From an uncultured Alphaproteobacteria bacterium (GTDB taxonomy: Bacteria > Pseudomonadota > Alphaproteobacteria > UBA7985): a stretch of DNA of 64,000 nt. Both the position numbers and the translations under genes were made by a program. A model generated the notes under the pieces. The model ran no database searches. It had not been told where the DNA came from and saw only the letters and a program-made list of their open reading frames with translations. Positions 1 to 64,000 of this stretch are shown here, piece after piece (position 1 is the stretch's first letter; every line of letters starts with the position of its first letter). Where the stretch lies: contig CAJQLX010000038.1 of NCBI GenBank assembly GCA_905479265.1, positions 1-64,000 on the forward strand. Reading direction: 5' to 3'.

Positions 1-33
1 AAAAAAGGTGGTTCAGCCCTTGGCCAAACCACC
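1..33 (-). terminator. Intrinsic terminator of the atp operon
   Basis: Read on the minus strand, a 7-bp perfect stem (GGTGGTT at 33-27 pairing with AACCACC at 13-7) with a 13-nt loop is followed directly by a run of at least six T (positions 6-1). It lies 31 bases past the atpC stop, so it most likely ends the atpHAGDC transcript. The window edge cuts the T-run. Confidence 0.85.
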
Positions 34-64
34 CTCAAGAACCGCCAGCAAAGGAAGCTCGGTC

Positions 65-457
65 TTAAGCCGCCGCGTCAACCATGGCGTAAGCCACGGC
101 ATATTTGCGTTCAGCGATGTTCTTTTCACCGTCCGAGGTTGCCGTGTCCAAAGCAGCTTTCGCTTCGGTCAGGGCTGCTTGTGCCGCCTCGGTGGTCAGG
201 TCGCTCAGGCGCGTTGCGCTTTCCGCGAGGATGATGCACCGCTCGGCGGTGATCTCAGCGAAGCCACCAGCGACGAAAAAGCCGGTGTTGCCGTCGCTGC
301 CCGTGACCGAGACAACGCCGGGGCGCAGGCTGGTTACGGTTGGGGCGTGGTTTTCCAGCACACCCATATCACCCTCTGCGCCCGGAACAACAACCATGGT
401 TGCTTCGATCTGCGCTTCGGATGCTTCTGGAGTTACCAGTTCAAACTGCATCGTCAT
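65..457 (-). CDS. atpC: F1F0 ATP synthase epsilon subunit
   Basis: Epsilon subunit of the F1 central stalk at the inner membrane; it couples c-ring rotation to the catalytic head and can inhibit ATP hydrolysis. The 130-residue product has the usual N-terminal beta-sandwich (about 1-85, with PGAEGDMGVL and the HAP turn) and a short two-helix C-terminal domain. I start it at ATG 457 (MTMQFELV); a TTG at 472 in frame would add five residues but has no better ribosome site, and ATG 451 is also possible. It is the last gene of atpHAGDC, 84 bases after atpD, and is followed by the terminator at 1-33. Confidence 0.93.
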   Translation of the reverse strand: MTMQFELVTPEASEAQIEATMVVVPGAEGDMGVLENHAPTVTSLRPGVVSVTGSDGNTGFFVAGGFAEITAERCIILAESATRLSDLTTEAAQAALTEAKAALDTATSDGEKNIAERKYAVAYAMVDAAA

Positions 458-541
458 GGGTCTTAGGTCCAATCCGCGTGATGCGAAAAACCGGGACCGG
501 TCGAAGGCGCTAAGCCCTCAACCGCTCCCGCGTCTTGCGCG

Positions 542-1981
<1,440 letters not shown>

Positions 1982-2023
1982 TCAAAAACCACCCAGCCGA
2001 AGCCAAGCGTGAGGTTGCAAGGT

Positions 2024-2905
2024 TTACAGCGCTTCTGCGCCGGATACGATTTCGATCAACTCTTTGGTGATCGAGGCCTGACGCGAGCGGTTGTACAACA
2101 GCGTGAGCTTGTCGATCATTTCGCCTGCGTTACGGGTTGCGTTGTCCATAGCGGTCATCCGGGCACCTTGCTCAGAGGCTGCGTTTTCCAGCAGCGCCTT
2201 GAACACCTGCACACCCACGTTACGGGGCAGCAGTTCGGCCAAAATGGCTTCTTCAGACGGTTCAAACTCGTAAGCGCTGTCATCGGCATCCGCTGCATCC
2301 TGGTCACCCGCTGCACCATCAAGGGCAAAGGGAACAAGCTGCTGACGGCTCACAATCTGCGCGATGGCAGACTGGAACTTTGCGTAGATGAGCGTCGCCG
2401 TGTCGAATTGACCGTCGTCGAACATTGCCAGGATGTCTTCCGCGATCGCACCGGCTTTGCTGTAAGACAAAGCTGGCTTGTCGAGGTCTTCAACCCGCTT
2501 AACAATCAGATCGCCATATTCGCGGTTCAGGGCTTGCGCCCCTTTCTTGCCAATACAGTAAATCTTCACCTGCTTCCCGGCACTTTGCAGTTCCGAGACC
2601 ATGCGACGGGCTTCTTTCACCAAGTTGGCGTTGAAACCACCGCACAGACCCCGGTCTGCTGTACCAAGAATGATCATGTGCGTGTCGGACTTACCCGTTC
2701 CCGCCATCAATGGCAGGTCAGAGGAAGAACGAGAGGCCAGATCGCCCAGCATCCGTTCCATACGCTCAGCGTAAGGACGGGATGCCTGTGCCTGATCCTG
2801 CGCACGCCGGAGCTTCGCCGCTGCCACCATTTTCATGGCGGACGTAATCTTCCGCGTGTTTTTCACGCTTCCAATGCGGTCCCGCAGATCCTTAAGGCTC
2901 GCCAT
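2024..2905 (-). CDS. atpG: F1F0 ATP synthase gamma subunit
   Basis: Gamma subunit, the rotating coiled-coil shaft of F1. The 293-residue protein starts with the typical [20 protein letters not shown] helix and ends with the conserved C-terminal helix ([15 protein letters not shown]) that together form the central coiled coil; the Rossmann-like middle carries the GLCGGFN motif near residue 75. Operon position between atpA (57 bases upstream) and atpD. Length and motifs are normal for alphaproteobacteria. Confidence 0.97.
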
Positions 2906-2962
2906 GCTTTTCTAATCCTTCTCTTATCGGGGAGCCGAAGCTCCCCCGATGGATTGGTGGGC

Positions 2963-4486
<1,524 letters not shown>

Positions 4487-4538
4487 CATTCTTCCTTTGG
4501 GTTAAGCCATCACCCCAACGCGGGGTGAAGGGGTGATG

Positions 4539-5105
4539 TTAAGCAGCTGCGCCCGTAACGCTGGATTTCAGCGCCAGAGACAACTTGTTCAGTTTCGTGG
4601 ACAGGGAGCTGTCGATTTGGACAGAGCCCACACGAATGGTCATGCCGCCAATGATCGACGGATCGATCTGCACGTCGAGCTTGACGCCCTTGCCGTGCTT
4701 GGCCTGAAGGTTTTCCAGAAGCCGTGTCTCTTGCTCCGCAGAAAGCGGGGCAGCAACGCGAACCTCAGCGACGATTTCACCGCGTCGGCGGGAAAGCTCA
4801 TCGTTGAAAGCCTTGATGATCTGGGGAAGCGCAAAGAGGCGGCCATTCTTGGCAACCACTTGTGCGAAGTTCGAAACCAGCGCGGAAACGCCAGCCTTGT
4901 CCATAACCGCACCAAAGGCACGGGCACGGTCCTCGGCTTTGACCAGCGGGCTGCGCGCGAGTTGGCCCAACTCAGGGCTCTCGTTGAACAGACCTTTAAT
5001 GGTCCCGAGGTCGTTTGATACTTGGTCGAGCGCCTTGTGTTCATCTGCGAGGTCAAACAGCGCAGAAGCGTAGCGAGCGGCCAGTTCTTGGTTAACAGAG
5101 GCCAT
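4539..5105 (-). CDS. atpH: F1F0 ATP synthase delta subunit
   Basis: Delta (OSCP-like) subunit linking the F1 head to the peripheral stalk. The 188-residue product begins MASVNQELAARYASALFDLA, the standard N-terminal helical bundle, and ends with the beta-rich region containing GGMTIRVGS, typical of delta. A longer frame runs upstream to 5270, but ATG 5105 has a GAGGA ribosome site five to six bases upstream and fits the family start. It is the first gene of the operon; the F0 genes are not in this window, the usual alphaproteobacterial split. Confidence 0.95.
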   Translation of the reverse strand: MASVNQELAARYASALFDLADEHKALDQVSNDLGTIKGLFNESPELGQLARSPLVKAEDRARAFGAVMDKAGVSALVSNFAQVVAKNGRLFALPQIIKAFNDELSRRRGEIVAEVRVAAPLSAEQETRLLENLQAKHGKGVKLDVQIDPSIIGGMTIRVGSVQIDSSLSTKLNKLSLALKSSVTGAAA

Positions 5106-5188
5106 GATGTCCTCATCCATCTGTCGAAGGGGTGTTAGCAGCGTCGGTCTAACCGAGCTGGCCTTGTCTCGCAAGCAGGGCTGATGCA

Positions 5189-5215
5189 TACTTGGTCCAC
5201 TTTTCGGACTAAGTA
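5189..5215. promoter_or_regulatory. Inverted repeat, candidate antitoxin operator
   Basis: TACTTGGTCC (5189-5198) and GGACTAAGTA (5206-5215) form 10-bp arms with one mismatch around a 7-base centre, ending 8 bases before the start of the Phd-type antitoxin gene at 5224. Phd/YefM antitoxins bind such palindromes to repress their own operon, so this is a likely autoregulatory operator. The role is inferred; only the repeat is seen. Confidence 0.5.
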
Positions 5216-5223
5216 GAGCGGCC

Positions 5224-5415
5224 ATGAGCGACGTTATCAATCTGCACGATGCAAAAACCCACTTCTCCAAGCTGGTCGATCAGGTTTCTGCGACGGGAAA
5301 ACCAGTGCTGATCGGCAAGCGCGGCAAGGCGCTGGTGCAACTCGTGCCTCTGCCACAAGACAGCACCGCACCCCGGCCGCTAGGGCTGTTTCGCGCGTCG
5401 GTGAAGTTGACGTGA
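5224..5415 (+). CDS. Phd/YefM-family antitoxin
   Basis: Small 63-residue protein whose first half (MSDVINLHDAKTHFSKLVDQV, split here as N-terminal strand plus helix) is the canonical Phd/YefM fold: a DNA-binding, dimer-forming domain where residues such as the A-K-x-x-x-S-x-L-V pattern are conserved. The C-terminal tail (about 42-63) would be the toxin-binding part. It overlaps the next gene by GTGA, so the two are translationally coupled, the standard antitoxin-first arrangement. A palindrome just upstream may be its operator. The partner is a PIN-fold protein, a pairing known for Phd-type antitoxins. Confidence 0.85.
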   Translation: MSDVINLHDAKTHFSKLVDQVSATGKPVLIGKRGKALVQLVPLPQDSTAPRPLGLFRASVKLT

Positions 5416-5759
5416 GCGATTATCTGCTCGACGGGGCGAGTTTGCTGGCGGCCATGGGTGCGCCGTTTCGCTTGCGGTCGGAGGCGCATGCCGTGCTGAC
5501 TGATCGCGCCAACACAATCTATGTCTCGGCAGCGACGTTCTTGGATGCTTATGCGTTGGAGCAGGACGAGCGCGCAGACTTTCCGGCCTTGCACGGACGC
5601 TTGCAGTCAGCCGCGACCGAGTTGGGTTTTGTCGCGCTGGACACCACCCCCGCCCACGTAGACCGCGCCGCAACCCTCGCCGCCGCGCTGCCTTGGCCCC
5701 GTCGCATCTTGCGAGCCCAAGCCGAAATGCAGCCTGCGACGCTACTGACCTTGGAATAG
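5412..5759 (+). CDS. PIN-fold protein, toxin-like, probably catalytically impaired
   Basis: 115 residues, GTG start inside the antitoxin stop (GTGA overlap). The N-terminus YLLDGASLL and the middle IYVSAATFLDAYALE match VapC-type PIN nucleases of the Sll0205-like group that pair with Phd antitoxins. In those enzymes the acidic pocket uses the D of LLDTHALLW, the E of SLWE, the two D of a DPFDR-like motif and a late TRD. Here the first D is kept, SLWE is replaced by TFLD, the DPFDR segment is missing by a short deletion (ALPWPRRILRAQAE) and the late D is E (LLTLE). So the fold is probably kept while RNase activity is doubtful. Length is slightly short for the family. Confidence 0.7.
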   Translation: MSDYLLDGASLLAAMGAPFRLRSEAHAVLTDRANTIYVSAATFLDAYALEQDERADFPALHGRLQSAATELGFVALDTTPAHVDRAATLAAALPWPRRILRAQAEMQPATLLTLE

Positions 5760-5799
5760 CCTCTACCCCCAAAGCTTCGCATAATGCTAGTATGATGCC

Positions 5800-7641
5800 A
5801 TGACAGTTGCCCCCGAACCCGAAACGCAAACCAATCTGCCAGCGATCCGTCGCTTGCCCGATACGCTGGTCAACCAGATCGCGGCAGGTGAAGTCGTGGA
5901 TCGGCCAGCGAGCGTGGTGAAAGAGCTGGTGGAGAACGCCATCGACGCCGGGGCGCAGCGGATTTCGCTGACTTTGCGCGAGGGTGGAAAAGCGCTGATT
6001 CGGATTGAGGACGACGGCCACGGCATGACCGCCGCAGACATGCGATTGGCGCTGGAACGGCATGCAACCTCAAAGCTGCCTGACAGTGATTTGGTCCGCA
6101 TCGAAAAGCTCGGGTTTCGGGGCGAGGCCTTGCCGTCGATTGCGTCCGTTGCGCGACTCAGCCTCAGCTCCCGGGCTGCTGGCCAGACCGACGGCTGGCG
6201 GATCGCGGTCGAGGGCGGAGACACGGTCTTTGACGGTCCAGCGCCAGGCAACCCCGGCACCATCATTGATGTCACAGACTTGTTCTATGCCGTCCCAGCG
6301 CGGCTGAAATTCCTCAAGGGCGAGCAGGCCGAGGCTGGTGCTTGTCTGGACGTGGTTCGGCGACTGGCGCTGGCCCATCCGTCGATCAGCTTTGATGTCC
6401 AACACAACGCCCGACGCTCGCTGGCTTTGCCTGCCTGCGCCGATGCCGCCGACCGAGTGCGCGATGTCATGGGACTGGAATTTGCCGCCAACAGCCGTGA
6501 AATTCAAAGCCACCGCGACGGCATGGTTTTGCGCGGCTGGGCCGGTTTGCCGACCTATAACCGCGCCAACAGCGTGCAACAGTATCTGTTCGTCAACGGG
6601 CGTCCGGTGCGCGACAAGCAGCTGACCGGCGTCATCCGTGCCGCCTATCGCCCTGTTCTGGCACCCGACCGTCACCCGGTGGTCGTGCTGTGGCTGGACG
6701 TGCCAGCAGAGGCGGTCGATGTGAACGTGCATCCAGCGAAATCCGAAGTCCGCTTCCGTCATGCCGCTGAGGTCCGCGCCATGTTGATCGACGGCTTGCG
6801 GCGCGGGATCGTAGAAGCGGGCTTCACGGCATCAAGCCATCTCACCGGCGGTGTTGTCGATCGGCTGGCCGCTGGCGTCGAACCGGCGGGCGCAGAATTC
6901 GGTCAGTCGCGTCCTGCTTTGCAAGGCGATTACAGCTATCGCGCAAGCCATCCTTCTCCGGCCCAGCAAAACAGCTGGAACGATGCTTTTGCCCCTGGCG
7001 CGCGTGTCGCTGAAGCGTCGGCATCCTTTGAGCCTGAAGCCGCATCCGAAGAACGGCGCGCCTTTCCCCTTGGCGCAGCAAAGGCGCAGATGCACGCCAA
7101 CTATATCATCGCAGAGACGGAAACCGGCCTCGTGATCATTGACCAGCACGCCGCTCATGAACGGCTTGTGCTGGAAAAGATGAAAGCCCAGCGCGAAGAA
7201 AAGGGGGTCGAACGCCAGGCGCTGCTGATCCCCGAAGTCGTCCACCTTGATCCCGCCAGCGCTGAACGGCTTGCCGAAGCCGAAGCGGTGCTCAGCGAAG
7301 CGGGCTTGGTGATCGAGCCCTTTGGTGATGGGACCGTGGTGGTCCAAGAAACCCCGGCCGCGCTCGGCCAGCCAGACTGTCAAAAGCTGGTCAAGGATTT
7401 GGCCGAAGAACTCGCTGGATGGGAGCAGGCTTTTTCGTTGCAAGAACGCCTCGACCGCGTGCTGTCGACCGCTGCCTGTCATGGCTCGGTCCGCTCGGGC
7501 CGGCGGCTCAATGGGGAAGAAATGAACCAATTGCTGCGCGATATGGAGAAAACCCCGCTCGCCGGACAATGCAACCATGGCCGTCCAACCTACGTGCAGC
7601 TGTCGCTCGACGATCTGGAATCGCTGTTCGAGCGCCGCTAA
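5800..7641 (+). CDS. mutL: DNA mismatch repair protein MutL (endonuclease type)
   Basis: 613-residue MutL, the matchmaker between MutS and downstream repair steps. The N-terminal GHKL ATPase shows ELVENAIDAGA (42-52), DDGHGM (about 72) and GFRGEALPSI (about 104). The C-terminal dimer domain contains DQHAAHERLVLE at 448-459, a full DQHA(X)2E(X)4E metal site, plus ACHGSVRSG and CNHGRPT near the end (usual form CPHGRP). This means a latent nicking endonuclease, as expected in bacteria without MutH/Dam. It ends four bases inside the convergent rsmD gene. The start ATG 5800 lies just after the PIN gene but on its own upstream sequence. Confidence 0.97.
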   Translation: MTVAPEPETQTNLPAIRRLPDTLVNQIAAGEVVDRPASVVKELVENAIDAGAQRISLTLREGGKALIRIEDDGHGMTAADMRLALERHATSKLPDSDLVRIEKLGFRGEALPSIASVARLSLSSRAAGQTDGWRIAVEGGDTVFDGPAPGNPGTIIDVTDLFYAVPARLKFLKGEQAEAGACLDVVRRLALAHPSISFDVQHNARRSLALPACADAADRVRDVMGLEFAANSREIQSHRDGMVLRGWAGLPTYNRANSVQQYLFVNGRPVRDKQLTGVIRAAYRPVLAPDRHPVVVLWLDVPAEAVDVNVHPAKSEVRFRHAAEVRAMLIDGLRRGIVEAGFTASSHLTGGVVDRLAAGVEPAGAEFGQSRPALQGDYSYRASHPSPAQQNSWNDAFAPGARVAEASASFEPEAASEERRAFPLGAAKAQMHANYIIAETETGLVIIDQHAAHERLVLEKMKAQREEKGVERQALLIPEVVHLDPASAERLAEAEAVLSEAGLVIEPFGDGTVVVQETPAALGQPDCQKLVKDLAEELAGWEQAFSLQERLDRVLSTAACHGSVRSGRRLNGEEMNQLLRDMEKTPLAGQCNHGRPTYVQLSLDDLESLFERR

Positions 7642-8234
7642 GCAACAGGCCGGTAAAAGTCGAAGACGGTCTTGCCTGATGGGGTCTGGTGCACGGACTG
7701 CCATCGCGCCAAAGTCAGCGCGTCGCCCTTGGTTTTCGGACGCTCCCACACCAGCAGCGTCTCCGCATGAAACAGGGCGGGTTCCGCGATCAGGTCTTGG
7801 ACCAAATCGAGGCCTTGTTCGTAAGGGGGGTCGGCAATAATCAGGTCAAACGGGCCTTGTAACCCAACCCGGCTTCGCTGCGCGTCACCAGCCTCCGCCG
7901 GCATTTTGGCGCGGCGCAGGTTCTCCTTTAGCGTCGAAAAGTGCTGGGGGCTGTTTTCAACAAAACTCACCCAAGCCGCGCCGCGGGACCAAGCCTCGAC
8001 GCCCATGGCGCCCGTACCAGCAAAACCGTCCAGCACCCGCGCTCCCAGCAAAACGCTCTCGCCTCCAGCCTGACGAAACCGGTTGGTGAGCACGTTGAAC
8101 AGTGTTTCGCGCGCCCGATCTGTGGTCGGTCGCACGCCTGCGCCATCTGGCACTGCCAGCTTGCGGCCCTTGATGTGCCCGCCGGAGATGCGAACCGCAC
8201 CGGGGGCCGCGGCGAAGGATCGCTTAGCGGTCAC
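7638..8234 (-). CDS. rsmD: 16S rRNA (guanine966-N2)-methyltransferase
   Basis: RsmD methylates G966 of 16S rRNA using S-adenosylmethionine. The core shows VRISGGHIKGRKL at the start, the PTTDRARETLFN signature, motif I DGFAGTGAMGVEA and the catalytic DPPYEQGL (family D/N-P-P-Y). I choose GTG 8234 (198 residues), which overlaps the stop of the upstream pseudouridine synthase by 11 bases and implies coupling; the frame stays open upstream to 8399 but that part runs through the partner gene and is not RsmD-like. Both genes are rRNA modification functions. Confidence 0.9.
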   Translation of the reverse strand: MTAKRSFAAAPGAVRISGGHIKGRKLAVPDGAGVRPTTDRARETLFNVLTNRFRQAGGESVLLGARVLDGFAGTGAMGVEAWSRGAAWVSFVENSPQHFSTLKENLRRAKMPAEAGDAQRSRVGLQGPFDLIIADPPYEQGLDLVQDLIAEPALFHAETLLVWERPKTKGDALTLARWQSVHQTPSGKTVFDFYRPVA

Positions 8235-9150
8235 GCTGCGGCTTGCGCGTATTGCGGCCCGAAGACGCCGCTCGGCCAACGCCCATGCGTCGCCCATCTT
8301 TGGCAGCACGGTTTTTGTCAGCGGCTTTGCGGTAACCGGGCTTCTTGGGCTTTGGCTTGGCTTTGGCCCATGTGGACTTGCGTTCTGTGCCAACGCCAAA
8401 CAGCTCGAACATCCGCGCGCGGGAGACTTCTTTCATCTCCATTCGTGCCAGCGAACCCAGCGTCAAACCGCCATACGATACGCGGATCAGCCGGTTCACC
8501 TGCAGCCCCAAGTGCTGCGCCAGTTTACGAATTTCGCGGTTCTTGCCCTCGGTCAGCGTGAAGCGATACCAGCGGTTCAAGCCGGTTTCCTTGAGCGTCT
8601 CCCGCTCGACCGTCACTGACCCGTAGGTGATGTCGTCAATGGTGACACCGTTCTTGAGCGCGGCGAGCTGCTTCTCCGTCACAACACCGTGCGCTCGCAC
8701 GCGGTAAATGCGGCTCAAACCCGTATCCGGCAATTCCAGCTTGCGCTTGAGCACGGGGCTTGTGGTGAACAGCAGCAGGCCTTCTGAGTTGATGTCCAAC
8801 CGGCCCACGGCCAGCAGTCGCGGCGCGCCCGGCCCCATCTTGGGCAGCAAGTCATAGACCGTCTTGCGGCCTTCTGGATCGCGGTCGGTCACAACAGCGC
8901 CCAAGGGCTTGTAAAAGCGGTAAAGCTGCACGTCCGGCGGCGCGGACAAAGGGTTGCCGTCCACGGCGATGCCTTGCCAGTCGGGGAGACTGGTTGCCGG
9001 GTCCGTCACTACTTCGCCATGCACACTCACCCGGCCTTCAAAAATCATGCGCTCCGCATCTCTGCGGGAACACAGGCCCGAATGAGCAATGATCTTCGCA
9101 AGCCGATTTAAGCCTGTGGTTGTTTCTTCTTGATCGAGTAATCCCGTCAC
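8224..9150 (-). CDS. rluB: RluB/RsuA-family pseudouridine synthase
   Basis: 308 residues. An N-terminal S4 RNA-binding domain (about 14-60, RLAKIIAHSGLCSRRDAERM) precedes the catalytic domain with GRLDINSEGLLL, where D119 is the expected catalytic aspartate, and GKNREIRK near 210, typical of the RluB/RluE/RsuA group. After about residue 255 comes a basic, low-complexity tail (AKPKPKKPGYRKAADKNR and on), a common alphaproteobacterial extension that probably binds RNA. By group it most likely modifies 23S rRNA U2605, but RsuA-type or RluE-type specificity cannot be excluded. It is the first gene of a two-gene unit with rsmD. Confidence 0.85.
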   Translation of the reverse strand: MTGLLDQEETTTGLNRLAKIIAHSGLCSRRDAERMIFEGRVSVHGEVVTDPATSLPDWQGIAVDGNPLSAPPDVQLYRFYKPLGAVVTDRDPEGRKTVYDLLPKMGPGAPRLLAVGRLDINSEGLLLFTTSPVLKRKLELPDTGLSRIYRVRAHGVVTEKQLAALKNGVTIDDITYGSVTVERETLKETGLNRWYRFTLTEGKNREIRKLAQHLGLQVNRLIRVSYGGLTLGSLARMEMKEVSRARMFELFGVGTERKSTWAKAKPKPKKPGYRKAADKNRAAKDGRRMGVGRAASSGRNTRKPQRDR

Positions 9151-9251
9151 GAAGTTTAATCCTTCAAATGGACGTCGAAAGGTTCTACAAGAAAACCCGT
9201 TTGCGGCGAGCAGCCGCTGCGTCAGTTTATCGACGAGGTCTATTGATCCTT

Positions 9252-9509
9252 ATGGGACAGGTTCTAATCCGAAATCTAGACGATGACGTCATTGAAACCT
9301 ATCGCCTTCGGGCGAAAAGGAAGCGTCACAGCCTGGAACAGGAACTACGCAGCGTCCTCAGCGAGCACGCCATCCCATCGGGGTCAGACCTCGAAGCCGA
9401 AGCGGAGTCTTTGCGCGGTCAGGGGCCAATGGTCAATGACCCTCTGGCGAATGCCATGCTAGATGCCGGCATTTCCGGGGGCAGCCTTGCGCTGCAAAGC
9501 GGGGACTAA
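9252..9509 (+). CDS. FitA-like ribbon-helix-helix antitoxin
   Basis: 85 residues beginning MGQVLIRNLDDDVIETYRLR, which matches FitA/VapB ribbon-helix-helix antitoxins: a beta-strand (VLIRNLDD) then helix ETYRLRAKRKRHSLEQELRSVL. The S-L-E-x-E-L-R pattern is typical of the FitA group. The frame is open upstream to 9120, but ATG 9252 gives the family N-terminus; a GAGG at 9235-9238 is rather far to be its ribosome site. It is followed after one base by a PIN-fold gene, the usual antitoxin-toxin order. Confidence 0.78.
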   Translation: MGQVLIRNLDDDVIETYRLRAKRKRHSLEQELRSVLSEHAIPSGSDLEAEAESLRGQGPMVNDPLANAMLDAGISGGSLALQSGD

Positions 9510-9510
9510 G

Positions 9511-9954
9511 ATGGCAGGTAAGGACGAACAAACCCGCTTTGTCATCGACGCCTCCGTGGTTGTTCCTTGGTATCTGGAACAAAGCCTGACGCCGATCAGC
9601 TTGCTGTTCCTACAGCGCTTGGAACACTGCCAAGCACCGGGGATCATCTCGGCTCACGTTAGCCAGGTGCTGTGGTCTTACTGCCAAGAAGACTTATTGT
9701 CTGGTGCCGTTGGTGCTGCTGCATTGCGCCACTTTCGCCGCGCCATGAACCACAAAATCACGCCGTCCGAAGAACTGGCCGACCGCGCGTTGGAGATTTC
9801 GCTCGATCTGCGTCTATCGCCGCCGCTGTGCTTGTACTTCGCGCTGGCCGAGCGTCAGGAAGCGGACTTGGTCACCGCCTTCCAACCCTTCCACGAAGCC
9901 GTGCGGGGCACGGCCTACGCGGGAATGGTCACGGACTTGCGGTCGTTCCTCTAG
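9511..9954 (+). CDS. PIN-fold protein, VapC-like, catalytic acids mostly lost
   Basis: 147 residues. FVIDASVVVPWYLEQ at the N-terminus and LYFALAERQEADLVTAF near 110-127 align well with VapC toxins (pattern VDASVALKWFL ... YDALYLALAE...LVTAD). D13 of the first motif is kept. The E expected in the AEVANALW-like stretch is H (AHVSQVLW), the D expected before ALYLALA is L (SPPLCLYFALA), and the final TAD aspartate is F (TAF). With three of four metal-binding acids gone, RNase activity is unlikely even though the fold looks intact. It follows its antitoxin by one base. It could be a retired toxin or an RNA-binding regulator. Confidence 0.75.
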   Translation: MAGKDEQTRFVIDASVVVPWYLEQSLTPISLLFLQRLEHCQAPGIISAHVSQVLWSYCQEDLLSGAVGAAALRHFRRAMNHKITPSEELADRALEISLDLRLSPPLCLYFALAERQEADLVTAFQPFHEAVRGTAYAGMVTDLRSFL

Positions 9955-9990
9955 CGTAGCGCCCCAACCCAGCCCACAACGCCCTTGTTT

Positions 9991-10290
9991 CTAGTCTGCG
10001 TCGGGATCAAACGCCGGGGATCCCGGTGTTTTGCGCAGTTGGATCAGCCCTTTGATCGGCTTGGCCGGGTCCACAACGTCCCCGCGTCGCATGATGTCGA
10101 TCCGACCCTGACGCGCCAGTCCCTTGGCTTCCGCCCGAACCTGACGCACAAAACCGCGCCACTTTTCGTCGCCCTTGACCTCTTCTGGCCGAGGCGGGCG
10201 CAATTCTTGAGCGGCTTCGATGGGGGTAAATGTACCCTCGCCCCGTTCTTCGGCCATCCGAAGAATGACGTGCTTGAGTGATTCTGCCAT
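9991..10290 (-). CDS. DUF3253 domain protein
   Basis: 99 residues matching the DUF3253 family: a small winged-helix-like fold with an N-terminal helix (HVILRMAEERGEGTFTPIEAA), a conserved W in KWRGFVRQVRAEAKGLARQG, then RIDIMRRGDVVDP and a closing IQLRK strand. Function is not known. It starts inside the argG stop (TAATG overlap), so it is probably cotranscribed with and coupled to argG, though this pairing may be chance. The C-terminus (SPAFDPDAD) is acidic. Confidence 0.75.
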   Translation of the reverse strand: MAESLKHVILRMAEERGEGTFTPIEAAQELRPPRPEEVKGDEKWRGFVRQVRAEAKGLARQGRIDIMRRGDVVDPAKPIKGLIQLRKTPGSPAFDPDAD

Positions 10291-11516
10291 TAGCTTTCGA
10301 ACCGTCGGTTACGCTCAGTCGCCAATCGCAGGCGCAGGGCGTTAAGCTTGATGAAGCCTTCGGCGTCGCGATGATCGTACACGCTGTCTTCTTCGAAGGT
10401 GACGTAGTCTTGGCGGTACAGGCTGTAAGGACTGGTCCGGCCCACCACCGTTGCATTGCCCTTGTACAAGCGCAAGCGCACGGAACCGCTGACCCACTCC
10501 TGCGATTTGTCGATCATGGTTTGCAGCATTTCCCGCTCGGGCGAGAACCAGAAACCATTGTAGATCAGCTCCGCATAGCGCGGCATCAGCTCGTCCTTGA
10601 GATGCGCGGCACCCCGGTCGAGGGTGATCGACTCAAGCCCGCGGTGTGCTGCCAGCAGAATCGTTCCGCCCGGCGTCTCGTAAACCCCGCGTGACTTCAT
10701 GCCGACAAAGCGGTTTTCCACCAGATCCAAACGGCCAATACCGTTGTCGTGGCCATAGGTGTTGAGCGCCGTCAAAATCGCCGCCGGACCCATTTTCTCC
10801 CCGTTGATGGAGATCGGATCGCCCTTTTCAAAGCCGATTTCGATGACGGTGTCCTGATCGGGCGCTTCCTGCGGTGACAGAGTGCGCTGGTAAACGAGGT
10901 TTGGCGCCTCGTCCGCTGGATCTTCGAGCACTTTGCCTTCGGAAGAGGTGTGCAGCAGGTTGGCATCCACAGAGAACGGTGCCTCGCCGCGCTTGTCCTT
11001 GGCGATGGGAATCTGATGCTCTTCAGCGAAGCTCAGCAATTTAGTACGCGACGCGAGGTCCCATTCTCGCCACGGTGCGATCACTTTGATGTCTGGCTCA
11101 AGCGCGTAATAGGCCAACTCGAAACGAACTTGATCATTTCCTTTGCCCGTTGCGCCATGAGAAACGGCATCACCACCGACGTTACGCGCAATCTCGATTT
11201 GTTTCTTCGAAATCAGCGGGCGCGCAATCGACGTGCCAAGCAAATACACGCCCTCGTAGAGCGCATTGGCGCGGAACATGGGGAAAACGTAGTCACGACA
11301 GAACTCGTCTCGCAAGTCTTCGATGAAGATATTTTCGGGCTTAATCCCTAATAATAAAGCCTTTTCTCGCGCTGGCTCCAGCTCTTCCCCCTGACCAAGA
11401 TCAGCGGTGAACGTTACAACCTCACAGTTGTATGTGACCTGCAACCACTTGAGGATTACAGAGGTGTCCAGACCGCCTGAATAGGCAAGAACGACGCGCT
11501 TAACATCTTGGCTCAT
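10290..11516 (-). CDS. argG: Argininosuccinate synthase
   Basis: ATP-dependent joining of citrulline and aspartate to give argininosuccinate, the penultimate step of arginine synthesis in the cytoplasm. The 408 residues carry the N-type ATP pyrophosphatase loop AYSGGLDTS (10-18), the [16 protein letters not shown] citrulline/aspartate region near 125 and the type-I family length. It is first in a unit with the DUF3253 gene, and divergent from the hemerythrin-like gene. argB lies 1 kb away on the same strand, but not in the same operon. Confidence 0.97.
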
Positions 11517-11639
11517 TGGTCAAATCCCATCGGAGAGACATAATAAAACGGTTATATGCCAGCCGTTCTAAACGGACTCGACAGCTTTGCAACGCCGGGC
11601 CTCGCAACACGAGCATTGCAAGACAGTGAGAGCTTCGCC

Positions 11640-12272
11640 ATGTTCCCATTTATGACCGTGATTTCTCAACCTTTGGCGCTGAGCGATCTGCTTGCAGACG
11701 TATCGGCGGAACTCCCAGACCACACCCGCCCGGTCTGGCGTTTCCATGATAACTTCAACGCTTTGCTGGATTTCTGGCTGCGTCGGCATGGCAACTTTCG
11801 GCTGCTGCTCAGCGACTTGCTGCGCTCGGTGGAAGAGTTTGGTGCCGATGGTCCCGATCAGAGCGAAGAAGACAACCTGATGGAGATGTGGTCGCTGTTC
11901 CGTGGACAGCTGGATCAGCACCAGCAGGTTGAGGATGGCGTGTACTTCCCGGTTATCACGTCGATGAACCCCGATTTCGCGTCCGCATTCGACATGCTGA
12001 CCAAGGACCACGAAGCGATCGAAGATTGCTTGGACGCGGTCGAGAATGCAGACGATGGCGCCGGAATGATGGAAGCCCTCCACCTGCTCAACGACAAGAT
12101 TTTGGCGCATCTTGAGGCCGAAGAAGACCTCATCATGCCGCTGGTCCTCGAAACCCCTCCGCCGCTTGAATTCGTTGTTTACGACGAAGACGGCAACGAG
12201 GTCGCCAGCGACGACTTCATGGAAGATGAAGACGAGGACGACGAAGGCCTGACTTGGGTGACGAAGAACTAA
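11640..12272 (+). CDS. Hemerythrin HHE-domain protein with acidic tail
   Basis: 210 residues from ATG 11640, preceded by GTGAGAG. A four-helix hemerythrin-like bundle is suggested by evenly spaced ligands: RFHDNFNALLDFWLRRHGNF, DQHQQVEDGVYFP, KDHEAIEDCL and AHLEAEEDLIMP supply the H and E residues expected for a di-iron site. The last 40 residues are strongly acidic (DDFMEDEDEDDEG). Such proteins bind or sense oxygen, NO or iron; the role here is unknown. A frame start at 11556 would add 28 residues that look less protein-like. Confidence 0.8.
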   Translation: MFPFMTVISQPLALSDLLADVSAELPDHTRPVWRFHDNFNALLDFWLRRHGNFRLLLSDLLRSVEEFGADGPDQSEEDNLMEMWSLFRGQLDQHQQVEDGVYFPVITSMNPDFASAFDMLTKDHEAIEDCLDAVENADDGAGMMEALHLLNDKILAHLEAEEDLIMPLVLETPPPLEFVVYDEDGNEVASDDFMEDEDEDDEGLTWVTKN

Positions 12273-12304
12273 GGTCTTAGGGCGAAGAAAAACGAGCGCT
12301 GGGC

Positions 12305-13180
12305 TTAGCTTACCAACGTCCCAGCGCCGTATTCTGTGAGCAGCTCCAGCAGCAGCACGTGCTTGACCGTGCCATTTTGGATCACCGCCGCTCCGACGCC
12401 GCTGGTCACAGCCGCCGCGCACATTTCCAGCTTCGGTATCATGCCACCCGACACCGTGCCGTCCTTGATCAGGCCAGCAATATCCGGGCGCCGGATTTCG
12501 GAGATCAGCGCGCCGCTGAGGTCTTTCACCCCATCCACATCCGTCAGCATGATCAGGCGCTCCGCCTTCAACGCCGCTGCGATCGCCCCGGCGGCTGTAT
12601 CGGCGTTGATGTTGTAGCCCTGACCGGCTTCGTCCACGCCCACAGGCGCAATAACGGGTATAAGGCCAGCGTCACGGATCGCTTCGATCACGGCGGTGTT
12701 CACGTGCTTGGGCTGGCCAACGAAGCCAAGATCCACGCCATCCTCGCGCTGCACCTTTTCAGCCAGCAGCAGACGGCCATCCTTGCCTGACAAACCCACC
12801 GCCGTTCCGCCGGCTTTATTCAGCGCGGTCACAACATCCTTGTTGATTTTGCCCGACAGCACCATTTCGACGATTTCCATGGTCGCTGCATCGGTCACGC
12901 GCAGGCCGTCCACGGCCTGTGTCGGCACGGCCAAGCGTTCAAGCATTGCCGCGATCTGTGGGCCGCCGCCGTGCACAACAATCGGGCGCATGCCCACCTG
13001 TCGCAACAGCGCAATGTCCGCGGCAAAGCTCTCCGTCAGGGCCGGGTCAACCATGGCATGACCACCAAACTTCACGACGATTGTTTTGCCCGTATAGCGG
13101 CGCATGAACGGCAGGGCTTCGCGCAGGGTTTCTGCCTTGTCCAGCCAAGCGCGGGCTTGGGTATCACTCATCTCGGTCAT
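12305..13180 (-). CDS. argB: Acetylglutamate kinase
   Basis: Second step of arginine synthesis: phosphorylation of N-acetylglutamate. The 291 residues show VKFGGHAM near 36, VHGGGPQI near 69 and the LTDVDGVKD region near 208, typical of the amino-acid kinase fold; an N-terminal helix before the core suggests the arginine-sensitive hexameric form. It overlaps engB by ATGA, so the two are coupled at the end of the rpmH-rnpA-yidD-yidC-engB-argB block. Placement of argB after engB is seen in several alphaproteobacteria. Confidence 0.96.
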
Positions 13181-13854
13181 GCGAACATATCTCCAAAATC
13201 ATCACCCAGCCCCAGCAACACCCGCGCCACTGCATCGCGTAAGTCCATCATGCCGCCAATGGGGCCAAGGGGCTTTTCCGCCGACGTGGTCAGGACGCGC
13301 GGGAAGGAAGCCGGGTGCTTGAGCGCTTCGGCCGCGACGGCAGCTTTCACTTTGTCCAGCGCGCCCGCTTTGATCTTATCGCCCTTGGTCAAAACCAGCT
13401 GATAGGATACCGCAGCGACGTCCAAATCGTCCATCAACTGCCGGTCGTTGTCCTTCAAACCGTGTCGACAGTCGATCAGCACGTAGACGCGCTTGAGGTT
13501 CGGGCGGCCTTGCAAGTACTGGTTCGTCGTCGAATTCCACCGTGCAATATCGCGCTTCGAGGCCTTGGCGTAGCCGTAGCCGGGTAGATCCACGATATAG
13601 CCCACGCCCGCGAGATCGAAGAAATTCATCTCCTGGGTTCGACCGGGCGTGTTTGAGGTCCGCGCCAAGCCCTTTACCCCCGTCAAAGCGTTGAGCAGGG
13701 AAGACTTGCCCACGTTCGACCGCCCGGCAAAGGCGACCTCGGGGCGGTCGGCTTCGGGTAAGAACTGCATCGCCGGCACACCTCGAAAAAAGGTGGCGCG
13801 GGTTTTGAACAGATCAGCCGGGTTGGCCAGGCTAAGAGCGGCGGATTTTGACAT
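13177..13854 (-). CDS. engB: Ribosome biogenesis GTPase EngB (YihA)
   Basis: 225-residue TrmE-Era-EngA-EngB-Septin GTPase needed for 50S subunit assembly. G1 is [12 protein letters not shown] (about 44-55), G2 lies in the [14 protein letters not shown] stretch, G3 is DLPGYGYA and G4 is TKGDK. It lies between yidC (38 bases upstream) and argB (4-base overlap). All nucleotide-binding motifs are intact. Confidence 0.96.
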
Positions 13855-13892
13855 GGCGTCAGAACGGGGAGGAGCAGCAGCAGCGAAGCCGC

Positions 13893-15770
13893 TTACGCCC
13901 CGCCCTGCTCTTTCTTGGCTTTCTTTGCGGCACGTTCCGCTGCTTTCGCTTCGGCGCGTGCTGTGGCGGCGGCTTGCTGTTCCTGGCTCTTGGTTTTGGT
14001 CATGCGACCAATGATGAACTGCTGACCCATGGAAATGATGTTGTTCACTGTCCAGTAAATCACCAAGCCAACCGGGAAGCCGGCAAGGACAAAGGTGAAG
14101 ATGATCGGCATGAACAGGAAGATGCGCGCCTGCATCGGATCAGACGGCGCAGGCGACATGCGCTGCAGAGCCAGCATGGAAAGGCCATAGACGATCGGCC
14201 AGATACCGATGTTCAGGATCGCAACCAACGGAATGATTTCCGGGTTCCAAGGGATCAGGCCAAACAACTCCAGCAAACCTGTGGGGTCTTTCGCCGACAA
14301 ATCCGAAATCCACCCCGGGAAGGGCGCGTGTCGCGCTTCCAGCGTTACCAGCATCACGCGATAGAGCGATATGAAGACCGGGAACTGGAGCAACATCGGC
14401 AAACAGCCCCCCAGCGGGTTCACGCCCTCTTGCTTGTACAGTGTCATCATCGCTTGGCTCAGCGCCTGGCGATCGTCAGCGTGCTTATCCTGCAGCTCCT
14501 TCATCTTTGGCTGCAATGTGCGCATCTTGGCCATGGAGCGGTAGGCGCGCAGCTGGAGCGGGAACAGAATGGTTTTGACGATCAACGTCAGCACGATAAT
14601 CGCAGCACCAAAGGCGTAAGCCCCCATCGAAGGCCGCAGCCAGTCGGTAACCTTTGCCAGCGCAAGGAACAACGGCTTGGTCAGCGGATAAATGAACCAG
14701 AAGTTCACACCACGGTCGAACTTGGGAATGCTGAATTCTTTGGCATAGTCGTCGAGCAAGTCGACTTCTTTCGCACCGGCAAACACCATCGTTGAAACTT
14801 CAACCGACTGCTGCGGTTGCACGGTGACGGGCGTGTCGTAAATGTACTGAGACGACACGAATTGCCGCTGGCCCAAAGCGCCCTTCTGCAGGCTGTAACC
14901 CGCCCGCACCTGATCCGCTTGTTCAGGGACCAGCGCGACCATCCAGTATTTGTCGGTAAAGCCGACCCAGCCGCCCGTAGTAACCACGCCGCCTTGCTCA
15001 CCCGATGTTGGGTTCAGACGCTCTTCGGGGTTGGTGGTTGGCTTGGCGATCTTGCCGTATTTATGCTCGCGCAGTTTGCGGTCGAGAACGGAGATATAGC
15101 CGGTGGTGGTGTAGCGGTCGTCCTGCACTTCGTCGAAGCGGTTGACGGTGCCAATCGGCGCGACCGTCACGGCCTGGGTGCCGGTGTGGTAAAGCTCGTC
15201 CGTCAGGCGGAACATATAATCGCCAGCGACCGAGATCGTCCGGCGCACGTTCACGCCTGAATCCGACGTTGCGCTGAGAACCACAGGCGTGTCGAAGGTC
15301 AGCGCGTTGCCCGATTCCAGCGTCCAATTCGTTTTCGAACCCACCAGCGCGCCGCCCTGTGTCGTCAGCCAGTCGTGCGCCACGGTGTAACCGCCGCGCG
15401 TGTTCTGGGGGTGAAGCAGGTTAACGTTTGGCGAGTCGTCTTCGAGCGTTTCCCTGTAATCGGTCAGCGTCAGATCATCAAAAACCGCGCCTTGCAGATT
15501 CAGCGAGCCGGTCAAAACGCCGGTATCAATCTGGATACGAGCGCCCGCATCCAACGCGCTTTCACGCGTGGTGACAGCAGCAACCACCTGTCCATCTGAC
15601 CCCGTAACGGTCAAGCCGCCGCCCGATCCAGCACCGCCGTCCACGGTTTGCTGTTGCTCCGGCTGGGTCTGCATGGAGGGGAAAAGCTGCGGCAAGAAGG
15701 TCTGTACCCCGAACACCAACGCCAGAGAGATGGCGATGGCCAGGAACATGTTGCGCATGTCTTCATTCAT
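13893..15770 (-). CDS. yidC: Membrane protein insertase YidC
   Basis: 625-residue Oxa1/YidC insertase that places proteins into the inner membrane with or without SecYEG. The first transmembrane segment (about 8-26) is followed by a large periplasmic domain (about 50-350) and the conserved C-terminal five-helix core, with the hydrophilic-groove region around [19 protein letters not shown]. The C-terminus is a basic tail ([15 protein letters not shown]) that binds ribosomes. I start at ATG 15770 ([15 protein letters not shown]), the family N-terminus, which overlaps the yidD stop by ATGA. Confidence 0.97.
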
Positions 15771-16108
15771 AGTGGGGTGCCTTGTGAAGCGGGGTTGTTG
15801 TCTGTGTCGGAATGCGGCGCTGCGCCGTGATCGTCGCAGCAAGGGTTCTCAGACCCGGGAACAGGGTCATAGCCATGACTGCCCCAGGGGTGGCAGCGGG
15901 CGATACGGCGGGCAGCAAAGACAGCGCCCCGCACCGGGCCGTGGATTTTGAGCGCTTCGAGCGCATATTCGCTGCACGAAGGCTGATACCGACATGCTGG
16001 CGGCAACCACGGTGAAATCAACAAGCGATAGCCCCAAACAGGCATCGCGACGAGGCGACTGCCCCAGCTCATCTCCGCCCAGCGGGCTTTGTTCGCGCCG
16101 CGGCTCAT
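15767..16108 (-). CDS. yidD: Membrane protein insertion efficiency factor YidD
   Basis: 113-residue member of the YidD family, a small membrane-associated protein that helps YidC insertion. The conserved cysteine region [17 protein letters not shown] and the [13 protein letters not shown] motif are both present. ATG 16108 overlaps the rnpA stop (ATGA), and its own TGA overlaps the yidC start (ATGA), so translation is coupled on both sides. The longer upstream frame to 16264 lies inside rnpA and is not real. Confidence 0.94.
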
Positions 16109-16479
16109 GTCTGATCCGCCCGTATCGCGCCAAGGTCCGCTGGTGCGGGCTGCCCGGTTAACGTGGCAAGCGCGCGCGAAGCATCTCGGCGCAGCTTCCA
16201 GAACGGTGCGTGGACCGTCCCTTTCTTGGCAATCCAGACGTAGTCGTGTCCGTCTTTCGCCCAATCTGGGAGCAACTCAGCAGAAATCGCCCGCAGCCGG
16301 CGTTTAGCCCGGTTGCGCGCGATGGCATTTCCCACTTTTTTGCTGGCCGTGAAGCCGACCCTGAATTCAGAGTTGTCGTCTTCACGGTCACGCTGCTGGA
16401 CTAACATCACCGGACCGACCCACTTTTCAGCGCGGGCGGCGGCGAGGAAGTCCTTGCGGGTCTTCATGCTCGCCTTCAT
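16105..16479 (-). CDS. rnpA: Ribonuclease P protein component
   Basis: Small basic protein (124 residues) that binds the RNase P RNA and helps process tRNA 5' ends. The signature [11 protein letters not shown] with [14 protein letters not shown] just before it is intact. The likely start is ATG 16479, with an ATG at 16467 as a less likely choice. It sits 34 bases after rpmH and overlaps yidD by four bases in the universal rpmH-rnpA-yidD-yidC order. Confidence 0.95.
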
Positions 16480-16513
16480 GCGCGATCGCCCAGACAGCTA
16501 CGATCTGCGCTGA

Positions 16514-16648
16514 TTAAGCAGAAAGCTTGTTGCGACCCTTGGCGCGGCGCGCGCGAAGGATATTGCGGCCACCCACAGTCGCTTTGCGAGAGCGGAAACC
16601 ATGACGACGCTTCCGGACCAGGTTGGAAGGCTGAAAAGTACGTTTCAT
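16514..16648 (-). CDS. rpmH: 50S ribosomal protein L34
   Basis: The 44-residue basic protein begins [18 protein letters not shown] and ends AKGRNKLSA, a near-exact match to bacterial L34. The start at 16648 is set by the family N-terminus; the reading frame stays open further upstream but is not conserved. It leads the rpmH-rnpA-yidD-yidC-engB-argB block, whose promoter must lie in the divergent gap 16649-16965. Confidence 0.98.
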
Positions 16649-16965
16649 CGGCTTTGTCCTTATAATACCACGGCTGAGCCTCAGAGCTTGCCCGGCTGTA
16701 AAATCCGGGATTCGAGGCGGCACGCGTTGGAGCCATTCGAGATAAGACAGGGCGTCGCCCTGCTGGCGTCGTCCTTATAGACTGCGGTGAATAGCCTTGC
16801 GGGCCTTGTTTGGTCAACGGCTGACCCTCTCCTGCATTGCTGGTGACACAATCCATCACACCGCTGTGCGCTTATTGGATAGGTGGCGTCGATGGGTTGT
16901 CGAACAAACCCCAAAGGCTCAAGTTCTTTCCCAAACCCGAGACAAGAGGGAGCGCTTGCCGCGCC
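16649..16965. other. Divergent intergenic region rpmH / VTT gene
   Basis: 317 bases with no supported gene. It must hold the rpmH promoter on the minus strand and possibly one for the VTT-domain gene on the plus strand. GGTCAACGGCTGACC (16812-16826) is a short inverted repeat. I could not fix a convincing -35/-10 pair. Confidence 0.4.
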
Positions 16966-17739
16966 ATGACTGATCCAAAAAGCCCACCGCCACCGGCTCC
17001 ACCACCGACTTCCCGCCCGTCATACCGGCGTTTCTTGTTGCCCGGCGTCCTGGCATTGGCGATTCTGGCACTGGCCGTTGGGTGGTTCGCGGGCCTTAAA
17101 GATGTGCTGACACTGGAAAATTTGGCTGGCGCGCGAGAGCAAGTGGCCGGATGGATCGTCGCCAACGCCGTGCTTTTGTTTGCGGCATGGGTTCTTCTTT
17201 ATGCGACCGCAACGGCGACCATGTTTCCCGTTGCATCGTTTCTGACGATTCTTGGCGGCATTTTTGGCGGCTCGGCCTTTGGAGTCCTTTGGGGCACGCT
17301 GTACGCTGGCAGCGCGACGTTGATTGGCGCAACACTCGGCGCCTGCATCCTGTTTCTCAGCGTGAAGACTTTGGGTCTGGAACAATTGCGCAAGCGCGTT
17401 GCGCCGTTCTTGGATCGGTTTTCACAAGGGATCGAAGCCGATGCCTTTTTCTACCTGCTCAGTCTTCGCTTGGTTCCCTTCTTTCCCTTCTTCGCCGTCA
17501 ACATTGCGCCCGCCATGTTGAACATTCGGCTGACGACCTACGCCGCGGCAACGCTGCTGGGGATCGGGCCGGCGGTTTACGTTTACACCTCATTGGGCGC
17601 GGGCGTGGCTGATTTGGACACGCTGAACTTGGTGACTTGGCGCTTGTGGGGGCCCTTACTGGGCTTGGCCGGACTGTCACTGATGCCCATTATTTTGAAG
17701 CGGCTTCGTGCCGACAAAACCGAAAGCTCAGCGCCATGA
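16966..17739 (+). CDS. TVP38/TMEM64 (VTT domain) membrane protein
   Basis: 257-residue inner-membrane protein of the VTT/DedA-like superfamily, thought to act in lipid scrambling or transport. A proline-rich N-terminal tail (PKSPPPPAPPPTSRPS) precedes TM1 (about 25-45). The core shows the ATATATMFPVASFLTILGG and GTLYAGSATLIGATLGA stretches and the LRLVPFFPFFAVNIAP re-entrant motif that mark the family. ATG 16966 gives a sensible N-terminus; the frame is open to 16837. It overlaps the next gene by ATGA. VTT proteins are often coded next to or fused with this type of FAD oxidoreductase. Confidence 0.9.
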   Translation: MTDPKSPPPPAPPPTSRPSYRRFLLPGVLALAILALAVGWFAGLKDVLTLENLAGAREQVAGWIVANAVLLFAAWVLLYATATATMFPVASFLTILGGIFGGSAFGVLWGTLYAGSATLIGATLGACILFLSVKTLGLEQLRKRVAPFLDRFSQGIEADAFFYLLSLRLVPFFPFFAVNIAPAMLNIRLTTYAAATLLGIGPAVYVYTSLGAGVADLDTLNLVTWRLWGPLLGLAGLSLMPIILKRLRADKTESSAP

Positions 17740-19163
17740 AAGACATTCAAGCAGATGTCTGCGTGATCGGCGCAGGATCCGGTGGGCTGAGCGTCGCTTC
17801 TGGGGCTGCCCAGTTGGGCGCACGAACCGTGCTGGTCGAGGGCGGAGATATGGGTGGGGATTGCCTAAACACGGGCTGCGTGCCGTCCAAGGCCTTGCTC
17901 CATGTTGCCAAGACCGCACAAACCGTCCGGCGGGCCGAGCGCTATGGCATCACCACCAGCGCCCCCGAAATCGACTACGCCCGGGCCATGGGACATGTGC
18001 GCGATGCCATCACGGCGATTGAACCGCACGACAGTCAGGAGCGGTTCGAAGGCTTGGGCGTGACCGTCATTCGTGCTTTTGGCCAGTTCCTCGACGCCCA
18101 CACCATCGAAGCAGGCGAGCACCGGATTCGCGCAAAGTTCTTTGTGATCGCCACCGGTTCCCACGCGCTGATCCCGCCGGTTCCGGGCTTGGATCAAACA
18201 CCGTTCCTGACCAACGAGAGCCTATTCACCAACACCCAAGCCCCCGACCATCTGGCCATCATGGGCGGCGGACCCATCGGCGCAGAAATGGCCCAAGCGC
18301 ACCGTCGGCTGGGCTGCAACGTCACCCTGATCGAAATGGCGCCATCCATCATGGGCAAGGATGATCCAGATTTGGTAGACGTCGTGCGCCGTCAATTGCT
18401 GGCAGAGGGGGTTGATGTTCGCGAGAATACCCGCGCCACGGCGGTCAGCGGTACGGCAGGAGCCATAAAAATTGATCTCAGCACACCAACAGGCGCAGAG
18501 ACGATCAGCGCGTCACACCTGTTGGTCGCAACCGGCAGGAAGCCCGCGATTGAGCGCCTAAACCTCGATGCAGCGGGCATCGCCCACACCCCGCAAGCGA
18601 TCACCGTCCGCCCCAACATGCGCACCAGTGTGCGTCACATCTTTGCCATTGGGGACGTCGTTGGCGGGCCGCAATTTACCCACATGGCCGGGCATCATGC
18701 GTCAGTGGTGGTCCGCGAAATGCTGTTCCGCTTGCCGACAAAGGCCAATACCACCACCGTGCCTTGGGTCACTTACACCGACCCCGAATTGGCACAAATC
18801 GGCATGACCGAGACCGCTGCACGCGACGCTGGACTGGAGCCACGCGTCGAGTTGACCAACGTGGGCAGCAACGACCGCTATATCACTGAGGGCGTCGAAG
18901 AAGGCCTCGCCAAATTGGTCTTCGACGCGCGCGGGAAGCTGCTGGGCGCGGGGATCGCAGCCCCCGGCGCTGGTGATTTGATTGCGTCGCTGGGCTTGGT
19001 GATTGGCGGTCAGATCAAGCTATCGACACTGGCGAGCCAAATCGTGCCCTACCCCACCCGCGCTGACGTCCCAAAGCGAATGGCCGGCGCTCACCTCGCA
19101 CCCGCCCTGTTCGCCAAACGCACGCAAAGACTCATCCGCCTGCTGCTCAAGTTGCCTGCTTAG
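17736..19163 (+). CDS. FAD-dependent pyridine nucleotide-disulfide oxidoreductase
   Basis: 475 residues of the dihydrolipoamide dehydrogenase / mercuric reductase family. The FAD-binding GAGSGG is at about 9-14, the redox-active disulfide is in CLNTGCVPSK near 42-51, a second GGGPIGAE NAD(P)H site near 172, and the GDVVGGPQFTHMAGHHA FAD stretch near 305. The C-terminal catalytic region reads PYPTRADVP, where lipoamide dehydrogenases have HPT; PYPT is common in the subgroup linked to TVP38 proteins. It has no MerR-type HMA domain. The substrate is unknown. It is translationally coupled to the VTT gene. Confidence 0.88.
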   Translation: MKDIQADVCVIGAGSGGLSVASGAAQLGARTVLVEGGDMGGDCLNTGCVPSKALLHVAKTAQTVRRAERYGITTSAPEIDYARAMGHVRDAITAIEPHDSQERFEGLGVTVIRAFGQFLDAHTIEAGEHRIRAKFFVIATGSHALIPPVPGLDQTPFLTNESLFTNTQAPDHLAIMGGGPIGAEMAQAHRRLGCNVTLIEMAPSIMGKDDPDLVDVVRRQLLAEGVDVRENTRATAVSGTAGAIKIDLSTPTGAETISASHLLVATGRKPAIERLNLDAAGIAHTPQAITVRPNMRTSVRHIFAIGDVVGGPQFTHMAGHHASVVVREMLFRLPTKANTTTVPWVTYTDPELAQIGMTETAARDAGLEPRVELTNVGSNDRYITEGVEEGLAKLVFDARGKLLGAGIAAPGAGDLIASLGLVIGGQIKLSTLASQIVPYPTRADVPKRMAGAHLAPALFAKRTQRLIRLLLKLPA

Positions 19164-19177
19164 GCTAGACTGTACCC

Positions 19178-20620
19178 ATGACCCAGCACCAGCCCCCCCA
19201 CGATCCGCCCCACATCCCCGGTCCAGAGCGCCCAAAAGAGCGGCCTTTGACGGGGTTGTCTGCGCGGGCCTTGGTGCTCACGGTCATGTTCGTGCTTCTT
19301 GCCGAGGCGGTGCTGTTCATGCCGTCCATGGCCCGTTGGTTGGAACAGGAACTCAATGACCGCCTCTCCGACGGTCACTTAGCGATTCGCACGCTGGAAG
19401 TTGTCCCCGATGCCATGCCCACCGGCGCCTTGACCGACGAGTTGCTGGCCCATGTCGATGCAGATCTGGTGGCGTTTCGCGCGCCGGGTGAACCCAAGTT
19501 GGCGCTGTTCCGTGATCCGTCTTTGCGCGCAGACAGCAGCATCGATTTGCGGAAAACCAACATCATCCAACTGTCGATCTTTGCCTGGCGCTTGATGCTT
19601 GACCATCGCCCCGATGCCATTGTCCGCGTCGTCGGTAACAGCCCCGTAGACCCGATGGCGGAGATTGAACTGCTGCTGGGGCAACGGCGGATCTGTGCGA
19701 ACCTGCGATCCTACGCTCGACGCATTGCCTTGCTGTCGCTGTTTATAGGCTTGGTGACGGGGTTTCTGCTGTATCTGACGTTGCGCTGGCTGATCGTTCG
19801 GCCCGTGGTCCGGTTGACCCAAGCGGTGCAGGACTTTGCCGAGCACCCGGAAGTCGCCCACGTGCCCTTGGCTGGAACCAAGCGGCTCGATGAAATCGGC
19901 ACGGCCTTCCGCCAACTCGATGCCATGCAAAGCACGGTGCGCGCTGCGCTGACCCAAAACCGGCGTCTGGCCTCACTGGGAACAGGTGTTGCGAAGATTT
20001 CTCATGATTTACGGAATTTGCTGACAACATCCTTGCTGATCACCGAGCGGATGCAGACCTCCAAAGACGAGCGCATCGTCAAAGCAGCCCCTCGCTTGGC
20101 GGAATCCATCGAACGCGCTGCGACCCTGACCCACACCATCGTTCAGCACGCCCGCGAAGGGTTGCCACCCCTGACGGTCGAGCCGGTCGTGCTCAAGCCG
20201 TTTTTTGGCGGGGTGATCGACCGCGTGCGGCAGCGTTGGGGGCCAGAAGGCAAAACCGTCTCTCTGATCGAAGACTACCAGGCCAAAACCGCCAACCTTG
20301 ACCCGTTGCAGGTTGAGCGCGTGCTCCACAACCTGCTCGATAACGCATTTGAAGCCGGGGCTTCCAAAGTGGACTTGCAAGCCAACGCCAGCGATCAAGG
20401 TCTGACAATCATCATCAGCGACAATGGTGCAGGCATCCCTGATGCGGCCGTGGCGCACTTGTTTGATGCCTTCAAGGGCTCAACCAAGCGCGGCGGCACG
20501 GGCCTGGGTCTGCACAACGCCGCAGAAATCATCCACGCGCACAAAGGCAGCATCGCGTTGAAAGCAACCGGTCAAGACGGCGGCATGCCGACGACCTTCC
20601 GGATCGACCTGCCGCAATAA
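19178..20620 (+). CDS. Sensor histidine kinase (orphan)
   Basis: 480 residues: a short Pro-rich N-terminus, TM1 about 29-48, a periplasmic domain of about 130 residues, TM2 about 184-204, HAMP (about 205-260), a HisKA-like helix with the phospho-acceptor in SHDLRN (near 274), and an HATPase domain with NLLDNAFEAGA, DNGAGIP and GGTGLGLH. The G1 box is short but intact. No response regulator lies next to it. The gene follows the oxidoreductase by only 14 bases, so a joint transcript is likely, and it may sense a membrane or redox signal; that role is inference only. Confidence 0.88.
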   Translation: MTQHQPPHDPPHIPGPERPKERPLTGLSARALVLTVMFVLLAEAVLFMPSMARWLEQELNDRLSDGHLAIRTLEVVPDAMPTGALTDELLAHVDADLVAFRAPGEPKLALFRDPSLRADSSIDLRKTNIIQLSIFAWRLMLDHRPDAIVRVVGNSPVDPMAEIELLLGQRRICANLRSYARRIALLSLFIGLVTGFLLYLTLRWLIVRPVVRLTQAVQDFAEHPEVAHVPLAGTKRLDEIGTAFRQLDAMQSTVRAALTQNRRLASLGTGVAKISHDLRNLLTTSLLITERMQTSKDERIVKAAPRLAESIERAATLTHTIVQHAREGLPPLTVEPVVLKPFFGGVIDRVRQRWGPEGKTVSLIEDYQAKTANLDPLQVERVLHNLLDNAFEAGASKVDLQANASDQGLTIIISDNGAGIPDAAVAHLFDAFKGSTKRGGTGLGLHNAAEIIHAHKGSIALKATGQDGGMPTTFRIDLPQ

Positions 20621-20644
20621 AGACAAAGAAAACGGTGGGGGGGT

Positions 20645-21124
20645 TTAGCGCTGCTTAACCAGGGGCTGGTTGGCATGTGGTGCCAGATCCCACGGGAAGT
20701 AAATCCACGTGTCTTGGCTCACTTCCGTGACAAAGCTATCCACCAGCGGGCGGCCTTCGGGCTTGGCGTAAACAGTGGCGAAGTGGGCCGCTGGCAGCAA
20801 GTCACGGATGGCTCGCGCTGTCTTCCCGGTGTCAACCAAATCGTCGATGATCAACCACCCCTCGCCGTCGCCGACATCTTGGGTCGGCTTCAGGATTTGA
20901 AGCTTGCCCTGCGCTTTTTCGTCGTAGGACGCGACCGAGATCGTATCGATCACACGAATTTCCAGCTCGCGCGCAATAATGGCCGCGGGCACCATGCCGC
21001 CTCGTGTGATACCGATAATGCCTTTGAACGGGGAGGCGTTGTGCAGGTCGAGCAATCGCCAAGCAAGCACCCGGGTATCCCGATGCATTTCATCCCAAGA
21101 AACGTAAAATCCGCGATCCAACAT
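20645..21124 (-). CDS. gpt: Xanthine-guanine phosphoribosyltransferase
   Basis: 159-residue purine salvage enzyme that joins PRPP to xanthine or guanine. The PRPP motif is [14 protein letters not shown] (about 90-103), and the N-terminal [20 protein letters not shown] region binds pyrophosphate. The C-terminal [15 protein letters not shown] matches the Gpt group rather than Hpt. Monocistronic, convergent with the histidine kinase gene. Confidence 0.92.
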
Positions 21125-21262
21125 GGCCTATCTCCCGATGCGTTTTGGCCTGCGCACTATGCGATTATTCAGGCAGGCCTTCCAAGCGAAAGAATCGACT
21201 GTCCTCTATGTCGGAACGTCACGTCAGTGCTAAGTTGATCCCTCTTGAGCAGGAGTATTTCA

Positions 21263-21943
21263 GTGAAGCCTTGGCTTGTTGCCCTTTTGACCGTTCTCGC
21301 TGTGGCTGGCACCGCAACAAAGGCACTGTCTCAAACCGACAGGGACGGCTCTGGTTGCGGGTCGCTTTCAGCCGGTGAATGCCGGGTCGCAGGGCTTCGG
21401 GCGCAATTTGGGCTGGGTCAGCCCCAAGATTTGGCCGGCGCCCTGCTGCTGTTCGAAGACGCCTGCGAACGGGGTGACACCTTTGCCTGTACCGAAGCGG
21501 GCGTAGCCCATGCCACCGGATACGGCACCCAAATCAAGCCAGAGCGGGCTCAGGCGTTCTATAGGCGAGGGTGCAAGCCAAGCCAGCATGCCCTTTGCCG
21601 CGACCACGGGCTCAGTTACCTCGACCCAAACAGCCCCGTAACGCACGTCCCAAAGGCCATGAGCATTCTCACGGAAGCATGCTGGGTGGGCAGTGTTGAG
21701 GGGTGCCGCGAACTGGCTGAGGCGAATGCCGGCGCAAACAATGGCAAGGAACCGCTGTTCGGCCAGATTGATGCCATCCGCTTCTATAAAGAAGCCTGCC
21801 GTCTGGGTTCGCAGGACGCTTGCCGGGCCGGGGCCGACATGATCGACGGAACCCCGGCTTTGAGCCTGTTCAGGCACGTGCGCGAAGACATGCTCGCGCT
21901 GGCCTGCGACGACCCCGGCAGCAGCGATCCTGCCGCGTGCTAG
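21263..21943 (+). CDS. Exported Cys-rich Sel1/Hcp-like repeat protein
   Basis: 226 residues from GTG 21263, seven bases after an AGGAG ribosome site. The N-terminal signal peptide (about 1-23, cleaving near TKALSQT) points to the periplasm. Repeats of the form G-x-A-L-x-L-F-E-D-A-C-E-R-G-D-x-x-A-C recur (DACERGDTFACTEAG, EACWVGSVEGCREL, EACRLGSQDACRAG), matching Cys-containing Sel1-like repeats in which paired cysteines form disulfides within each repeat, as in Helicobacter Hcp proteins. The role is unknown; such proteins often bind partners in the envelope. It converges with and overlaps the DUF4864 gene by four bases. Confidence 0.75.
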   Translation: MKPWLVALLTVLAVAGTATKALSQTDRDGSGCGSLSAGECRVAGLRAQFGLGQPQDLAGALLLFEDACERGDTFACTEAGVAHATGYGTQIKPERAQAFYRRGCKPSQHALCRDHGLSYLDPNSPVTHVPKAMSILTEACWVGSVEGCRELAEANAGANNGKEPLFGQIDAIRFYKEACRLGSQDACRAGADMIDGTPALSLFRHVREDMLALACDDPGSSDPAAC

Positions 21944-22398
21944 GCGTCTGTGCCCAAGACTTCCAGCTGTTGAACGCCGGTTATCTGCCACCGCCCCTGT
22001 AACTTGCCAAGGTAATAGACAGCCCGGATCTGCTGGCCCTCGCCATCTTCCACCAAAACAACTTGCGCGGCGGTGTCGCCTTGGATGCGCGAATCCTCAA
22101 AGCTCCAGCTTTGATTATCGTAAATCACGCGATAGCCACGCTTCACCATCGCCATGAAGTTACGGGCCTCACCAAAGGCGCCCTTGATGCTTGGTGCGGC
22201 GTGAAAGAATGCGCCGGCACCGTCGCTGCTCTGAAAAGCCAGCAATTGAGACTCGATGACCGCCTGAACCTCCTGCAAAACAAGGTTTTCGGGGGCCAAG
22301 TCTTCCTTTTCGCTGCCCGCTGCCCAAGCGATCCCGCCCCAAAGCATGACCACGGCGGCCAACAGCCAGCTCTTTGAAAGTTTAAGCGTTTTCATCAT
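21940..22398 (-). CDS. DUF4864 exported protein
   Basis: 152 residues with a clear signal peptide (LLAAVVMLWGGIAWAAGS). The mature part holds the DUF4864 pattern: VIESQLLAFQSSDGAGAFFHAAPSIKGAF split over a helix-loop, then MVKRGYRVIYDNQSWSFED, and the closing GKLQGRWQITGVQQLE strand pair. It has an NTF2-like look but its function is not known. AAGGAG six bases upstream supports ATG 22398. It overlaps the convergent repeat-protein gene by four bases. Confidence 0.8.
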   Translation of the reverse strand: MMKTLKLSKSWLLAAVVMLWGGIAWAAGSEKEDLAPENLVLQEVQAVIESQLLAFQSSDGAGAFFHAAPSIKGAFGEARNFMAMVKRGYRVIYDNQSWSFEDSRIQGDTAAQVVLVEDGEGQQIRAVYYLGKLQGRWQITGVQQLEVLGTDA

Positions 22399-22490
22399 CC
22401 TTCACTCCTTTGCATGGCTGGATCGAATAAAGCGGCTCTCGTGCCCCTTGCTCTCTCGCTCCTGTTTGAATAGGTTCCGCCAATCGACGC

Positions 22491-22567
22491 GGACCCATAG
22501 CTCAGCTGGATAGAGTGCCTGACTACGAATCAGGAGGTCGGGAGTTCGAATCTTCCTGGGTCCGCCA
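22491..22567 (+). tRNA. tRNA-Arg (ACG)
   Basis: 77 bases with the 7-bp acceptor stem GGACCCA/TGGGTCC, discriminator G and encoded CCA (22565-22567). The anticodon stem CCTGA/TCAGG encloses loop CTACGAA, giving anticodon ACG for CGU codons (A34 would be edited to inosine by TadA). The T-loop TTCGAAT is standard. All arms fold. Confidence 0.96.
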
Positions 22568-23104
22568 TCGTCGAAACTTTCCAGAACAGTTACTGAGCTC
22601 CAAACGCCCCGTCCTAAGACGTGGCCCAAGTCATGGCCCGAATCATGGACTGTGTCTCCGCACGCCTGAGCGCCGTAGACAGACCGCAGACGCGAATTTG
22701 GGCACATTCAGTAGCGCAGCCGCTGTTCTGAATAGAATTTTGTCCGATTGCCTGAGCAATCAAGGCCACCCTCCACAGCAACCTGTCACCCGACCCAGCG
22801 AACGTCCGTCGAAATCGGTCTGCAGCGCTTAAATCGCCGCTCGATCATCGATGCTGTCGCGGCACCGCATTACACCTAAAAAGTGGTCACAATATTTGCG
22901 GTTTTAGAGTCACACGTCACTCAATCAGAATAGCCCCTCACTTGCGTCATCCCGATGGAAACGCTGCCAAGCGCATTGATGCGCGAAACAGCCGTTTGAT
23001 TTCGTTCAAAAAACCATCACTGGGGACCAAGAACTTACGCCGATCTTATCTGTAATCTGGTGGTGTCGATTCTGGTCGATCCTCCTTAAATCAGGGTTTA
23101 ACCG
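22568..23104. other. Non-coding region after tRNA-Arg
   Basis: 537 bases between tRNA-Arg and the unknown gene at 23105. Short open frames exist on both strands but none resembles a protein, and several run through the tRNA itself. I see no copy of the tRNA 3' end further on, so no sign of an integrated element. The part from about 22860 is more A/T-rich and likely carries the promoter of the 23105 gene. Confidence 0.4.
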
Positions 23105-24193
23105 ATGAATGCCCCCGTTGTTCCGCAAAACCGGCCAATGACGAAGCCGACCCGGCACGCACCGCTCAAAGGCGCAGCCGCCGTCCTCGGTCTGTCGGCT
23201 GGGGCCATTGGCTGGTCAAGCTTGGCGCAAGCAACCGGTGAAAACGCCGGGCGACAGACCGTTATGATGCCCGATGCCTATCGCTTTGACGAAGATGGCC
23301 GTGTCCTGCTCTCCCTGACAACAGGCGAACAGGTGGTGCTGCTGGACGGTCAATACGTGATCCTCGAAGGCGGTCTTTTGCTCATTGTTGATGAGTTGAC
23401 GCAGGCTGCCATGAGCCAACTGCCCGTGATGGGCGCTCTGAGAACCGACCTTGTCGTAGAAGATCAGATCGTCCGCTCTCCGGATGGAACGGTTATCAAA
23501 GCCTCAAATGCAAGTCCTCTGTGGTCTGGCGAGGGCGAAGCACCCCGCTTGTTTGAGCACGTCGATATTCAACGCTACGAACTGGCTCAAGAAACCCTCG
23601 GTGAAGAAGAAGAAGCTCTCCTGATCTTGAACGGGGGGACAATAGCCGGCAGCTTGCTCGCCACAATGGCTTTGGCGTCCCGGCCAGAAGAAGAAGACGA
23701 AGAAGAAGAAGCAGACCAAGAGCCAGAGCCACCAGCTTTGCCGAATGACGCTCCCTTCTGGGTCAATGCTTTCGATGGGCTCGACTACGCAGAGCCATAC
23801 ACACTCAGCACTGCTGGTGGCATTTATGGCATCGCTGATCCGGACGGCATCGTGGACCTCATTTGGACTGGCGCTGGCCTACCACAAATGCCGTTCCCGG
23901 CTGCGGAAAGAGATACGATCACCATCACTGTGGTGGATATTCAGACCAATGATCTCGGAAATGATGACCCCAGCCCTCCTTTAAGTGACTACGTGAATGT
24001 TATGGCCGGTTTGTACGATCCTCCAGCTTTTGGCATGACGACCGGCATCCTGAAAGTAATCATCCAGCCCGATTTTGGTGGCTTGCCTGTCGGTTTGAGT
24101 ACAGCTTCTATAGGGGATACTTGGACCGTAACATTGATGATCGAAGATCAACTTGGCGGGTCAGATACGCTCGTCACGGAATGGAGTATGTAG
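23105..24193 (+). CDS. Unknown exported acidic protein
   Basis: 362 residues, not assigned to a named family. An N-terminal hydrophobic stretch (about 23-43, GAAAVLGLSAGAIGWSSLAQA) looks like a signal peptide. Residues 65-95 are a run of short hydrophobic beta-strands (VVLLDGQYVILEGGLLLIV). A very acidic Glu/Asp/Pro linker (EEEDEEEEADQEPEPP, near 200) joins a C-terminal beta-rich part with TITITVVDIQ and WTVTLMIED strands and many Asp/Gly, like an Ig- or cadherin-type fold. The N-terminal part reminds me of the start of long alphaproteobacterial RTX/cadherin-like adhesins, so this may be a short form of one. Lower G+C and looser codon use than neighbours. Confidence 0.55.
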   Translation: MNAPVVPQNRPMTKPTRHAPLKGAAAVLGLSAGAIGWSSLAQATGENAGRQTVMMPDAYRFDEDGRVLLSLTTGEQVVLLDGQYVILEGGLLLIVDELTQAAMSQLPVMGALRTDLVVEDQIVRSPDGTVIKASNASPLWSGEGEAPRLFEHVDIQRYELAQETLGEEEEALLILNGGTIAGSLLATMALASRPEEEDEEEEADQEPEPPALPNDAPFWVNAFDGLDYAEPYTLSTAGGIYGIADPDGIVDLIWTGAGLPQMPFPAAERDTITITVVDIQTNDLGNDDPSPPLSDYVNVMAGLYDPPAFGMTTGILKVIIQPDFGGLPVGLSTASIGDTWTVTLMIEDQLGGSDTLVTEWSM

Positions 24194-24245
24194 GGTTAGC
24201 CTCTGTTTTTGTGACTGAAACCCTCAGACGCCTTAAATTTTTCCT

Positions 24246-24263
24246 GCCCCTTTTTAAAGGGGC
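24246..24263. terminator. Perfect palindrome after 23105 gene, possible terminator
   Basis: GCCCCTTT (24246-24253) and AAAGGGGC (24256-24263) are perfect inverted arms around two T. A T6 run follows, but only 12 bases later (24275-24280), so this is not a textbook intrinsic terminator for the plus-strand gene. It sits between two converging genes and could act in both directions. Confidence 0.4.
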
Positions 24264-24309
24264 CAGAAACCTCGTTTTTTGATCAGGAACGATGGTGGGC
24301 CGAACGGGC

Positions 24310-24858
24310 TTATAACTTGGTAAAATTGATGGTGACCATGCCGATGGCGATGGGGCCGACTTTGACATCGGCTTGGTTCAGAAGCGTTCGCTCATCCCGC
24401 AAGAACAGCACATCGTCAAAAGTCACACGTTGGGTCCGATTGCCCAAATCCAGATCAACGTCATAGGTCCAGGTCAGCGTTGAACCATCGACGCGGCCCA
24501 GCGCTTCGCCAATGACATCATCTGCCCGTCCGACATAGGTGCTCGGACCGGTTTTGGTAATGCGCCATACCCTTCGCTGCTTGCGGCCATCGGCATAGGT
24601 AAAGTCTTCGTCCAGTGTCAGAACGCGCCCATCCCACGTCCCCTCCACGTCAACGACAAAGCTGTCGCCGACATTGCCAAAAAAGTCGATGAACACGCCA
24701 TCTGCGCGGGTTTTACCGGTGAAGTAATCCTCCAAAACCAGCGGCACACCCGGCCCCCGAAACACCGGCGGCAGCGCCCGTCCGCAGGATGCAAGCACCA
24801 GAGTCAACAGGCCAAGAACAGGAAGCGCTAGCAAGCGACAGAGACGGGAAAGGGGCAT
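24310..24858 (-). CDS. DUF3833 lipoprotein
   Basis: 182 residues. A type II signal peptide ends at the lipobox LVLASC, so the mature protein is lipidated. The DUF3833 pattern follows: LEDYFTGKTRADGVFIDFFG, DVEGTWDGRVLTLDEDF, RRVWRITKTGPSTYVGRADDVIG and MVTINFTKL at the end. The family has a beta-barrel, lipocalin-like look; function is not established. The gene stands alone on the minus strand. Confidence 0.85.
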   Translation of the reverse strand: MPLSRLCRLLALPVLGLLTLVLASCGRALPPVFRGPGVPLVLEDYFTGKTRADGVFIDFFGNVGDSFVVDVEGTWDGRVLTLDEDFTYADGRKQRRVWRITKTGPSTYVGRADDVIGEALGRVDGSTLTWTYDVDLDLGNRTQRVTFDDVLFLRDERTLLNQADVKVGPIAIGMVTINFTKL

Positions 24859-24917
24859 GGACGGCTTTCAGGTTCTCAAAGGGTGTCTGCTTGGAACCTA
24901 GCGCGTCGTGGCAGGAT

Positions 24918-25289
24918 TCAAGGCTTGCGCGGCTCAGAACCCGCTTCGAGCATCAAGAGCCACGCTTGAAGCTGCGCCTCGGACAGGGAACCAATGCGAT
25001 CAGCCAGAACATGCGCAAATCGCGTATGGGTCGCTGACAGGCCACGGGTGGAGATTTTCACCACCGGGTGAGATGCCTGCGCCAAGTCGGTCAGCGCGTC
25101 CGCTTCATCCCAAATAATGCCAAAGGTCTGACAGACCGCATGGAGCAAACGGCGCGAAGGCTTGCCCCGCTGGCCATTTTCCAAGGCGCTCAAATAGGCT
25201 GCTGAAACACCGAGCTTTTCCGCCATCTTCTTTTGCGTCCAACTGCGCGATTCCCGCAGCTCAACCAGTTTTTCACCGAAGGGCGTCAT
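24918..25289 (-). CDS. XRE-family transcriptional regulator
   Basis: 123 residues. The helix-turn-helix lies in LRESRSWTQKKMAEKLGVSA and AYLSALENGQRGKPSR (about 10-45). The C-terminal part has no sensor domain that I recognise. ATG 25289 overlaps the stop of the Smr-domain gene (ATGA). The same pairing Smr then small XRE gene is known in alphaproteobacteria. Its target is unknown. Confidence 0.87.
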   Translation of the reverse strand: MTPFGEKLVELRESRSWTQKKMAEKLGVSAAYLSALENGQRGKPSRRLLHAVCQTFGIIWDEADALTDLAQASHPVVKISTRGLSATHTRFAHVLADRIGSLSEAQLQAWLLMLEAGSEPRKP

Positions 25290-25957
25290 GACTTGTCTCG
25301 CACCTTTTTGATGTAAACATAGAACGCACCCTGGCCCCCATGGCGGGGCTGGGCGAAGTCGAAAGCCACAATTTTTGCTCGCAGAGGGTCGCTGTTCATC
25401 CATCGCGGCAGTTCACTGCGCAGAACACCGTCACCGCCGTGGCTGTAGCCCTTTCCGGTGATGATCAGGACGGTTCGGCGGCCCATAGACTGGCTGGCCT
25501 CGATAAACCGACGGACCGCGCTCTGGGCTTGATCACGCGTCATCCCGTGCAGGTCCAGCGTGCCTTCAATATCCAGCTTGCCTTTGCGCAGTTTATCGCC
25601 CCGTCGCCGGTCCAAACCCTGCAGCTGACCGGCCTTGAGTTCACTGCGCGATGAATCGTAATTCACCGGCGGGCGTCGACCTTTGAGCAACGCATCGGGC
25701 GCCACGGTATAGCGGGTTTTGGCCGTCAGTTTTGGCGCATCAGGCTTTGGCGTGGCTTCGCGCTGTGGCGTGGGGGGCAGTTTTTCGGCGGCGTTGATGA
25801 TGCCGCGAAAGGTTTTGGTGGTGGAAAGCCGCATGGGGCTGACCGTTTCTTTGATCGCCTGCCAAACCGCGCGGTCGTCGTCTGTTGCCACAGGAACCGC
25901 GCGCCTGCGGGCCTTGGGTGCGGCGCTGTTGGAGCCTGTTTTCTTCTTCGACGCCAC
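25286..25957 (-). CDS. Smr/MutS2-C domain protein
   Basis: 223 residues, GTG start at 25957. A basic, disordered N-terminus (about 1-100) leads to an Smr domain: LDLHGMTRDQAQSAVRRFI (near 133), LIITGKGYSHGGDGVLR and a closing AFYVYIKK strand. Smr domains bind or nick DNA and some act on mRNA of stalled ribosomes. The LDLHG and G-K-G-x-x-x-G-G-x-G-V-L-R motifs are intact. It lies between the unknown gene at 25972 (15 bases) and the XRE gene (overlap). Confidence 0.87.
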   Translation of the reverse strand: MASKKKTGSNSAAPKARRRAVPVATDDDRAVWQAIKETVSPMRLSTTKTFRGIINAAEKLPPTPQREATPKPDAPKLTAKTRYTVAPDALLKGRRPPVNYDSSRSELKAGQLQGLDRRRGDKLRKGKLDIEGTLDLHGMTRDQAQSAVRRFIEASQSMGRRTVLIITGKGYSHGGDGVLRSELPRWMNSDPLRAKIVAFDFAQPRHGGQGAFYVYIKKVRDKS

Positions 25958-25971
25958 GGAACTAGCGGGAT

Positions 25972-26478
25972 CTAGGCTGCAGCGGGCTGAGGTTGGTTGC
26001 GCCGTCGCCCCCCTCGCCGCTTGGGTTTTGGTGGCAATCGCCGCACGGCCGCGCCGTTATCGGTGGCCCATGACAGCAGTTCCTCAGGGTCCACCGCTGG
26101 CGCATTGAGGGAGGGATCAACCGCCATAAAACCGCCCTGCCACAGCAGACCAACCAGCGCGTCTTCATCGCCTTCGCAGCCGGGCATAATGATCAGCGCG
26201 TCAAACCGCTGTTCCACCATATCTTCGATGAACTGAGCGGGGGTTTCGTTGATGACACCCAAGCGTAAATCGGTCTGAACAAAGCGCTTGCACGCCTGTG
26301 CGCCGTCTTCGGTCGCATCGACAATAACCAGGCGCGCAGCGGGCGGCAAAGCCGGAAGCAAACGCTCCACCGCAGGGGCGAGTTGGTTGCCAACAATCGC
26401 TGCCACGCCCTCCCCAATACCGGAAAGTGCCAGCGGCGCGAGCGTGTTGAGAAAGTCTGTCGTACTGTGCTGTCCCAA
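25972..26478 (-). CDS. Unknown protein, possible degenerate Rossmann-fold
   Basis: 168 residues with a TTG start at 26478; AGGAATAAG lies 10-17 bases upstream. I do not recognise the family. Alternating strands and helices (ARLVIVDATEDGAQACKRF, LRLGVINETP, RFDALIIMPG, GFMAVD) look like a Rossmann-type sheet, perhaps a methyltransferase relative lacking the glycine-rich SAM loop. The C-terminus is very basic (PKPKRRGGRRRNQ), which suggests nucleic acid contact. It lies between mltA and the Smr gene in one unit on the minus strand. Confidence 0.6.
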   Translation of the reverse strand: MGQHSTTDFLNTLAPLALSGIGEGVAAIVGNQLAPAVERLLPALPPAARLVIVDATEDGAQACKRFVQTDLRLGVINETPAQFIEDMVEQRFDALIIMPGCEGDEDALVGLLWQGGFMAVDPSLNAPAVDPEELLSWATDNGAAVRRLPPKPKRRGGRRRNQPQPAAA

Positions 26479-26562
26479 GGCTTCTTATTCCTGCCTAAAA
26501 GAGTGGCGAGTGGGGCGCGCAATCGGTTGATTCACGCGCCCGTCCTCAAACATAGACGGCAG

Positions 26563-27831
26563 TTAGCGCGTGGGTAGTGTTGCTGCAATAGAGTTTGGTA
26601 GCAGCATCGTATAAACCCCCGGCGATTTCATGCGACCCGCCATCGCAAGCGCCCCTTCGCCGGATCCCCAGAAGAAATCACCACGCACCCGTCCATTGAT
26701 CGCCGAGCCGGTATCTTGCGCCACCATCATGCGCTTGATGGTCCGTGTCGAGCCATTGGGTGCCGTGGCATGGGTTTCCAGCCACAGCGGCACGTGAAGC
26801 GGCATGAAGTCCAGATCGACAGCCATAGAGCGCTCACCGGTCAACTTGATGCCCTGAGCGCCAATGGCCCCATCGCGGAGATTTTCGGTAAAGAAGATAA
26901 AACGTGGGTTGGCGTTCATCACATCCATCGCCTGCCGCGGATGGTCTTTGAGCCAGCGGGTGTAGGACTGGATCGACGCGCCATAGACTGATTTGTCGAA
27001 ACCGCGGCTTTCCAGCGCTTCGCGCAAACTGATAAAGGGATGACCGTTGTTCGCCGCATAGCCGACGCGGATGGTGCTGCCATCATCGAGTTTCACGACG
27101 CCAGAGCCTTGGATCTGCAGCATGAACACATCGACTGGGTTGTCGATGTACAGCAACTCCAGCCCTCGATTCGCCAACGCGCCTTGTTCGATTTCGGCAC
27201 GGGTAAAGTACGCCTCGTTGCTCGCCAACTCTGGCGGACGGGTATAAAGCGGCCAATTAAACCCGCGAGATTTGGTGCGGGAACCTTTGATCTCCGCTTC
27301 ATAGTATCCGGTAAAAGTGCCTTCTCCGCGCACCTCAAAGGCCTTGAAGTTGTTTTCAAAGAAGCGCTTCGCCCGGTTGTGGTCATCAACGCCCAACGAA
27401 GCCGCCTGTGCGCAAACATTCCGCCAGTCGGCAACTTTTCCGCCCAGCGGCGACGGCGAAGCCTGCTCATTCGCGTCCCGCTGACCCAGCACAACGCAGG
27501 ACTCCAAGAACGCCTCCAGCGCATCGCCGTGACGCTCTGTCGTCCACCCAGGCAGGCTTTGTGCTTGCACCGGTGACAGGGTTAAGCCTGCGACCTCAAC
27601 GTCAGAACCGGTCCGCACCACCGTCCGCGCGGAAACCAGATTGGCCGACGTTCGGCTGGTGGAAAAACCAGCGCTGGGGGTTCGCGCAGCGGTTTGGATG
27701 CTGTTGATGGACAGCCCCCGGTCGCGAAAGGTCGATCCCGCATTGGCGGATACAGATTCTGTGGCTTGGCAGCTCAAAAGAACAGGGGCGCCCATCACAA
27801 ACAGGGCTGCGGTCAACGTGCGCCGAAACAT
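26563..27831 (-). CDS. mltA: Membrane-bound lytic murein transglycosylase A
   Basis: 422-residue outer-membrane lipoprotein (signal peptide ending LLSC) that cleaves glycan strands with formation of 1,6-anhydro-muramic acid. The MltA domain spans about 130-300 (GEGTFTGYYEAEIKGS, LQIQGSGVVKLDDGS) and the C-terminal 3D domain holds the catalytic aspartates in MVAQDTGSAINGRVRGDFFWG. Neighbours timA, secB and dnaQ are a conserved alphaproteobacterial set. Complete. Confidence 0.95.
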   Translation of the reverse strand: MFRRTLTAALFVMGAPVLLSCQATESVSANAGSTFRDRGLSINSIQTAARTPSAGFSTSRTSANLVSARTVVRTGSDVEVAGLTLSPVQAQSLPGWTTERHGDALEAFLESCVVLGQRDANEQASPSPLGGKVADWRNVCAQAASLGVDDHNRAKRFFENNFKAFEVRGEGTFTGYYEAEIKGSRTKSRGFNWPLYTRPPELASNEAYFTRAEIEQGALANRGLELLYIDNPVDVFMLQIQGSGVVKLDDGSTIRVGYAANNGHPFISLREALESRGFDKSVYGASIQSYTRWLKDHPRQAMDVMNANPRFIFFTENLRDGAIGAQGIKLTGERSMAVDLDFMPLHVPLWLETHATAPNGSTRTIKRMMVAQDTGSAINGRVRGDFFWGSGEGALAMAGRMKSPGVYTMLLPNSIAATLPTR

Positions 27832-28110
27832 AAGGCGGTCTCACTTCAAAATGTCTCAAGACCCCTCAAAATCGGAGCCTAGTCTGAAAATCGATATCGA
27901 AATGCCAGCGATACCAACTAAAGTCTAATAAAAAGAGCGTATTAAGCGCGCTTCTTGAGGCTGATTCTCTAAAAACGAGAGTCTGCGCACCAGTTAAGGC
28001 GCATAACACAATCTTTGACGCATAAAACACGTTTCGACCGCCAAAATCCAGTCAATTTCTCTGAGCCGGACGAACCACGTTCCTTCGCTGCAGCCCTCTT
28101 GTCACACACG
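27832..28110. other. Intergenic region mltA / timA
   Basis: 279 bases upstream of mltA and before the timA terminator. No supported gene. It is A/T-rich around 27880-28020 and presumably carries the mltA promoter on the minus strand. Confidence 0.35.
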
Positions 28111-28144
28111 AAAAAGGGCGAAGCGCCTAAGCGCGTTCGCCCTC
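28111..28144 (-). terminator. Intrinsic terminator after timA
   Basis: On the minus strand AGGGCGAA (28144-28137) pairs with TTCGCCCT (28123-28116) around a GC-rich loop, followed directly by TTTT (28115-28112). It lies 29 bases past the timA stop and fits a rho-independent terminator for that gene. Confidence 0.8.
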
Positions 28145-28173
28145 ATGTCAGAATGACTTGCTGGTGCGTGGGG

Positions 28174-28833
28174 TTAGGCCTGGGTCGCGATCAGCGTCCA
28201 AATGGGGTCAGAAGAGCCCAACTTCCGAGAGAAGTTCCAGTGATCGACGACGGTAGAGGTCTGGTTGGGGTCGCCGGATGTAATCGCGCCTTCCTTGTCG
28301 CGAACGACTTGGATCTGCTCAGAACGCACCGTCAGTGTCACAAAGGCTGTGTTGCCACTGATCTCCGCCGCAAAGTATTGCGTCTCTGGCGCTTTGAGCA
28401 ACGTAAGCTCCAAATTCTGGCCGTTCGTATCCCGATCATCAATCGCCTGGGCGAAGCCAGCATAAACGTCTTTTGAAACGAACGACGACAGCGTGTCTTT
28501 GTCACCAGACGCGAAGGCGCCCAAAATCATTTCAAAGGCATTACCAGCGTCGCGCAAGAAATCGCCCGGGTTGAACAGTTTGTCTTTCTCGCTGATCTGC
28601 GAAAGCACGCCTTCGATTTTTGTAAAATCTGACGCTGGGTCAACGTCCTCAGCGCTCAGCGAAAATGGCTCTTGCGCCGCAGGTGTTTCGTCAGCCAAAG
28701 GTGCGTCCGGATCGGAACGGCCGGTGTCTCGGTCAAACTGCGGAATAAAGCCCTGATCCTGACCAAGTACCGAGCTCAGCCGCCAAAGGACGAACACCAC
28801 GGCAACGGCAAGAATAACAAGAGTGATGGTCAC
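28174..28833 (-). CDS. Tim44/TimA-like inner membrane protein
   Basis: 219 residues, GTG start. One N-terminal transmembrane helix (about 2-19, ITLVILAVAVVFVLW) then an acidic linker and a Tim44-like domain (about 75-219) with DFLRDAGNAFEMILGAFASG, a conserved hydrophobic helix, and VDHWNFSRKLGSSDPIW at the end. This is the alphaproteobacterial TimA family, ancestral to mitochondrial Tim44. Bacterial function is not settled, but a role in membrane protein handling is suggested by family and by secB being close by. Confidence 0.9.
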   Translation of the reverse strand: MTITLVILAVAVVFVLWRLSSVLGQDQGFIPQFDRDTGRSDPDAPLADETPAAQEPFSLSAEDVDPASDFTKIEGVLSQISEKDKLFNPGDFLRDAGNAFEMILGAFASGDKDTLSSFVSKDVYAGFAQAIDDRDTNGQNLELTLLKAPETQYFAAEISGNTAFVTLTVRSEQIQVVRDKEGAITSGDPNQTSTVVDHWNFSRKLGSSDPIWTLIATQA

Positions 28834-28994
28834 AGTCAGTCTCCTAGGTCCGGGGCTTGGTTTTTTTCGCCTCTAATCCTTTCAACGACCAGAAGCATGC
28901 CCCACTTGTATCGGATACAGTTAGGGGCGAAAGCCGGTTGGGGCAACGGACAAGAGTGCGCCTGAGGGTTTCGAAAGGCGAAAGGAAGGCTTTT

Positions 28995-29528
28995 ATGACG
29001 CGGTTGTTACTGCTGGCATTTATTTTGACACCCATCATCGAGATCGCGGGCTTCATCACGGTCGGTGGCTGGATTGGTCTATGGCCAACGCTGCTGGTGG
29101 TGCTTTTAACCGCTGTAGCGGGCACCATTTTGGTACGCCAGCAATCGACGCAGGTGATCGCGCGGATCAACAGCCAGCTCAGTGTCGGTGAGATTCCAGG
29201 CCGGGCTATGTTCGATGGACTATGCTTATTTGCCGCAGCATTATTGCTGCTCACGCCGGGCTTTTTCACTGATTTTATCGGAATCGGCCTACTGCTGCCG
29301 CCTGTGCGATCCTTACTCGCGCCGCGTCTGCTGAATTGGGCGCAGAGCAGGGGCAGTGTTTCCTTTGGGGGCATGGGCGCCGCTGGCGGCGGTGGCTTTG
29401 CCGGCTATGGTTTCAGCTCAGACGACCCCGGCTTCTCAGCCCAAGGCCCGAGCGTCATCGAGGGCGAGGCAGAGGTCATTGATCCCGACGACGATCCCAG
29501 CTCCGGCAAGCCGCATAACGGAGCCTAG
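28995..29528 (+). CDS. fxsA: FxsA family membrane protein
   Basis: 177 residues. The start ATG 28995 follows AAAGGAAGG. FxsA proteins have short cytoplasmic-membrane cores with a first helix LLLLAFILTPIIEIAGF and a LLLTPGFFTDFIGIGLLLPP motif, both present (about 5-130). E. coli FxsA relieves phage T7 exclusion by F plasmid; its ordinary role is unknown. The tail from about 128 is glycine-rich then acidic. It precedes secB by 65 bases and diverges from timA. Confidence 0.9.
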   Translation: MTRLLLLAFILTPIIEIAGFITVGGWIGLWPTLLVVLLTAVAGTILVRQQSTQVIARINSQLSVGEIPGRAMFDGLCLFAAALLLLTPGFFTDFIGIGLLLPPVRSLLAPRLLNWAQSRGSVSFGGMGAAGGGGFAGYGFSSDDPGFSAQGPSVIEGEAEVIDPDDDPSSGKPHNGA

Positions 29529-29593
29529 TCCTCCGTCGCGCTGCGTGGTAACAGGCGTCCAACACGTAAAATTTAAGGAAATCGAGACCTCGC

Positions 29594-30073
29594 ATGGCCG
29601 AAAACGAAACCGCTCAAGCTCAAGCCGCTGGCGCCAACACGCAACAGGGCTTGGCGTTTCTGCACCAGTACCTGAAAGATTTGAGCTTTGAGAACCCGAA
29701 CGCTGCTTCCGGCCTCATGGCTCAGGGCAAGCAGCCGAAAATCGATATTGATGTAAACGTCAACAACCGCGATCTCGGCGATCGGCGTTTTGAAGTCGAA
29801 CTTCATACGTCCGTCAAAGCCACCGTTGATGGTCAAACGGGGTTCATTGTTGAGTGTGTTTACGCGGGCTTGGTCCAGATCGGCAACGACGTGCCGGATG
29901 AAGCCATTGAGAAGCTGCTGGTGGTTGAGGTTTCCCGTTACCTGTTCCCGTTTGCGCGTGAGATTGTTTCTGACGCCACGGTAAAGGGTGGCTACCCGCC
30001 GCTGCTGCTCAATCCGTTCAATTTCCTGACCTTGCTGGCCAACCGCAAAGATCGGGGTGAAGCCGAGGCTTAA
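29594..30073 (+). CDS. secB: Protein-export chaperone SecB
   Basis: 159-residue tetrameric export chaperone that keeps preproteins unfolded and hands them to SecA. Key stretches are YLKDLSFENPNA, VNVNNRDLGDRRFEVELH and FPFAREIVSDATVKGGYPPLLLNP. The N-terminal 15 residues are Gln/Ala rich and not conserved. It overlaps the convergent dnaQ by four bases, the same layout as in Caulobacter and Rhizobiales. Confidence 0.97.
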   Translation: MAENETAQAQAAGANTQQGLAFLHQYLKDLSFENPNAASGLMAQGKQPKIDIDVNVNNRDLGDRRFEVELHTSVKATVDGQTGFIVECVYAGLVQIGNDVPDEAIEKLLVVEVSRYLFPFAREIVSDATVKGGYPPLLLNPFNFLTLLANRKDRGEAEA

Positions 30074-30804
30074 TCGCCGGTCGAGGTCACACCGTATTTT
30101 GACCAAATCGGATCGCTGACGTCGGACAAAAACTGGCGATGGCGGTCCGATTCTTTTTGTGCCACGGGAAAAGTGCGCGCTGGAAATGGGCCTTTGGTTT
30201 CTTCTACAAGCTGTCCGTCGCCCGCTGGGCCAGCAGATTTACTGCTGGACCGGGATGAGGGGGCCATGGCGTCCAGACCAAAGCCCGGCTGACGCCCGCC
30301 TTTGAGTTCGAGATACACCTCCGCCAACAACTCGCTATCGAGTAAAGCGCCGTGCAGCGTGCGGCTGGCATTGTCGATGCCAAACCGGCGACAAAGCGCG
30401 TCCAAACTGGCCGGAGATCCGGGAAACGCCCGACGCGCCATAGCAAGCGTATCGATGGCGCGGCTCATGGGCAGTGTCGGGCGGCCAATGGTTTTCAGCT
30501 CGGCGTTGATGAATTTCATGTCAAACGAGGCGTTGTGGATCACCAGTGGCGCGTCGCCGATAAAGTCGATAAACGCGTCGGCCTGTGCCGAAAAAACCGG
30601 ATGGCCTGAGAGAAATTCTGCTGACAGTCCATGCACTTCATACGCGCCCGCTGGCATATCGCGCTGCGGGTTGATGTAGACGTGAAATGTCTTTCCTGTC
30701 GGAAGCAAGCCATCGAGCTCGACACAGCCAATTTCAACGATCCGATGGCCTTCGCTGGGCTCAAAGCCCGTTGTTTCGGTATCGAGCACAATCTCGCGGG
30801 TCAT
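30070..30804 (-). CDS. dnaQ: DNA polymerase III epsilon subunit
   Basis: 244-residue 3'-5' proofreading exonuclease. Exo I is VLDTETTG (5-12), Exo II HNASFDMKF (near 98) and Exo III with HGALLDSELLAEVY (near 160). The C-terminal part (about 185-244) is poorly conserved and Ser/Pro-rich, and would bind the alpha subunit. ATG 30804 overlaps the coaE stop by ATGA. It closes the maf-aroE-coaE-dnaQ operon. Confidence 0.96.
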   Translation of the reverse strand: MTREIVLDTETTGFEPSEGHRIVEIGCVELDGLLPTGKTFHVYINPQRDMPAGAYEVHGLSAEFLSGHPVFSAQADAFIDFIGDAPLVIHNASFDMKFINAELKTIGRPTLPMSRAIDTLAMARRAFPGSPASLDALCRRFGIDNASRTLHGALLDSELLAEVYLELKGGRQPGFGLDAMAPSSRSSSKSAGPAGDGQLVEETKGPFPARTFPVAQKESDRHRQFLSDVSDPIWSKYGVTSTGD

Positions 30805-31481
30805 TCGCTTTTTCCTGACAGCATTTTTGGGGCGCGGTGAATGGCGCCTTTGAACAGCGTGTTGCGGCGGTGGCGCGGCGGCCAGGTTTTTGCCTGCACC
30901 GGGATGCGATCCGCCTGCACCAGCGCAGCCCAGGTTACCGACCGGCCCAAACCTGTTGCAATCACCACGTCGGCGCGCCGGCGTTTGTCCCGGTCTGGCA
31001 CTTGGCGCGCCAGAATGCCGGCAAGTTTCTCTGCCGTCATGCCGGGTCTCGCCAGTGCGCGGCGGGCTTGCAGGGCTGCGGGCGCGGACACCACCCAAAT
31101 GGCATCACAGCGCCCCTCACCCCGACCTTCAAGCAGCAATGGAATGTCCAACAGCACTTTGCGACGGCGTTGGCGCTGCCAAAGCGCCAATAAACGCCGA
31201 TTCTCGTGATAGACCAACGGATGCAAAACCGCTTCGAGCTTGCGCAGTACCGATCGATCTTTGAACGCCAAATCGCCAAGCGCTTTGCGGTCCATGCCGC
31301 GTTCAAACGACACGGCGTCTGAGGCGAATGCTGCGATGGCAGGCAGGGCTTTGCCCCGTGGCCCCGTGAGAGCATGAACCACAGCATCGGCGTCAAAGTG
31401 CGCGTAGCCCATGCGCGCGAGCATGCGGGCGGCCGTAGATTTGCCCATGGCGATGGAACCGGTCAGGCCGATGACTTTCAT
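30801..31481 (-). CDS. coaE: Dephospho-CoA kinase
   Basis: Last step of coenzyme A synthesis. The 226 residues carry P-loop GLTGSIAMGKST (5-16), HFDADAVVH (near 29), and the LLDIPLLLEG lid region near 108. It starts at ATG 31481, four bases after the aroE stop, and overlaps dnaQ by four bases. The C-terminus is a little longer and more basic (RHRRNTLFKGAIHRAPKM) than in many relatives. Confidence 0.95.
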   Translation of the reverse strand: MKVIGLTGSIAMGKSTAARMLARMGYAHFDADAVVHALTGPRGKALPAIAAFASDAVSFERGMDRKALGDLAFKDRSVLRKLEAVLHPLVYHENRRLLALWQRQRRRKVLLDIPLLLEGRGEGRCDAIWVVSAPAALQARRALARPGMTAEKLAGILARQVPDRDKRRRADVVIATGLGRSVTWAALVQADRIPVQAKTWPPRHRRNTLFKGAIHRAPKMLSGKSE

Positions 31482-31485
31482 GGCC

Positions 31486-32334
31486 TCACACCAAACCCAT
31501 GCGGCGTTCGACTTTGTGCCGCAAGCCCGCATCAACAACCACGCGTCCGCCAAAAAACGCCTGAAATGCCGGACGCGCCTGATGCAAAAGCATGCCCAGG
31601 CCATCAACCGTCCGGCACCCGCGAACTTCTGCTGATTGAAGCAGTGCTGTTTGCAAGGGGTTGTAGACGATGTCGTTGACCACAGTTTGGCTCGTCTGGG
31701 CGGCCAAAGTGCAGGTGATGGGGTTCTCTCCCTTCATACCGCGGGAGCTTGTGTTGATGATCAGGGGCAGCATTTGCTGGTCCATAAGACTTTCAGCATC
31801 GTCCCACGAAAGCGGCTCAATCCGCGCTGAAACCGCCAATTCATCAGCGAGCGCTTGCGCTCTGCTCAAGGTTCTATTGGCGAGCACAATATCCTGAACG
31901 CCTGCATCCTGCAGCGCCACCAATACAGCCCGCGCCGCCCCGCCAGCGCCAAGCACCAACGCTCGCTTGGGCGTTTGCCCGGTTAAGCTGGGGGCCAAGT
32001 TTTCCCAAAACCCATAAGCATCGGTGTTGCGGGCTTGGATTTTGCCTTGGGTGAAAACCAGCGTATTCGATGCCCCAATCCGCCGGGCGGTTTCGTCCGT
32101 GGTATCTGCCAGTGCCAACGCCGCTTCCTTATGAGGAACGGTGACGTTAACACCCTGAAAGCCGCGCTCTACCAGAGCCCGAATCTCATCGGCAAATGCA
32201 TCGGGGTGCAAATCAAGCGCCTCATAAGTGCCGGCGATCCCAGTACTTTCGAGCCAATGGCCGTGAATCGTGGGCGATTGAGAATGGGCAATCGGGTGAC
32301 CAACAACAGCAGCTTTCAAGGGAGCACCTCTCAT
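31486..32334 (-). CDS. aroE: Shikimate dehydrogenase
   Basis: NADPH-dependent reduction of 3-dehydroshikimate in aromatic amino acid synthesis. The 282 residues show SQSPTIHGHWL (substrate serines), NVTVPHKEAAL with the catalytic lysine (near 66), NTDAYGF with the paired aspartate (near 102) and the GAGGAARAVL dinucleotide loop (near 128). Follows maf by three bases. Confidence 0.96.
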   Translation of the reverse strand: MRGAPLKAAVVGHPIAHSQSPTIHGHWLESTGIAGTYEALDLHPDAFADEIRALVERGFQGVNVTVPHKEAALALADTTDETARRIGASNTLVFTQGKIQARNTDAYGFWENLAPSLTGQTPKRALVLGAGGAARAVLVALQDAGVQDIVLANRTLSRAQALADELAVSARIEPLSWDDAESLMDQQMLPLIINTSSRGMKGENPITCTLAAQTSQTVVNDIVYNPLQTALLQSAEVRGCRTVDGLGMLLHQARPAFQAFFGGRVVVDAGLRHKVERRMGLV

Positions 32335-32337
32335 GAT

Positions 32338-33000
32338 TTAGGCCAGCAACGCTTGGCGTTCACGCAAATGCGCGAGCAATCCAGTCAAATCCATGCCCAA
32401 AATGGTGAAAAAATCACCTTCAACCGCGTCAAACAACTGCGCACCCAGCCCTTCGAGTTGGTAACCGCCAACAGACCACAGCACTTCGTCGCCCAAGGTA
32501 TCCAAGTAAGCTCGGATGTATGCGTCGCTGAGGTCGCGCATGGTTAAATCCGCGCTGCGGGTCGAAGACCATTGCACTGCACCATCAACACACACAGCGG
32601 TGGCTGTAACCAGCTGGTGAGACTTACCGCTGAGAATCGACAAATTTTTGTGCGCCAAGCCACGATTGTCAGGCTTGTCAAACCATAGCTCTGCGCCGCT
32701 TGGCTCCTTGAGCACCAGCATCTGGTCAGCCCCAACGGTGATTTGGCCAGGATGCATCTGCGAAACCGAAACTGCCTTAGCCGCGGCAAGCTCTTGAGCG
32801 ACGTCAGCCGCTGAACGGCCATTTGCTTCACCGTCGGCCTTTACCGGCGCTTCGTCTACGTCTGAGGGCGCAACAACGATTGGCAACCCCGCATCCATAA
32901 GCATCGCCATCCGCGTTTGCGATGCGGATGCCAACAACAGGGGTTGCTCATCCAGCCATCCCAATTGAGGGGGCATCGGGAAATCGTCAAAATCATCCAT
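32338..33000 (-). CDS. maf: Maf-like nucleoside triphosphate pyrophosphatase
   Basis: 220 residues. Maf proteins hydrolyse non-canonical or specific nucleoside triphosphates. LLASASQTRMAML, APSDVDEAPVK, VGADQMLVL and SVGGYQLEGLGAQLFDAVEG mark the family; the active-site Asp-rich pieces are intact. ATG 33000 (MDDFDDFP) is chosen; a TTG at 33033 in frame is possible. It is the first gene left of the presumed origin, equivalent to the gene next to Cori in Caulobacter. Confidence 0.9.
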   Translation of the reverse strand: MDDFDDFPMPPQLGWLDEQPLLLASASQTRMAMLMDAGLPIVVAPSDVDEAPVKADGEANGRSAADVAQELAAAKAVSVSQMHPGQITVGADQMLVLKEPSGAELWFDKPDNRGLAHKNLSILSGKSHQLVTATAVCVDGAVQWSSTRSADLTMRDLSDAYIRAYLDTLGDEVLWSVGGYQLEGLGAQLFDAVEGDFFTILGMDLTGLLAHLRERQALLA

Positions 33001-33556
33001 CACGCAGTTTGATCCTTTTATCAGTGACGCCAAACCCCAACCGAGTCGCGGCTTAAAGGCTAAAGTTATTCTCCAACCCCTGTGTGTAACCCAATGGCTT
33101 GGTTGGGGATGGGGTTGAGTGCTTTTCTTATACTGAGGACAACTCTTCGTTCACAGTAAGGTTTTCAACCGTGGAAAAGGATAGTTTCTGACACATGAAG
33201 ACTGAGGATGCATGGTCTCAAACTCACTCAAAATTTCGATAAATGTGGTGGAGTTTGCTCTGATATATATGGCGATTCCGAGCGACGGTCGCGCAATGTG
33301 GCGCACATGGAAAGCAGGCTCAAATTTGGGGGTAAGTCGAGGATATCTTTTGATCCACAGATTCTGACCCTGCCAACAACAACAACTACCATTTTTAAAA
33401 ACTTTGTTTTGTTAGTTGGGGTTCTTTAAGCCATCACTGGTCTTGTGTTCAAACACCCCGTTCGATCGAGATTGATAAGGGCGTTGCGTTTGCTGGCAAA
33501 CAGACTTGAGCGCCAACGGCTTGCCTTTTCCATCCTTACCCCGCAAATCAGTGGCC
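33001..33556. other. Candidate chromosomal replication origin (oriC)
   Basis: 556 non-coding bases between maf and hemE, the same position as Cori of Caulobacter crescentus and the origin of Rickettsia. TGATCCACA at 33351-33359 equals the Caulobacter G-type DnaA box, and TCGTTCACA (33147-33155) is a weaker match to the loose consensus. GANTC methylation sites lie at 33043, 33274 and 33360, the last one touching the DnaA box. An A/T-rich stretch (about 33380-33430) follows and could be the unwinding element. Flanking operons run outward on both sides. Promoters for maf and hemE must also be here. Position is strong evidence, the boxes moderate. Confidence 0.75.
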
Positions 33557-34597
33557 ATGACACTCACGTATTCGGGCGACAAGCCTCTTCTCGCCGCTTT
33601 GCACGGTCAATCTCAATGGCCCCGGCCCGCATGGTTCATGCGTCAAGCTGGACGATATTTGCCGGAATACCGTGTGCTGCGGGCTGAGGCGGGCGGCTTT
33701 TTGGATTTGTGCGACAATCCGGACTTTGCCACCGAAGTGACCTTGCAGCCCATTCGCCGTTACGGCTTTGATGGCTCAATCTTGTTTTCCGATATTCTAA
33801 CCATCCCGCGCGCACTGGGCCAAGATCTGGCTTTTGCAGCCGGAGAAGGCCCGGTTTTGGGCGCTCTGCCGGACCATGCTGGTATGGAAGACCGCTTGGC
33901 GAGCGGGCAAGCCGCAGTGGTGCTCGATCCCGCTTATCGGGCTGTATCGCAAATCCGAGGGGCTTTGCCTGAAACCACCACGCTGATTGGTTTTGCCGGC
34001 GCGCCGTGGACATTGGCGACCTATATGATCGAAGGAGGGGCGAGTAAATCCTATGCGGCGACCAAGGCTATGGCCTACGGCAATCCGTCTGGTTTCGCTG
34101 CGTTGATCGATCTGCTGGTGCGGAGTGTCGCCCAGCATTTGATCGCGCAAATTAAAGCCGGGGCCGATGCTGTGATGATTTTCGATTCTTGGGCTGGATC
34201 TTTGGACCAAGCGGCGCAGTTGGCGTGGTCTTCTGCACCACTCAAGGCCATTGTCCGCCTGATCCGGCAAGAAGCGCCGGACACACCGGTGATTTTGTTT
34301 CCGCGAAAGGCCATGTTTGCCGCCCGCGATTTGTCTGGCTTCGATGCGCTGGTGAGCCTGCAAGTTGATTATTCCAATGATCTTCGGTCTGCTTCGGCGC
34401 TGGAATTTGCTGCGATACAAGGTAATCTGGACCCTGGTCGCCTGTTGGGAGACCGTGAAAGCGTCGAGGCCGCTACGCGTGATGTTATTGGACGGGTAGA
34501 CCGCGAACGCAGCCACGTTTTCAATCTTGGCCATGGTATTTTCAAAGAAAGCGACCCCGATGCAGTGCACTGGGTGCTGGATGCTGTACGCTCCTAA
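33557..34597 (+). CDS. hemE: Uroporphyrinogen decarboxylase
   Basis: Decarboxylates uroporphyrinogen III to coproporphyrinogen III in heme synthesis. The 346 residues carry WFMRQAGRYLPEYR (near 27), the FSDIL stretch and VMIFDSWAG (near 205), where conserved Arg, Asp and Tyr bind substrate. ATG 33557 gives the normal start (MTLTYSGDKPLL). It leads a right-facing block with hemJ and flanks the origin candidate. Confidence 0.97.
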   Translation: MTLTYSGDKPLLAALHGQSQWPRPAWFMRQAGRYLPEYRVLRAEAGGFLDLCDNPDFATEVTLQPIRRYGFDGSILFSDILTIPRALGQDLAFAAGEGPVLGALPDHAGMEDRLASGQAAVVLDPAYRAVSQIRGALPETTTLIGFAGAPWTLATYMIEGGASKSYAATKAMAYGNPSGFAALIDLLVRSVAQHLIAQIKAGADAVMIFDSWAGSLDQAAQLAWSSAPLKAIVRLIRQEAPDTPVILFPRKAMFAARDLSGFDALVSLQVDYSNDLRSASALEFAAIQGNLDPGRLLGDRESVEAATRDVIGRVDRERSHVFNLGHGIFKESDPDAVHWVLDAVRS

Positions 34598-34639
34598 TTC
34601 GCGCGCTCGGCTTACCTGTTTATTGAGAGAACCTTCATC

Positions 34640-35098
34640 ATGATCGCTGTGTTTCTAACGTTTAAAACCATCCATATCATCGCCGTCATCGCTTGGATGG
34701 CCGGGTTGCTCTACCTCCCGCGCTTGTTCGTCTACCACGCGGATGCAGAGGCGGGGTCGGATAAGTCCGAGACCTTCAAAGTTATGGAACGCCGCCTGTA
34801 TGCTGCGATTATTAATCCCGCGATGATCGTGACCTGGATCGCCGGTCTGGGGATGGTCGTGTATTGGGAGATGAATGGCATCACAACGGCGCGGGAGTTC
34901 TGGTTTATCGCGAAGTTTGTGTTGGTATTGGCGATGAGCGGTGTGACGGGCATGCAGTCTCGACACGTGAAAAACTTTGCCGCTGATATCAACACCAAAT
35001 CTGCCCGCTACTTCCGTATTTTCAACGAAGTTCCAACGGTGTTGATGATTCTGGTGGTCATTTTAGTGGTCGTTAAGCCTTTTCAGGGGCTTTTGTAG
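34640..35098 (+). CDS. hemJ: Protoporphyrinogen IX oxidase HemJ
   Basis: 152-residue integral membrane enzyme that oxidises protoporphyrinogen IX, common where HemG and HemY are absent. Four hydrophobic segments (about 3-25, 55-75, 85-105, 128-148) and the family residues in IHIIAVIAWMAGLLYLPRLF are present, including the conserved His and Trp. It follows hemE by 42 bases, so both steps of the heme pathway share a transcript. Confidence 0.93.
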   Translation: MIAVFLTFKTIHIIAVIAWMAGLLYLPRLFVYHADAEAGSDKSETFKVMERRLYAAIINPAMIVTWIAGLGMVVYWEMNGITTAREFWFIAKFVLVLAMSGVTGMQSRHVKNFAADINTKSARYFRIFNEVPTVLMILVVILVVVKPFQGLL

Positions 35099-35391
35099 GC
35101 TAAAATGCCGTTCTGATGGAAAGGGCCGTTGACAGGTTTCGCGGCCCTGCCTATTCCAAAGATTGTGTTGGCTCTGCGCCAGTGCTGGCCCGATGCGGCC
35201 ACGGTCCCTCGTCCGAGGTGAGGCCTCTTTCCCCTATTTTTCTCGCAGTTGTTCTCTGATCCGCCGATCTGCTCTTGCTGCGACCCGCTCTGTTTTGTCG
35301 GCCAAACTTCGTGCTGACCTCATTTGCTTCGGTGGTCCTGCCTGTGCTGGCAGGCGTTGAAGCGCGATCCTAGACGGATATTTTTCGAAAC
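35099..35391 (+). other. Leader region of rho
   Basis: 293 bases before rho with no supported gene. AGGGCCG (35122-35128) and CGGCCCT (35141-35147) form a 7-bp stem soon after hemJ, without a T-run on the plus strand. Long 5' leaders upstream of rho take part in its self-limiting termination in other bacteria, so a similar role is possible, but no direct signal is seen. Confidence 0.35.
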
Positions 35392-36648
35392 ATGCATCTC
35401 GAAGATCTCAAACAAAAGACCCCTGTTCAGCTGATTGCCATGGCTGAAGAAGTGGAAATCGAAAATGTTGCCTCCATGCGTAAGCAAGAGTTGATGTTTG
35501 CCATTCTGAAGGCTGTTGCTGAAAACGATGAGTCGATTTTTGGCGGAGGCGTGATCGAAGTGCTGCAGGATGGTTTCGGCTTTCTGCGTTCTCCGGAAGC
35601 AAACTACCTCGCTGGCGCCGATGACATCTATGTTTCACCCAACACAGTGCGGAAGTTTGGTCTGCGAACAGGTGACAGCGTGGACGGCGAGATCTGTGCG
35701 CCGCGCGACAATGAACGGTATTTTGCCCTGACCAAGGTCAATACCATCAACTTTGAAGACCCAAGTTCTACGCGGACGCGGGTCAACTTCGATTCTCTTA
35801 CGCCGCTTTATCCGGATGAGCGGTTAAAACTAGAGGTTGAGGACCCAACCAACAAAAATCTGACAGGCCGCGTTATTGATCTGGTGAGCCCGATTGGTAA
35901 GGGCCAGCGGGCGCTGGTGGTTGCACCGCCACGCACGGGTAAAACTATGATGCTGCAGACCATTGCAGACAGCATCAGCCGGAATAATCCTGAAGCCTAT
36001 TTGATCGTCCTGTTGATCGATGAGCGTCCGGAAGAAGTTACAGACATGCAGCGTTCGGTGAACGGTGAGGTTGTGGCCTCAACGTTTGACGAGCCCGCAA
36101 CCCGCCACGTTCAGGTTTCCGAAATGGTAATCGAACGTGCGAAGCGGCTGGTTGAGCACAAGAAAGACGTGGTGATTTTGCTCGATTCCATCACGCGCCT
36201 TGCTCGTGCTTACAACACTGTTGTTCCGTCATCAGGTAAGGTTTTGACCGGCGGTGTTGATGCCAACGCGATGCAGCGCCCCAAGCGTTTCTTTGGTGCG
36301 GCTCGAAACATCGAAGAAGGCGGCTCGTTGACCATCGTTGGTACCGCACTGATCGATACCGGTTCGATGATGGATAAAGTGATCTTTGAGGAATTCAAAG
36401 GCACGGGTAACTCGGAAATTGTTCTTGACCGGAAACTGGCCGACAAGCGGACCTATCCCGCCATTGACATTGGCGGTTCCGGCACGCGTAAGGAAGAGCA
36501 GTTGGTCGAACGTGGCGAACTGGCGAAAATGTGGGTTCTGCGTCGCATTCTGATGCCGATGGGCCCGGTCGATGCGATGGAATTCCTGATCGACAAACTG
36601 CGGACATCGAAGTCAAACGACGACTTCTTCCTGTCCATGAATCAGTAG
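35392..36648 (+). CDS. rho: Transcription termination factor Rho
   Basis: 418-residue hexameric RNA helicase that ends untranslated transcripts. The N-terminal helix bundle and cold-shock-like RNA-binding domain ([22 protein letters not shown]) precede the RecA-like core with P-loop [11 protein letters not shown] (near 180), Walker [17 protein letters not shown] and the [21 protein letters not shown]- and R-loop region. Normal length and motifs. Confidence 0.98.
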
Positions 36649-36670
36649 CGCAAGCGGGTAGGCTCGATCC

Positions 36671-38002
36671 GTGTCTCGTGCTGATACCATATTTGCCGTT
36701 TCAACCGGTGGCGGTCGCGCAGGCGTGGCCGTCATTCGTGTTTCTGGGCGGGAGTCTTTGGCCGCACTCAGAGCCTTGATCCGTAACGCCGCTGCAGCCG
36801 AGCCCGCATTGCCGGCGCCTCGCATTCTGCATCGTGCCAATCTTCGGACCGCAGATGGTGCGTTGTTGGACGAAGCGATGGCCGTCCATTTTTTGGGGCC
36901 AAACTCCTTCACCGGTGAAGATGTTGTTGAGCTTCACGCGCACGGTTCACCAGCGGTGGTAAGGGCGGTGTTATCCGCGCTGAGCACCATGCCTGGATTA
37001 CGCCCTGCGGAAGCTGGCGAGTTCACGCAGCGCGCTTTTCTGAATGGAAAGATGGATTTGGCAGCCGTGGAGGGCTTGGGCGATCTGATCGACGCCCAAA
37101 CTGAGGCGCAACGCCGGCTCTCGCTGCGGCAATTGGGCGGCGCTTTGTCCGATCAGGTGCTGGCTTGGCGTGAATCCATTATCATGATGCGTGCTGAAAC
37201 AGAAGCTTGGATCGATTTTCCAGACGAAGACCTGCCGACTGACTTTTTCCCAACCCTAAGAGCCCGTGCGGCCGCGTTGGCTGCGGCCATGCAGCAGGCG
37301 ACGTCTCAATCACACCGATTGGCGGCGCATGTTCGGGATGGCTTTTCCGTGGCATTGGTTGGCCTGCCCAACGTGGGTAAGTCGTCGCTGTTAAACGCTC
37401 TGGCAGCCCGGGAAGTGGCCATTGTCACTGAAGTGGCTGGGACGACGCGCGACGCTCTGTCGGTTCCCATAGAGTTGGATGGTTTCCTCGTGAATGTCGT
37501 GGATACGGCGGGCATGCGGGACACCGCCGATAAAGTTGAAGCCATTGGTGTTGATCGAGCGATTAAAGCGGCTGAGACGGCGGATCTGGTGCTATGGCTG
37601 ATCGACCAGCGCGGTGAAGACCCGGATATTGCTGCGCGTTTGGAGGGCGCTTCCGTTGTTAAAATCGCGACCAAGCAAGATCTGTGGACAGCCAATAGCG
37701 TTGATCTTGGTGTGTCTGTGATATCCGGTGAGGGGCTCGATGCGGTATTGTTGGTGGTCCGTGACTGTTTGCTGGGCGAGGGGGTATCGCTCGACCATGT
37801 CCTACCCATGGGCAGGCAGCGGCACGCCCACCACGTTGGCCAAGCCGTTGAAGCGTTGGGCCGTTGTGAGGACCATGAAGAGCTCGCTTTACTCGCCGAA
37901 TGTATGCGAGACGCGTCTGCTGCGCTGGGTCGGATTACCGGTGCGGTTGATGTTGAGGACGTGCTCGACCATATTTTCAGTCGATTCTGTATTGGTAAAT
38001 AA
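36671..38002 (+). CDS. mnmE: tRNA modification GTPase MnmE
   Basis: 443 residues, GTG start. MnmE acts with MnmG to place carboxymethylaminomethyl groups on wobble uridine U34. The N-terminal folate-binding domain begins DTIFAVSTGGGRAGVAVIR. The embedded G domain has [13 protein letters not shown] (G1, near 224), DTAGMRDT (G3) and ATKQDLW (G4; usual NKxD replaced by TKQD). It ends in the catalytic FCIGK, as required. It follows rho by 22 bases and precedes mnmG. Confidence 0.96.
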   Translation: MSRADTIFAVSTGGGRAGVAVIRVSGRESLAALRALIRNAAAAEPALPAPRILHRANLRTADGALLDEAMAVHFLGPNSFTGEDVVELHAHGSPAVVRAVLSALSTMPGLRPAEAGEFTQRAFLNGKMDLAAVEGLGDLIDAQTEAQRRLSLRQLGGALSDQVLAWRESIIMMRAETEAWIDFPDEDLPTDFFPTLRARAAALAAAMQQATSQSHRLAAHVRDGFSVALVGLPNVGKSSLLNALAAREVAIVTEVAGTTRDALSVPIELDGFLVNVVDTAGMRDTADKVEAIGVDRAIKAAETADLVLWLIDQRGEDPDIAARLEGASVVKIATKQDLWTANSVDLGVSVISGEGLDAVLLVVRDCLLGEGVSLDHVLPMGRQRHAHHVGQAVEALGRCEDHEELALLAECMRDASAALGRITGAVDVEDVLDHIFSRFCIGK

Positions 38003-38037
38003 ATCTGAGCTGCCGCGTACCGCAGCCTGCTAGAGGC

Positions 38038-38051
38038 GTTTCACGTGAAAC
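38038..38051. promoter_or_regulatory. parS site 1
   Basis: GTTTCACGTGAAAC is a perfect 14-bp palindrome matching the core of the bacterial parS consensus (TGTTTCACGTGAAACA). It overlaps the GTG start codon of mnmG (38045-38047), so ParB could bind exactly where translation begins. parA and parB lie 2.8 and 3.6 kb downstream. Confidence 0.93.
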
Positions 38052-39973
38052 TCTATCGCCGAAATGATGTTGTACCGCAAAACCTGAGCTTCGATGTCCT
38101 CATCGTCGGCGGGGGCCATGCCGGTACGGAGGCCGCTGCTGCCGCTGCGCGTGTTGGCGCCAAGGTGGCGCTGGTCACGCACAAATGGGCAACGGTTGGC
38201 GAAATGTCGTGTAACCCTGCGATCGGCGGTTTGGGCAAGGGCCATCTGGTTCGAGAAATCGACGCGCTTGATGGGCTAATGGGGCGCGCGATTGACCAAG
38301 CAGGTATTCAGTTTCGAATGTTAAACGCATCCAAAGGTCCAGCGGTTCGTGGTCCACGGTCCCAGGCGGATCGTCGTTTGTACCGCGAAGCCATTCAGGC
38401 GCTATTGCAGGACGAACCAACACTAACTGTGATTGAAGCGGGCGCAGACGACATAGAGCTGGACGACAGCGGCAGCATTGTTGGACTGCTGACGGACACG
38501 GGGGTCCGGATTGGCGCAGGTGCTGTGGTTATCACCACGGGGACATTCCTGCGCGGGAAAACGTTCATCGGTGATGAGGTGTTATTCGAAGGTCGAGCGG
38601 GTGAAGCGCCATCCATCGCTTTAGCCGATACGATCGAGCGTCTGGGTTTTCGGCTGGAGCGGTTGAAGACAGGCACGCCGGCCCGGCTTGACGCGCGGAC
38701 CATTGGGTGGGCTGGTTTGGATATCCAGCCGCCAGACGATGTGCTGGTTCCATTTTCGACGTTAACCGACGAGATCACGGTACCCCAAGTGGATTGCGGA
38801 GTGACTTTCACAACGCCGGCAACCCACGCCATTATTCGCGAAAATCTCGATAAATCAGCGGTTTACTCCGGCGCCATCGATGGTGTTGGTCCACGCTATT
38901 GCCCGTCGATCGAAGACAAAGTGGTTCGTTTTGCCGACAAATCGCGGCATCAGATTTTTTTGGAGCCAGAAGGGCTGGATGACCACACGGTTTACCCAAA
39001 CGGCATTTCCACATCACTGCCGCGTTCGGTTCAGGCAGCGATGCTCAAAACCATTCCTGGCCTCGAGCGGGCAGAAATTCTGCGGCCTGGCTATGCGGTG
39101 GAATACGATTATGTCGATGCGCGGGAACTGGATGAAACGCTGCAAACCAAGCGCGTATCAGGTCTGTATTTGGCCGGACAAATCAATGGCACCACGGGTT
39201 ACGAAGAAGCCGGGGCACAGGGCCTGGTGGCGGGGGCTAATGCAGCGCTTCAGACTGCTGGTGGGTTGGATCGACTCCGTATCGGGCGCCATGAGGGCTA
39301 TATTGGCGTCATGATCGATGATTTGGTGACGCGTGGGACGACAGAACCCTATCGCATGTTCACCAGCCGAGCGGAATTTCGGTTGCGGCTGCGCGCTGAC
39401 AACGCGGACCAAAGGCTGACGCCGCTCGGTTTGGCGCTTGGTCTGGTCCGTCAAACCCGCCAAGACTCGTTTCACGTGAAACAATCCCTGATCAACGAGG
39501 CCTTCCAGCAGTTCGAAGCCGTGAACCTGAGTCCAAATGAATGGGAGCGGGCCGGTTTCCCGATCAAGCTGGATGGACGCCGCCGAAGTGCGCTTGATAT
39601 GTTGAGCATGAAAACTGTTTCACTCGACCAGCTACAGGCTGCCTTTCCCACCTTGTCTGGCTTGCGTCCAGACGTCGCCGAGCAGCTTGAAATTGCAGCT
39701 GTCTATGCTGGCTATTTAGACCGGCAGGAACGCGAAGTGGCCGCCCTCCAATCAGAAGGCGACGCACGCTTGCCTGTTGACCTCGATTACGGGGCAATCG
39801 GCTCACTTTCCAACGAAATCCGCGAAAAACTAGAGCGCGCACGCCCGGAAACACTGGGTCGAGCCTCACGGATACAGGGGATGACACCAGCGGCCTTGGG
39901 CGCTCTCCTGAAGTACGTTCGTCGCCGGGGCGAAGACCGGCAGGCACTTTCGTCTGACAAGACCGCAGCCTAA
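38045..39973 (+). CDS. mnmG: tRNA uridine-5-carboxymethylaminomethyl synthesis enzyme MnmG
   Basis: 642-residue FAD protein, partner of MnmE in U34 modification. FAD site [10 protein letters not shown] near 18-27, the [17 protein letters not shown] signature near 60, the two cysteine stretches and the C-terminal helical domain ([17 protein letters not shown]) are present. The GTG start at 38045 lies inside a perfect parS palindrome, so the first codons (VKLYRRND region) are fixed by that site. A second parS is at 39469-39482 in the coding part, encoding FHVK. The stop overlaps the rsmG ATG. Confidence 0.97.
39469..39482. promoter_or_regulatory. parS site 2
   Basis: A second perfect GTTTCACGTGAAAC, extended by A on the right side, within mnmG codons for S-F-H-V-K. 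It is 1.43 kb from the first site and 1.3 kb before parA. Two intact sites close to parAB are normal for origin-proximal centromere clusters. Confidence 0.93.
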
Positions 39974-40659
39974 TGCCGCGACATTCGACGAGCCGGCCGC
40001 TGACCGTGCCATCGCCTTCAACGCTGTTTGACGAAACCAGCGCACGACTGGGGCTTGAGCCATCGCAGATCGAACAGCTCCAGCGCTATGTTGAGACTTT
40101 GGGAAAATGGCAGCCAACGCTTAACCTCATTGGGCCAAAGACATGGAGCGATGTTTGGAACCGGCATGTTGTCGATAGCCTCCAGTGCCTCGACTATGCT
40201 GATTTACCCGCAGGCGATGGGTCTGGTCACCCAGCGCCTGCACCAAAACTCGCAGACATAGGGACTGGGGCTGGCTTTCCGGGTGTCGTGATCGCAATCA
40301 CCACTGGCTTGCCGGTCACGCTGGTGGAGTCGGACCATCGCAAAGCCGCGTTCTTGCTGGCCGTGAAGTCGTCAACGGGTGCGCCTTTGACGATTGTTAC
40401 CAAGCGGGTCGAAAGCCTGCCGGCTCAACCGCTGGACGTTCTGTTTGCCCGCGCTTTTGCGCCCCTGCCGCGCCTGCTCGAGTGGTGTGCGCCGCTGATT
40501 GGCACGTCGACAACCTTGGTTTTGCACAAAGGCCGGACCGCACCCGAAGAAATCCAGGCGGCACAAGAGTCACACGACTTTGAAAGCGAAAGTTTTCCCT
40601 CGGTTATCGACAGCGACTCCGTGATTCTGCGCTTGCGCAACGTCCGCTCCACGCGCTAG
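39973..40659 (+). CDS. rsmG: 16S rRNA (guanine527-N7)-methyltransferase
   Basis: 228 residues. GidB/RsmG methylates G527 in the 530 loop of 16S rRNA. LADIGTGAGFPGVVIAI is the SAM motif I (near 94), followed by TLVESDHRKAAFL; the earlier WNRHVVDSLQCL stretch is the family signature, and FARAFAPLPRLLEW is typical. The start overlaps the mnmG stop by one base (TAATG). Confidence 0.95.
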   Translation: MPRHSTSRPLTVPSPSTLFDETSARLGLEPSQIEQLQRYVETLGKWQPTLNLIGPKTWSDVWNRHVVDSLQCLDYADLPAGDGSGHPAPAPKLADIGTGAGFPGVVIAITTGLPVTLVESDHRKAAFLLAVKSSTGAPLTIVTKRVESLPAQPLDVLFARAFAPLPRLLEWCAPLIGTSTTLVLHKGRTAPEEIQAAQESHDFESESFPSVIDSDSVILRLRNVRSTR

Positions 40660-40815
40660 GTCGTAAGCCAACGAAGGTTGCGCTCAACCCAGCAGGTTTT
40701 GCCGCCTTGGGCTCGTGATCCACACGCTGAACAAGCAAAACGCGCGTGTTTAGGCGCAAAAAACACCGTTTACGGCCTTAACCAAAACAGCCGATTGCAA
40801 TAGGAAACAACGTCC

Positions 40816-41589
40816 GTGTCAGAACCGGTAATTCTCGCCATTGCCAATCAAAAAGGTGGCGTCGGTAAAACCACCACTGCCGTAAACCTGGGCGCGGCTT
40901 TGGCCCGCAAGGGCAAAAAGACCCTGATCATTGACTCTGATCCACAAGGGAACGCGTCCACGGGACTTGGGATCGCCGCCGATGAGCGCGAGGCCAACCT
41001 CTATGCTGTTTTGGCGGGAACGACTGAGGCGTCGGCTGCCATCCGGCCCACATCTCAAGCAGATTTGTATATTTTACCCGCAAATCAGGATCTTGCGGCC
41101 ATGGAAATTGAGCTGGTTGACGCCGAAGCTCGTCAATTCAGTTTCCGTGACCGTCTGAAGGACGCAGCGCAAGATTTTGACGTGGTGTTGATCGATTGCC
41201 CGCCGGCTTTGGGGTTGCTGACGCTGAATGGTCTGGCGTGGGCGGACCGCGTATTGGTGCCGTTGCAGGCTGAGTTTTTTGCGCTTGAAGGGCTGGCGTT
41301 CCTGCTACGCACGTTGGACCGTGTTAAGCGCGGTTCCAACGCGTCACTCCAGCTGCTGGGGGTGGTGCTGACCATGTATGATGGCCGAAACCGGCTGGCG
41401 CAGCAGGTTGAAAGCGACGTGCGCACCCATTTGCGGGGACGTGTGTTCAAGACCAAAATTCCACGCAACGTCCGCCTGTCTGAAGCCCCGTCACACGCGC
41501 AGCCCATTTTTGATTATGATGAACGCTCATCCGGCGCACTGGCCTATGCCGCGCTGTCGGATGAAATCGCAACCAGTTTGGGCCTGTAG
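40816..41589 (+). CDS. parA: Chromosome partitioning ATPase ParA
   Basis: 257-residue Walker-type ATPase of the Soj group. The deviant Walker A NQKGGVGKTT lies at about 11-20, the DSDPQGNAS motif near 41 and the VLIDCPPALGLLTLN Walker B near 122. GTG start at 40816 follows AGGAA by nine bases. It works with ParB bound at parS (two sites in mnmG) to move the origin region apart after replication. Confidence 0.97.
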   Translation: MSEPVILAIANQKGGVGKTTTAVNLGAALARKGKKTLIIDSDPQGNASTGLGIAADEREANLYAVLAGTTEASAAIRPTSQADLYILPANQDLAAMEIELVDAEARQFSFRDRLKDAAQDFDVVLIDCPPALGLLTLNGLAWADRVLVPLQAEFFALEGLAFLLRTLDRVKRGSNASLQLLGVVLTMYDGRNRLAQQVESDVRTHLRGRVFKTKIPRNVRLSEAPSHAQPIFDYDERSSGALAYAALSDEIATSLGL

Positions 41590-41618
41590 GTCTTGCAGAC
41601 AACCGAAGGAAATCAGTG

Positions 41619-42485
41619 ATGGCGCAGAAAGGGTTGGGCCGCGGTCTGAGCGCGCTTTTTGACGATGACAATGCCGACGCTGTATCGGGGACAACGCCTC
41701 AACTGGTGCCGATCAGCGATCTATCCCCCAGCCCCTTTCAGCCACGACAGGTGTTTGACGCCGAGCGACTGCGCGAATTGGCGGATTCGATCAAATCCCA
41801 AGGCATCATCCAGCCGCTGCTGGTTCGGGACGCCAGCGATGGGGTAAAAACGCGGTTCGAAATCATTGCGGGCGAACGACGATGGCGCGCCGCGCAAAGT
41901 GCAATGCTGCACGAAGTGCCTGTGATTGTGCGTCCAATGGCCGATATGGATGCAGCTGAAGTTGCGCTGTTAGAGAACATTCAGCGCGAAGACCTCAGCG
42001 TTTTTGAAGAGGCTGAAGGGTACAGGCGCCTGATCACCCAATTCGGTTACACCCAAACCGACGTTGCCGATCGCGTGGGTAAAAGCCGGGCCCATGTCGC
42101 CAACGCCCTGAGATTGCTGGTCATGCCCGAGGCCTTGCGGCGCATGGTTGAGGAAGGGCAGCTTAGCGCTGGTCATGCGCGCGCGCTGTTGTCGGTCGAA
42201 AACCCACTGCCGCTGGCCCACAAAGCGGTTGCTGGCGGTTGGTCGGTGCGGCAGCTCGAGCAGGCCGTGCGGGATCTAGCGAAAGCAACCCAGTCGCCTG
42301 CGGCCGCAACGTTGAGCCCGGATGGCCGTGATAAGGATCCCGATCTGCGCGAAGCTGAAGAAGCAGCGACCAATGCGCTTGGATTGGCAGTACAGATACA
42401 AGGCTCGGGGACCAAGGGGCAAGTCCGGGTATCCTATGCCTCGCTTGAGCAGCTTGAGTTGATTCTAGCGAAGTTGGCCGAATAG
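41619..42485 (+). CDS. parB: Chromosome partitioning protein ParB
   Basis: 288-residue CTP-dependent DNA clamp that loads on parS. The Box II region ENIQREDLSVFEEAEGY and GERRWRAAQ CTP/arginine motif lie in the N-terminal half; the HTH (TQTDVADRVGKSRAHVANALRLL) is near 143; a short C-terminal dimer domain ends the protein. I use ATG 41619, eight bases after GAAGGA, over GTG 41616. It follows parA by 29 bases. Confidence 0.96.
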   Translation: MAQKGLGRGLSALFDDDNADAVSGTTPQLVPISDLSPSPFQPRQVFDAERLRELADSIKSQGIIQPLLVRDASDGVKTRFEIIAGERRWRAAQSAMLHEVPVIVRPMADMDAAEVALLENIQREDLSVFEEAEGYRRLITQFGYTQTDVADRVGKSRAHVANALRLLVMPEALRRMVEEGQLSAGHARALLSVENPLPLAHKAVAGGWSVRQLEQAVRDLAKATQSPAAATLSPDGRDKDPDLREAEEAATNALGLAVQIQGSGTKGQVRVSYASLEQLELILAKLAE

Positions 42486-42528
42486 ACCCTGGGTTCCAAA
42501 CCCCAGAACAAAGCAGGTTTGGACCGGA

Positions 42529-43677
42529 TTATACCACGCCAGAGAAAAAGCCCTGCACATGGCTTGCCCCGCACGCCTCTGCAAAGTCCCGTTCTTTGGC
42601 CGATTCTACGCCTTCGATGACACAGCTTTTACCCTGCCTCCGCGCGAAGCTCGTCACCAGCTTTAGCGCACCGAATTGGTCCGCATCGGCGTAGCACCGA
42701 CGAAGCAACGATCGATCAACCTTCAGCCCCGTCACGCTGGGGATGAAGGTTTCGTTGAAACTGGTCAGTCCAGCGCCAAAATCATCCAGCCACCATCCCA
42801 ACCCAAGCCCAGCCAAAGGCGCCAACGCAGCCTTAAGGGGTTTGTGGGCGGCTCGGATGGGCCATTCTGTCACTTCGAAGACGGCCCGGGCGATCGCACT
42901 GGGGTGACGGTCAACCAAATCCTTGAGCAACACGGGCCACTCAGGATCGTGCAAAGTCGTTCGACAAACATTGATACTGAGCCGCAATGTCGGTTCAGCC
43001 ACCAACCGCTGAACCGACCGAAGCAACATCGCCCGATCCAGTTCGGCGAGGGCGGCGTCAGGCTCCTGCCCCGTGAGAACCTGTGCCGCGCGCAGGGTCG
43101 TGCCGCGTTCGTCCTTAAACCGAGCCAGCGTTTCGTGGCGTGAGGGGTCGTCTTTACCGCTGGCAAAAATGCCGTGGTCGACCGAGCTCAGTCGCGCTTG
43201 CTGCAGAACATCCAACAAGGCCGGCTTGGTTTCCGTTTGCTGCGAAGCGACTCCTAGCCCTTCAGCACCTACCGCGCTGACGCGCAGCAACCCGGCGTAC
43301 GGGTCAACACGGGCTGTAGCGAGCATTTGACTCAGAAGGTGGCGAAGCACGTCTGCGTCCATATGTTCGGTGAGGATGTAGTGTGTGACCGCATGGCCCT
43401 CGCCAGATCCATGGCGTTGACCGCCGGTCCGTTCCAGCGCGGATATCGACGCGGCCAAGCTCTGCTCAAACAGGGGCGGTGTCAGGCCTGTGATCGCCAA
43501 ATCAAAGCCCTCAATTCGGGCGATGGCCGACGATGGGAGATTCTGGCCTAGCTCGATGCGCCAGCCCCGTGTCGCGTGGCCCAGTAACAGTTGGGCGCGT
43601 TGGATCGCAACCAAAGCGGCTTGGATGGTCGATGGTTGCACCGCCAGAGTTTCGAGGGAAAGAACGTCAGCTGTCAT
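42529..43677 (-). CDS. EAL-domain protein (c-di-GMP phosphodiesterase-like)
   Basis: 382 residues. The C-terminal EAL domain (about 190-382) has ETLAR in place of the usual EALLR, LSINV (metal Asn), [30 protein letters not shown] and VQGFF. Thus all metal and catalytic acids seem kept, with an A to T change in the name motif, so activity is possible. The N-terminal 190 residues look like a degenerate partner domain (perhaps a ruined GGDEF) but are not recognised. No signal peptide or membrane segment is seen. It converges with parB. The start ATG 43677 is the best of several. Confidence 0.75.
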
Positions 43678-43972
43678 TTGCGCGCTTTTACATCGGGACT
43701 TGCAAAAAGTCAGGGCAAACCGCTTAGAGGACGACCGACTGACTGCTGATATAGATATAATTCGCTTAAAAATCAAGATACCAGTATCTATTTGTCACAT
43801 GGGAGAAAACAACTGTGAAGGCGTGCGAAAACCACGAAATTCGCTGGTGCCTGCCTTACTTTGTTCAGCTTTTCGACACGACGTACCTTATTCTCGCCGC
43901 AAGAATGTTGCCAATAGAGCACACTTAGGCATCATAGACCTAATGAACAAAACCACGCTCGCGGAGATAACC
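43678..43972 (+). other. Promoter region of chvI
   Basis: 295 bases. An A/T-rich piece (43749-43798, with TATAGATATAAT) could carry promoters for chvI and the EAL gene. A reading frame joined to chvI is open through here, but ChvI proteins start later. No other gene is seen. Confidence 0.4.
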
Positions 43973-44686
43973 GTGCAACAGACCATCGCTCTCGTAGATG
44001 ACGATCGTAACATTCTGACCTCTGTTTCCATGGCTCTCGAAGCCGAGGGATTTCGGACGCGAACTTTCTCTGATGGGTCTGACGCCCTGAAAAGTTTGAC
44101 GGTACAGCCTGCAGACTTGGTGATCCTTGATATCAAGATGCCGCGCATGGATGGCATGGAGCTGCTCAGTCGGTTGCGGACGCAAAGCCAAGTCCCTGTG
44201 ATCTTCCTCACGTCCAAAGATGATGAGGTCGATGAAGTTCTTGGTCTGCGCATGGGCGCGGATGATTACATCAAGAAGCCCTTTTCCCAGCGTTTGTTGG
44301 TCGAGCGTATCCGCGCTCTGCTCCGCCGAGACGAAATGGCGGTCGCCACCCCGGAGCGGGAAGTGGGCAATGACGTTCTGACCCGCGGGGAGCTTCGGCT
44401 GGACCCAGTCAAGCACCAGTGCCTGTGGAAGACGGATGACATTACGTTGACGGTGACGGAATTCCTCATCCTCAAGTCGCTGGTTCAGCGCCCGGGCCAC
44501 GTTAAAACCCGCGATCAACTCATGGACGCCGCCTATGGCGAGCACATCTATGTTGATGACCGGACGATTGATTCGCACATCAAGCGATTGCGGAAAAAGT
44601 TCAAAGTGGTCGATGAGAACTTCAATCAAATCGAGACGCTGTACGGTGTCGGCTATCGCTACAAAGACACCGGCGTCGTCGCCTAA
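43973..44686 (+). CDS. chvI: Response regulator ChvI
   Basis: 237-residue OmpR-type regulator. [23 protein letters not shown] is the standard start of ChvI (receiver 1-120, phospho-Asp in [13 protein letters not shown] near 53, Lys in YIKKPF), then a winged-helix DNA-binding domain to the end. The GTG at 43973, six bases after GCGGAG, gives the family N-terminus ([10 protein letters not shown]); ATG 43943 would add ten residues. It pairs with chvG downstream. The system answers acid or envelope stress and host or surface signals in alphaproteobacteria. Confidence 0.93.
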
Positions 44687-44704
44687 ACCGCCAAAAGACA
44701 CGAC

Positions 44705-44726
44705 AAAAAGACCCCGCCGAGGGGTC
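44705..44726 (-). terminator. Minus-strand hairpin with T-run between chvI and chvG
   Basis: GACCCC/GGGGTC (44710-44715 and 44721-44726) with a five-base loop; on the minus strand it is followed at once by TTTTT (44709-44705). It fits an intrinsic terminator facing back into chvI, though no minus-strand gene ends here. Confidence 0.5.
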
Positions 44727-44805
44727 GAGGATTCATGAGGTCTGTGCAAGCTGTCGTCTTGGTCCTATTTTAGCGGCTTCAATGTCTGCAAGATTGGCCT
44801 GATCG

Positions 44806-46500
44806 TTGACCACTGTACCGCAGGATAAGCCCATCAAGAAAACCCGCCGCTCACGATCCTTCGTCGAGCGCTGGGCGTCTATTGTCTTGGGTCGAAGGAT
44901 TCGCTGGCGCCCTCGCGGCCCCGGTTCGCGGTCCTTGGTTGGGCGCATTCTGGCGATCAACATGATTACCTTGCTGATCCCTGTCATCGGATTCCTGTAC
45001 ACCGACCGTTACCGTCAATTCCTGATCGACGGCGAGCTTGAAGCGCTGCGATCGGAAGGGCGGATTATTGCTGTTGCCTTGGGCTCGGCGGCGGTCACTG
45101 GCGAGGGCTCTGACAAACGGCTTGATAAAGACCGGAGCGCGCTGTTTTTGCGCTTGCTCACGATTGAAAGCCCTTCCCGCGCGCGATTGTTCGCACTCAA
45201 TGGCGATTTGTTGGCCGACTCACGCGTGCTGAGAGGCGGCATGGTGCCCATTTATTCGCAGTCCTTGGGTGAACCGAGTCTGATGGAGATTCTCTCGCCC
45301 CGCGCCATCTGGCGCGCTGTGCGCCGCGGGGGGCGTCAGTTCCCGCGCTATATCGAAACCATGCCACAGCGCGCCGACCACTACCCCGAAGCAGCAGACG
45401 CGCTTTTTGGCAAATTCGCCAACGGTGTCCGAGCCGCCGACGGCAACGCGCTTGTCTTGTCAGCGGCGGTGCCTGTCCAAGAATATCGGCGCGTGCTTGG
45501 TGGCCTGATGATCTCACGCGAAACAACGATTGTGGACGAGCGAATAGCCTCGATGCAGACGTTGATCCTTACGCTGTTCTTTATCGCACTGGTGATTACC
45601 GTCCTGCTGTCGATCTACTTGGCCCACACAATCGCCCAGCCGGTGCGGCAGTTGGCCAAGTCTGCGGACTTGGTGCGCCGGCAAAAGGACCGCCGCCATG
45701 CAATCCCAGATTTGTCGGAACGTGGCGATGAGATCGGTGACTTGTCGCTGTCACTGCGCGATATGACCGAAAGCCTGTGGGACCGGATCGACTCGATGGA
45801 AAGCTTCGCCGCTGACGTGGCGCACGAGCTGAAAAACCCACTGACCTCGCTGCGTTCGGCTTTCGAGACGCTTTCAATGGTTAAAGACCCCAAGCAGCAA
45901 GCCGTTTTGTTCGATATCCTCACCCACGATGTGGACCGCATGGACCGGCTTATCACGGATATTTCGGACAGTTCGCGCTTGGATGCCGAGCTGGCGCGGT
46001 CGCACTGGGAAGAAATGGACCTCTATGCTCTGGCGCAAGATGTGGTCTCGCTTCAACACCAAATGGTTGAAAGCGACGTCGAGATCATCTTGGAGCCTGC
46101 GCAATTCCGTAAGCCCGGTTTTTACATTCTCGGCGCAGAATTGCGATTGGGTCAGGTGCTGGTCAACGTGATTACCAACGCACAGACGTTCTCCCCCCCA
46201 AAGGGTAAAATCTGGGTCCGCCTGGTGCGCGACCGGGGGGATATTTTGCTGTCTGTTGAAGATCAGGGGATCGGCTTCCCGGCGGACAAGCTGAACAAAG
46301 TCTTTGATCGCTTCTACACCGACCGGCCCGAGCAGGATGGGTTTGGTAAGCATTCCGGCTTGGGCTTGTCCATTTCCAAACAGATCATCACCGCCCACGG
46401 CGGGAAAATCTGGGCGGAGAATGCGGATCGAAATGGTGAGATTTCCGGGGGTCGCGTGGTGATTCGTTTGCCGGAAATGCCAGAGGATTTCCAAATCTGA
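44806..46500 (+). CDS. chvG: Sensor histidine kinase ChvG
   Basis: 564 residues, TTG start (only start available before the conserved core, so the exact start is uncertain). Basic N-terminus, TM1 about 48-66, a periplasmic sensor of about 190 residues, TM2 about 249-272, HAMP, HisKA with the acceptor in AADVAHELKNPL (near 331) and an HATPase with NVITNAQTF, DQGIGF and GLGLSISKQI. Closely resembles ChvG/ExoS kinases that control ChvI. In Rhizobiales the periplasmic inhibitor ExoR represses it; no exoR gene is in this window. It overlaps rapZ by one base. Confidence 0.93.
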   Translation: MTTVPQDKPIKKTRRSRSFVERWASIVLGRRIRWRPRGPGSRSLVGRILAINMITLLIPVIGFLYTDRYRQFLIDGELEALRSEGRIIAVALGSAAVTGEGSDKRLDKDRSALFLRLLTIESPSRARLFALNGDLLADSRVLRGGMVPIYSQSLGEPSLMEILSPRAIWRAVRRGGRQFPRYIETMPQRADHYPEAADALFGKFANGVRAADGNALVLSAAVPVQEYRRVLGGLMISRETTIVDERIASMQTLILTLFFIALVITVLLSIYLAHTIAQPVRQLAKSADLVRRQKDRRHAIPDLSERGDEIGDLSLSLRDMTESLWDRIDSMESFAADVAHELKNPLTSLRSAFETLSMVKDPKQQAVLFDILTHDVDRMDRLITDISDSSRLDAELARSHWEEMDLYALAQDVVSLQHQMVESDVEIILEPAQFRKPGFYILGAELRLGQVLVNVITNAQTFSPPKGKIWVRLVRDRGDILLSVEDQGIGFPADKLNKVFDRFYTDRPEQDGFGKHSGLGLSISKQIITAHGGKIWAENADRNGEISGGRVVIRLPEMPEDFQI

Positions 46501-47324
46501 TGGCAAAGCGCGTTTTCATCATTTCCGGCTTATCCGGCGCAGGGCGAACCACGGCTTTGGGTATTCTCTCTGATATGGGTTTTGTTGCCAGCGACTCCGT
46601 GCCCGTTGCGCTGTGGTCTGCGTTCGTGCGCGAGAGTAAGGCAGACGATATAGCGTTGGGTTGGCCGCTGACGCAGGACCAAGACCCAGTCTTGCCCGAT
46701 TGGCCAGCGGACGTGCGGGTGCATCACATCTTCCTCAGCGCCGATCCTGAGACGCTGCGACGCCGCTACAACGAATCCCGGCGTGTCCACCCATTTGATC
46801 GCGGACAAGGCCTGCTGGACGCCTTAGAGGCTGAGCAAGCAGCATCGCTGCCGCGTCGGCGTCTGGCGGATGAGGTTATGGACACAACGGGCGTAAAGCT
46901 CACCGATCTGAGCGCTGCGATTTCCGCGCTTGCCGGCCCACAAACCGATCACCTTCAGATTCGCGCGCAGTCGTTTTCCTATCGGTCAGGCTTACCCCTG
47001 GACGCTGATATGGTGTTCGACGTGCGTTGGCTGCGAAACCCACACTACGATCTGGATCTGCGGCCCCGGACGGGTAAGGACAGGGCCGTTGCCGACTACA
47101 TTCGGGCCGATGACGCGTTTGAGGACTTTCAGACCCATTTGCGCGGTTTATTGAGTGTCACTGCGGCGCGGCAGCAGCAGGAGGGCAAGGCCTACTTCAC
47201 GGTGGCCTTTGGCTGCACCGGCGGCAAGCATCGCTCGGTATTTTTCGCCGAACAGGCGGGAGAATGGCTGCGGGCGATGGGCTATGCCGTCAGCGTCGTG
47301 CATCGGGACACCGGACGGTACTGA
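46500..47324 (+). CDS. rapZ: RapZ-like RNase adaptor / nucleotide-binding protein
   Basis: 274 residues; the family (YvcJ/RapZ) couples amino-sugar state to sRNA decay in enterics. N-terminal Walker A here reads GLSGAGRTT (10-18), with R16 where GLSGAGKST has the essential lysine, so ATP/GTP binding is in doubt. The C-terminal RNA-binding part is intact with GCTGGKHRSVF near 239. In most alphaproteobacteria the order is chvI-chvG-hprK-rapZ-PTS EIIA-HPr; here hprK, EIIA and HPr are not next to it, only chvI-chvG. Confidence 0.88.
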   Translation: MAKRVFIISGLSGAGRTTALGILSDMGFVASDSVPVALWSAFVRESKADDIALGWPLTQDQDPVLPDWPADVRVHHIFLSADPETLRRRYNESRRVHPFDRGQGLLDALEAEQAASLPRRRLADEVMDTTGVKLTDLSAAISALAGPQTDHLQIRAQSFSYRSGLPLDADMVFDVRWLRNPHYDLDLRPRTGKDRAVADYIRADDAFEDFQTHLRGLLSVTAARQQQEGKAYFTVAFGCTGGKHRSVFFAEQAGEWLRAMGYAVSVVHRDTGRY

Positions 47325-47547
47325 GTGACTCCAGCACCTTGTGGTTTGGTTGGGAGTCGGATCCGCCTTTGACCCGGCACCATAATGCGCCTCGGTCGAA
47401 TAGGGCGGCGAAGAATACTGGAAACTCAGGGCGAGTTGCGCGACCTTCGCAACCCTGCAAAGCCCGTGCAGAGCGCCAGAGAGCAAAATCGAAAATAAGC
47501 GCTTGATCTATGTGGGGGACGGGGATAAACACCGCTCCATCCCCGGC

Positions 47548-47622
47548 GCGGGTGTAGCTCAGGGGTAGAGCACTAGCTTGCCATGCTAGGTGTCGTGAGT
47601 TCGAATCTCATCACCCGCTCCA
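47548..47622 (+). tRNA. tRNA-Gly (GCC)
   Basis: 75 bases. Acceptor GCGGGTG/CACCCGC, discriminator T, encoded CCA at 47620-47622. Anticodon stem CTAGC/GCTAG encloses loop TTGCCAT, giving GCC. T-loop TTCGAAT is standard. Confidence 0.97.
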
Positions 47623-47858
47623 TTTACTTCCTTGTCGAAGTAAACGAAGCCAGCCGAACAGAAAACCGTCATCGATGCGGTCCGTACACGCCAAGCCTTT
47701 TGGCCGCGGGACCGTGCGCAATCGATTTTTCCGTGTTCTGTGACTGAGCGTTCAACAGCTCAACGATCGACGATAATATGGGGTTGGTGAGGGAAGGTGT
47801 AGACTTCTCAGCGCTGAGGAACCAAGTCTCTTGAGCAATCGCGAAAGGACGGCGGACG

Positions 47859-48398
47859 ATGATTTTTTGGTTACACACAACCGGGATGCGTTGGCTTGCT
47901 GCTGCTGTCGTGGGTGGTGCGCTCGGGTTATCGACGATCGCGGGTGCTGAGTCAGACTCCGCCTCACCTGCAAGCGCTGACCCCTCATCTCACCCCGCAC
48001 CCCATGCCTTGGCGGGCCAGTGGTGGTTGAAATCCGTTTTTGACGAAGCAGGGGCTGCTATTTGGCTCGGCGGCGGTCAAGACGAGCCTATTACGATGAC
48101 GGTCAAGGCGGATGGTGATATTCACACCTTGGCGGCCTGCAACAGCTACTTTGGCAGCTTTGGCGCAGCGACCGGATTGAACGTCGCTCTGGACCCCCCT
48201 TTGATGATGACAACTCGGATCATGTGTTGGGGAGATTATCCGCCCGTGGTGCGGTTCGAGCGGATTGCTCGGTTTGATCGCGGCCCGGTAGAATTGACCC
48301 TGTTCGATGCAGACGACCGACGCGTGGCGACGTACATCGATATGACGGCGATGGCTGAAGCGCTGACGTTGGCGCGGGATCGAGAACGCGGTGAATAA
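47859..48398 (+). CDS. META-domain exported protein
   Basis: 179 residues with a signal peptide (about 10-32). The mature protein shows the META/HslJ pattern: LAGQWWLKSV near 51, IHTLAACNSYFGSFG (ACNxxxG motif) and TTRIMCWG. Such proteins are exported and linked to heat, novobiocin or motility phenotypes, function unclear. A ribosome site AAAGGACGG lies about 10 bases before ATG 47859; ATG 47886 is an alternative. Monocistronic after tRNA-Gly. Confidence 0.75.
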   Translation: MIFWLHTTGMRWLAAAVVGGALGLSTIAGAESDSASPASADPSSHPAPHALAGQWWLKSVFDEAGAAIWLGGGQDEPITMTVKADGDIHTLAACNSYFGSFGAATGLNVALDPPLMMTTRIMCWGDYPPVVRFERIARFDRGPVELTLFDADDRRVATYIDMTAMAEALTLARDRERGE

Positions 48399-48477
48399 GA
48401 AGGGCGGTGCCCTCTAAGTCTCGTCTTCACCGCCTTCCTGATCGTGTGGCGTGCTTCGCCGTTGGAGCCAAGCGTGC

Positions 48478-48807
48478 TTACTTGAGCAGCGTCGCGCCCG
48501 TTTCGGTGCGGACGATCAGACCGTCCTGAATCGTGTTGACGATCAGCACGGCTTCTTTGGTGCCATCAGGGAAACCCATGACTTGGTGCGAAACAACGAC
48601 TTCATCGTTTTCGTAGATGCAGCGGTTGTTGAAAAACTCAAGCTTGTCGCTGGCCATCATCTCAGCCATTGCCGGGCCCCAGTCTGCTTTGCTGACTTCC
48701 GTGCCCGTTTGGTGACGGACAAACACGTAGTCGTCGTGCAGCAAAGCCATGTAGCCATCAACATCGCGATCGTCGGTCGTTTTCATCATTTTTGCGTACA
48801 TAGACAT
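48478..48807 (-). CDS. NTF2/SnoaL-like protein
   Basis: 109 residues from ATG 48807, seven bases after CGGAGAA. The N-terminal helix YAKMMKTTDDRDVDGYMALLHDDYVFV, then TGTEVSKADW and the later strands NDEVVVSHQVMGF and KEAVLIVNTIQDG fit the NTF2-like fold (SnoaL or nuclear transport factor 2 family). The substrate or partner is unknown. A longer upstream frame to 48864 is less likely. It diverges from the small gene at 49127. Confidence 0.72.
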   Translation of the reverse strand: MSMYAKMMKTTDDRDVDGYMALLHDDYVFVRHQTGTEVSKADWGPAMAEMMASDKLEFFNNRCIYENDEVVVSHQVMGFPDGTKEAVLIVNTIQDGLIVRTETGATLLK

Positions 48808-49126
48808 GGATATTCTCCGTAATTCTTCAGTTTTGATTTCAGGATCAGCAGGCCAAAAACTCATTGCGATTTTACGACAAAAAAACAGTGAGTGAGCTGC
48901 TGTTATCCGAAATCAAGCCATTTAATGAATCATATGTAAAGAATTCAAATATAAAGCGCACCAAATTGCTCAAACTACGAGCGTGCCACGTTGACAATCA
49001 ATTTAAATATTTCACGGTAGAGCATCGAGTTGATGGAGCGATTGATTTGTAGTGGGTATGGTCAAATCTATAGTTCCATTGTGTCGATTGAATAAAATAA
49101 AACCATTTTAATATTGGAGTAAAAAA
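48808..49126. other. A/T-rich divergent intergenic region
   Basis: 319 bases, much richer in A/T than the surroundings. TTGACA (48991-48996) and TATAGT (49069-49074) are promoter-like hexamers for the plus strand but not well spaced with each other. Probably holds the promoters of both flanking small genes. Confidence 0.4.
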
Positions 49127-49459
49127 ATGGCAGCACTCGCAATGGTCATGCCCATCCTGCCCGGTAAGAAAGAAAAGTGGCTTGAAATGATCAACGGCAT
49201 CAATCAGCAGCCCGCCAAAGCTGAGTTTGACGCCATCCGCGAAAATGCAGGCTTGCATGAGCAGACATTCTTGCAGGAAACCCCACACGGCGACTTTGTG
49301 ATCCTGACGTACGAGGGCGACGATCCAGCAGCAGGCTGGGCGCAAATCATGCAGTCGATGGACGAAGACTTCGCTGCCTTTGCCTTGGACGTTCACGGCT
49401 TGGATGCTTCCGCGCCACCGCCAGCGCTTCCAAGCCTGGTCTATGACAGCCGCTCGTAA
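49127..49459 (+). CDS. Small ferredoxin-fold (ABM/EthD-like) protein
   Basis: 110 residues; GGAG eight bases upstream of ATG 49127. MVMPILPGKKEKWLEMI, REHAGLHEQTFLQETPHGD-like and VILTYEGDDPAAG stretches resemble small dimeric alpha/beta-barrel proteins of the antibiotic-monooxygenase or EthD type, where a strand-helix-strand pattern repeats. A catalytic role is unproven; no cofactor site is apparent. The C-terminus is Pro-rich (SAPPPALPSLVYDSR). Function unknown. Confidence 0.55.
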   Translation: MAALAMVMPILPGKKEKWLEMINGINQQPAKAEFDAIRENAGLHEQTFLQETPHGDFVILTYEGDDPAAGWAQIMQSMDEDFAAFALDVHGLDASAPPPALPSLVYDSRS

Positions 49460-49478
49460 GCCAAACGAGGGCCGACAT

Positions 49479-49511
49479 AAAAAACCGCTGGCGCGCTAAT
49501 TGGCGCGCCAG
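49479..49511 (-). terminator. Terminator overlapping the stop of the SpoU gene
   Basis: CTGGCGCGC (49511-49503 on the minus strand) pairs perfectly over nine bases with GCGCGCCAG (49496-49488), loop six bases, followed by CGG then TTTTTT (49484-49479). The stem includes the last codons and stop of the minus-strand methyltransferase gene. Confidence 0.75.
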
Positions 49512-50044
49512 TTCGTTCGCCCGGTGCGTGAGAAGCGACCCCCATGGACGTGGCCGTTTTTCGCTTCGGTTGGTCCCCCCGGGCGCACTGGCTTGGGCTG
49601 GTACTGCCCATGCTGCAAGTGCCGATCATAAAGAACAATCCCACCGGCCAACGCGACATTGACGCAAAACTTCGTTGGAATCTTTATCACGTGGTCACAG
49701 TGCTGCAGAATATCGGGCGTCAGCGAGCCTTTCTCCGGTCCCATGATGTAGGCAGCGCGGGAGGGGTGATTGAACGACGGCAATTCGACGGCGTCATCGG
49801 TCAACTCCACCCCCACAAGCTGCATCCCGCGCGGGCGGGACATGTCCTCAAGCGAGGGAAAATCGAAATAGGGCAGATGCAACTCGGCATTTGACGTATC
49901 CGCTTGGCGCACCTTTTGCCGTGTGACTTCAGAGCCAATGGTAAAGGTGTAAGCTGCGCCAAAGGCATGGGCTGTCCGCATCAGCGCGCCCATGTTTCGG
50001 GATTTGGAAATTTCCAGCACGCCTACGGCAAAGTACCCTCGCAT
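49496..50044 (-). CDS. SpoU/TrmH-family RNA methyltransferase
   Basis: 182 residues. The SPOUT fold shows YIMGPEKGSLTPDIL (motif 2, near 99) and IKIPTKFCVNVALAGGIVLYDR (motif 3; family IPM...SLNVSVA; here FCVNVALA). N-terminal SKSRNMGALMRTAHAFGAAY is motif 1 (NxG). It probably 2'-O-methylates a tRNA or rRNA; the exact target is unknown. ATG 50044 follows AAGGAA by seven bases. The C-terminal tail is basic. The intrinsic terminator at 49479-49511 overlaps its end. Confidence 0.85.
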   Translation of the reverse strand: MRGYFAVGVLEISKSRNMGALMRTAHAFGAAYTFTIGSEVTRQKVRQADTSNAELHLPYFDFPSLEDMSRPRGMQLVGVELTDDAVELPSFNHPSRAAYIMGPEKGSLTPDILQHCDHVIKIPTKFCVNVALAGGIVLYDRHLQHGQYQPKPVRPGGPTEAKNGHVHGGRFSRTGRTNWRAN

Positions 50045-50180
50045 GAACCATTCCTTGTGCAAATTCAGCCCGATCCACCAATGGCCCTAAGCCACGTGGA
50101 TGTCAAAACACAGCCCGATCAACGCTGGACTGCTGAAAAAATCCGTGCAGGGGCGAAGGGCATGGGTGAGACTTAGCTCT

Positions 50181-51113
50181 ATGAGTAAGGTCAAAGCCGC
50201 AGAAACCCCCCTTTCCCCCAACAACGCGCGCGCCATTGTGTGGATGGTGGTGTCCGTGATCTGCTTTTCCGTGATGAGCTTGTGCGTGAAGCAGGCCTCG
50301 AACGCGGGTGTTGAGCCGTTTCAGATTGTGTTCGCGCGCGTGCTCTTTGGCTTCATCGCCATTTTGCCGTTCGCCGTGATCGCCGGACCGCGTTCCGTTC
50401 TGGCCACAAAACGTCCTTTGCGCCACATGCTGCGATCGATGGTTGGTGTGAGTGCTATGGCGATGCTGTTTTTTGCGTTCAGCAAGCTGAACATGACCGA
50501 AACGGTTGCCCTAAACTTCACGGTCCCCTTCTTTGTCACCATCGGTGCGGTTTTATTTCTGGGCGAGACCATCCGCATGCGCCGGATCGCAGCCACGGTC
50601 GTGGGTTTCTTGGGCGTGTTGGTGGTCGCGCAGCCGTGGAGCCAAGCGCTGGTCTGGGCGCAGCTTTTGCCGCTGCTAGCAGCGGTACTGATGGCAACGG
50701 CGTTCCTGGTGGTCAAAGATCTGGTTAAGACCGAAAGCACCATTCGCATGGTGACGTTCCAAGGCTTTTGGATGTCCGTTTACACCGTTGTTCCGGCGAT
50801 GCTGGTTTGGAAAGATCTGAGTTTGGAGATTTGGATCTTGCTGATCGTGGCGGGATTTATCGCAACCGCTGGCCAGTGGGCTTTGACGCTTGCCGCCCGT
50901 CAGGGGGAAGCGTCAGCGGTCATGCCGTTTGATTATCTGCGTTTGCCGTTTGTCGCCCTGCTGGAGCTGACCATCCTCGGCGTTATCCCCCAAGTGGCCA
51001 GCCTGGCCGGCGGTGCCATTATCGCAATCGCGGCCATCTACATCGCTCGCCGAGAAGCCCAAGTCAGCAAGCGCGCGCTGGTGGCGGAGTCCAAGACGTT
51101 CCCCAAGACCTGA
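50181..51113 (+). CDS. EamA/DMT-family transporter
   Basis: 310 residues with about ten hydrophobic segments in two EamA repeats (first repeat near VWMVVSVICFSVMSLCVKQA, second near LLPLLAAVLMATAFLVVKDL). DMT transporters export amino acids, nucleotides or metabolites; the substrate is unknown. The start ATG 50181 gives MSKVKAAETP; an upstream start at 50100 would be inside a divergent gap. It converges on ftsK. Confidence 0.85.
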   Translation: MSKVKAAETPLSPNNARAIVWMVVSVICFSVMSLCVKQASNAGVEPFQIVFARVLFGFIAILPFAVIAGPRSVLATKRPLRHMLRSMVGVSAMAMLFFAFSKLNMTETVALNFTVPFFVTIGAVLFLGETIRMRRIAATVVGFLGVLVVAQPWSQALVWAQLLPLLAAVLMATAFLVVKDLVKTESTIRMVTFQGFWMSVYTVVPAMLVWKDLSLEIWILLIVAGFIATAGQWALTLAARQGEASAVMPFDYLRLPFVALLELTILGVIPQVASLAGGAIIAIAAIYIARREAQVSKRALVAESKTFPKT

Positions 51114-51126
51114 GCGTCACGCCGCC

Positions 51127-53973
51127 TTAGTCGATGTAAATATCGCGCTTGCCGGTTTTGTCTGGCGGACCAACCAACCCTTCGTTTTCCATACGCTCGA
51201 TCAGCCGCGCAGCGCGGTTATAGCCGATGGACAGCTTGCGTTGGATATAGGACGTGCTGGCGCGCTGGTCATTGGTGACGATCTGAACGGCCTTTTGATA
51301 CAGGTCGCCGTCTGCGTCTTCTTCCTCCCCGCTGCCAAACATATCCGCTTGGTCGTCTTCACCCATAAACGCGCTGCTGTCGTTGGTCAGCGTATCGACA
51401 AACTCCGGCTCGCCCTGATTGCGCAAGTGTTGGACGACGGCCTGAACTTCTTCGGTGCTGACAAAGGCAGAATGCACGCGCGTCGGGCGACGCCCCTCGG
51501 CGCTGAACAGCATGTCACCAACGCGCAAGAGCTGCTCGGCGCCCGGCTCGTCGAGAATGGTGCGAGAATCAATTTTGGTCCGCACGTAAAGCGAGATGCG
51601 GCTTGGGATGTTGGCTTTGATCGTGCCGGTAATCACGTCAACAGACGGGCGCTGGGTCGCTGTGATGACGTGAATGCCCGCCGCACGGCCCATTTGGGTC
51701 AGGCGCTGCAGCGAGGATTCGATGTCTTTCTTCGCCAGCTCCATCAAATCCGCCAACTCATCGACGATCAGAACGATGTAAGGCATGGGCTTGAGCGGTA
51801 ATTCGCGTTCTTCGTATTCAGGCTGGCCCGAATCCGGGTCAAAGCCGGTCTGCACCCGCTGGACAATGGCCTCACCGTCGGCAATGGCCTGATCAATGCG
51901 CTCGTTGTAGTCAAGGATGCCCCGCACTTCGAGCTTCATCATCGTCTCGTAGCGGTCTTCCATCTCTCGCACGGCCCACTTGAGCGCAACAATCGCCCGG
52001 CGAGGGTCGGTGACAACGGGTGACAGCAAGTGGGGAATGCGGTCGTAGAGCGAGAGTTCCAGCATCTTCGGATCGATCATGATCAACTTCAGCCGCTCTG
52101 GCGGTAGCGCATAGAGCAAAGAGAGGATCATGCCGTTCAGCGAGACCGACTTACCCGAACCTGTCGTTCCGGCAATCAGCAAGTGCGGCGCACGGGCCAA
52201 ATCGGCAACCGTTGGGTTGCCCGCAATATCGATCCCCAAGGCCAAAGGCAGACGCGCTTTTCCGTCGGTGAAGGCATCACTGTCGATGATCTGACGCAGG
52301 TTAACCGGCGTGCGTGATTCGTTCGGCAATTCGATACCGATCACGGATGTCCCAGGCACCACGGCGATCCGCGTGGAATGGGCGGCCATAGCGCGCTTGA
52401 TGTCATCCGCCAGCGAGACGACCCGTGCGATCCGCTGACCGGGTGCGGGGGCGAATTCGAACAGCGTAACAACAGGGCCAGGACGGGCGTTGACGACGCG
52501 GCCTTTGATCTTGAACTCATCCAGCGCCTGTTCCAGCTGCTCAATGCGCTGGGCCAAATCTTCGGGCGAGAGCCCTTTTTGCACGACTTCATCCGGGTAA
52601 ACCAAATGGTCAACCGAAGGCGCCTGAAACGGTCCAGAATAGGCAGGTTGCGGGCCGGTGGGCTGCACGCCTATTCGGGTGACACGTTTGGGGGCTTCGT
52701 TCAGGGCTGCGTTTACGTGGCGCTCGGCGGTGCTTGGCGCGGCGCGTGGCGTGGTTAGGGGCGCGACTTGGGGCGTTGGCTGTGGCTCGGTTGGTACGGC
52801 CTTGATCGCCGCCGGCTCTTCGTTCAGGTCAAAGGCCGCTGCGACCGGATCTTCGAAATGATCGTCCACGGGCTCAGGCGCAAGGTTTTCGAGAAAGGGA
52901 TCTGCGATTTCGGGTTTAGGGTCCGTACGCGGCTTGAGGAAGGACCAGCTTGGCGCGACCGTTTCCGCGCTGTCGAGCCGAACGCCGTAGGTGGTTTGTC
53001 CATAAGCGCGTCCAGCGTGGTCTATGCCGTCTGCTTCTTCTTCGCCGTATAGGTCAACGGATCCAGCAGGGGGCGCGGTTTCGACGGTAAAGTCATCGCG
53101 CTCGGAATCCGGGACGTAGACGGTGTCATTTTCGGCCAGTTTTACTCGGACCGCGTTGGGGTCGGAGTAAACCTCTTGCACTTCTTCATCGTCGTCGACG
53201 AACTGCGGGCCAGCGCCATCATCGTAGGGGTCATCAAGATCAGACCAAGCGCCACCGACAATGGGGCTCGCCTCGCGCTCAAACGGCGAAGGATCAGCGG
53301 CGGCAAAGTCGTCCGCAAGGTCAGTCTGTCCACCATCCCGATGCGCGCCGTAGGACGACATGAGGCTGCCATCCAACCCAAGCGCATAAATCAGGCCCAG
53401 TGCCCCGCCGACAAAACACAGCACGGTGCTCAAGGCTTTTGGCAGGAACAACCAGCGTTGGAAATTCTCCAACACCAGCAAGCCCCCGGCACCCCCGGCA
53501 CTGGCGGGCTTGGTCCAATCAGACTGGAAGGGCAAGGACGAGAGCACAGCGGCGATCATCAACACAGCCGGCAGGGCCGCCAGCACACGCAGGGTGACCG
53601 CAGACCGGTGAAGCTGAAACAGGCAAACAAACGCCCAATGCGCCAGCACCAGAGGGACCAGATAGGCCGCGACACCAAAGGTCTGCAGCAAGACATCTGC
53701 GGTAAACGCCCCCGGCGCGCCAATCCAGTTCTGTGCTGCGCGGGTGGTTGCTGTGTTCAGCGAGGGGTCCGCCGCGTTAAAGGTCAGCAGTGAGAGCGTC
53801 GTCAGGGCGACCAAGACCGCGAGAACCAGTCCCAGCAGTCGAAACATCCGATTGCGCGCCGCCAAACCTGTGCCTGTGGGCATGACGCCTTGTGGCATCA
53901 AGCGACGAAGGAAGCGAAAGGGGCCTCTGCGAGGAGAATCTGAGCCGCTGCGCGGCGGATAGGAATAAGACAT
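51127..53973 (-). CDS. ftsK: DNA translocase FtsK
   Basis: 948 residues. N-terminal four membrane segments (about 38-180) anchor it at the septum, an acidic and Pro-rich linker (about 200-460) follows, and the motor domain carries the P-loop AGTTGSGKSVSLN near 600 and Walker B IVLIVDELADLME. The C-terminal winged-helix gamma domain (STSYIQRKLSIGYNRAARLIERME) that reads KOPS is present. It moves chromosome ends to dif during division. ATG 53973 (MSYSYPPRSG) is used; upstream frame to 54069 is not conserved. Confidence 0.95.
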   Translation of the reverse strand: MSYSYPPRSGSDSPRRGPFRFLRRLMPQGVMPTGTGLAARNRMFRLLGLVLAVLVALTTLSLLTFNAADPSLNTATTRAAQNWIGAPGAFTADVLLQTFGVAAYLVPLVLAHWAFVCLFQLHRSAVTLRVLAALPAVLMIAAVLSSLPFQSDWTKPASAGGAGGLLVLENFQRWLFLPKALSTVLCFVGGALGLIYALGLDGSLMSSYGAHRDGGQTDLADDFAAADPSPFEREASPIVGGAWSDLDDPYDDGAGPQFVDDDEEVQEVYSDPNAVRVKLAENDTVYVPDSERDDFTVETAPPAGSVDLYGEEEADGIDHAGRAYGQTTYGVRLDSAETVAPSWSFLKPRTDPKPEIADPFLENLAPEPVDDHFEDPVAAAFDLNEEPAAIKAVPTEPQPTPQVAPLTTPRAAPSTAERHVNAALNEAPKRVTRIGVQPTGPQPAYSGPFQAPSVDHLVYPDEVVQKGLSPEDLAQRIEQLEQALDEFKIKGRVVNARPGPVVTLFEFAPAPGQRIARVVSLADDIKRAMAAHSTRIAVVPGTSVIGIELPNESRTPVNLRQIIDSDAFTDGKARLPLALGIDIAGNPTVADLARAPHLLIAGTTGSGKSVSLNGMILSLLYALPPERLKLIMIDPKMLELSLYDRIPHLLSPVVTDPRRAIVALKWAVREMEDRYETMMKLEVRGILDYNERIDQAIADGEAIVQRVQTGFDPDSGQPEYEERELPLKPMPYIVLIVDELADLMELAKKDIESSLQRLTQMGRAAGIHVITATQRPSVDVITGTIKANIPSRISLYVRTKIDSRTILDEPGAEQLLRVGDMLFSAEGRRPTRVHSAFVSTEEVQAVVQHLRNQGEPEFVDTLTNDSSAFMGEDDQADMFGSGEEEDADGDLYQKAVQIVTNDQRASTSYIQRKLSIGYNRAARLIERMENEGLVGPPDKTGKRDIYID

Positions 53974-54172
53974 TGAACGCCTGAAATTGTCGTCTTTGCA
54001 AATCGAAGCGCTCGTCCGTTGCTCCATGAAAACGGAGCTCGCGCAAACGCATAAAACCAATATCAACATTATTACGCGCTAATTCTGCGCTTTTCAATGC
54101 CTTAGCGCATAATTCTAGTGTGGTGGCTTAGGAAGCGTGATGGGTCACGGCGGCAGTCTGGGGCGGAACAAT

Positions 54173-54213
54173 AAAAAAACCGGTGCTTCCATGAAGGAAG
54201 AGCACCGGTTTTG
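54173..54213 (-). terminator. Intrinsic terminator of glnB
   Basis: On the minus strand ACCGGTGCTCTTCC pairs with GGAAGCACCGGT (12 bp, one bulge) around a short loop and is followed by a T7 run (54179-54173). It lies 24 bases beyond the glnB stop. The right side also has GGTTTT, so it may serve both strands. Confidence 0.9.
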
Positions 54214-54236
54214 CTGTCTCAGACGAGGAAGCGGGT

Positions 54237-54575
54237 TTAAAGCGCTGAGGCGTCGGTTTCGCCCGTACGGATCCGAATGGCCTGCTCAAGATCGAGAACG
54301 AAGATCTTGCCATCACCAATGGCGCCTGTGTTGGCGGCGCTTTGGATCGCTTCGACAACGGCCTCAGCCTTGTCACCGGGAACCGCCAGCTCGATTTTCA
54401 CTTTCGGCAGGAAGTTTACCGTGTATTCAGCGCCGCGGTAGATTTCCGTGTGACCCTTCTGCCGGCCATAGCCCTTAACTTCCGTGGCAGTCAGACCTTC
54501 GATCCCCAATTCAGTCAGGCGATCACGGACTGGCTCCAGCTTTGATGGCTTAATTACAGCTACTACCCACTTCAT
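54237..54575 (-). CDS. glnB: PII nitrogen regulatory protein
   Basis: 112-residue trimeric PII signal protein. It senses 2-oxoglutarate and ATP/ADP and is uridylylated at Y51; that residue is in YRGAEYTVNF. The GYGRQKGHTEIY T-loop start and IGDGKIFVLD stretch are intact. The gene stands alone; neither glnA nor amtB is adjacent here. The choice between glnB and glnK rests on convention. A candidate sigma-54 promoter and a strong hairpin lie upstream, and a terminator follows. Confidence 0.93.
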   Translation of the reverse strand: MKWVVAVIKPSKLEPVRDRLTELGIEGLTATEVKGYGRQKGHTEIYRGAEYTVNFLPKVKIELAVPGDKAEAVVEAIQSAANTGAIGDGKIFVLDLEQAIRIRTGETDASAL

Positions 54576-54648
54576 ATTCGTACCTATTCATTCAGTGTTT
54601 GTTTTTAGGTGCTGGTCCACCGTAGCGGCGTCCAGCGGTTGCGACAAC

Positions 54649-54699
54649 GGGCGAGGCTGTGGTCCCCTTGGGGAGGAAATAGGACCGCGAGCCGCGCCT
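54649..54699. ncRNA. Long hairpin in glnB leader (structured RNA candidate)
   Basis: Arms 54650-54665 and 54682-54698 pair over about 15 positions with two G.T pairs, one A.G mismatch and one bulge, around a 16-base loop that itself can form CCCC-TT-GGGG. It lies 75-125 bases before the glnB start, within the predicted leader on the minus strand, and 300 bases before the plus-strand hydroxylase. It does not match a riboswitch I know. Confidence 0.4.
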
Positions 54700-54772
54700 G
54701 AGCCTTGTTGCGATGGACCCAGCGCTCGGGAGGAAAATCAAGCGCTGTGCTTTTCGTCACAGGGTTAGACAT

Positions 54773-54789
54773 ACCAAGATGCGTGCCAA
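54773..54789 (-). promoter_or_regulatory. Candidate sigma-54 promoter of glnB
   Basis: On the minus strand TTGGCACG (54789-54782) then four bases and TTGGT (54777-54773). This matches the sigma-54 consensus TGGCAC-N5-TTGCW except that the -12 GC is GG. A start near 54763 would give a leader of about 190 bases containing the hairpin at 54649-54699. Nitrogen control of glnB by NtrC and sigma-54 is common in this group. Confidence 0.45.
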
Positions 54790-54993
54790 CTTTTTAACCA
54801 GTCTATAAATCGTTAATAAACAGAGGCTTATTACATCATGTATAAAACTATGCTCAAAATTACATCAGGAACCCGTGCCTTAAAACGCGTCACTGCACAA
54901 ATTCTGGGCAGATCAGAGTTTGCTTTCAAGGGTGATTCCCCAGCAAGGCTTCCTATATGCTTAGAATAGCCTTTTGACTTGGAACGCGACCCC

Positions 54994-56172
54994 ATGAGCC
55001 ATCCGAAAACTGTGCAGGAAATTGTGATCGTCGGCGCTGGTCTGGCAGGCTTGATCCAGTATCGGGCTCTGCAGTCCCGTGGCTTCAAGCCGTTTCTGAT
55101 TGACCCACGGCCCCAGCACGCGCTGGGCCTGTCGAACGCCGACACCCGCTCGACCGCGTTGACGCCACGGGCGGTGGGCTTGCTGGGCCTGTCCGACGAC
55201 TGGCTGCGCGAGCATGGTCAGCAGATTACGGAAATGGTTGTCGATGGTGGGTTGAGCCCGGCGCTGCGGCGCGAGGCGTCCTTGAATTTGGACAGTGGGG
55301 CGTGGGTGGTGTTCAACCGTGATTTAACCCAGTTTTTGCTCGACACGACGGACATTCAGGGACGGTTCGAGCAGGCGGTGGTTGGCAGCGCGGTCGAAGG
55401 GGGTCAGCGGATTGTTCGCCTGAACGATGGTCATCAAATCGGGGCGCGCGTGGTCATCGCAGCGGACGGGAAAAACTCGCAACTGCGGCGGGCCGAAGAT
55501 ATTCAAAGCCACCAGCGTGATTTCCATCAGACAGCCCTCACCGGTCGCATCAAGCACACCGCCCCCCATCAGGGCCGCGCATTCCAACGCTTCCTCCCCG
55601 GCGGGACGCTGGCTTTCCTGCCCCTCAGATCCGACGACAAGGACGGGAATCACGCCAGCAGTTTCATCTGGGTTGAGCCAACGTCGAAGGCCAAAGGCCT
55701 ATTCTCTTTGTCGCCTGACACCTTGGTTGAACGCATGCAGGTTCGGTTCGGTGATGCACTTGGAACGTTGAGCGCGCCACAGGATCCGGCTTGGGGGCAG
55801 TTTCCTTTGCGGGCGCATCATTGCGAGACAATCGTGGGCGAGCGCTTGGCGCTGATCGGAGAAGCCGCGCACGCCATGCATCCTTTGGCGGGCCAAGGTC
55901 TGAACATGACCATAAAAGATGCGGCCGCACTCACCGAAGTTTTGGTTGCTCAGCGTCGCTTGGGTCTGGATGGGGGTGATGGACAGGCGCTGCTGGACTA
56001 TCAGCGCGAGCGGCGCGCAGACACGGCACGCATCACCGCGCTCACCACCGGGTTGCACGATGTCCTGGACCGCAGCCCAGCACCGGTTCGGGCCTTGGCG
56101 GCCTCAGGGTTGGAGATGATCGAACGCTTTCCGCCGATTAAAGCCTTGCTCCGCCGCGAAGCCGACCGCTAG
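54994..56172 (+). CDS. UbiH/UbiF-family FAD monooxygenase
   Basis: 392 residues. Ubiquinone-type hydroxylase with the FAD Rossmann motif [15 protein letters not shown] (about 11-25), a middle DG motif ([14 protein letters not shown] near 157) and the second FAD motif [21 protein letters not shown] (near 284, usual GDAAH has E for D). It adds a ring hydroxyl in ubiquinone synthesis, but which carbon cannot be told. ATG 54994 follows GGAAC. It overlaps the convergent Trm112 gene by four bases. Confidence 0.87.
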
Positions 56173-56369
56173 AGCCGACGCGCTTCTTCGACCAATAGAA
56201 TCGGAATCCCGTCGCGGATCGGAAAAGCCAAGCCCGCCTGCTCTGACACCAACTCCTGTGCCTGCCGGTCCAAATGAAGCGTTGCTTTCGTCAGCGGACA
56301 CACGAGCAGCTCCAGCATGCGGGGGTCCGGTGTGTTCTCGGGGCTTTCAATCGGCGTTTCGTCAGTCAC
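56169..56369 (-). CDS. Trm112-family protein
   Basis: 66 residues, GTG start. [16 protein letters not shown] near 19 and [13 protein letters not shown] near 47 mark the small Trm112/YcaR fold; the paired zinc cysteines are reduced to one C. The bacterial role is unclear; the eukaryotic relative activates methyltransferases. It follows the LON-domain gene by 9 bases. Confidence 0.88.
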
Positions 56370-56378
56370 AAGACGTCC

Positions 56379-57065
56379 TTAGTTCACAGCAACAGTTGCA
56401 TCCACACTATCACCCAGTGTGGCCATGGTCATGATCTGCGTGAGGGTCTTGGCCCGTTCCTCGACATTTTCCGCCTCAAGCAAAGCTTGCTTTTCCAGCG
56501 GATCAAACGGGCAGGCCATGCCCAAGGACGTGACGAGCTCCGTCAGTCCGAGGTCTTGGATGCCTTCCCAGTCCGTATTGAAGCCTTTGGCGTCAAAGTA
56601 GCGCTTGGTGGCGTCGATCACGGAGGCACGCAGCACGTCTTCGTTCGTGGGCGCTTGGTTCAGTTCGATCAAGTCGGTGGCAAAGGCGCTGAAGTTTGGG
56701 ATCACCCGGCGGTAGCCGCCCGACGCCTGATCCAGCTCGCGCTCAATCGAAAACCGAATGATGCCCGTCAGGGTGATCAAAACCGTTCCGTCGTCGTTCT
56801 CAGAAAACGCAGAAATCCGGCCGGCGCAGCCCAAGGCATGGACGGGCGCGTCACTCATGCTGACTTCCATATCTGTGGCTTGGATCATACCGATCAATCG
56901 CTGCGGAGACTGCAAAGCGTCGCTGATCATGGAAAGATAGCGTGGCTCGAAAATATTCAGCGGCAAATGACCCACAGGCAGCAACAAAGCGCCCGTTAGA
57001 GGGAAAATTGGAATTTCCTGTGGCAGGTCGTCCAGCGAGTTCGGCAAAAAGGCGCGTGCCGTCAT
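56379..57065 (-). CDS. LON substrate-binding domain protein
   Basis: 228 residues. IPIFPLTGALLLPVGHLPLNIFE near 18-40 (in pieces), PRYLSMISDAL and the beta-rich middle are the N-terminal domain of Lon, here without the ATPase and protease parts, as is common for stand-alone LON-N proteins in alphaproteobacteria. Role unknown, perhaps protein binding. Upstream of Trm112 in one unit, which itself follows the thioredoxin gene. Confidence 0.88.
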   Translation of the reverse strand: MTARAFLPNSLDDLPQEIPIFPLTGALLLPVGHLPLNIFEPRYLSMISDALQSPQRLIGMIQATDMEVSMSDAPVHALGCAGRISAFSENDDGTVLITLTGIIRFSIERELDQASGGYRRVIPNFSAFATDLIELNQAPTNEDVLRASVIDATKRYFDAKGFNTDWEGIQDLGLTELVTSLGMACPFDPLEKQALLEAENVEERAKTLTQIMTMATLGDSVDATVAVN

Positions 57066-57170
57066 GGGGCGCAGTGCTCCCGTGTTTTGGGTTTAATCGT
57101 ATTACTGCCTTTGAATATGAGCCGCGACACCGCCAAGGCAATCCCTGAGCGCTTCACGGCGTCTCACATG

Positions 57171-58121
57171 TCAGCTGAAGAGCAGCGCGGAGAGCTTTTT
57201 GCGATAGGTGACGGTCAGCGGTGCGCTGTGCCCCAAAGCCTCGAACAATTCCAACATCGCTTTGCGCGCGCCGTCGTCGTTCCACGCCCGGTCTTTGCGC
57301 ATGATGGTGAGCAAGTGTTCCGCCCCTGCCTCGGGTTGACCGCGCCCGAGCAGGGCTTGGGCCAGCGCATGACGGGCGTCATGGTCATCACCGTTGGCGG
57401 CCACGGCCGCTTCCAGCTGTGCGGTGTCCGGCAAGGATGCGGCACGCTCAGCCAACGTCATCATGCCGGCGAGGCTGATGATTTCTGGTGCTGATAGCAG
57501 TTCTTCGGGAATTTGTTCCATCATCGCCTGCACGTCGCTCAGGCGATTTTCGGCCAGCATGGCGCGCGCAAAGCCGCTGTAGGCTTTCACGTTGCTCTGA
57601 TCTTCGACCAAAACGGCGCGATACAAGTCGCGGGCCTGCTCATGGGCGCCAGCAGCAAGTGCGGCGTCGGCGTTTTCGAGCATGGTGTCCACGTCCAGCG
57701 CCGCATCACCCGCCGCGACCGCACCCGGCTGCGCACCAGAAAGAGAGATCATCTTGTCAACAAAGGCTTGGATTTGGCTTTCCGGCAAGGCGCCCATGAA
57801 GCCATCGACGGGCTGGCCTTGGTAGAAGGCGTAAACCGTTGGAATCGACTGGATCCGCATTTGCTGCGCCAGCATCTGATTGGTTTCCGTATCGATTTTG
57901 ACCAGTTTCACAGCCCCGGCCGCTTCAGTCACGACTTTCTCGATCGTCGGGCCGAGTGTCTTACACGGACCACACCATTCGGCCCAGAAATCCACGATCA
58001 CGGGGCGGTCCATCGAGGCCTCGATGACATCCTGAGCAAAGGTGGCTTCGGTGCCGTCGATGATGACATCTGCTGGCGCGGTCGGCTTGACCGGTGCCTG
58101 AAGTCCGATGAGTTCGCTCAT
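57171..58121 (-). CDS. YbbN-like thioredoxin with TPR tail
   Basis: 316 residues. An N-terminal thioredoxin fold (about 20-125) has the active site FWAEWCGPCK and the cis-Pro SIPT. The rest (about 140-316) is helical with repeats of the type ADAALAAGAHEQARDLYRAVL, as in YbbN/CnoX, a holdase that links thioredoxin to DnaK and GroEL. AAAGGAATT upstream of ATG 58121 is a good ribosome site. Leads a minus-strand unit with the LON and Trm112 genes. Confidence 0.92.
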   Translation of the reverse strand: MSELIGLQAPVKPTAPADVIIDGTEATFAQDVIEASMDRPVIVDFWAEWCGPCKTLGPTIEKVVTEAAGAVKLVKIDTETNQMLAQQMRIQSIPTVYAFYQGQPVDGFMGALPESQIQAFVDKMISLSGAQPGAVAAGDAALDVDTMLENADAALAAGAHEQARDLYRAVLVEDQSNVKAYSGFARAMLAENRLSDVQAMMEQIPEELLSAPEIISLAGMMTLAERAASLPDTAQLEAAVAANGDDHDARHALAQALLGRGQPEAGAEHLLTIMRKDRAWNDDGARKAMLELFEALGHSAPLTVTYRKKLSALLFS

Positions 58122-58188
58122 GGGGGAATTCCTTTTGGTGTAAACGCTGCGTGTTCAAAACGTGGGGGTCAGAGGGCTGGATGGCAAG

Positions 58189-58737
58189 TTAGAAATCGAG
58201 GATGTGGGGGCTGTGGTCCTGTGCTTCGAGGAACCGGGTCAAATCACCCGAGGAAATCTTTGTCGTCATGAAGTTGCGCAAGGGGTGATAGTGAAGGTGG
58301 GCGCAGTCCATCATTCGCCGCTGAAGCACAACCTGCACGGCATTTCCCTCATCGTTGACCACGGCAAAGGGCGTGACGGATCCGGGAATGACACCGAGGT
58401 ATTCCATGAGCCGTTCAGGTTTTGCAAACGACAGCTTTTCACCCAATGCCTCCCCCAAAGCCTTGATATCCAAGCGCTGATCTTCGAGCATCACCACCAG
58501 CCACATCTTGCCCTTCTTGTTGCGCAGGAACAGCGATTTGCAGTGCCCTTCTTCGCTGTCGTCTTCACGCAGGCGTTGGGAGTCTTCCACCGTCCACATG
58601 GGATCGTGTTCTGTGGTTGTGGTGTCAAAGCCCAGTGCGTCCAGACGGGCCAGCAGTTGGTGCGGCGTCCATGCGTCCGGGCGGTGCTGGGCATCGATCT
58701 CTTCACGGGATGTCGGGTGTGCAGCGGTGTCGTTCAT
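58189..58737 (-). CDS. Prolyl-tRNA editing protein (YbaK/ProX type)
   Basis: 182 residues. The YbaK fold has FLRNKKGKMWLVV (near 70), LSFAKPERLMEYLGVIPGSVTP with the key Lys and G-x-x-P pattern, and NAVQVVLQRRMMDCAHLHYHPL. This is the PrdX/ProXp-ala group that removes Ala from mischarged tRNA-Pro. ATG 58737 follows AGGAG by six bases. Between the thioredoxin gene (67 bases downstream) and the terminator of the parvulin gene. Confidence 0.9.
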   Translation of the reverse strand: MNDTAAHPTSREEIDAQHRPDAWTPHQLLARLDALGFDTTTTEHDPMWTVEDSQRLREDDSEEGHCKSLFLRNKKGKMWLVVMLEDQRLDIKALGEALGEKLSFAKPERLMEYLGVIPGSVTPFAVVNDEGNAVQVVLQRRMMDCAHLHYHPLRNFMTTKISSGDLTRFLEAQDHSPHILDF

Positions 58738-58782
58738 GAAAAGCTCTCCTGTTGGCCTTTGCTCTAACCGAAGGCCGACCAC

Positions 58783-58811
58783 AAAAAAAGGGTGCTGCGG
58801 CCACAGCACCC
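58783..58811 (-). terminator. Intrinsic terminator of the parvulin gene
   Basis: On the minus strand GGGTGCTG (58811-58804) pairs with CAGCACCC (58797-58790) around TGGCCG and is followed by a T7 run (58789-58783). It lies 26 bases past the parvulin stop. Confidence 0.88.
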
Positions 58812-58836
58812 CGGTTCGTTCAAAAAGAGCTGTTTC

Positions 58837-59748
58837 CTAATTTCCGCCATCGGCGCTTTCGATGATGGTCATGATCTCGGCCCCGGCACGCAATTCTGAA
58901 AGCTTGATGGAAAGCCGCTGGGTTTCGAGCTGGGTCATCAGCTCTTCTCGGACTTCATCCAGCGTGGGTTTCATTTCGGTGCGTTCAAGCACCTCGATGA
59001 TGTGAAAACCAAAGGGCGAGGCCACGGCTTCTTGGGTGAAGGCGTTCAGCTCGAGGGCAAAGGCGGCGTCTTCGAAGGGTTCAACCATGCGACCACGCGG
59101 GAAAAAGCCCAGATCTCCACCCTGTTCCGCGCTGCCTGTGTCGTCGGAAAATTCCAGCGCGAGTTCGGCGAAGTCCGCGCCTTCATTGAGCTGGCGGATC
59201 AGGTCTTGCGCCTCAACCAAGGCGTCGCGCACATCGGCTTCATCGTTAGAGCCCGGAGCGATCAGGATATGACGCGCCCGAACGCGCTCTTCGAGGGGCA
59301 ATTGCATGGAGTAAACCGTATAAGCGATTTCAAGCGCTTCATCGGTGAGTTGATCGGCCATCATTTGCGCGATGACCGTCTCTTGCAGCAGGCGGTCAGC
59401 TTGGAACTGCAGCGCGGCCTTGTACGCCACGTCCTCGTGCAGGGATTGCTTCACCGCCTCTTCGGCCAGCAGGCGCTGTTCGATCACCAATTGCACCACT
59501 TGGGGCAGGATTTGAGCCAAGGGCAGCGCGGTCAATTCAGCGGGCAAGAGCGTGTAGGCGTACTCAACTTGGGCAAAGTTGATGGGGTTGCCATTGACCA
59601 CAGCCACGACGGTTTCAGGCGACAGCTGGCTGAGGTCGGGATAGCTGTTGTCATCCTGCGCGCCGCTGGTGCTGGCGCACGTGAGGGCCAGACAGGTGGC
59701 AAAAAGGCGGACGCGCTTCAAAAGGGCCAATGTGCGATTCGCAAACAT
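58837..59748 (-). CDS. Parvulin-type peptidyl-prolyl isomerase (SurA-like)
   Basis: 303 residues. Signal peptide (about 13-30, LFATCLALTCASTSGAQ). A SurA-like N-terminal helix bundle (VVAVVNGNPINFAQVEYA, then LVIEQRLLAEEAVK) is followed by a parvulin domain with RARHILIAPG, FAELALEFSDDTGSAEQGGDLGFF and FGFHIIEVLER. It folds proline bonds of outer-membrane or exported proteins. ATG 59748 follows TGGAGT by six bases. It ends at the terminator 58783-58811. Confidence 0.92.
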   Translation of the reverse strand: MFANRTLALLKRVRLFATCLALTCASTSGAQDDNSYPDLSQLSPETVVAVVNGNPINFAQVEYAYTLLPAELTALPLAQILPQVVQLVIEQRLLAEEAVKQSLHEDVAYKAALQFQADRLLQETVIAQMMADQLTDEALEIAYTVYSMQLPLEERVRARHILIAPGSNDEADVRDALVEAQDLIRQLNEGADFAELALEFSDDTGSAEQGGDLGFFPRGRMVEPFEDAAFALELNAFTQEAVASPFGFHIIEVLERTEMKPTLDEVREELMTQLETQRLSIKLSELRAGAEIMTIIESADGGN

Positions 59749-60033
59749 GGCGACTCCATCTGGTTTAGGTTCAATGAATTTTGCAATGTGCTGCAAACAT
59801 CAGGCCGTCAAGGCTCCATAATCTACGATATGGCGAACCTCGCCGTGCCCATCAGACCCCCCAAAGAAAGCGCAGGCGGTTTGCATCGCAATATCTACAC
59901 AGATTCCCACAAATACCTTATTCCTGCACCTTCTTCCGAGTATGAGAAGCCATCCGTGTTTTTGAATGCGCAAAAAGCAAATTTGTGGGCGTGAAGCACC
60001 GCTTCAGCCCGCTACTGAAAAGGAGCCACGTCG

Positions 60034-61038
60034 TTGAGCGATTTGAAAAAGCTGCAGGAACTCGCTGCTCAAGCAGAGCAAAATGGTGCGACGCTCCGAA
60101 ATGTAGAAATTGCAGAAACCGATGAGGCAGGAGTTTGCCTGCGCGTCAGCGAAGGCGCGACAGAGTTTGAGATCTCGATCCCCGATTCCATGAAGGTGCC
60201 GGTCAAAGCGGTCGACTTCGAGACCGGGCAGATTTCAGAAACCGCCGAGATGCCAGACGAGCAACGGGCGTGGTTCAATGCGTACTTGAGCGCGCTTGTC
60301 GATGACGAAGATCGCGCCGCGCTGACATCTTTGCGCCGGAGCATCGATGAAGAAAACCTGACCGCCAGCAACACCTTCCGTGCTGTGGCGCTGGGTAATT
60401 TTGTGACCATCAATGCGAAGCCCGCAGCGATCAATCAAGCGCTGTTGTCGCCGTCGTTTGTTTCGACCGCTGACGGCCCCATGCTCGTCCCAATTCTGGG
60501 TCTTGCCCGGCCCGGGAACAAAGGTCTGGCCATGAACATTTCGGCGGGCGGGTCGTTCCGCGTGGCTGGCAAAGCGACCGAGGAAATCCTTGTCACCGCA
60601 GGCCGGTTTGATGCCCTGCATGCCTTGAACGCCCAAGGGCGCGTCCTGAGCTTCGCCACGGCTTTTGCCCTGCCCATGAAGATCACGCTGCCGAACAAGC
60701 AAAACTTCTCAATTTTGCGCAAGTTTAATGACGTCAAGCGGGTTCAAAACGGCATCTTGCCCAAGGCATGGCTTGATGGTGATACGATTACAATGTCACA
60801 TTGTTTGGTCGGCGTGCGTACTGGTAAGCCGCACATCGCTCGCGAGACCTTTCGTGCGGCGATTAAGGAATTGGACATCCCGAACCACCTGGACCTGTGG
60901 ATCATGATTCGAAACTACAACATGTCCCGATTGTTCGACGCCTACACAGCCAGTCGAGAGCTCAAGAATGAGAAGCTCGGAAAAATGTTATCTGCCTCAA
61001 TCTCAAGTCAGATTGAGACCATGCTCAAATCCCTGTAA
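60034..61038 (+). CDS. Unknown protein, possibly a degenerate SET-fold protein
   Basis: 334 residues; TTG start at 60034 supported by AAAAGGAGCC eight bases before. I do not recognise a named family. The stretch MLVPILGLARPGNKGLAMN followed by GKATEEILVTAGRFDALHALN echoes the lvPl-x-D-x-x-N-H and GEEvfisYG-x-x-sN-x-eLL order of Rubisco-LSMT type SET methyltransferases, and the C-terminal half is helical as in the Rubis-subs-bind domain. The catalytic NH-x and Tyr are missing, so if the match holds it is inactive. It precedes the sulfotransferase by 88 bases. Confidence in the SET idea is low. Confidence 0.5.
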   Translation: MSDLKKLQELAAQAEQNGATLRNVEIAETDEAGVCLRVSEGATEFEISIPDSMKVPVKAVDFETGQISETAEMPDEQRAWFNAYLSALVDDEDRAALTSLRRSIDEENLTASNTFRAVALGNFVTINAKPAAINQALLSPSFVSTADGPMLVPILGLARPGNKGLAMNISAGGSFRVAGKATEEILVTAGRFDALHALNAQGRVLSFATAFALPMKITLPNKQNFSILRKFNDVKRVQNGILPKAWLDGDTITMSHCLVGVRTGKPHIARETFRAAIKELDIPNHLDLWIMIRNYNMSRLFDAYTASRELKNEKLGKMLSASISSQIETMLKSL

Positions 61039-61126
61039 ACCCTTCTATCAAAGACATAGCGCCACTGGGCGCTGAAATGACAAAGACGCTTCTCACTAAA
61101 TTGAAGCGCAATCAGAGGACGAAATC

Positions 61127-62386
61127 ATGGACGCGCCGGAAAAAAATCTCGCGACCAAGAAACCCGAAGACGCTCAGGTTGAGACGCCAGAAACGGACGC
61201 AGCCGAAGCTGAGGCGAGCGCTCCAGCGCTGCCTGAGGTTCCTGCCTATATCAACCAGCAGCGGGCCGAAGCCCTGCGCAAGAACCTGGAATCAAAGGCG
61301 GTGCCGGCGGACAAGGGTTTGATTTACCTCGCCTCGTTCCCGAAGTCGGGAAACACGTGGACGCGTCTGTTCCTGTTCGCCTTGTTCAACCCGCTGATTC
61401 GCCAAGACGAGAACTTCAACCTCTCTGACATCGCCGGGCGCGCGGGCCAGATGGATGTGACCTTCCAGTTGTTTGAGCGCATTCTGGGCAAGCCGCACTA
61501 CGAGATTAGCGATATCGAGGTGGCGCAAACCATGCCGATGGCGCAAAAGCTGCTCGCCATTCAGCAGGAAAAGAAGGTTTTCGTGAAAACCCACCTGTGT
61601 AACGGCGCTTGGCACGGCACACGGACCATTGGTCTCGATACCTTCCGCACCGCTGTTTACATCGTGCGCAACCCGCTGGACGTAACGCCGTCCTTCGCGA
61701 GCCATATGAACACAGACATCGATGGCGCGATTAAGGGCATGGCCAACTCGACGCACTTCATTGGCGGTCGCCCAAAGAAATTCAGCCTCGAAGCGGCGAT
61801 TAAAGCCGAAAAAGAGAAGCGGCCTGAGCTTAGCGATGAAGAGGCTAAGGAAAAGGCACTCGCACCCGGTCAGATTCCACAGCTGATGGGTTCATGGTCT
61901 GAACACGTCGCCTCTTGGACCGCCGCGCCGGACCCACGCGTGATTTACATGCGCTATGAAGACATGAAGCACGACCCAGAAGATACCTTCTACCGCACCG
62001 TTAAGCATTTGGGTCTGCCGTTTTCCCGTGACGACGTCATCGCGGCTGAAGAGGCCGTGAAGTTTGACAAGATTCAAGCCAAGGAAAAATCGGACGGCTT
62101 TAAGGAAAAGATGGGCGGTGAAGCCTTCTTCCGAAAGGGCAAGACCGGGTCTTGGAGAGAAGAGATGACGGATCAGCAGGTTCGTCAGGTCATCGTCAAC
62201 CACCACCACCAAATGCGCCGCTTCAACTACATTCCCGAAGAATACAAAGATCTGGACGAGCGTTTGCTCAAGAACCAGAAGCAGTTTGCCATGAGCGGTG
62301 TCGTGGGTGTTGGCCGCAAGCTAACCTACTCCGACAAGCTGCGCATCAAGCGCGACTTGAAAAAGAAGAAGAAGCTGCAAGGATAA
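61127..62386 (+). CDS. Sulfotransferase family protein
   Basis: 419 residues. The first 65 are a low-complexity, acidic and Pro/Ala tail. The PAPS 5'-phosphosulfate loop is ASFPKSGNTWTRLFL (near 67-81) and the 3'-phosphate loop is YIVRNPLDVTPSFASHM (near 182). The catalytic His is likely near KTHLCNGAWHG. It resembles cytosolic sulfotransferases (Sulfotransfer_1), likely adding sulfate to a lipid or glycan. The extreme C-terminus is very basic (KRDLKKKKKLQG). GAGGACGAAA precedes ATG 61127. Confidence 0.88.
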   Translation: MDAPEKNLATKKPEDAQVETPETDAAEAEASAPALPEVPAYINQQRAEALRKNLESKAVPADKGLIYLASFPKSGNTWTRLFLFALFNPLIRQDENFNLSDIAGRAGQMDVTFQLFERILGKPHYEISDIEVAQTMPMAQKLLAIQQEKKVFVKTHLCNGAWHGTRTIGLDTFRTAVYIVRNPLDVTPSFASHMNTDIDGAIKGMANSTHFIGGRPKKFSLEAAIKAEKEKRPELSDEEAKEKALAPGQIPQLMGSWSEHVASWTAAPDPRVIYMRYEDMKHDPEDTFYRTVKHLGLPFSRDDVIAAEEAVKFDKIQAKEKSDGFKEKMGGEAFFRKGKTGSWREEMTDQQVRQVIVNHHHQMRRFNYIPEEYKDLDERLLKNQKQFAMSGVVGVGRKLTYSDKLRIKRDLKKKKKLQG

Positions 62387-62395
62387 CCGTGCGCT

Positions 62396-63274
62396 GTGTT
62401 TGCTGATGTTCGACGGTCTGTTTTGAGTCGCAAAGCGGCGGGAATGCTGGGTGCTGTTTGCGCTGGGCTTAGCCTTGCCGCCTGCGAGTCATTTGACGAA
62501 GTTAACCTCTTTGCGGGTGACTCGCAGATGAGTTTTGCGCAGACGGATTCAGGCACCTTTGTTCGAACCGACGCTGGCGCTCTGGGCGATTTATCGGAAA
62601 CCCTGCCTGAAGGGGTGGTGCCGGTTGGCAACGTGATGTCGGCGCAAGGCGACGTTCCCCAGCAAGTGACGCCCGCCAATCAAGGCGAGGGCGGTGGCGG
62701 CTTTAACTTTGGTAACATCACCTTCCGTACCGCCCGCAGCGCAGAGCGCGACGCCGCCCGCGAAACGGCCACGCCAACGCCCAACCAAACGGCGGTCAGC
62801 GCTTCGAGCAGCGATGAGCCGGGACTGCTGATGCGGTTGTTGGGTATGGGCGGCGGCGGTGGCGGCGATGCACCGGCGCTTGGTGGTGGATCGAGCCCTG
62901 AGTTGGGTGAAGATGGCTTGCCGCTGGTTACCTTTGACACGTCCCAGCAAGGCCGCGCGCGGGTGAATAAATATCTGTGGAATGCCACGGCCCAAACGCT
63001 GGCATTTATGCCGCTGTCCGTGGCGGATCAGCAGCGGGGGCTTTACGTCACTGACTGGCATATGGATTCCCAGCAGTCTCGGCCAGAACGCGTGCGGGTG
63101 GACGTTCAGCATCTCAGCGATGTCATCGGCCCCGGCGCGTTTCACGTAACCGTCTATCGCCAAATCCTTGATGGCACTGTCTGGCGCGGCGCGCCATCGT
63201 CCTTGCCAGCCGCGCGGGAGCTGGAAAGCCGCATTTTGCTAGCGGCGCAGGAACTGAAAATAGCCGACAGCTAA
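62396..63274 (+). CDS. DUF3576 lipoprotein
   Basis: 292 residues from GTG 62396; ATG 62444 is possible. The signal ends in a lipobox SLAACE, so the protein is lipidated. Residues 100-180 are Gly/Ser/Ala rich and disordered. The DUF3576 domain covers about 180-292 with NKYLWNATAQTLAFMPL and ESRILLAAQELKIADS. This gene precedes leuS in most alphaproteobacteria; the role may be in the envelope with the downstream lptE. It is 9 bases after the sulfotransferase gene. Confidence 0.87.
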   Translation: MFADVRRSVLSRKAAGMLGAVCAGLSLAACESFDEVNLFAGDSQMSFAQTDSGTFVRTDAGALGDLSETLPEGVVPVGNVMSAQGDVPQQVTPANQGEGGGGFNFGNITFRTARSAERDAARETATPTPNQTAVSASSSDEPGLLMRLLGMGGGGGGDAPALGGGSSPELGEDGLPLVTFDTSQQGRARVNKYLWNATAQTLAFMPLSVADQQRGLYVTDWHMDSQQSRPERVRVDVQHLSDVIGPGAFHVTVYRQILDGTVWRGAPSSLPAARELESRILLAAQELKIADS

Positions 63275-63297
63275 GCGCCTCAGTGCGCAAGCCGCAT

Positions 63298-63325
63298 AGC
63301 TTCCCCCGCAGCGAGGGGGCTTTTT
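63298..63325 (+). terminator. Intrinsic terminator before leuS
   Basis: CCCCC (63303-63307) pairs with GGGGG (63315-63319), extended outward by AGC/CT across a small internal loop, followed by TTTTT (63321-63325). It lies 23 bases past the DUF3576 stop and separates it from leuS. Confidence 0.8.
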
Positions 63326-63383
63326 CTACGCCGCCCACGCTGCAAAACTCCGGGCGAAATTTGACCCCGATCAGGACTGATCC

Positions 63384-64000
63384 ATGAGCACCGAACGATA
63401 CAACGCGTCCCTGTCCGAGAAAAAGTGGCAGGCCGCTTGGGAAGACCAGCAGGCGTTTCGCGCTGAAACCGACCATTCGCGCGAAAAGTATTACGTGCTG
63501 GAAATGTTTCCCTACCCCTCCGGTGCGATCCACATGGGCCACGTTCGGAACTACACCTTGGGTGATGTGGTGGCGCGCTACAAGCGGGCTCAAGGCTTCA
63601 ACGTGCTCCACCCCATTGGCTGGGATGCCTTTGGTCTGCCCGCAGAAAACGCAGCGTTTGAGCGCAAGGTTCACCCGGCTGATTGGACCTACAAGAACAT
63701 CGACGCCATGCGGGATGAGCTGAAGTCCATGGGCCTGTCGATCGATTGGTCCCGCGAGTTCGCAACCTGCGATCCTGAATACTATGAGCAGCAGCAGCGC
63801 ATGTTCATTGAAATGTACCGCAAGGGACTGGTTTACCAGAAGGAAAGCTGGGTCAACTGGGATCCCGTGGAAATGACGGTTTTGGCCAACGAGCAGGTCG
63901 AGAATGGGCGCGGCTGGCGGTCTGGTGCGCTGGTTGAAAAGCGCCAGCTGACGCAGTGGTTCTTCAAGATTACAGACTACGCGCCGCAACTGCTCGACGC
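63384..64000 (+). CDS. leuS: Leucyl-tRNA synthetase, 5' part (cut by window end)
   Basis: 205 complete codons of leuS, open to the window edge. Begins [19 protein letters not shown] and has the HIGH-type signature [12 protein letters not shown] near 52, then [16 protein letters not shown] and the [15 protein letters not shown] stretch that leads into the editing domain. The rest, including KMSKS, lies outside. It is the head of the leuS-lptE-holA type cluster. Confidence 0.97.

Follow-up and report, generated by a model that had tools for sequence, protein, structure and literature searches.

CtrA gates the replication origin in Caulobacter. Whether proven or predicted, the replication origins of Caulobacter and Rickettsia occupy the space between hemE and COG1806 (PMC1914354). 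The Caulobacter crescentus origin, Cori, carries two moderate G-boxes together with weak W-boxes (PMC4468827), as well as five CtrA boxes (PMC8959179). In Rickettsia and Wolbachia, the hemE-side origins exceed the genome average in A/T and contain several DnaA-like sites; the gene at the opposite flank is COG1806 in Rickettsia and COG1253 in Wolbachia (PMC1914354).

Here, we analysed a window of 64,000 bases, which constitutes the first part of a 92,977-base contig (C38) in a draft alphaproteobacterial assembly of 61 contigs and 2.89 Mb. A sequence-only reading of this DNA had placed the chromosomal origin in the 556 bases between maf and hemE. These bases are indeed non-coding, with maf on the minus strand to their left and hemE on the plus strand to their right:

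33001..33556, no strand assigned: predicted oriC region, the maf-hemE intergenic gap, based on the skew minimum and on non-coding blocks conserved in five genomes
32338..33000, minus strand: maf (PF02545), left neighbour, with its start codon at the gap side, at 33000
33557..34597, plus strand: hemE (PF01208), right neighbour

The gap resembles Cori in its position beside hemE, its length (about 400-560 bp for this kind of region), its A/T-rich stretch and its combination of G-type and weak DnaA boxes, few of them strong (PMC4468827, PMC8959179). As in C. crescentus, the genome encodes GcrA and a CcrM-like methylase, the latter a RAMA-domain protein of CcrM size. With the origins of Rickettsia and Wolbachia, the gap shares the hemE flank, the raised A/T content and the presence of several DnaA-like sites (PMC1914354). 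A non-coding gap adjoining hemE is what criterion a of PMC1914354 (hemE or COG1806) describes for oriC, and the GC content of the gap, 46.6% vs roughly 58% across most of the window, agrees with the above-average A/T expected of hemE-type origins. The A/T-rich stretch noticed in the sequence-only reading is real, the best 40-bp windows, with 75-78% A+T, starting at 33375-33391. Skew, parS sites, synteny, the footprint of conservation in the genus and the DnaA-box array, each described below, are concordant and support the earlier call. We conclude that 33001-33556 is very probably the chromosomal replication origin (oriC) of this alphaproteobacterium, and that this maf-hemE origin is almost certainly a further case of the known hemE type, at the place usual in the class Alphaproteobacteria. 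For an unplaced draft genome, the origin could be located from sequence alone.

The flank opposite hemE sets this locus apart, with maf in place of the COG1806 of Cori and Rickettsia or the COG1253 of Wolbachia. The sequence-only reading had cited Caulobacter and Rickettsia for the hemE-side location, correctly, but the neighbouring gene there is COG1806, which is missing in this genus. COG1806 (PF03618) was detected in none of six genus members and in all five order sisters. Judged by coordinates, it lies beside hemE in most class relatives having both, and it does so in 40 of 80 named loci; maf is the next gene in many relatives. COG1806 was most likely lost in the genus, and maf therefore now borders the origin. 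An arrangement in which maf adjoins hemE across 205-660 bp, with no COG1806 between, is also found in acetic acid bacteria and in one Cohaesibacter:

maf-hemE loci elsewhere: Gluconobacter albidus (L067), Acetobacter fallax (L121), Bombella (L064), Parasaccharibacter (L063) and Cohaesibacter haloalkalitolerans (L074)

These bacteria are not close relatives, and their loci have no sequence match to the conserved core block of the gap. In a quick HemE tree, the genus was not placed near any named group.

The DnaA protein of this genome, judged by eye, carries the usual domain IV signature. The G-type DnaA box proposed at 33351-33359 is present, and the gap contains six sites with at most two mismatches to TTATCCACA, vs 1.55 expected, a count reached in 0.3% of dinucleotide shuffles; none of the 500-bp windows of the contig exceeds the gap in DnaA-box-like sites. 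Five of the six sites fall in conserved blocks, most with box-like counterparts in relatives, and they are followed on the hemE side by two stretches of biased composition:

33081..33089, minus strand: DnaA-box-like TTACACACA (TTACTCACA and TTAAGCACA in relatives), from box scan and genus alignment
33134..33142, minus strand: DnaA-box-like TTGTCCTCA, within the core block, from box scan
33170..33178, minus strand: DnaA-box-like TTTTCCACG (TTGTCCACG and TCATCCACG in relatives), from box scan and genus alignment
33234, minus strand: DnaA-box-like site, from box scan, the sole one of the six outside the conserved blocks
33327..33335, minus strand: DnaA-box-like TTACCCCCA (TTTCCCACA in two relatives), from box scan and genus alignment
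33351..33359, plus strand: G-type DnaA box TGATCCACA (TAATCCCCA in two relatives), from box scan and genus alignment
33374..33390, plus strand: A/C-rich stretch CAACAACAACAACTACC, A/C-rich in all five genomes
33391..33416, plus strand: A/T-rich stretch, likely unwinding element, ending in CTT..TGTTTTGTT, which is invariant in five genomes

A similar box excess is seen in relatives, four same-genus genomes bearing four to six weak DnaA-box-like sites each. The sequence-only reading had remarked on the low number of clear boxes. A scarcity of perfect boxes is usual for origins of the class, and five more sites accompany the G-box. Indeed, the mean content of 40 named hemE/COG1806 gaps is 0.45 exact boxes, rising to 1.9 when one mismatch is tolerated and to 5.5 when two are; since the class means are so low for exact boxes and so high for loose ones, the box content of the gap is typical of hemE-type origins, in which few strong DnaA boxes are the normal state. 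The exact box TTATNCACA has zero copies in the whole contig, and no clusters of it were seen elsewhere in the genome, where 23 scattered copies compare with 29 in a reversed control. The draft contains 35 copies of TGATCCACA, five of which are on the 93-kb contig. The BUS unwinding module consists of a DnaA box, a spacer of up to 16 bp and DnaA-trios (PMC8287927), taken here as three or more consecutive trios with central A no further than 16 bp from the box. By-eye inspection of 33360-33416 recognised no canonical DnaA-trio run by the G-box. The A/C-rich and then A/T-rich stretch at 33374-33416 is the likely melting site.

An alignment of the gap from five genomes of the genus, the relatives' HemE being 71-82% identical to the HemE encoded here, revealed that the gap holds the same place in the four same-genus genomes, and that conserved non-coding blocks alternate with diverged sequence:

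33102..33178, no strand assigned: conserved core block, in which 49 of 77 columns do not vary across five genomes
33161..33175, plus strand: invariant 15-mer GTTTTCAACCGTGGA, from the genus alignment
33426..33432, plus strand: TTAAGCC, invariant in five genomes, resembling a CtrA half-site without matching TTAACC
33043..33047, no strand assigned: GANTC site (GAGTC), conserved in all five genus members

The core block is present as a single copy per genome in five of six genus members, the sixth being 63% complete and also without a hemE match. No match to it was found in a further 288 genomes sampled across the class, nor in some 70 hemE loci from outside the genus; with matches confined to the genus, a role as a class-wide origin element was rejected. 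All three GANTC sites listed in the sequence-only reading (33043, 33274 and 33360) exist, but their number is near chance because about 1.1 are expected in 556 bp (window density 1.95 per kb), and only the first is conserved in the genus. We thus rejected GANTC enrichment in the gap. CtrA and IHF sites are reported in the Rickettsia and Wolbachia origins (PMC1914354), whereas none is convincing here, the IHF search of the gap returning only one-mismatch matches, at 33092 and 33229.

Strong conservation of a non-coding block would also be expected if 33102-33178 encoded a small RNA, besides or instead of an origin role, and CcnA, encoded by ccnA in the Caulobacter origin, provides a precedent (PMC8959179). 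We consider this unlikely. An Rfam search of the gap gave one sub-threshold chance match only, and a scan of the gap for promoters and terminators detected neither a sigma-70-like promoter nor a terminator-like site. In addition, CtrA is believed both to drive CcnA and to be its target (PMC8959179), and this regulator was not found in the order; the conserved blocks also coincide with DnaA-box-like sites.

The absence of CtrA emerged from a model search over 61 genomes with a cut-off of 350 bits, in which 30 of the 61, the CtrA-bearing class members, scored 374-431 bits. No CtrA-grade regulator was found in the 11 genomes of the order (G000-G010, including loci L002-L006, L012, L024, L027 and others), three of which are 99% complete; their scores, at most 189 bits, are in the range of CtrA paralogues. 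The best score in this genome is 142 bits, and the three CtrA candidates checked here were rejected, each fitting other regulator models better. The order seems to have lost CtrA. Unlike Cori with its five CtrA boxes (PMC8959179), the gap yielded no match to TTAA-N7-TTAA even with one mismatch allowed. With neither a CtrA-grade regulator nor a CtrA box in the gap, this would therefore be an origin of the hemE type that lacks the CtrA gate of Caulobacter, and initiation there is probably timed independently of CtrA. As the order seems to be without CtrA while GcrA and the CcrM-like methylase are kept, at least in this genome, something else would time initiation, and GcrA/CcrM or a protein reading the invariant block are candidates. 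That the whole order starts replication at a CtrA-free hemE-type origin with another timer, perhaps a reader of the GTTTTCAACCGTGGA block, is a tentative extension that could well be wrong. If the order is truly without CtrA, it would offer a natural Caulobacter-like origin working without its best-known gatekeeper, and the conserved 77-bp block would be the place to test for CtrA's replacement.

The sequence-only reading had suggested a search for a minimum of cumulative GC skew at this locus, and had named a minimum elsewhere, for example near dnaA, as the counter-case. Skew was computed on two contigs of the 61-contig draft, C38 and the contig bearing dnaA. Over the whole 92,977 bases of C38, the lowest point of the cumulative curve falls at 33,080 for GC skew and for keto skew alike, within the gap. 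The best split is at 33 kb, with a mean G-C per kb of -15.8 to its left and +23.8 to its right, a change matched by none of 2000 block shuffles. On the other contig, where dnaA lies at about 36 kb, the skew declines steadily past dnaA with no origin-like switch near the gene, the best split being weak, at 98 kb, some 60 kb off (P 0.06); the counter-case was not seen. Two of four relatives display a clear GC-skew switch at the gap, with the minimum inside it or no more than about 130 bp away (G001 and G003); the skew is weak in G002, with a minimum at least 1.5 kb off the gap, and G005 gives no clear minimum. Segregation genes and sites lie to the right of the gap:

38038..38051, no strand assigned: parS GTTTCACGTGAAAC at the start of mnmG, conserved in the genus
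39469..39482, no strand assigned: parS GTTTCACGTGAAAC inside mnmG, conserved in the genus
40816..41589, plus strand: parA
41616..42485, plus strand: parB

No other perfect parS site occurs in the 2.9-Mb draft; the two lie 4.5 and 5.9 kb right of the gap with parAB just beyond, and each is found at nearly the distance seen here in all four relatives. Nearby parS sites and parAB are a further trait expected of hemE-type origins. Two divergent genes flank the gap, and hemE transcription is linked to Cori function in Caulobacter (PMC8959179), raising the question of whether the gap is a mere divergent regulatory region of maf and hemE, its blocks being promoter or leader elements and the origin lying elsewhere, such as near dnaA. 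This is very improbable given that the skew switches inside the gap by two measures and not near dnaA on the dnaA contig, that both parS sites lie at this locus, and that the gap lacks a recognisable sigma-70-like promoter.

With oriC at 33001-33556, DnaA would bind the array of weak boxes, which spans about 280 bp (33081-33359), and, from the G-box TGATCCACA at its hemE-side end, act on the adjoining A/C-rich and A/T-rich stretch, where the strands would open and the helicase would load (33374-33416). Forks would exit both ways, the left one co-directional with maf-aroE-coaE-dnaQ, the right one with hemE-hemJ-rho-mnmE-mnmG-rsmG-parAB, and ParB would bind the parS pair 4.5-5.9 kb to the right and segregate the new origins.

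A small DnaA-box-like cluster is also present at rsmG-parA (40604-40946), where TTATCGACA lies at 40604 and copies of TGATCCACA start at 40716 and 40938. An origin near but outside the gap, for instance in this region with its two further TGATCCACA copies, is hardly credible, these copies not being kept in relatives and the skew minimum lying 7.5 kb away. All five genus members share the TTATCGACA site near the end of rsmG.
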